The translations under genes and the position numbers were made by a program. From contig JAUXFG010000055.1 of assembly GCA_030620115.1 (NCBI GenBank), positions 1-23,049 on the forward strand: a DNA stretch of 23,049 nt. Reading direction: 5' to 3'. This document shows, in pieces, positions 1-23,049 of this stretch (the first letter of the stretch is position 1; each line of letters begins with the position of its first letter). The notes under the pieces are model-generated. The model saw only the letters and a program-made list of their open reading frames with translations. It was not told where the DNA came from and made no database searches. Source of the DNA: Candidatus Fermentibacterota bacterium (GTDB taxonomy: Bacteria; JAFGKV01).

Positions 1-201
1 CGTTGATCCGTGGGATCTGAAAGGTAGCCTTGAATCCCGCTTCCAGCGGGAAACTCTGAACCTGTGAACGCCTACACATAGCCCAAGCTGACTTCAGGCA
101 ACCCTGAACGGTGAACCCTGAACCTATGAACCTTTCAACCCGTGAACGGTTACGCTGTGTGTAACACCACACCGTGATCCTTGGTTCTCCCTGGCCCAAA
201 C
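1..201. other. Non-coding stretch with GAACC-type degenerate short repeats
   Basis: I see no gene here. There is a perfect 7-bp hairpin (TCCCGCT / AGCGGGA, loop TCC) at 35-51. Between 55 and 150 a degenerate word of the form CTGAACC / GTGAACG recurs about eight times. Near 149-165 a GTTAC...GTAAC inverted pair shares the core TTACGCTGTG with the hairpin at 1663-1688. The stretch looks like decayed intergenic repeat sequence downstream of the nuoM-like gene. Open frames here have no recognisable protein features. Confidence 0.5.
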
Positions 202-396
202 TTCTGACCATCTTTCGGCTGCAAACACCGATATGGCTCTGTCTGCTACGTTACGCTCCGTCGGCCTCCAGATACTTCGCTGTCGCTCAGCACAGGCTCC
301 TCGCAGAGGATACGCCTGCGGGGACCTCGGTCGCAAGCCTCGCATCCAAACCCATCTCGGCGGTTTCGCCACTAAAGCCGGTAAGAAGTCCGGGCC
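202..396. repeat. Dispersed repeat R1, copy 1 (about 195 bp)
   Basis: This stretch matches 19241-19453 in the same orientation. Shared blocks include TCGGCTGCAA..CCGATATGGC near the start, TCGCAGAGGATACGCC in the middle, TCGCAAGCCT, then TCGGCGGTTTCGC and AGAAGTCCGGGC at the end. Copy 2 differs by small indels and a 20-40 bp insertion in the middle. Short frames that read through it on either strand are repeat translation rather than genes. The last 25 bp (372-396) overlap the 3' end of the nuoM-like gene, so this copy supplies that gene's final codons and stop. Confidence 0.8.
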
Positions 397-1469
397 ACGA
401 TCTTGCTCAACGATCGACAGAGACCTGCCGTGGTAAGCACTACACCACCCAAAGCAATCACGCCGATCCCGATACCTGCAAGCAAATCACTCCCCAATGC
501 CGTCATCCACACATTCCCCGCGGGGGTTCCCGGCCAAGGGATTGCAGCGCAGATAGCAAGGACATGCATGGATCTGAGCCTTGGAACTGTGCGATATGCC
601 TCGGCCCACGTGGAGAGATCGGTGCTCCCGAGCTCCCCCTGTGTTCTTGTCCCCCATATCGTCAGTACGGCAAGGACCACCGCGCTATGGACGAGATGAG
701 GACCAAGAAGTCCCTGACCGCCCAAAGCAAGACCAATGAGCCCCAATCCCAAATACACCTGAGCGACATGACCGGCAAGCGGACCGACCTTCCACTCCGT
801 TTGCAGCCAGAATCCCCCGCTGATCACGGAAACAGCGCCAAGCCCCGCAATGGCCACCACCAGTTCGGACCCCACATGGGAAACGAAAATCACGTAGTAG
901 CGGGATATGGCCCAGAGACTTGTCGGAAGAAACAGCGCCAAGAAGACCGCCAGCGGCCCTCCATCGAGGCGACGGGCCGTGCGTCTCAGAGAGAATGGGA
1001 ATGGGAAGATACCCAGCCTCAAGGCGATGATTGCCGGCAGAAGAACCACCGAGATTCTCTTCCACAGGCCAGCAGCATGCGGGAACCCCGCCGCGGACAG
1101 CATCCGTTCCGCGCCATGCCCGAGGCTTTCCGCCCCCGGGCCATCTGATGCTCCAACGTGCCAATTCCCCATGGCAGCAACCAAGAAAACGCTCATGGCA
1201 AGAAGCAGAATGCTCGATGAATGCTGCTGGATCTGAAGGATCCTTCCTGACTTGCTTGCAGTACGCCCTCCCTCCAACCGAACCAAGAGAGTGAGCCCCG
1301 CACCCGCAATCATCCAAGAGAGCAGAATGACTCCGATGTGAAAAGACAGGGCCTGCGCCAGGGATCCTCCAACCACGATTCCCACCACGGTCATCACCCT
1401 CCACCCCGGAACAGGTTTTTCGCTGGATGCGCTCATGCATGGAACCCCATCACGCAGCTTCCGTAACAC
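372..1469 (-). CDS. NuoM-like antiporter subunit, divergent and C-terminally short
   Basis: This polytopic membrane protein (365 aa, about 9-10 hydrophobic segments) aligns by eye with NuoM, the proton-pumping complex I subunit. PWPGTPAGN (311-319) sits where NuoM has LGMPGTGNFVGE. ALRLGIFPFPF (149-159) sits where NuoM has AVKMPVVPLH, with Arg151 at the essential Lys. SWM (51-53) replaces the FWE motif, so the TM5 Glu is absent. LVHSA (259-263) matches the conserved TM8 His region. NuoM is normally about 480-510 aa; here both ends are short. The last seven residues (ARTSYRL) and the stop lie inside repeat R1. The start is uncertain: GTG at 1469, or ATG at 1436, neither with a well-spaced Shine-Dalgarno. 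It is last in a nuoJ-K-L-M order. Family membership is fairly firm; proton-pumping activity is doubtful. Confidence 0.7.
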   Translation of the reverse strand: MLRKLRDGVPCMSASSEKPVPGWRVMTVVGIVVGGSLAQALSFHIGVILLSWMIAGAGLTLLVRLEGGRTASKSGRILQIQQHSSSILLLAMSVFLVAAMGNWHVGASDGPGAESLGHGAERMLSAAGFPHAAGLWKRISVVLLPAIIALRLGIFPFPFSLRRTARRLDGGPLAVFLALFLPTSLWAISRYYVIFVSHVGSELVVAIAGLGAVSVISGGFWLQTEWKVGPLAGHVAQVYLGLGLIGLALGGQGLLGPHLVHSAVVLAVLTIWGTRTQGELGSTDLSTWAEAYRTVPRLRSMHVLAICAAIPWPGTPAGNVWMTALGSDLLAGIGIGVIALGGVVLTTAGLCRSLSKIVARTSYRL

Positions 1470-1551
1470 TCCTGCCGCATAGAAATCCTCCCATCCTGCC
1501 TCCTATCTCTTGGTCCTTGCTCCAGCAATCCCACATTCCGAAATCAGACAA

Positions 1552-1612
1552 TTCGAGATTCTTCCCAATCCCCACCCAGATTCTTCGGTCGCTCCGCTCC
1601 CTCAGAATGACA
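1552..1612. repeat. Dispersed repeat R2, copy 1 (CAGATTCTTCG...CTCAGAATGACA)
   Basis: The core CCCAGATTCTTCG..C.CTCCGCTCCCTCAGAATGACAC matches the right edge of the window (about 23004-23046) in the same orientation with only two or three differences. The similarity extends weakly leftward through a second AGATTCTT word. Related short repeats are scattered between genes in many environmental bacterial genomes (general knowledge). It lies in the 284-bp gap between the nuoL-like and nuoM-like genes. Confidence 0.75.
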
Positions 1613-1650
1613 CGTGTTGTCACATCCAACACCAACCACCTTCTCTCCAT

Positions 1651-1728
1651 TCCAGCCGGAATGTCGGGTTACGCTGTGCTAACCCGACCTACATTGCTCC
1701 ATCATCTCAACGCTGAACGCTGAACGCT
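1651..1728. repeat. GTCGGGTTA hairpin repeat and AACGCTG tandem
   Basis: A perfect 9-bp inverted repeat (GTCGGGTTA 1663-1671, TAACCCGAC 1680-1688, loop CGCTGTGC) is followed at 1709-1728 by three near-copies of AACGCTG. The hairpin resembles a class of dispersed palindromes rather than an intrinsic terminator, because no T-run follows it on either strand. Together with R2 it fills most of the gap between the nuoL-like and nuoM-like genes. Confidence 0.6.
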
Positions 1729-1753
1729 ATCTTCGTTCCATTCCCCCATTCCC

Positions 1754-3475
1754 CTACCGCCCTCCGCCAAAGAACCACGCAGCCGCAATGAGAAGGCCTG
1801 TCACTGTTGCAACGACCGCCGGTGATCCTGCGGCACGCCGAGAGAATGAGCCTGCGACATCAACCAGTTGCGCGGGGATCAACCTGATATGCGTGAGCAC
1901 AATCCGCTCTATCCAGGCGATGTACGTGGCCATCCCTACGAGCGCCCGTCGTGGACCAAAGAGTGTTATTCCCTGCCAAGCAAATCGTTCCAATGCCACC
2001 CAGATCACTGCCACCACATCCGCTACAGGAACCACCCACGAGGATATGACCCGGTTGAAACGCTCCTCCATGGTACACAAGTAGCCTCCAGAGAGCTGCG
2101 GGATCATCGAGAAGAGCACATTTCGAAGCATGAAGCCAAGCAACAAGACGGCTCCGGTGACAAGCCATGGCACAGGGCTTCTCGGGAAACTGTAGTGAGT
2201 CTTGGGCGTCCAAAATGGCATGCTGGATAACAAGAACGAACATACCACAAGAAGAAGGATAATCCCAGTGCCTGCCCACAGCCGCCAGTTGTTCTTCCCG
2301 CTTCGATTCCAGGCCATTGATACGCCAACCGAGAAGACGCCGAGAAGAGAACCCATCCATGTCCACGGACCGTGCGTCTGCATCAAGGAGGAATAGGGAG
2401 TCAAAAGCAGAAATGATCCAATGAGCACAAGGATTGTCACCCCATTCGAAGCGAACTGTCGAAAAAACACCGTGGGCATCCACAGGAGTGCCCACATGAG
2501 CGCCCCCGCAGGCAGTTTTGCACCCAGGAGGGCCAATGTCCCCCCGGAGAGAATCAGCATATGCCGACTGGGCGCATCTGGATTTCGGAATCCGGCCCAA
2601 GCCATGCCTGTGAGCCCAAAAAGCGTCAAGAGAAGGGCAGACCCGCCCCGCATGCCCAGCTCGGCCAAGGGATATATCTTCAATAAGAAAAGCGGACCTG
2701 CCACTGCCCCAAGACCACAGGCATGGTTGATTGTGCCCACCGGCATGAGAGCCACCGAGAAAACCGCCAACGCGATCAGGACCGGAAACAAAACAGAGAG
2801 AGACACATGCCCAAAACCAATAATAGAGAGGGTGGCATGTCTGATTTGCGATAACCCATCAACATCCATCGCCCCACCATGGCCCGCCACGCCGTACAAT
2901 TCGCCAAACCCTCCTTGCGCGGCCAACGCCGCACATAGAATCCCCACCGAAAATACAGAGATCCCCGCCGCAACTGCTTCCTTCGAGCACACGCCAACCT
3001 GCCCACGCGACCCTGCGGCGGAGCAGTTGACCGGATCCATGGCCGATGCAAGCCCGGCAGCACACACAAGGGACCACGACAGGAGAAGTAGCTCAACACT
3101 GTTGCAGAGCATCAATCCCAGGATACCAAGGATCGCTACTGATGTACTTCTCCGTCTCCTTCTTCCTTCAGGCGCGATACTCAATAGGAGAAAGCACCCC
3201 AGCCCAAGAAGAATACTGAAGGAATTCCAGGTTCCCCAGTGGTTTCCCCTTACCTGTGGAGTGAAACCTCGCCAGATACCCCTCAGCGTGCCCGACCCTC
3301 CAATCCACGCAGAGGATGCGTCGGAGACCAGCACGATCTCGAGGAAAAGCAAGGAGGCGGCCACAACCCAGCTGGAGATGCGCACAATCTTGGAATGAAA
3401 TATCGAAACGAGTGCAAAAACCAGCGCAATGCCGGGAATCACTGCATGTACCAATGGAATAGAATCAGCCGGCAT
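1754..3475 (-). CDS. NuoL-like antiporter subunit, divergent
   Basis: A 573-aa protein with roughly 13 hydrophobic segments, near the usual 600-660 aa of NuoL. Its order of features fits NuoL. LLLSWSLVCAAGLAS (131-145) stands where NuoL has YLGWEGVGLCSYLL, so Ser135 replaces the conserved TM5 Glu. ALAVFSVALMPVGTINHA (235-252) stands where NuoL has GKSAQLPLQTWLADA, so the TM7 Lys is lost. WMPTVFFRQFASNGVTI (332-348) matches THAFFKALLFLASGSVI, with Arg for Lys and no His. The C-terminal 130 residues include a long amphipathic stretch as in the lateral helix region. ATG start, with GAGGGA about 14 nt upstream. It follows nuoK by 60 bp and precedes the nuoM-like gene by 284 bp of repeats. Membership rests on weak similarity plus gene order. 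Confidence 0.7.
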   Translation of the reverse strand: MPADSIPLVHAVIPGIALVFALVSIFHSKIVRISSWVVAASLLFLEIVLVSDASSAWIGGSGTLRGIWRGFTPQVRGNHWGTWNSFSILLGLGCFLLLSIAPEGRRRRRSTSVAILGILGLMLCNSVELLLLSWSLVCAAGLASAMDPVNCSAAGSRGQVGVCSKEAVAAGISVFSVGILCAALAAQGGFGELYGVAGHGGAMDVDGLSQIRHATLSIIGFGHVSLSVLFPVLIALAVFSVALMPVGTINHACGLGAVAGPLFLLKIYPLAELGMRGGSALLLTLFGLTGMAWAGFRNPDAPSRHMLILSGGTLALLGAKLPAGALMWALLWMPTVFFRQFASNGVTILVLIGSFLLLTPYSSLMQTHGPWTWMGSLLGVFSVGVSMAWNRSGKNNWRLWAGTGIILLLVVCSFLLSSMPFWTPKTHYSFPRSPVPWLVTGAVLLLGFMLRNVLFSMIPQLSGGYLCTMEERFNRVISSWVVPVADVVAVIWVALERFAWQGITLFGPRRALVGMATYIAWIERIVLTHIRLIPAQLVDVAGSFSRRAAGSPAVVATVTGLLIAAAWFFGGGR

Positions 3476-3535
3476 TGCTCAGACTACTTCCCTCTGGACA
3501 GATTGTCTCTCGAAAAGTGCGAAATCCCAAAAGGA

Positions 3536-3802
3536 TCAAGATGATCGCTCCCTTTGCCCACCGTCCGGTCCGGACTTAGGCAGCTCGAGAGCAACAAGAT
3601 AGGCCAACAACGCAAGGCTCGCCGCCAAGGCAAACGTCCACTGCGTGCCTTGAAAGCACGCGGCCTGTGCCGCAGCAAGCCCCGACACCCCGATCAGGAA
3701 TACCGGCCCCCCTAACTCCCCCATGGTGCGAGCCGCAGCCAGAGACCAGATGCCTATGGCAAAAAGAAACATGGCCATGGACAGCGCCCACACAGGACTC
3801 AT
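3536..3802 (-). CDS. NuoK-like small membrane subunit
   Basis: An 88-aa protein with three hydrophobic segments, close to the usual 100 aa of NuoK. The first segment (FLFAIGIWSLAAAR, 12-25) resembles ILFVLGLTGLVIRR. The third (FALAASLALLAYLVALEL, 57-74) resembles [21 protein letters not shown]. The two membrane glutamates that NuoK needs, in the GLE and AAAE motifs, appear absent: the only acidic residues before the tail are Glu29 and Glu73 at segment ends. The start ATG overlaps the stop of the NuoJ-like gene by 4 bp (ATGA), the usual nuoJ-nuoK arrangement. Too short and divergent to name with certainty; order and topology carry the call. Confidence 0.6.
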   Translation of the reverse strand: MSPVWALSMAMFLFAIGIWSLAAARTMGELGGPVFLIGVSGLAAAQAACFQGTQWTFALAASLALLAYLVALELPKSGPDGGQRERSS

Positions 3803-4272
3803 CTTCCAGCCTCGCCTGAACTGCGTGCAAAAAGGATCCCCACAGCTACCACCCCTATTGCCACCAAGACACCAACAGTGACGGGCTTGTCAGCAAGCGG
3901 CCGCGGCCAAACGTGGCCCCGAAAAACCTGAACCGAGAAGACAAAGAGTAGCGATGCTAGACCGAGTTTCGCCACCCCGGCTCCTGCACGCGGCCATTCC
4001 AGATTTTTCCTACGCCGCAATAGACGCTCGATGCAGCCAGCACATACTATGCTCACGGAAAGCGCCGCCAGTTCTCCTCTCAGGAAAGGAGTGAGAGCGA
4101 GAAGAAGAACCAGGCACGAGCCTATCCACGGGCGAAGATGGGCCGCGCTCTTCGACACAAGCAGCATTGTCAGGAGTGCGATCAGAAGTAATGCAACGAT
4201 GGCCAGTCTACACCTCCCGTGGATGATCACCTTGGCTGGCCAATGGATCCAGCGCTTGCGCGATTGGGGCAA
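3799..4272 (-). CDS. NuoJ-like membrane subunit
   Basis: A 157-aa protein with about five hydrophobic segments (NuoJ is usually 160-190 aa). Residues 62-82 (PFLRGELAALS through VCAGCIE) align with NuoJ GAYFAGALEIIVYAGAIM, the TM3 region that couples quinone chemistry to the membrane arm. The motif Tyr appears as Cys and a run of RRRK (87-90) ends the helix early. The C-terminal segment (VTVGVLVAIGVVAVGILFAR) matches the last NuoJ helix. The TTG at 4272 has no Shine-Dalgarno; a GGGAGG at about 4220 precedes a possible CTG start that would put TM1 at the N-terminus as in other NuoJ proteins. It overlaps the NuoK-like gene by 4 bp and follows spoIID by 159 bp. Confidence 0.55.
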   Translation of the reverse strand: MPQSRKRWIHWPAKVIIHGRCRLAIVALLLIALLTMLLVSKSAAHLRPWIGSCLVLLLALTPFLRGELAALSVSIVCAGCIERLLRRRKNLEWPRAGAGVAKLGLASLLFVFSVQVFRGHVWPRPLADKPVTVGVLVAIGVVAVGILFARSSGEAGR

Positions 4273-4325
4273 TTGAATAATGGAATGGGAAGAGAAGCGA
4301 AATGCTGGTTATAGCTTGGGCTACG

Positions 4326-4358
4326 CCACCGGTGGGCACGGCATGCCGTGCCCCTACA
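4326..4358. repeat. Perfect 20-bp palindrome (GGGCACGGCA/TGCCGTGCCC)
   Basis: Positions 4334-4353 are a perfect palindrome with no loop, overlapped on its left by a second perfect palindrome, CCACCGGTGG (4326-4335). It sits in the 159-bp gap between the SpoIID gene and the NuoJ-like gene. It could act as a transcript-end hairpin for the SpoIID message or be a mobile palindromic unit; no T-run follows. The 75-residue open frame that spans it is repeat translation, not a gene. Confidence 0.75.
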
Positions 4359-4431
4359 TGGAGGGAGACGAATTCTGCCGCAAATCTTTGCGCCAGGACC
4401 GCAAACCTATTTCTGCGCGAACCCTTGCTCT

Positions 4432-6003
4432 TCATTCCACATTGACCAGCACGCCGAGTGTTGTCTTTGGATAGTAGAAAGCAACGATCTCCTCAGCGGA
4501 GGAACCCTGTTGCGCCATGGCCCGGGCGCCCCACTGCGAGAGACCCACTCCGTGACCGAATCCTTCGCCTTCGAGTTGCAACTCCGACCTCGACATGGTC
4601 GGCCGTGCTCTCGTGCTTTTCATCTTTCCTGGACCAACAAATCCACGGAATCGATCACCACGCAGATCCGTCGTACCGTGCCGTCCTTCAACCCGGGCAG
4701 TCTTGAACCGGCCCGACACCCCCCTGTCCAAGAAAACAACTCGTTTCAGCTTCTCCACCGTGGCGCCTCGCTTGCGAAGAATGCTCTCCAATTCCTTCAA
4801 CCGGATGGAATATTCCCATGGCTTCGAAGGACTATATGGGTTCTCCCGACCCTTGAGATACGGCAACCCTGCACCCCAGACATTCTCCATATCCTCGGTA
4901 TGCCCTCCACTGGATGAGTGAAAGAGCGTCAAAGCAAGCTCACCCTGGTACAGAAGCACACGCCCCTTGGTTCTCTGCACCGCCTCGTCAGTACGGGAAT
5001 GCCAGGCATCGGCGCCTCCATATACTTGGGATGAGACTGTGGAAAGCAAATCATACTGGTAGTCGGTTCTCCTCGCTTTCTGGTACATGGCATATGTCCT
5101 GGCACAGATCGCCTGCGCGGCAAGGCCCTCCTCTGGCCATGAAGCCGGCATCTCCTTGGGGACTACCCCACGCAGATACTGTTCGAGATCCACCACATTG
5201 ATCACAAGCAGGTTCCCACGCGAGTGGAGAACCCTCAGTCGACCTGGAAAGGATACTCCATCAAAAGAAAGCCGTGCATCTCCAAGCGGTCGGAATTCCA
5301 GTTCTGATGCGTCGGTGGCTTTGCCATCAATCTGCATACCCGATGAGGCCCCGTCTACCGTCACGGTCCCGTCTTGGAGCTCTTGAGCCTTCCTGGAGCC
5401 GTCCTTTGCAATTTCCCACATCCCCCCCTGGCAAGAAAGCCGAAGCCGTGCGTGACCCTTGGCTACTGCCACACGAAGCAGAGTGCTTCTTGCAGGCAAT
5501 TCATTCCTCTCAACCGCTTCCGGCTCAACGAGATGCGCAGGCAGGCGTGAGAGCCTTCGGCATTGGTCGCGCAGGAACTCGGCCGTAGGGGTATTGACCC
5601 CTCCTGGCTCAAGCTCTATGCTGCGCTCGAACGCCTCAGCAGCCTCCTCGTATCTCTGCTGTTCATGATAGAGCATACCAAGCTTGAAAAACGCACGTGC
5701 ACCCAGAGGCCCATCCGGATCGAGAGCCACTGCCTTCTTCAGATGAGCTTCTCCATTCTCATAGTCGTCGAGGAATAGAAGGAGAATCCCTCCCATCTTC
5801 AGGTGAGCACTGGCCTGCCACTGGATGGGGAAGGCCTCATCCGTGAGCTGCTCATAGGCCGTGAGAGCCTCCAGAAAACGCCCCTCCTTCAACAGGATGG
5901 AGGCTTCACCATGGATGAGGGGCGCGATTGCGGGGAAAGCGGGCGAAGGAAGCAGCAGTCCAAGGAGCAGGAGGGCGGAAGGAGGCTTCAGAGGACTGCT
6001 CAA
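4432..6003 (-). CDS. TPR-SpoIID/LytB domain protein
   Basis: A 523-aa exported protein. A signal peptide (residues 1-25, ending near PAFPA) is followed by TPR-like helices (about 30-135, with PLGARAFFKLGMLYHEQQRY and ALDPDG-type boundaries) and a SpoIID/LytB domain (about 170-523). The catalytic motif VVPKEMP carries Glu284, the acid of SpoIID lytic transglycosylases. FHSSSGGHTED (361-371) and GEGFGHGVGLSQWGARAMA (479-497) are the other family signatures. In spore formers SpoIID cuts denuded glycan strands; in Gram-negative bacteria such proteins probably remodel septal or side-wall peptidoglycan. The start is TTG, overlapping the upstream stop as TTGA, with GGAG about 10 nt upstream, which implies translational coupling to the LPP20-like gene. 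Confidence 0.9.
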   Translation of the reverse strand: MSSPLKPPSALLLLGLLLPSPAFPAIAPLIHGEASILLKEGRFLEALTAYEQLTDEAFPIQWQASAHLKMGGILLLFLDDYENGEAHLKKAVALDPDGPLGARAFFKLGMLYHEQQRYEEAAEAFERSIELEPGGVNTPTAEFLRDQCRRLSRLPAHLVEPEAVERNELPARSTLLRVAVAKGHARLRLSCQGGMWEIAKDGSRKAQELQDGTVTVDGASSGMQIDGKATDASELEFRPLGDARLSFDGVSFPGRLRVLHSRGNLLVINVVDLEQYLRGVVPKEMPASWPEEGLAAQAICARTYAMYQKARRTDYQYDLLSTVSSQVYGGADAWHSRTDEAVQRTKGRVLLYQGELALTLFHSSSGGHTEDMENVWGAGLPYLKGRENPYSPSKPWEYSIRLKELESILRKRGATVEKLKRVVFLDRGVSGRFKTARVEGRHGTTDLRGDRFRGFVGPGKMKSTRARPTMSRSELQLEGEGFGHGVGLSQWGARAMAQQGSSAEEIVAFYYPKTTLGVLVNVE

Positions 6004-6908
6004 AAGAATGTCTCTCCCGCGAAAACCACCTTGCAGTTCTTGAGCAGGGAACCGGCGGCGTCGGCAGCCCTCAAACGTTCCCCTTCCGCCGCGGAGATAA
6101 CAAGATCAGCGCCGGTCGCCCCGTGGGATGACTCGGCAGTGACCACCAATGGATGGTCACCGATACGCTCCTTGAGCGACTCCGCCTGTCCCAGGTCCGC
6201 GGCATAGGCCACCATGCCGATCTCGGCCGCCACCTCGAGATCGACCTGTTCAACACAGAGCGCCGCCTCCAGTGCTTCCAGAACCAAAAGCCTTGGCGCC
6301 ATGGCCGGGATTGCCTCGAGATTGCCGGCATCCACGATGATGCCCGTACAAGTCGGCTCCTTTTCCTTATCATCAAAGCTGAATACCGGTATCGGTCGAT
6401 CCACCGCCTTGGCCATGGCATGTTCCAGCACAGGCTGACCGAGGCCTCCCTCCCCATGGAGGGGAAGCCTCATCCATACCCGCGCAAGGATCGATCCATC
6501 CTGTAGCCTTACGCGGTCTTCCTTACAAATCTCGGCGCCACGGATCAAACCAAAGGTCTTTGTCCGAAGCGTACTCGATCGAAGCAGCTCGTTTCTTAAG
6601 GTAGTCTCCCCGTCCACTGCAATGCCATGGACCATTTCAGCGAGCTTCTCCTGCGCCAAAACGATGGCAGCTCGTCTCGCCGAGACATAGCAGTCCGTTT
6701 CGGAAAGCGCCACTTCCATATCGCATCCCGCTTCGCCGATGACCTCGATGTATCCGCCGGCCCACAGGACATTGCCCACCGCAGCATGGGTGGCCTCACC
6801 GGATGAAATGGCCTTCTCTTGCTCGGCGAGCTCCTCTTCCCACCAATCGCCGCCCATGGCGGATGAAACCGCCACGCAGACAAGCAGCAAGCTCAGGATT
6901 TTTCTCAC
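6000..6908 (-). CDS. LPP20-like exported protein
   Basis: A 302-aa protein with a signal peptide (about residues 1-18, VAVSSA then MGG). The region around 50-105 (GYIEVIGEAG, then ARRAAIVLAQEKLAEMVHGI) resembles the LPP20 family, small envelope domains of mostly unknown role. A C-terminal module (about 188-300: TGIIVDAGNLEAIPAMAPRL, DHPLVV, GADLVIS, LLKNCKVVF) often accompanies LPP20 in deltaproteobacterial and FCB proteins. No lipobox is seen, so it is probably periplasmic. I chose GTG at 6908 because GGAGGT lies 6 nt upstream; GTG at 6914 touches that Shine-Dalgarno. It overlaps the SpoIID gene, suggesting a joint role in the envelope (inference). Confidence 0.7.
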   Translation of the reverse strand: MRKILSLLLVCVAVSSAMGGDWWEEELAEQEKAISSGEATHAAVGNVLWAGGYIEVIGEAGCDMEVALSETDCYVSARRAAIVLAQEKLAEMVHGIAVDGETTLRNELLRSSTLRTKTFGLIRGAEICKEDRVRLQDGSILARVWMRLPLHGEGGLGQPVLEHAMAKAVDRPIPVFSFDDKEKEPTCTGIIVDAGNLEAIPAMAPRLLVLEALEAALCVEQVDLEVAAEIGMVAYAADLGQAESLKERIGDHPLVVTAESSHGATGADLVISAAEGERLRAADAAGSLLKNCKVVFAGETFF

Positions 6909-6941
6909 GCGCACACCTCCGGTGGCTGGATCAGTTAGCCA

Positions 6942-7042
6942 GGACTTCTCAATAAGTCCGTGCGATATCGGAAAAAATCCCCCTCAATCCCCCTTTGCAA
7001 AAGGGGGAGAAGGCTCGATGCACCGACTTATTGAGAAGTTAC
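6942..7042. repeat. MITE-like inverted-repeat element with inner hairpin
   Basis: The outer arms ACTTCTCAATAAGTCCGTGC (6944-6963) and GCACCGACTTATTGAGAAGT (7020-7039) are inverted repeats matching at 19 of 20 positions. Inside is a perfect 8-bp stem (CCCCCTTT 6989-6996, AAAGGGGG 7000-7007, loop GCA). No open frame or transposase is present. The element begins 8 bp past the stop of the giant secreted protein; on the minus strand the hairpin is followed about 15 nt later by a run of six T, so it may also end that transcript. CCCCTTTGCAAAAGGGGG-type repeats are widespread between genes in environmental bacteria. Confidence 0.75.
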
Positions 7043-7049
7043 ATAATTT

Positions 7050-10000
7050 CTACTTCATCACCGCGATCTTGCGTATCTTTTCCACAGTTGATTCGCCGAG
7101 AGGAGATACTCTGACAAGGCAGATGTACCCTCCATTGCCCACGACCTCGCCATCTTGATTCCTGCCATCCCATTCCACGACATTGGTGCCTCGGCGGCCT
7201 CCGGATTCTCCCTCCATACACGAGGTGCTCCACACCGCATTGCCGAGGAGATCATAGACATCAAGCTCGACTTTGGAGTCCATCAGGAGCACATATTGTA
7301 TTCGGGTCACCTCCCGCCCCGCGGCGAACGGATTGGGGTAGTTGATCAACCCTTCGATGGTGCTCTGCGGCAGAATAATGAACTCCCATTCCTCACGACA
7401 ACGAGTCTCCAGGCCATCACGATCAATGGCCCAGACCCTCCAATACACACTGCCCCGATCACTGAACGGGGAATCAGGCGTCCAGCACGTCTGAGAGAGA
7501 TCCGGTATGATCACCAACGTGGGGAACAGAGGATCAACGTCGTGTTCGATTCGGTAGACAATCCGATCCAGTGGATCAGGATCCAGGACCGGCTGCCAGC
7601 ACATGGTTGGCTGCAGCGTGCTCAGCGTACACCCATGGCACGGTGATACCAGGTCGAAAACAAGCGGCGGCTCGTTCAAATCATTGGTGGCAAACCACCA
7701 CTTCTCCTCTGAGCTTGTTATCGCTCCCCGGCTGTCCGTCGCGGTGACGCGCCATGTATAGATGCGATTGTCGGCGAGGCTATCGCCCAATGCCGTCAGG
7801 GCCTCTCCAAGATGGAGCGCAGCAGCGTTTCCCGATTCCAGCTCGAAGAGCCCGCCTGACCATCCCGGATCCGCCGGGTGAATGCTGTCGAACAGCGCCA
7901 CACAATACGTCACCTCGTCCAAGGGATCAGGATCGGGCGCGGGCTGCCAGATCAGCTGAAGCGTATCCATCTCTGCCTGATGGAGCACTACCTGATGCCC
8001 CGGAGAGAGGAGGTGGAAGGTCGCTGGACCATCATTGCCGCGATCCGTGGTGAAGACCCAGAGCTCTTGGCTCCATTTCTCCGCGCCGTTGGTATCGCGT
8101 GCCAGCACGCGCCAATAGTGAGTCATATTATCCCTGAAGGTCCATTGGCTGCGCCAGGAGGTAAGTGTATCAACACTAATGGTCGTCGCGGTCGCAAGGC
8201 TGAATAATGTGTCCACGTGGATCGTATACCTCACCGTGTCCAACACATCCTCGTCAAACGATGGAGTCCAGGCGAAAAAGACCGAATCAGGATGTACGAG
8301 CGCCCCATCGGAAGGCGCCAGCAGATGGAAGTCCATGGGCACGTCGTTGCCGTCTATATTGGTCACGAACCACCATGTATCGAGGCTGGTGGTGGTCTCG
8401 GGCCCCAAGCTGTCGGTGGCCTCAACGAACCATGTGTAGCGGCTGTCGTCCTGCAGTGCCTCTGTCCAATCCTGATCGGTCAGCGTGGTATCGCGTCCCG
8501 CATGTACACTCGTCGCCTCTTCCCCGTCCAAGTGATACCAGACATCATAAAGCACCCGATCACCGGCATCGATATCCCGGGCGGACTCCCATGTGAGAAG
8601 GGGCTTGAAAACGGTGACCGTACTCCCAGTGACCGGAGAGATGAGAAAAAACCCGGCGGGAGGCTCATTTACGTTCTCGATGGCAAAAATGCCGGAAACG
8701 TCCTCTGCTTCCGCCAACGCCGTATCCCTCACCACGGCCCTGATCTGATACTCCAGACCGTCCATCACGCTCTCTGTGTCCCAATCCCTCACGCCCGTAT
8801 CCGCCAGGCCCAGGACGATGGGAACCCAATCTCCCTCTGTTGAGCTGCGGAAGTACAGTGATACGGCGATGCTGTCGCCCCATTGCAGATCAGGGTCGTC
8901 CGCCTCCCATGTGATAGCCTCGATTCCCTTCCAAATATCGCCGGTCTGAGGAGAAAGGATGGAAATGGTCGGGGGATCATTGTTGTTGAAAAGAAGGAAT
9001 GACTCGTCAGACTGATCCGTGCGAGAGAGAGAATCCGTGTCAGTCACCCGAACCCGGATACGGAACCAATCGCCATCCGGCAGCTCATACGCGCCCGTAT
9101 CCCACAGGAAGCTCCCCGGGAGCCCCGGAATTCCATCCGCCAGCAGCAAGGGCTGGAAGCCGGTGGCAAGGCTCGAATCGACCCACACGGTGGCAGACAG
9201 AGTATCACCCACAAACAGATCGGGATCGTCCGCCTCCCAGCGGACCTCATGCACACCGGACCAGTGTTCCCCCCCATTGGGCGAAATCACGGTAACGGTG
9301 GGATTATCGGGATTGTTGAAAATCGAAAAGGTGGTATCGGATTCATCACAGACCGTGATCTGTTGCCTGTCAGTGGCGCAGGCCCGCACGAGGTAGGTAT
9401 TGCCATCGTCCAGAGAGCTGATATTCCAAAGCCACGAGCCGGTATTCGGAAAGCTCTCCACCAGAGGGGGACTCCATGACTGCCCGCTGTCCGCGCTGAA
9501 GAATAGAGAGATAGCGACCGTGTCTCCAATGTCGGAGTTCGGGTCCGACGCGGACCACTGGATCAGAATCTCATCACGTAGGCTCTCCCCGCCGTTTGGA
9601 GAAAGCAACTGCATCGCGGGAGGATCGTTCTCATTGAGCACAAAAAACACACCGTCTGATATGTCGCAGACTTGCGTACCGATGAAGGTATCCGTCACGC
9701 ACACGCGGACGAGATAATCAGCACCATCCGGGAACTGCTCCTGATACGTGTTCCACTCCAGGTGTCCCGAGTTCGGCAATCGGGTGGCCAGAGTAATCCA
9801 GTTTGCGCCACTATCCGGTGAAACCTCCACCAACGCAGCCAAAGTATCGCCATACTCAAGATCGGGATCATCAGCCTCCCAGAGAATGATCTGCGTATCG
9901 TTCCAGAATTCGCCGCCATTGGGGGCAAGAACAGTCACGGTGGGAGGATCCGGCGGATTGATGATGAAGCACGTATCAGACACGTCGATGCCGGTGAGAT

Positions 10001-12392
10001 TTCCCCGGTCTATTGCAACCACCTGCATCTCATACCAGCCCGCCGGTATCAAGCCGGTATCCCAGACATAGCTCCCCGTGTTCTCCAAAGTCGAGTCCAA
10101 AGGCGTCCAGAAGGGTGGATTATCCGGGATACATCGTCGATAGTTGAGCTTTATGGTGAGGGAATCGAGGATGTCAGGGTCGTGCGCATACCAGCGCACC
10201 GTCTGTTCCCCATACCACATCTCACCGCCGTTGGGCGAAATGAGGAGTACGGAATCCGGAGGATCATTGTTATCAATGGTGAAGGGAGCGTCTGATTGAT
10301 CTTCGGCCCATAATCCCAAAGGATCCGTGACCCTGAGCTTCACAAGGTAATCATCGCCGTCCGCCAGCTCATTGATATTCCAGAGTTCCTCCCCATCGTT
10401 GCTAATGCTGCCCACGGAGATGCCGAACCATTGGCCTCCGGCGTTCGGGGAGTAAGAGAAATCGATTCTGAGGGTCAGAGGCAGCTCACCATAGTTCGAA
10501 TCCGGGTCCGCAGCGGTCCATCTGATGAGATACTCCCCCAGAATCACTTCGCCGCCATTGGGCGCCAATACGGTGATGAAAGGAGGATCATGGACATTGA
10601 TAGTGAATGGTTGGACGATTGCGGTATCCGCATGTCCGGCAGGATCCCTGGCAATTGCCCGCAGGAAGTAGGCCATCCCCTCCGGAATCCCTGAAAGATC
10701 CCAGAGAAGCGAACACGGTTGTGTGGCGCTGTTCTCCACCTCATCTATCAAACTCCACGGCGTGAACCGATCCCTGTAGCTCAGATTGATGAGGAGATCC
10801 TCGGTCTCGTCCCCATCCGGATCGGCCCCACCGGGAACCTGATCGTCCGTGGCATTCCATTTGATCCATGCCTCATCCTCCAACACATCGCCAGGGCCGG
10901 GGGCAAGAAGGGTTATAGTGGGCCTGACCGCTTCAATGAGCTCATCAGGAGGATAGAAGTAGGTCGTATTGTCCTCAATGATGGGACCGAAGCCGTCGGG
11001 AGGGGCCGCGGAGTCCCAAACCTTCACCATCATGTTTCTGATACTCTGGCCTGCGTACACACCCCATCCGCCGGGTGGTTCGGGAATGGAGAAGTAATAG
11101 GGCGCGGGACTGCCGGGGGGGTCACCGTACACAGTCAAGTTCACGGTCTGGACCTCCGCCTCCCCGATCCGGTACTGCAGTGTTCCACGGACCGAAAACC
11201 CACCGCCCCAGTATTCGAGCTCAATATCGTCGACTTCTATGCTCCCTGTCCACGGGCCCGGGGTCTCCTCTGTCAGGTCCGCCGCTGACCAATTGTTCAG
11301 CCCGGGCAACCAATGATCCGCCACGCTCGTCACCGGCGCACCGAATTGGTACTCTCCGAACTGATTCTCATGCCCTACTCTGAACCAGTACTGAGCCCCA
11401 TCGCTGAGCCATCCCACGGACGAGGAGCCATATGTGGACGGCGCCGTCACATCTTGCTCCCCTTCCGGAGGATCGAAGTTCTGATCCCGATCCCACTGGA
11501 TCCTGAAGTTCGTAGACCGTTCGCCGCCTTCCCCGCCTCCCTTCCGCGCCGCAGCCTCCGGACCACTCTCACCGGCAAACGGTAGTTCCATCTCCTGGCC
11601 TACGGCTTCCACCAGCTCAAGGAAGTTCTGATAGCTTTCGTTGTACCACCAAGAAGGGTCGAACTCATGGGGCAATGCGGCATTGTCGTATCCGTGGACC
11701 CGTATGGTCAGATACTCACCGGCTATGGAACCCCAGCCACCGCCAGGCTCGGGAATGGAGAACGAGTACAAATCGCCTCCCTCCCAACTCATGGAGAGGT
11801 CAGGCCCCTGCTGGCCGCCATAAAAGGGGATCACCATGCCACGAAGCACACCTGACTCGTAGTCCACTATCTCCACTGTGCCCGTTGCATCTCCTGAGTA
11901 CCCCGCGTGCACGTTGGTACATTGGAACGTATTCCCGCGTATGTAAGGCCCCACATTGTCCTGGACCGACGTTCTCTGACTGTACTGGTCCAGGGGATCA
12001 GGAACCGAGTTCACCTGATACCTGACCAGAGAACCATGAATCAGGAAACTGAACGGGAAGCCAGCGTCCGGATAGTAGAAATCATAGCTCGTATTGCTCG
12101 TAGTAGTCCATTCGATGAAATCCGGTTTGGAGAAGTAGATCACATTGTCCCCGCCCCGGGTAAAAAAGGGCTCATTGAACGCGATGCCGCTATCCGGACC
12201 TGCCAAAAGACATCTGACGCGGTAGGAGGACGCCCCCGTGGAGTTCCACGAAATATTGTTGAACAACTGGCCGCCTTGATCCGTGGTGGCTCCCGGCTCA
12301 GGATGGATGTAGGGCGGCGTTGACCGGGCGGTCCCGGCCAGACATGCCAAAAAAGCAAGAACCGCGAACGAGAATCTCCACATATGTGTCAT
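7050..12392 (-). CDS. Giant secreted Ig-like repeat protein with FlgD-type CTD
   Basis: A 1780-aa secreted protein. A signal peptide (about residues 1-24) precedes an N-terminal region with an internal duplication (FSIPEPGGGWGS near 210 and FSIPEPPGGWGV near 435). Then come seven Ig-like repeats of about 105-120 aa (from about 490), most opening with LAPNGGE or LSPNGGE and continuing as WEADDPD. Four related repeats opening with LLSP or LVSP follow, with WxPxxDxDxLD. The last 100 aa are a FlgD/type IX-like domain starting NYPNPF and ending IRKIAVMK. Such C-terminal domains direct or anchor surface secretion in FCB bacteria. Cysteine pairs recur in repeats 4 and 5 (VRVC...VC, VRAC...VC). The ATG at 12392 has GAGGGG 4 nt upstream and is preferred to GTG 12404. 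It lies 30 bp after the barrel gene, probably in the same transcript. Likely a surface or adhesive protein; no enzyme domain seen. Confidence 0.85.
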   Translation of the reverse strand: MTHMWRFSFAVLAFLACLAGTARSTPPYIHPEPGATTDQGGQLFNNISWNSTGASSYRVRCLLAGPDSGIAFNEPFFTRGGDNVIYFSKPDFIEWTTTSNTSYDFYYPDAGFPFSFLIHGSLVRYQVNSVPDPLDQYSQRTSVQDNVGPYIRGNTFQCTNVHAGYSGDATGTVEIVDYESGVLRGMVIPFYGGQQGPDLSMSWEGGDLYSFSIPEPGGGWGSIAGEYLTIRVHGYDNAALPHEFDPSWWYNESYQNFLELVEAVGQEMELPFAGESGPEAAARKGGGEGGERSTNFRIQWDRDQNFDPPEGEQDVTAPSTYGSSSVGWLSDGAQYWFRVGHENQFGEYQFGAPVTSVADHWLPGLNNWSAADLTEETPGPWTGSIEVDDIELEYWGGGFSVRGTLQYRIGEAEVQTVNLTVYGDPPGSPAPYYFSIPEPPGGWGVYAGQSIRNMMVKVWDSAAPPDGFGPIIEDNTTYFYPPDELIEAVRPTITLLAPGPGDVLEDEAWIKWNATDDQVPGGADPDGDETEDLLINLSYRDRFTPWSLIDEVENSATQPCSLLWDLSGIPEGMAYFLRAIARDPAGHADTAIVQPFTINVHDPPFITVLAPNGGEVILGEYLIRWTAADPDSNYGELPLTLRIDFSYSPNAGGQWFGISVGSISNDGEELWNINELADGDDYLVKLRVTDPLGLWAEDQSDAPFTIDNNDPPDSVLLISPNGGEMWYGEQTVRWYAHDPDILDSLTIKLNYRRCIPDNPPFWTPLDSTLENTGSYVWDTGLIPAGWYEMQVVAIDRGNLTGIDVSDTCFIINPPDPPTVTVLAPNGGEFWNDTQIILWEADDPDLEYGDTLAALVEVSPDSGANWITLATRLPNSGHLEWNTYQEQFPDGADYLVRVCVTDTFIGTQVCDISDGVFFVLNENDPPAMQLLSPNGGESLRDEILIQWSASDPNSDIGDTVAISLFFSADSGQSWSPPLVESFPNTGSWLWNISSLDDGNTYLVRACATDRQQITVCDESDTTFSIFNNPDNPTVTVISPNGGEHWSGVHEVRWEADDPDLFVGDTLSATVWVDSSLATGFQPLLLADGIPGLPGSFLWDTGAYELPDGDWFRIRVRVTDTDSLSRTDQSDESFLLFNNNDPPTISILSPQTGDIWKGIEAITWEADDPDLQWGDSIAVSLYFRSSTEGDWVPIVLGLADTGVRDWDTESVMDGLEYQIRAVVRDTALAEAEDVSGIFAIENVNEPPAGFFLISPVTGSTVTVFKPLLTWESARDIDAGDRVLYDVWYHLDGEEATSVHAGRDTTLTDQDWTEALQDDSRYTWFVEATDSLGPETTTSLDTWWFVTNIDGNDVPMDFHLLAPSDGALVHPDSVFFAWTPSFDEDVLDTVRYTIHVDTLFSLATATTISVDTLTSWRSQWTFRDNMTHYWRVLARDTNGAEKWSQELWVFTTDRGNDGPATFHLLSPGHQVVLHQAEMDTLQLIWQPAPDPDPLDEVTYCVALFDSIHPADPGWSGGLFELESGNAAALHLGEALTALGDSLADNRIYTWRVTATDSRGAITSSEEKWWFATNDLNEPPLVFDLVSPCHGCTLSTLQPTMCWQPVLDPDPLDRIVYRIEHDVDPLFPTLVIIPDLSQTCWTPDSPFSDRGSVYWRVWAIDRDGLETRCREEWEFIILPQSTIEGLINYPNPFAAGREVTRIQYVLLMDSKVELDVYDLLGNAVWSTSCMEGESGGRRGTNVVEWDGRNQDGEVVGNGGYICLVRVSPLGESTVEKIRKIAVMK

Positions 12393-12421
12393 AGTGCCCC
12401 TCACACCAGGATGTCGTTTCC

Positions 12422-13183
12422 CTAGAACATGCTTATCAATGTAAGCTCAATTCCCTCGAATTCCGGCTCGATCCTGCAGGCGCCTCCTGCGCAGACCTTA
12501 CCCTCGGGTCGTGAGCCTACCAAAAGACGGAGTTGATGGCCCTGGGCCAGGTCAAGGAAAAGCTGCCCATACACCCAGACAGTCCTCTCAGAGAATACTT
12601 GCAGCCACGGCAGGTCCTGCTGCATGGACGAGACATTGCTCCATTCCCCCACCAACGCCAAGGAGATCCCGGGCGACTTGGTCAGCTCGACTTCCACACG
12701 CTCGAGATCATACTCCCCCACCGCATCGCCGTCCGCGTGCTGGTGCCCGACCACCAGCTTGCCGCTCCAGGCGCCGGCAATAGGGAAATTTCCTTCCGCC
12801 ATGGCCGTCACATAGACTCGCCGGTCTTCCACTTCCTCCTCGCCCGAGGCAACCCCGAGATACTCCTCGCTGCGCCCTGCCACTGCATGGATCGGGCACG
12901 ACGAGAGCTCCCACAGCCTCGCTTCAACCGTGATTTCCTCGAAAAGACTTATCCCACCATGATTTTCCGCAGAGACATAGGTCCCCGCAAAGCCCGCGTT
13001 ATCACCGACCTGATATTCCAGGTGCGCCAGGAAACCACGTTCGTCATCGACATCGAGCTCCCTGGATTGCTTTGACAGCAGCGCCCATACGTGCTCAGGC
13101 AGTGCAGCCGGTGGATTTGAATACTCCCTGCCTTCCGCCTTGAGACTCATCTGCTCATAGTCCTTGTATTGGAGACTGAACCC
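12422..13183 (-). pseudogene. DUF6029-like outer-membrane barrel, C-terminal part (frameshifted)
   Basis: This is the downstream half of the protein that begins at 13844. In this frame YSNPPAALPEHVWALL and ELDVDDERGF match my memory of DUF6029-type barrels (NNPPALVPEH, LDADNERGY), and LFEEITVEARLWEL continues the beta-strand alternation. The protein ends in VCAGGACRIEP...ELTLISMF, a barrel-like final strand ending in Phe preceded by a C-x4-C pair. The frame is open further upstream (to 13408), but that part is arginine- and tryptophan-rich nonsense and a shadow of the other half. Joined at the G-run 13181-13184, the two halves give about 473 aa. Confidence 0.7.
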
Positions 13184-13844
13184 CGCGCCCATCATCCTTC
13201 TCCCCATCCTTAGTTCGATGCGCAACCTCGGCATACAGATCCACAGGCCCCAGCATGATCTGCCCACGCCCACATCCAAGCTCAACGCTTGGCTTTTGAT
13301 ACCCGGTGGTGAAGACTTCACGGCGAGAGACATAGCTCCCGCCCACAGTGAGCCATTCCACTGGATGCAGCTCCCCATCACCTGCGTGAAAGACCTGCGA
13401 CTCCCCATACGTTCTTCCCGAGAAAGCCGTGAGGGCCGCCTGATCGTGAGTGAACGAGAGTTTCAGCCCATCCAGTGAAGTATCGACCCTGAGCTCTCTG
13501 TCTTCGTACCCTCTATATGCAAGACCCCGGCCCAGCAGAGCATAGAAGTGCCCCACCCGAAGATCGAAACCGTCCTTCGCCACACCAATAGACCGGAAGA
13601 CCAGTCCTTCCCGATCTCTGGCTCCCTCCGAGGGCTGAAACACCTCGTAACGGAGCCTGGCAAGGAATGGGCCATTTCCATAATCGATATCGAAGTAGTT
13701 TTCCAGAATCTCTTCGCTGGTTTCACTAGAGATCGAGTAATCCAATCGATTGCCCACCGACACGGTCCCACCCGCGAGTCCCGCATAGGCGAGCACACCG
13801 GTCGTCCGGATCAAAAACAATGCAGTGAGGAGTATGTATCTCAC
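13155..13844 (-). pseudogene. DUF6029-like outer-membrane barrel, N-terminal part (frameshifted)
   Basis: A signal peptide (about residues 1-19, ending VLAYA) is followed by alternating beta strands: NYFDIDYGNGPFLARLRYEV, FDLRVGHFYALLGRGLAYRG, ELRVDTSLDGLK. These fit an outer-membrane barrel of the DUF6029 type; the function of the family is not known to me. After VAHRTKDGEKDD the reading frame becomes nonsense and stops at 13155. Dropping one G from the GGGG run at 13181-13184 continues sensibly as GRGFSLQYKDYEQMSLK. The GTG start overlaps the tlpA stop (GTGA), with GAGGAG about 10 nt upstream, so translation is coupled to tlpA. It may be a true pseudogene, an assembly error or a slippage site. 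Confidence 0.75.
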
Positions 13845-14338
13845 TCTTCGACTTCTCCTCTTTGGTACTCCAGGACCTCCAGAATCTTCTTGCGAAGCTC
13901 CTTCTCGTCACCAGGCTTATACCCCAAATGAGAATAAAACAGGGAACCGGTTGAATCAATGATACACACATAAGGAATGCTGGAGATCTTGAACATCCGC
14001 ATCACCTTGTTGTTGCGGTCAAAAAGGATGGGAAAGGTAAGCTTCCTTGCTCGCACAAAGGGTTTGACTCGGGATATGGTCTTTGGTGTGTCCTCCGATA
14101 CGCCCACGATGGTGATTCCCCTGTCGGCAAACTCTTCGTGGAGCTTCTGGACAAACGGGAGCTCCCTCACGCATGGCCCACACCACGTGGCCCAGAAATC
14201 CAGAACCACGGCTCCTTTGGAGCGCAGGCTGCTGAGTGATACGGTCTTGCCCGATAGGTCCTGAAGCGAGAACTCAGGCGCCCGTGGGTCCGCCAATACT
14301 GTTGACGAGAGAATCAGGATGATGAAGATGGTCTTCAT
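13841..14338 (-). CDS. TlpA/ResA-type thiol-disulfide oxidoreductase
   Basis: A 165-aa thioredoxin-fold protein with an N-terminal signal peptide or anchor (residues 1-16). The active site is WCGPC (52-56) in the context VVLDFWATWCGPCVRELP, and the cis-Pro is Pro122 in SSIPYVCIID. The central insertion typical of TlpA/ResA (about 75-100) is present. These periplasmic proteins reduce specific disulfides, for example in cytochrome c or secreted-protein maturation. It starts 3 bp after the CTD-protein gene and overlaps the barrel gene, so the four genes 16808-12422 form one operon. Its partner reductant (CcdA/DsbD-like) is not in the window. Confidence 0.9.
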   Translation of the reverse strand: MKTIFIILILSSTVLADPRAPEFSLQDLSGKTVSLSSLRSKGAVVLDFWATWCGPCVRELPFVQKLHEEFADRGITIVGVSEDTPKTISRVKPFVRARKLTFPILFDRNNKVMRMFKISSIPYVCIIDSTGSLFYSHLGYKPGDEKELRKKILEVLEYQRGEVEE

Positions 14339-14341
14339 ATG

Positions 14342-15646
14342 CTAGTTTCCAAGGAGAATGACCGACTGCGCATCACGGGCGCCTGTGGTTTGTGCGAAAA
14401 TGAGGTATGCGCCGGCGGAGAGAGGCGGGAGCATCAGATGTCTCTCTGTCCACGGCCCTTGATGCAACTGGGCCACCCGTCGCCCTGACAGATCGGTCAG
14501 CCATATGGTGACAGGCGCGCCGTCGTCCAGCGCTAAAGTCATGCGGAGATAATCAGTAGCCGGATTCGGCATGACTTCTCGAAGAAGTATGGGAACGACC
14601 GGCCTGGTGGGCAATTGCGCATCGGTGGAGTCCAGCCACTGAAGCGCCACATCGAGAAACGTCTCCAGGTCCTCTGATGACGCAATGGCCTCGATGCCAA
14701 AGCCGCAAACCATGGCCCGGTATCCGCCAACCAAAATGCGCCGCACAGTGGCAGCCTCACCCGAGTCATAGGCAAGAATGCTCCTCCCCCCGTTCACAGG
14801 GTTGAGACCTGAGGGTGAGAATTGATTGTCGGCGCCGGTCCCGCCTGCGATCTCGAAGGAAAATCCTTCGTCGAAGACACCTCCGATAACGGCTTCGATG
14901 GTCCTCGATTCAACCGAAGGCGCTTGGACCTCCGCACCGAGTTTTTCGGCTCCCAACACACCGGCCGCGGCGCCATCGAGGATGTTCTCCCCGGTGAGGA
15001 TGGCCTTTCCGCCGGCGTCGAGGAAGCTGCCGATTACCTGGGTCTCGCCCTGGTTCAATGCATCCTGAGCCACATCGCCCGTCATCCATATGAGCCGATC
15101 AAGCAGTGGCAGATCCTGAGCCGAGAGGGGCTCCAGCGATTCATCCCAGGTAAGGAAAAGGACGCCGTCGGGCAACGCATCTTCCACGAAACGCTGGCAA
15201 TCCGTTCCCTCGTCATCGTCTATGATGAGGGAACGAGTACCCGCCAACACTTCCATTGTGGCGGCAGCTGCCCCGGCAGCGCTGAACATAAAGCTTCCCT
15301 TGCCCGATTCGGCATATGGATAGAACGTGAGATGAAGTGCGGCCTGTTCCCCCGCATCGAGCGCCAGGGGAAAATCCATTTCCGATGGGAAACAAGCCTG
15401 TCCAACGCAGACACCCGCTGACAGCCATTGCGCGGGCTGCTCCACGTCAAGCCGGCACGTCAAATTCACGACTTGGCTACCCTCATTGGCAATGGAACCA
15501 TAAAGATCCACGGGGTTCCCGGACTGATCGTAGAGCTCGACAAGACATGCATACCGATCCATCGTGATAACGACTTGCGCCTTGGCCGAAAGCGAGAGTA
15601 TGGAAAGAAACATGATGGCCACGACCATCATTCTCAGGAATCGCAT
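14342..15646 (-). CDS. Secreted protein with GATase1-like domain and type IX-like CTD
   Basis: A 434-aa protein. A signal peptide (residues 1-23, ending AKA) leads into a beta-sandwich domain with a C-x4-C pair (CVGQAC, 80-85). A Rossmann-like region (about 140-310) contains SLIIDDDEGTDC, LIWMTGD and FLDAGGKAILTGENI, resembling the glutamine-amidotransferase-like domains of FCB surface proteins. The last 80 residues (from REVMPNPATDYLRM to SVILLGN) are a FlgD/type IX-like sorting domain. The ATG has GAGGAG 6 nt upstream. It lies between the Omp28-like lipoprotein gene (31 bp) and tlpA (3 bp). The CxxxxC domain may be a TlpA client (inference). The exact function is unknown. Confidence 0.8.
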   Translation of the reverse strand: MRFLRMMVVAIMFLSILSLSAKAQVVITMDRYACLVELYDQSGNPVDLYGSIANEGSQVVNLTCRLDVEQPAQWLSAGVCVGQACFPSEMDFPLALDAGEQAALHLTFYPYAESGKGSFMFSAAGAAAATMEVLAGTRSLIIDDDEGTDCQRFVEDALPDGVLFLTWDESLEPLSAQDLPLLDRLIWMTGDVAQDALNQGETQVIGSFLDAGGKAILTGENILDGAAAGVLGAEKLGAEVQAPSVESRTIEAVIGGVFDEGFSFEIAGGTGADNQFSPSGLNPVNGGRSILAYDSGEAATVRRILVGGYRAMVCGFGIEAIASSEDLETFLDVALQWLDSTDAQLPTRPVVPILLREVMPNPATDYLRMTLALDDGAPVTIWLTDLSGRRVAQLHQGPWTERHLMLPPLSAGAYLIFAQTTGARDAQSVILLGN

Positions 15647-15677
15647 GGCATCTCCTCAGATAGATGGAGCCAAAGGC

Positions 15678-16808
15678 TCAGGGGAGTTCAAGCACATCAA
15701 GACCCTTCACCTCGGAAGAACTGGTTGACCTGGCCACCGCAATGAGTCGAACCATCTCATCCTCGGTCCGCCATGGCAGGGTGGTCTCCCAGGCAAACCA
15801 GACGGGAGTGGCCGTAGTCAGTTCGGCCGACTCTCCCGCCACACCGGGCATGACTCCTCTCACCACGTGCCGGAAAAGGGTCTCCCCGTTGGTGCCGGGG
15901 GGTTCCTCGAATTCGATCTGGTCCTGCGTCACAAAAACGTTCAAGAGATAGGCACCCTCATCCTGGAGGGATTGTGCCCTCAGCGAACACGAGAGTGCCG
16001 TTCCCTCGATGCTTCCCAAAAGTCCCAGGTCAACCTCTTGCGCGAGGTGAGCCTCGTCCAACGCGGCACGCACCTGGGACTCCGTGCCGGGTTGCATCCC
16101 CGCCACTCCCTCAATGATAAGCCACGGCGCCTGCGCAACATTGTACAGCGCCATTCTTGCATCCATCAACACTCTCTGCTCGAGATAGAACGGATCAAGA
16201 GGGCTGGGGAACTGTGTATGGAACTCCATCAATACGGCCTGGTCAATACCCAGCTCATCCAGAAGCTCATACATCATGTGATTGATGTCCGCGCACGGGC
16301 CACAACTCACATTGGTAAAGCTTTCCAAAAGGGCGGGCCGAGGCAGTATAGGATCGAGCTCGAAATCGGCGTAAGCGCTTTGCCCAGAAAGGATTTCCAC
16401 CAACAGCGAATCCGGACGGGGCGTATACTCTGTCTTGACGACGCGCACCGTATGACTCCCCACAGAGACATCGGTGATGGTGCTGGGGGTGAAGAGGCCG
16501 GTAATCTGTTCATCGAGCCGAATGGCAGCAGAGTCGGGGGTGCTCAAGACAACCAACGTCCCCGTTTCACCAACCACGATGATGTCGGGATCCTTCTGGC
16601 CACACCCTGCAAGCATGCTCCCCCATATGAAAAAAGCAGTCAGAAGCAGCAAGAGACCCCCGCCGGATTCCGTGGTACACCGCCGGAGCCTGGTCAATCG
16701 CGACAACACTGTCTTGCGTCGTACCGAGATCCCGCCATGATTGTATGCCAACCTCGAATAGTGTGTCCCTCTTGCGTCCTGCCGCACTGTCGGCGGATAT
16801 CTCCGCAT
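15678..16808 (-). CDS. Omp28-like lipoprotein: PEGA + thioredoxin-like domain
   Basis: About 376 aa from the ATG at 16808. A hydrophobic segment ends in a lipobox (SMLAGC; Cys69), indicating an outer-membrane or surface lipoprotein. A PEGA domain follows (about 83-135: TPDSAAIRLDEQITGLFTPS, VGSHTVRVV). Then comes a thioredoxin-like domain with LLESFTNVSCGPC (Cys169, Cys172), as in Omp28-related proteins. The domain reads on to LDVLELP. Two starts have good Shine-Dalgarno sites: ATG 16808 (GGAGG, 7 nt) and TTG 16862 (AAGGAGG, 5 nt). Both leave an unusually long region before the hydrophobic core, so the true start is open. It is the first gene of the redox operon and diverges from the GT-C gene. 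Confidence 0.8.
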   Translation of the reverse strand: MRRYPPTVRQDARGTHYSRLAYNHGGISVRRKTVLSRLTRLRRCTTESGGGLLLLLTAFFIWGSMLAGCGQKDPDIIVVGETGTLVVLSTPDSAAIRLDEQITGLFTPSTITDVSVGSHTVRVVKTEYTPRPDSLLVEILSGQSAYADFELDPILPRPALLESFTNVSCGPCADINHMMYELLDELGIDQAVLMEFHTQFPSPLDPFYLEQRVLMDARMALYNVAQAPWLIIEGVAGMQPGTESQVRAALDEAHLAQEVDLGLLGSIEGTALSCSLRAQSLQDEGAYLLNVFVTQDQIEFEEPPGTNGETLFRHVVRGVMPGVAGESAELTTATPVWFAWETTLPWRTEDEMVRLIAVARSTSSSEVKGLDVLELP

Positions 16809-16918
16809 GGAAGCGCCTCCACAGGGAGACGGGGTATGGCAATTGATGGACGCGCTACGCAAGGGAATCCTCCTTCATTGGATGGGGGGGGCGGGAAGCC
16901 CTTTATTCGGAATGAATT
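16809..16918. promoter_or_regulatory. Divergent intergenic region with a run of eight G
   Basis: This gap separates the redox operon (minus) from the GT-C/TPR gene (plus) and should hold both promoters, though I cannot point to convincing -10/-35 pairs. Two minus-strand Shine-Dalgarno sites are seen: GGAGG for the ATG at 16808, and AAGGAGG for the TTG at 16862. A G8 homopolymer lies at 16884-16891. If TTG 16862 is the true start, the gap shrinks to 56 bp. Confidence 0.4.
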
Positions 16919-19231
16919 ATGACATCTAAGCGGCACCATGAAGACAAGTCAAGATCACCGGAGTCTCCCCGGGGGAGTTGGGCACACATCATCGTGGTTC
17001 TTCTTCTCTTGGGGCTCGCTGCTGCGCTCGGGTTCCAGCAGATCACGAACTATGACATATGGCGAAACCTGGCTGTCGGCCGATGGATCTGTGACCATGG
17101 CACATTCCCCACTCAGGAGTTTTTCTCCTTTACCGAGGCGGGCAAGTCTTGGACAGATTACGAATGGTTAGCCGAGCTTGCATTCTGGCGTGCCTTTCAA
17201 CTCGGCGATATGACAGGATTGGCCGGCTATCGAGCCCTGATTCTCTGGCTTCTGGGGGTCTTCCTATTCCTTGACTTTCGAAACAGGTACAAAGCACCCG
17301 GTTGGACCCTTTTACTGGCCTTCATCCCCGCGCTTGCTCTCTCCCAGTTCCGGCTGCTCGTCCGGCCCCACCTCCACTCATTCCTTCTTGCAGCAGTATT
17401 GATCTGGTGGCTGGGAAGAGCGAAAGGCCGGCGTCAGATAGTCGGGGTGGGCATTCTCTCCGCACTCTGGGCGAACCTCCACGCTGGTCATCTGGGTCTC
17501 CTCATCGTGGTGCTCGCCATTGCGGGGAGACTGATCTCAAAAGGACGAATAGGCGTCATGGCCGCGGCCTTGTGCGGGCTCTTGATCAACCCCTACTCGT
17601 GGAAAATCCTTCTGCCGCTGGTAGAGATCGTATCAGTACAGACCACCGAGAAACTCTTGGTGGCGGAATGGGCGCCCTTGGTTCCACGAGAGATGCCATG
17701 GTTCTGGGTCTATCTCGCGGCCTCATGTGGCTTGCTGGCGGTGCCGGGACGAAAGCGACGTCTCTGGGACGGGTTGCTCCTCCTCGTTTTCACGCTGCTC
17801 TCCCTCAAGTCCGTGAGAATGGTGGCGTACGTATTCCTCCTCGCCGTACCAGGCAATGCGGAAGGGCTCTTCCTTCTCGTTCGCAAGCTTCCCTCGCGTC
17901 GTATGTCCATGGCCCTGGGTTCTTTGGCGGCATGTCTTGTGCTCGTGACGATCCTCGTTTACCAACCCCTGTCAGCGGGGATCGCCGAACAAAACTACCC
18001 AAAAGCAGCCGCCGACTATGTCATTGAGAAGAATCTTCCTACACGCTGTCTCAATGACATGCATCAGGGTTCATACCTGGAATGGCGATGGTACCCGGAG
18101 CGCCGGGTTTACATGGACGGACGTACCGAGCTGTTCGCCGACTTGGCCTCTATGGAGCGCGCGGCCTGCGAAGATGTATCAAGTTGGCACTACTTCATTC
18201 AGGGCTTCGATATCAAAGGCGCCATTTTGGATTATCCGCGCCTTTGGCGGGGAGCCACCACCTCGACCCTCTACCCCCTCTTCCGCTTCTTGGGCTGGCG
18301 CGTGGTGGCCTGGGATGATGGTGGAGTGCTCCTGCTGGCCCCGGGTGACGACCGGGAGATCTGTTTTGCCCGAGACGGCTATCGAATGCTCGACCCTTAT
18401 GTGCTGGAACCGAAGGCCGGATCATTCACCGTGGACGAACGGGAGCAGTTCATCAGAGAGATTAACCGTGCCATGGGAGAAATACCATTTTCCACGCGTG
18501 CGCGCTATATCGCGGGGAATTTTCATGCCTCGGCCCACCGTCCTGCCACTGCCCTCACATTCTACGAGGAAATCGGTCCAAATGACCCTGATATTCATGC
18601 CCGAAAAGCATTAGCTCTGGAAAAACAGGGGAAAATCGAAGACGCATGCGCTGAATGGCAATCACAGTTGACCAGAGGCCTTGATCGGGAGATGGTATGG
18701 TTTCACCTGGGCCGCCTCAGCCTCCTCGCCGGAGAGAGGGAGGAGGCAGTCAAATACCTGGAGCGCGCGCTTCGCTCCGAGACTCCTCCCCCCGGGGCGC
18801 AGGCCCTCCTTGCCCAGGCCCGGAAGGTAAACGCAGATTCTGTTGCAGCCCGTCAACTGGCCGATCTGAGAAAACAAGGTACGCTCCTGGCGCATCGAGC
18901 GCTTCCACTCATGGCGCAAGCCAGGTGGCAGGAAGCACAACAGATGCTGGAGCAGGCTGTGGCCCATGCTCCCATGGCGCCGGAGATCCATCAGAACCTC
19001 GGCGTAACGCTGGCCAGCCAGGAGCTCTGGGAACAGGCTGAAGCAGAGATAAGGGAAGCACTCAGGCAAGACCCCTCACTGGGCTGGGCTCATTACAACC
19101 TTGCTGGGCTCCTCGTCACCGCAAGGGGAGATACCGTTGCCGCCCTGGATCATCTCCATCACGTTCTTCTCACCGCCTCAGACTCGACCCTTGTCCTCTT
19201 GAGCCGCAACTTCCTGTCGGAACTTGATTAG
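16919..19231 (+). CDS. GT-C-like membrane protein with C-terminal TPR domain
   Basis: A 770-aa protein. The first half (about 22-350) has 9-11 hydrophobic segments. Its first loop (NYDIWRNLAVGRWI, Asp46, then EWLAELAFW) matches the acidic loop motif of GT-C glycosyltransferase-like proteins. RPHLHSFLLA (149-158), WANLHAGHLG (184-193) and INPYSWKI are other signatures of this family. A soluble middle region has LNDMHQGSYLEWR and ERRVYMDGR. TPR-type helices occupy about 580-765 (for example MVWFHLGRLSLLAGEREEAV). GT-C enzymes move sugars from lipid carriers on the outer face of the inner membrane; the substrate is unknown. The ATG start has a weak Shine-Dalgarno. Its stop is 10 bp before repeat R1 copy 2. 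Confidence 0.75.
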   Translation: MTSKRHHEDKSRSPESPRGSWAHIIVVLLLLGLAAALGFQQITNYDIWRNLAVGRWICDHGTFPTQEFFSFTEAGKSWTDYEWLAELAFWRAFQLGDMTGLAGYRALILWLLGVFLFLDFRNRYKAPGWTLLLAFIPALALSQFRLLVRPHLHSFLLAAVLIWWLGRAKGRRQIVGVGILSALWANLHAGHLGLLIVVLAIAGRLISKGRIGVMAAALCGLLINPYSWKILLPLVEIVSVQTTEKLLVAEWAPLVPREMPWFWVYLAASCGLLAVPGRKRRLWDGLLLLVFTLLSLKSVRMVAYVFLLAVPGNAEGLFLLVRKLPSRRMSMALGSLAACLVLVTILVYQPLSAGIAEQNYPKAAADYVIEKNLPTRCLNDMHQGSYLEWRWYPERRVYMDGRTELFADLASMERAACEDVSSWHYFIQGFDIKGAILDYPRLWRGATTSTLYPLFRFLGWRVVAWDDGGVLLLAPGDDREICFARDGYRMLDPYVLEPKAGSFTVDEREQFIREINRAMGEIPFSTRARYIAGNFHASAHRPATALTFYEEIGPNDPDIHARKALALEKQGKIEDACAEWQSQLTRGLDREMVWFHLGRLSLLAGEREEAVKYLERALRSETPPPGAQALLAQARKVNADSVAARQLADLRKQGTLLAHRALPLMAQARWQEAQQMLEQAVAHAPMAPEIHQNLGVTLASQELWEQAEAEIREALRQDPSLGWAHYNLAGLLVTARGDTVAALDHLHHVLLTASDSTLVLLSRNFLSELD

Positions 19232-19240
19232 CCCGAATTT

Positions 19241-19453
19241 CTCACCAACTTCCGGCTGCAACCGCCGATATGGCCCCACCTGCTTCGTTACGTTCCATCA
19301 GCCTCCTCGACGTATCGCAGAGGATACGCCTTCGGGCTTCGCCACGGCGGAGCCAGGCTACGCCCTGACAGAGCCGGGGTCTTCCAGTCGCAAGCCTTGC
19401 ATTCGGAACCATTTCGGCGGTTTCGCTTCGAAACCCGGTGAGAAGTCCGGGCT
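19241..19453. repeat. Dispersed repeat R1, copy 2
   Basis: Same orientation as copy 1 (202-396), with small indels and an extra segment around 19331-19380. It starts 10 bp after the stop of the GT-C/TPR gene and ends in AGAAGTCCGGGC like copy 1. Frames through it give residues such as AKPPKWFRMQGLR, echoing AKPPRWVWMRGLR from copy 1; this shows shared DNA, not a conserved gene. Both copies touch the 3' end of a gene. Confidence 0.8.
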
Positions 19454-19561
19454 AGGCGGATACCCCCCTCGCCTCGGGGAAAAAATCGAGCTGAGGGGAT
19501 AGAGAGCCCAAAGGACAAGCTTCAAGCGTCTGACGCAGATTCGATGCACATCATCTCGCAA
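19454..19561. other. Intergenic filler between repeats
   Basis: No gene seen. This part of the 571-bp gap between the convergent GT-C gene (ends 19231) and the deacetylase gene (ends 19803) carries a C- and G-rich segment followed by AT-richer sequence without recognisable signals. Confidence 0.4.
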
Positions 19562-19712
19562 AACGTCCAACATCCAACGCTCAACATCGAACGTCCAAGT
19601 CAAGAAAATTCCTCTGCCAAGCGCCGCGGATACAAACCCGGCCATCTCACTTCTTCCCCTCCCTCTCTTGTACTTCGATGTTGAGCGTTCGATGTTCGAT
19701 GTTGGACGTTCT
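19562..19712. repeat. Long imperfect inverted repeat (AACGTCCAACATC arms)
   Basis: The left arm (19562-19600) and right arm (19672-19712) are inverted repeats of about 40 bp built from units like CGAACGTCCAACATC and CGCTCAACATCGAA; the loop is about 70 bp. The arms also have an internal period of about 10-14 bp. Translations such as TFDVERWMLDV or TSNIERSTS come from this repeat and are not genes. It lies between two convergent genes and could act as a two-way transcript end (inference). Similar inverted repeats recur in environmental bacterial genomes. Confidence 0.75.
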
Positions 19713-19802
19713 TCCCAAATAAGACTCTCGCTCGTCACGATAGAACCCTTTCAATTCTCATCTCCAGAAGTCCGGTGGATTGGCAGCGATTCAACTTGAG
19801 AT

Positions 19803-20483
19803 TTAACTTAAGGTGACAAACCTCATATCCTTGTCGCGCAAACCTTTCACGATACCTGGAATCGCTTCGATAGTGGAAGCCCTTGGGCCGTTCCCGTCAT
19901 GCAGTAGAATGATCGAACCATCCCGCGCGCCACGCAGAACCCGCCCCACCAAGACTTCTGCCGGCGGTTCACGCCAGTCGTACGCCATCACATCCCAAAA
20001 CACTGGCCGCAACCCTTGCTGACGAAGCATCCGGTAAAGCCCTGGGCTTCTGACCCCATAGGCCGGTCGATATAGGAAGATCTGCTCCCCAAGGATATCC
20101 TCTAGGAGATCGACTGCATCTTCTACTTCCTTGACGAGCACGGCTCGAGTCCGAAATGCGAGTGGAGCATGCGACATGCCATGGCACCCCACCGCATGCC
20201 CCGCGGCTCGAATCCTCCGAACAAGATCACGATTCTTCTCCGCTTTCTCCCCGGTCAAGAAAAAGGAAGCGGATATGCCGCAGCCTTCCAGCGCCTCCAG
20301 CAACGGTTCCGTGTTGGCGGGTTCGGGCCCATCGTCAAAGGTCAACGCCACATCTCGGTCCCCGCTCGGCAATCGCCAAAGCGGCCACGAGCCAAGGCCG
20401 ATCTCGAATATGAATCGTCGCGGGATCCAGGGAGCCATCCCCAGAATCAGCACCGGCAGCGCGGCGAAGCTACAAAGGCACAC
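19803..20483 (-). CDS. NodB-type polysaccharide deacetylase (CE4)
   Basis: A 226-aa protein with an N-terminal hydrophobic anchor (about 5-20) and a CE4 domain. All five CE4 motifs are visible: TFDDGP (Asp50 base, Asp51 metal ligand), HGMSH (His101 and His105 metal ligands), RPAYG (Arg139), DWREP (Asp169) and LLHDG (His195). CE4 enzymes remove N-acetyl groups from peptidoglycan, chitin-like or exported polysaccharides; the substrate here is unknown. The GTG start lies 15 bp after the pfp stop, with a weak AGGG upstream. It is the last gene of the prs-pfp operon. Confidence 0.9.
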   Translation of the reverse strand: MCLCSFAALPVLILGMAPWIPRRFIFEIGLGSWPLWRLPSGDRDVALTFDDGPEPANTEPLLEALEGCGISASFFLTGEKAEKNRDLVRRIRAAGHAVGCHGMSHAPLAFRTRAVLVKEVEDAVDLLEDILGEQIFLYRPAYGVRSPGLYRMLRQQGLRPVFWDVMAYDWREPPAEVLVGRVLRGARDGSIILLHDGNGPRASTIEAIPGIVKGLRDKDMRFVTLS

Positions 20484-20498
20484 GATGAAATATGAACC

Positions 20499-21707
20499 CT
20501 AACGACGCGTGGGTTTATACGAGAGCGCCTCTTTTAGCTCATAGAAATCACTGCCTGGAGGAACGTTTCTGAGCCTCGTGATCAAGGTCTTTTTGTCGAT
20601 GAGTTTCGAGAAAGGAATCGCATTGATGTCGAAGTTGTCTGAGACGCTTACCATGTGCCCGAACTTCTCCTGCGACACCAGCTTGAACGCGCCGTAGCCC
20701 AACATGGCGCCAAGCACAACATCGAAGCTAATGGGCGAAGAACTCCGGGTCTCATAACCGACTTGCTTGTAGGTCACCTTCTTATCCCGTCCCGTACGCG
20801 CCTTGTAAGCCATCGCCGCCTTGTGGGCCACTATGCCTCCGATCTCAATCTTGCCGAAAAGAATATTCCCATGCCGATCCACTTCTTTGGGGCGTTGATC
20901 TTCCGGGAGATGATCGGCAAGCCCCTCTGAGAGGCATACGATCCCATACTCCTTTCCCTCACGTTCTCGGGCAAGAATGAGATCGACCAGTTCATCAGCC
21001 AACAGAGCGAGATCGAGGGATTCTTCCCCCAGATCCTCAAGAGCTATCATGCGATCGGCCATGCCTGCAATCCCTGCGGCATACGTGATCCAGCCGGCCT
21101 TTCTTCCCATGAGCTCAACCACGAACCAGGAATTCGTCGCCTGAGAGTCACCCCTCAAGTTCAGGAGTATGTCTTGGGCCACATCCACGGCGGTCCAGTA
21201 GCCAAATGTCCAGGCGATGCCAAAATAATCGTTATCAATGGTCTTTGGGATATGCACCACGGGGAGACCGAGGAGATTGAGGTAATTGGCGGTCTTTAAT
21301 GTGTCGTCTCCCCCGATGGTCACCAGTACGCCGATGTCGAGGCATTCCAGAGCCTCCAGGATGTTCCTGAGACGTACGGTCTTCTGGGGATCCTTGAGAT
21401 CTTCCGGCGAGGTGATGCCTCTCCCCGGGTTTGCGCGCGCCGTATGGAGATATACACCACTCTCATTCCGTATCTGGGACACCTGGTGCGTCAGGTGGAG
21501 ATAGTGGAGACCCTCTCGAAGGCTTGCTGGATCATGCTTGTCGAAATCCTGGATATACTCGAAACCCTTGAGGAATCCCACCACCTGAATGCCATGATTC
21601 AGGAAGGCCAGAGTGACCGATGAGATCACCGTGTTCGCCCCTGGCGCAGGCCCGCCTGAGAAAAGAACTCCCACTCGCTTCCTCGTTCTGGTCAAATCGA
21701 CGGTCAC
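20499..21707 (-). CDS. pfp: PPi-type 6-phosphofructokinase
   Basis: A 402-aa phosphofructokinase, which interconverts fructose 6-phosphate and fructose 1,6-bisphosphate. The phosphate-donor motifs point to pyrophosphate rather than ATP: GGPAPGAN (18-25), GGDDT (132-136, second Asp in place of the Gly of ATP enzymes) and PKTIDND (154-160, Lys in place of the Gly of PGTIDND). MGRKAGW (200-206) is the substrate-binding motif. The PPi reaction is reversible and saves ATP. The GTG start has TAGGAGG about 6 nt upstream, and that Shine-Dalgarno contains the stop codon of prs. The two enzymes are therefore tightly co-expressed. Confidence 0.9.
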   Translation of the reverse strand: MTVDLTRTRKRVGVLFSGGPAPGANTVISSVTLAFLNHGIQVVGFLKGFEYIQDFDKHDPASLREGLHYLHLTHQVSQIRNESGVYLHTARANPGRGITSPEDLKDPQKTVRLRNILEALECLDIGVLVTIGGDDTLKTANYLNLLGLPVVHIPKTIDNDYFGIAWTFGYWTAVDVAQDILLNLRGDSQATNSWFVVELMGRKAGWITYAAGIAGMADRMIALEDLGEESLDLALLADELVDLILAREREGKEYGIVCLSEGLADHLPEDQRPKEVDRHGNILFGKIEIGGIVAHKAAMAYKARTGRDKKVTYKQVGYETRSSSPISFDVVLGAMLGYGAFKLVSQEKFGHMVSVSDNFDINAIPFSKLIDKKTLITRLRNVPPGSDFYELKEALSYKPTRR

Positions 21708-21717
21708 CTGTAGCCTC

Positions 21718-22752
21718 CTATTTCAGTAGCTCACTCACCGACTTCTTGCGATTGATGCGATAGATCACTTCGGCGAATAACGGCGCCACACTTACCTCCC
21801 GGTACCACGTATGTTTGCTCTGAAATGCCTTCCCCCGGTGAACCACGTCAGTGCCGATCACGTACTTGAGATCATGGTCTCGATGAAGCTCATCGAGTCG
21901 CTCCACCGCAGGCGAATTGAGGAATGTAAAGCTTGCCGCAATGTATATGTCTCGAGCGCCTGTGTCTTTGAGCAGTTTGGTGGCGCTTTCGATGGATCCG
22001 CCTGTGTCGATGAGATCATCCACGAGAAGGACGTCCTTCCCCTTGACGTCACCTACCAGGCGCATGCTCACAATATCGCCACCGGCACCATAGTCGCGCT
22101 CTTTGTCGGCAATGGCCATGTCGGCGCCAAGGGATTTGGAGAAGAATCTTGCCCGCGCCGCGCTCCCCACATCTGGTGACGCCACTACAAGATCCCGCAT
22201 GCTTCGATCGCCGAGATACAACTCCTTGAACGCGGCGATGAGTACCTTGCTCGCGTGCAGGTCATCCAGGGTCGCCCGTGGGAAGAAGCCGGCAATGGCT
22301 TCCGCATGGATGTCCAGGGTGATGACCCGATGGACCCCCGATTCCTCCAAGAACCGGGCAACCTGTGAGGCAGTAATCCCTTCTCTGGTCTTTTTCCGTT
22401 CCTGCCGACTGTAAGGAAAGTAGGGCAGCACAGCCGTGATACTGTCCGCATCCGACTGATGGGCCGCGTTGATAGCCGTTAGGAGTGCCATGAGATTGTC
22501 GTTCACCGATCGTCTGCACCGGGGATCAATGGCACACTGCACTACATAGACATCATGACCCCGAACATGGCGATGTATGACCGTCTTCACCTCTCCATTA
22601 GGGAATATGCGCTCTTGCATGGGCACGGCCAACGCTCCTTGCACGTCACCCTCAGCCTCAAAGAGCTTCTGCAATTCCCTGCAGATTTTCACCGAGAAGC
22701 GGCGACCGGATTTGCAACCCAAGATGCTGAGCGTCCCTCGGTGCTCTCTCAT
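21718..22752 (-). CDS. prs: Ribose-phosphate pyrophosphokinase (PRPP synthetase)
   Basis: A 344-aa enzyme making PRPP from ribose 5-phosphate and ATP, for nucleotide, histidine and tryptophan synthesis. IFPNGEVKTVI..HVRG and YFPYSRQERKK (about 111-121) match the ATP site. TLDIHAEAIAGFF carries the conserved His149. DKER (216-219) keeps the Lys-x-Arg of the catalytic flexible loop. VLLVDDLIDTGGS (241-253) is the PRPP-binding loop, with Ser where most have Thr. I chose ATG 22752 because GGGGGAG lies just upstream and the protein then begins at the family's usual N-terminus; the longer frame to 22854 adds 34 residues unlike the family. The prs stop is 10 bp before the pfp start. Confidence 0.92.
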   Translation of the reverse strand: MREHRGTLSILGCKSGRRFSVKICRELQKLFEAEGDVQGALAVPMQERIFPNGEVKTVIHRHVRGHDVYVVQCAIDPRCRRSVNDNLMALLTAINAAHQSDADSITAVLPYFPYSRQERKKTREGITASQVARFLEESGVHRVITLDIHAEAIAGFFPRATLDDLHASKVLIAAFKELYLGDRSMRDLVVASPDVGSAARARFFSKSLGADMAIADKERDYGAGGDIVSMRLVGDVKGKDVLLVDDLIDTGGSIESATKLLKDTGARDIYIAASFTFLNSPAVERLDELHRDHDLKYVIGTDVVHRGKAFQSKHTWYREVSVAPLFAEVIYRINRKKSVSELLK

Positions 22753-22853
22753 GGTTTCTCCCCCTGGAGCAACATGGTGCGGATCGTGCTCCACCTCGTT
22801 GGATTCCGAATGATGACGGTTTTCCAAACATATCACTTCGATTACGGGCAACA

Positions 22854-22881
22854 ATCATAATGCCATCAGCCCACATGGCAA
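22854..22881 (-). promoter_or_regulatory. Candidate sigma70-type promoter for prs-pfp-deacetylase
   Basis: On the minus strand TTGCCA (22881-22876) and TATGAT (22859-22854) are separated by 16 bp; each matches the sigma70 consensus at five of six positions. A transcript starting near 22847 would have a leader of about 95 nt before the ATG at 22752. No operator or riboswitch is evident. If the host belongs to a Bacteroidetes-type group the consensus would differ, which lowers my confidence. Confidence 0.4.
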
Positions 22882-22953
22882 CTGCATCACCCATCCAAGA
22901 TCCCATATTCCTCCCATTCCCGCATTTCGCTTGCTTCACAATCCCCCCTCCCC

Positions 22954-22990
22954 CAGATTAGAGATTCAAGATTTCCAGATTCCAGATTCT
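22954..22990. repeat. Short AGATTC/AGATTA direct repeats
   Basis: Five near-copies of a CAGATTc or AGATTc word occur in about 37 bp (CAGATTA, AGATTC, AGATTT, CAGATTC, CAGATTC). It sits directly beside repeat R2 copy 2 and looks like low-complexity intergenic sequence. No gene is present from 22882 to the window end. Confidence 0.5.
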
Positions 22991-23046
22991 TCTCGCCCCA
23001 TCTCCCACCCAGATTCTTCGATCACTCCGCTCCCTCAGAATGACAC
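22981..23046. repeat. Dispersed repeat R2, copy 2
   Basis: This copy matches the R2 copy at about 1552-1612 on the same strand, sharing CCCACCCAGATTCTTCG and CTCCGCTCCCTCAGAATGACAC with a few substitutions. It runs to the window edge, so its full extent cannot be seen. Confidence 0.75.
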
Positions 23047-23049
23047 CTA

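Follow-up and report, generated by a model that had tools for sequence, protein, structure and literature searches.

A conserved J-K-L-M membrane gene cluster of Candidatus Fermentibacterota with a predicted antiporter-derived M protein that lacks the canonical proton path

Four adjacent membrane-protein genes that follow the order of nuoJ, nuoK, nuoL and nuoM of complex I raise the question of whether their products really descend from complex I, and of what they might do if the residues that carry protons in such subunits have been replaced. The genes lie in a stretch of 23,049 nucleotides (the window), which is the complete contig C131 of a Candidatus Fermentibacterota genome (G000, 4.1 Mb in 296 contigs), and we refer to them here as J, K, L and M:

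3799-4272, minus strand: J, a 4-helix membrane protein of 157 aa
3536-3802, minus strand: K, a 3-helix membrane protein of 88 aa, NuoK-like in size
1754-3475, minus strand: L, a NuoL-sized membrane protein of 573 aa with ~14-16 helices
1470-1753, no strand: the L-M spacer, 284 bp rich in interspersed repeats
372-1469, minus strand: M, an antiporter-like (NuoM/MrpD-type) membrane protein of 365 aa as called

The initial annotation had described four adjacent minus-strand open reading frames in J-K-L-M order with a 4-bp overlap of J and K, and the coordinates agree with this description. The overlap spans positions 3799-3802, and the E. coli nuo operon also has a 4-bp J/K overlap. The absence of nuoA-I and nuoN from the window was likewise borne out, as none was found in Pfam scans of its other main ORFs. 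The products had also been said to fit complex I subunits by size and topology, which stands for the sizes and for the three helices of K but not for J, where hydropathy has four peaks in both orthologs compared with the five helices of NuoJ, nor for M, where ~9-10 helices are predicted instead of the 14 expected.

Among the four genes, a derivation from complex I is demonstrable by profile comparison for M only. We built an M profile from the three M proteins available (those of G000 and of two further genomes of the phylum, G001 and G002), and in hhalign it matched NuoM/MrpD with Prob 96.9, E=1.5e-10 and a score of 83.9, compared with a shuffle maximum of 24.2. Over the NuoM and MrpD sets, E ranged from 1e-6 to 1.5e-10, with reversed and shuffled controls scoring far lower. 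In a search of 386 genomes with the M profile, only nine of the 383 outside the phylum gave matches, all weak (E up to 6e-4), and all nine are NuoM, NuoN, Mrp or hydrogenase-type antiporter subunits as judged by their sequences. In Pfam, M of the window, G001 and G002 gave no match to PF00361 even at E=10, and the M and L profiles found nothing relevant among PDB sequences. VIA-align of the structure model of M ranks the complex I subunit M, MrpD and MbhH chains first, with Z of 8-11.6 across up to ~265 residues, and the TM7 and TM12 helix breaks in this low-confidence model are at the places expected of the antiporter fold; because the model is weak (pLDDT 49), we count the structural match as supportive only. 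With NuoM/ND4 and MrpD/MbhH, M shares a profile match over ~370 columns, the helix order from TM4 to TM13, the signature break after the TM7 Lys/Arg position and a PGT motif before TM12, but it is ~100-140 residues shorter and has no PF00361 match. These comparisons show M to descend from a NuoM/MrpD-type antiporter subunit.

We read the proton-path residues of M from the profile alignment with E. coli NuoM, whose key residues are E144, K234, K265 and E407. In the three M orthologs, E144 is replaced by Met, Val and Leu, and E407 by Val, Ile and Val, while K234 is Arg and K265 is Pro in all three. NuoM D135 aligns with a His (His44) that is invariant in the three proteins, as is the Arg at the TM7 Lys position (Arg151). 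The loss of proton-carrying residues from M that had been noted earlier, namely of the TM5 Glu and of the TM7 Lys to Arg151, therefore holds in all three orthologs. In Mrp and complex I, the proton axis consists of the TM7 Lys, the TM5 Glu, the TM8 Lys and the TM12 Lys (PMC7419157). Unlike NuoM/ND4 and MrpD/MbhH, M is without the TM5 Glu, the TM8 Lys and the TM12 charged residue and has Arg in place of the TM7 Lys, and thus it should not pump via the complex I/Mrp route. The alignment shows M to lack the known, canonical proton path. By homology M belongs to a known superfamily, but its residues do not satisfy the functional definition, which leaves it outside the proton-pumping class.

Some ion path in M could persist, because Arg151 keeps a positive charge and His44 is near the lost TM5 Glu. 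The module might on these grounds be a working ion transporter that was re-wired, with Arg151 substituting for the TM7 Lys and with His44 and His302 carrying protons instead of Glu and Lys. The invariance of Arg151 and His44, the alignment of His44 with NuoM Asp135 and the correctly placed helix breaks of the low-confidence model would all be consistent with such a path, but with an invariant Pro for the TM8 Lys and Val or Ile for the TM12 acid there is no central charged axis, and K has no membrane Glu either, so we consider a re-wired transporter unlikely. A further feature of M is the basic stretch RLGxFPFPFSLRRxARRLxGxPL at the TM7 break, which is invariant across the orthologs.

The N-terminal alignment shows that M of G001 and G002 starts with two extra helices that are missing from M of the window. 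The repeat-rich 284-bp L-M spacer stands where these helices occur in the other two genomes, its frame contains stops, and its repeats recur many times on contigs C183, C210 and C178 of the same genome. For the start of M, the ATG at 1436 is a more probable codon than the GTG at 1469, and a short frame lies at this position:

1433-1480, minus strand: a leader ORF of 15 codons behind GGAGG, read from the sequence and perhaps a chance occurrence

The TGA of this leader overlaps the likely M start codon as ATGA, and translational coupling of the leader and M is possible.

For J, K and L, the evidence of identity is of a different kind. Pfam and NCBIfam scans of J, K, L and M and their orthologs found no significant family, and the sole nuo hint was K against NCBIfam NuoK at E=0.065. 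In hhalign, J, K and L compared with 60 NuoJ, 53 NuoK and 39 NuoL sequences, respectively, scored within the shuffled controls (19.2 for J, where shuffles reach 21.2, and 14.1 for L, where shuffles reach 20-24). L was also within its shuffled controls against a mixed antiporter set of 64 sequences; against the NuoM/MrpD set it scored 22.5, slightly over the shuffle maximum of 18.1, yet with E=0.07. With the K profile run over 2582 ORFs, NuoK fills the first 13 ranks, but its score is equaled by 3 of 40 local shuffles, and the assignment of K as NuoK is only suggestive. MrpB and MrpC as identities of J and K gave no profile signal. The initial annotation had named all four genes nuoJKLM, and this was upheld for M by its profile match but not for J, K and L, whose profile scores are not above those of shuffles. 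The same division applies to two residue claims that it made: the predicted membrane helices of K are without internal Glu in either ortholog and Tyr is absent from the whole J protein in both the window and G001, in keeping with the reported replacement of both membrane Glu of NuoK and of the NuoJ TM3 Tyr, but the identities of K as NuoK and of J as NuoJ that those claims presuppose were not sustained.

Three candidate lines of evidence for L were rejected. The structure model of L (pLDDT 40.5) mostly matches unrelated helical bundles, with complex I L/N chains among the matches, and was set aside as evidence of identity because it is too poor. A match of L inside a 2048-aa frame in G050 (E=0.0015), the sole one outside the phylum in the 386 genomes, was taken as chance, and apparent L-to-NuoK matches were disregarded because sequence composition probably explains them.

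It is a serious possibility, if a doubtful one, that only M is antiporter-derived, with J, K and L unrelated or independently recruited and the complex I order a coincidence. Such a history would account for J, K and L being inseparable from shuffles in comparisons with deep NuoJ, NuoK and NuoL sets, for L being likewise inseparable with the mixed antiporter set, and for J and K doing no better against MrpB and MrpC, and it agrees with the four helices of J and with the poor L model. On the other hand, J-K-L shares its gene order, its relative sizes and a 3-helix K with NuoJ-NuoK-NuoL and MrpA-B-C, there is the weak NuoK signal, and L has a NuoL-like length and carries a local N-x3-LL-x3-W motif at TM4-5. 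Divergence fast enough to leave L only 33% and K and J 25% identical between genera could also have erased the signal. From order, size and topology, J, K and L may be what remains of NuoJ/K/L or of MrpB/C-like subunits; they differ from those proteins in having no significant sequence match, in the lack of a membrane Glu in K, and in the lack of Tyr and the presence of only four helices in J.

We next consider whether the cluster is maintained. It was found in all three genomes of the phylum examined (G000, G001 and G002), which represent two genera of one family. J-K-L-M is complete in G000 and G001, and in G002 the contig end leaves M and the C-terminus of L. Amino-acid identity between orthologs is 25-52% across the cluster, and the G001 proteins are 33% (L), 36% (M), 25% (J) and 25% (K) identical to those of the window. 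Identity is 54-74% at second codon positions and close to random (0.14-0.31) at four-fold sites, and the reading frames are intact in both genera, with long invariant stretches in M and in the L C-terminus. From the intact frames, the second-position conservation and the random four-fold sites, we conclude that the genes are under amino-acid constraint. NG86 dN/dS values are ~0.28-0.43 for M, ~0.38 for L and ~0.53 for J, and are rough because dS is saturated.

If the cluster were instead what is left of a complex I or Mrp operon in decay, with hardly any function or none, one could expect the loss of functional residues, the faster evolution of the cluster relative to its SpoIID neighbor (25-42% vs 47% identity) and the absence of two N-terminal helices from M of the window next to repeats. 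But no frame is broken in either genus even with synonymous divergence saturated, and the codon-position conservation and the long stretches that are invariant in M and at the C-terminus of L argue against neutral decay, which we regard as very improbable. The earlier proposal of a retained but altered role is supported by this conservation of frames, order and protein sequence between genera whose synonymous sites are saturated.

A search of these genomes for a second, canonical nuo operon did find a separate canonical system, although one of Mrp type and not a nuo operon. In G000, Mrp-type subunits and NuoH are on C183 and a Complex1_49kDa protein is on C210, and in G001 a Mrp/NuoH/49-kDa-type system is on C240. 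This Mrp/membrane-bound hydrogenase-type system has bona fide MrpD-like subunits, NuoH and a 49-kDa-type subunit, lies at a separate locus and reaches the Pfam cut-offs, whereas both NuoH and a hydrophilic arm are missing from the window cluster. Given this separate canonical system, the cells do not need the window cluster to supply a membrane arm for a known redox complex, and nothing was found in favor of an unknown redox complex as its partner. The two genera seem to differ in the 49-kDa-type subunit itself, hydrogenase versus non-hydrogenase, since that of G001 (C240, L058:2253-3572) has both CxxC pairs typical of [NiFe] hydrogenase (RVCGIC and DPCYSC) and that of G000 (C210, L045:1239-2351) is missing the C-terminal pair.

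Upstream of J in the window are three genes:

4432-6003, minus strand: a SpoIID-domain/TPR protein (Pfam PF08486, E=2e-29), directly upstream of J and the same neighbor in G001
6000-6914, minus strand: a 304-aa protein with no family assigned, also the same neighbor in G001 (301 aa there)
7050-12404, minus strand: an Ig-repeat protein of 1784 aa whose repeats are bacterial Ig-like domains, with a FlgD-like end (Pfam), conserved beside the cluster in G001

In G001, the order is Ig-repeat protein, 301-aa protein, SpoIID-TPR, J, K, L, M and then a sugar block, in which M is followed by a bacterial sugar transferase (PF02397), an LPG-synthase-type flippase (PF03706), a sugar-nucleotide epimerase and an IspE-type kinase; in G002 the same transferase, flippase and epimerase follow M. 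The window holds the upstream half of this block, and the downstream half is found in G000 on C178 in the same order, with a sugar-transferase ortholog (66% identical), the flippase, the epimerase and IspE. Window positions 1-131 match the end of C178 (L057 5289-5419) over 131 bp at 97.7% identity, and because this shared end repeat lies inverted, a join of C131 and C178 is plausible but not proven. Unlike complex I (NuoA-N), the cluster is without a hydrophilic arm, NuoH and NuoN and is flanked by SpoIID, Ig-repeat and sugar-transferase genes. The shared gene order may reflect common inheritance and not function, because the three genomes are all of one family.

The reading we prefer, with a probability of roughly 0.4, is that J-K-L-M is a conserved module in which M is antiporter-derived and without a known proton path, and which is probably structural or lipid-binding in envelope assembly, a function suggested by the gene neighborhood. 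A four-gene membrane module would thus be kept inside a cell-envelope gene block of the phylum. Because the gene order is tight and conserved, J, K, L and M would probably form one membrane complex, which would not pump protons by the known mechanism. Its most likely role would be that of a scaffold, structural or lipid-binding, in the service of the neighboring SpoIID and polyprenyl-phosphate sugar-transferase genes; it might, for example, keep lipid-linked, anionic sugar intermediates close to the invariant basic segment that M carries at its TM7 break. A more far-reaching version, in which the whole of J-K-L-M is a complex I-type arm that was stripped of its proton path and reused non-energetically in envelope polysaccharide assembly, coupled to SpoIID and the polyprenyl-phosphate sugar transferase, seems to us improbable.

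What antiporter-like subunits are known for is conducting protons or cations. A member that is conserved throughout a lineage and has lost all of the canonical conducting positions would show that the fold can persist in a different role, and it would be a naturally "dead" reference for studying how complex I couples its reactions, a mechanism still under debate. We found no description of such a cluster or case in the open-access literature, which is weak evidence given its partial coverage.

Two minor observations concern the rest of the window. Minus-strand ORFs at 12422-13408 and 13155-13844 overlap in different frames and match the two ends of DUF6029, and the pair is either one gene split by a frameshift or the result of a sequencing error. 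Repeats ~80-90% alike occur within the window at 194-395 and 19231-19452 and at 1564-1613 and 22997-23046.
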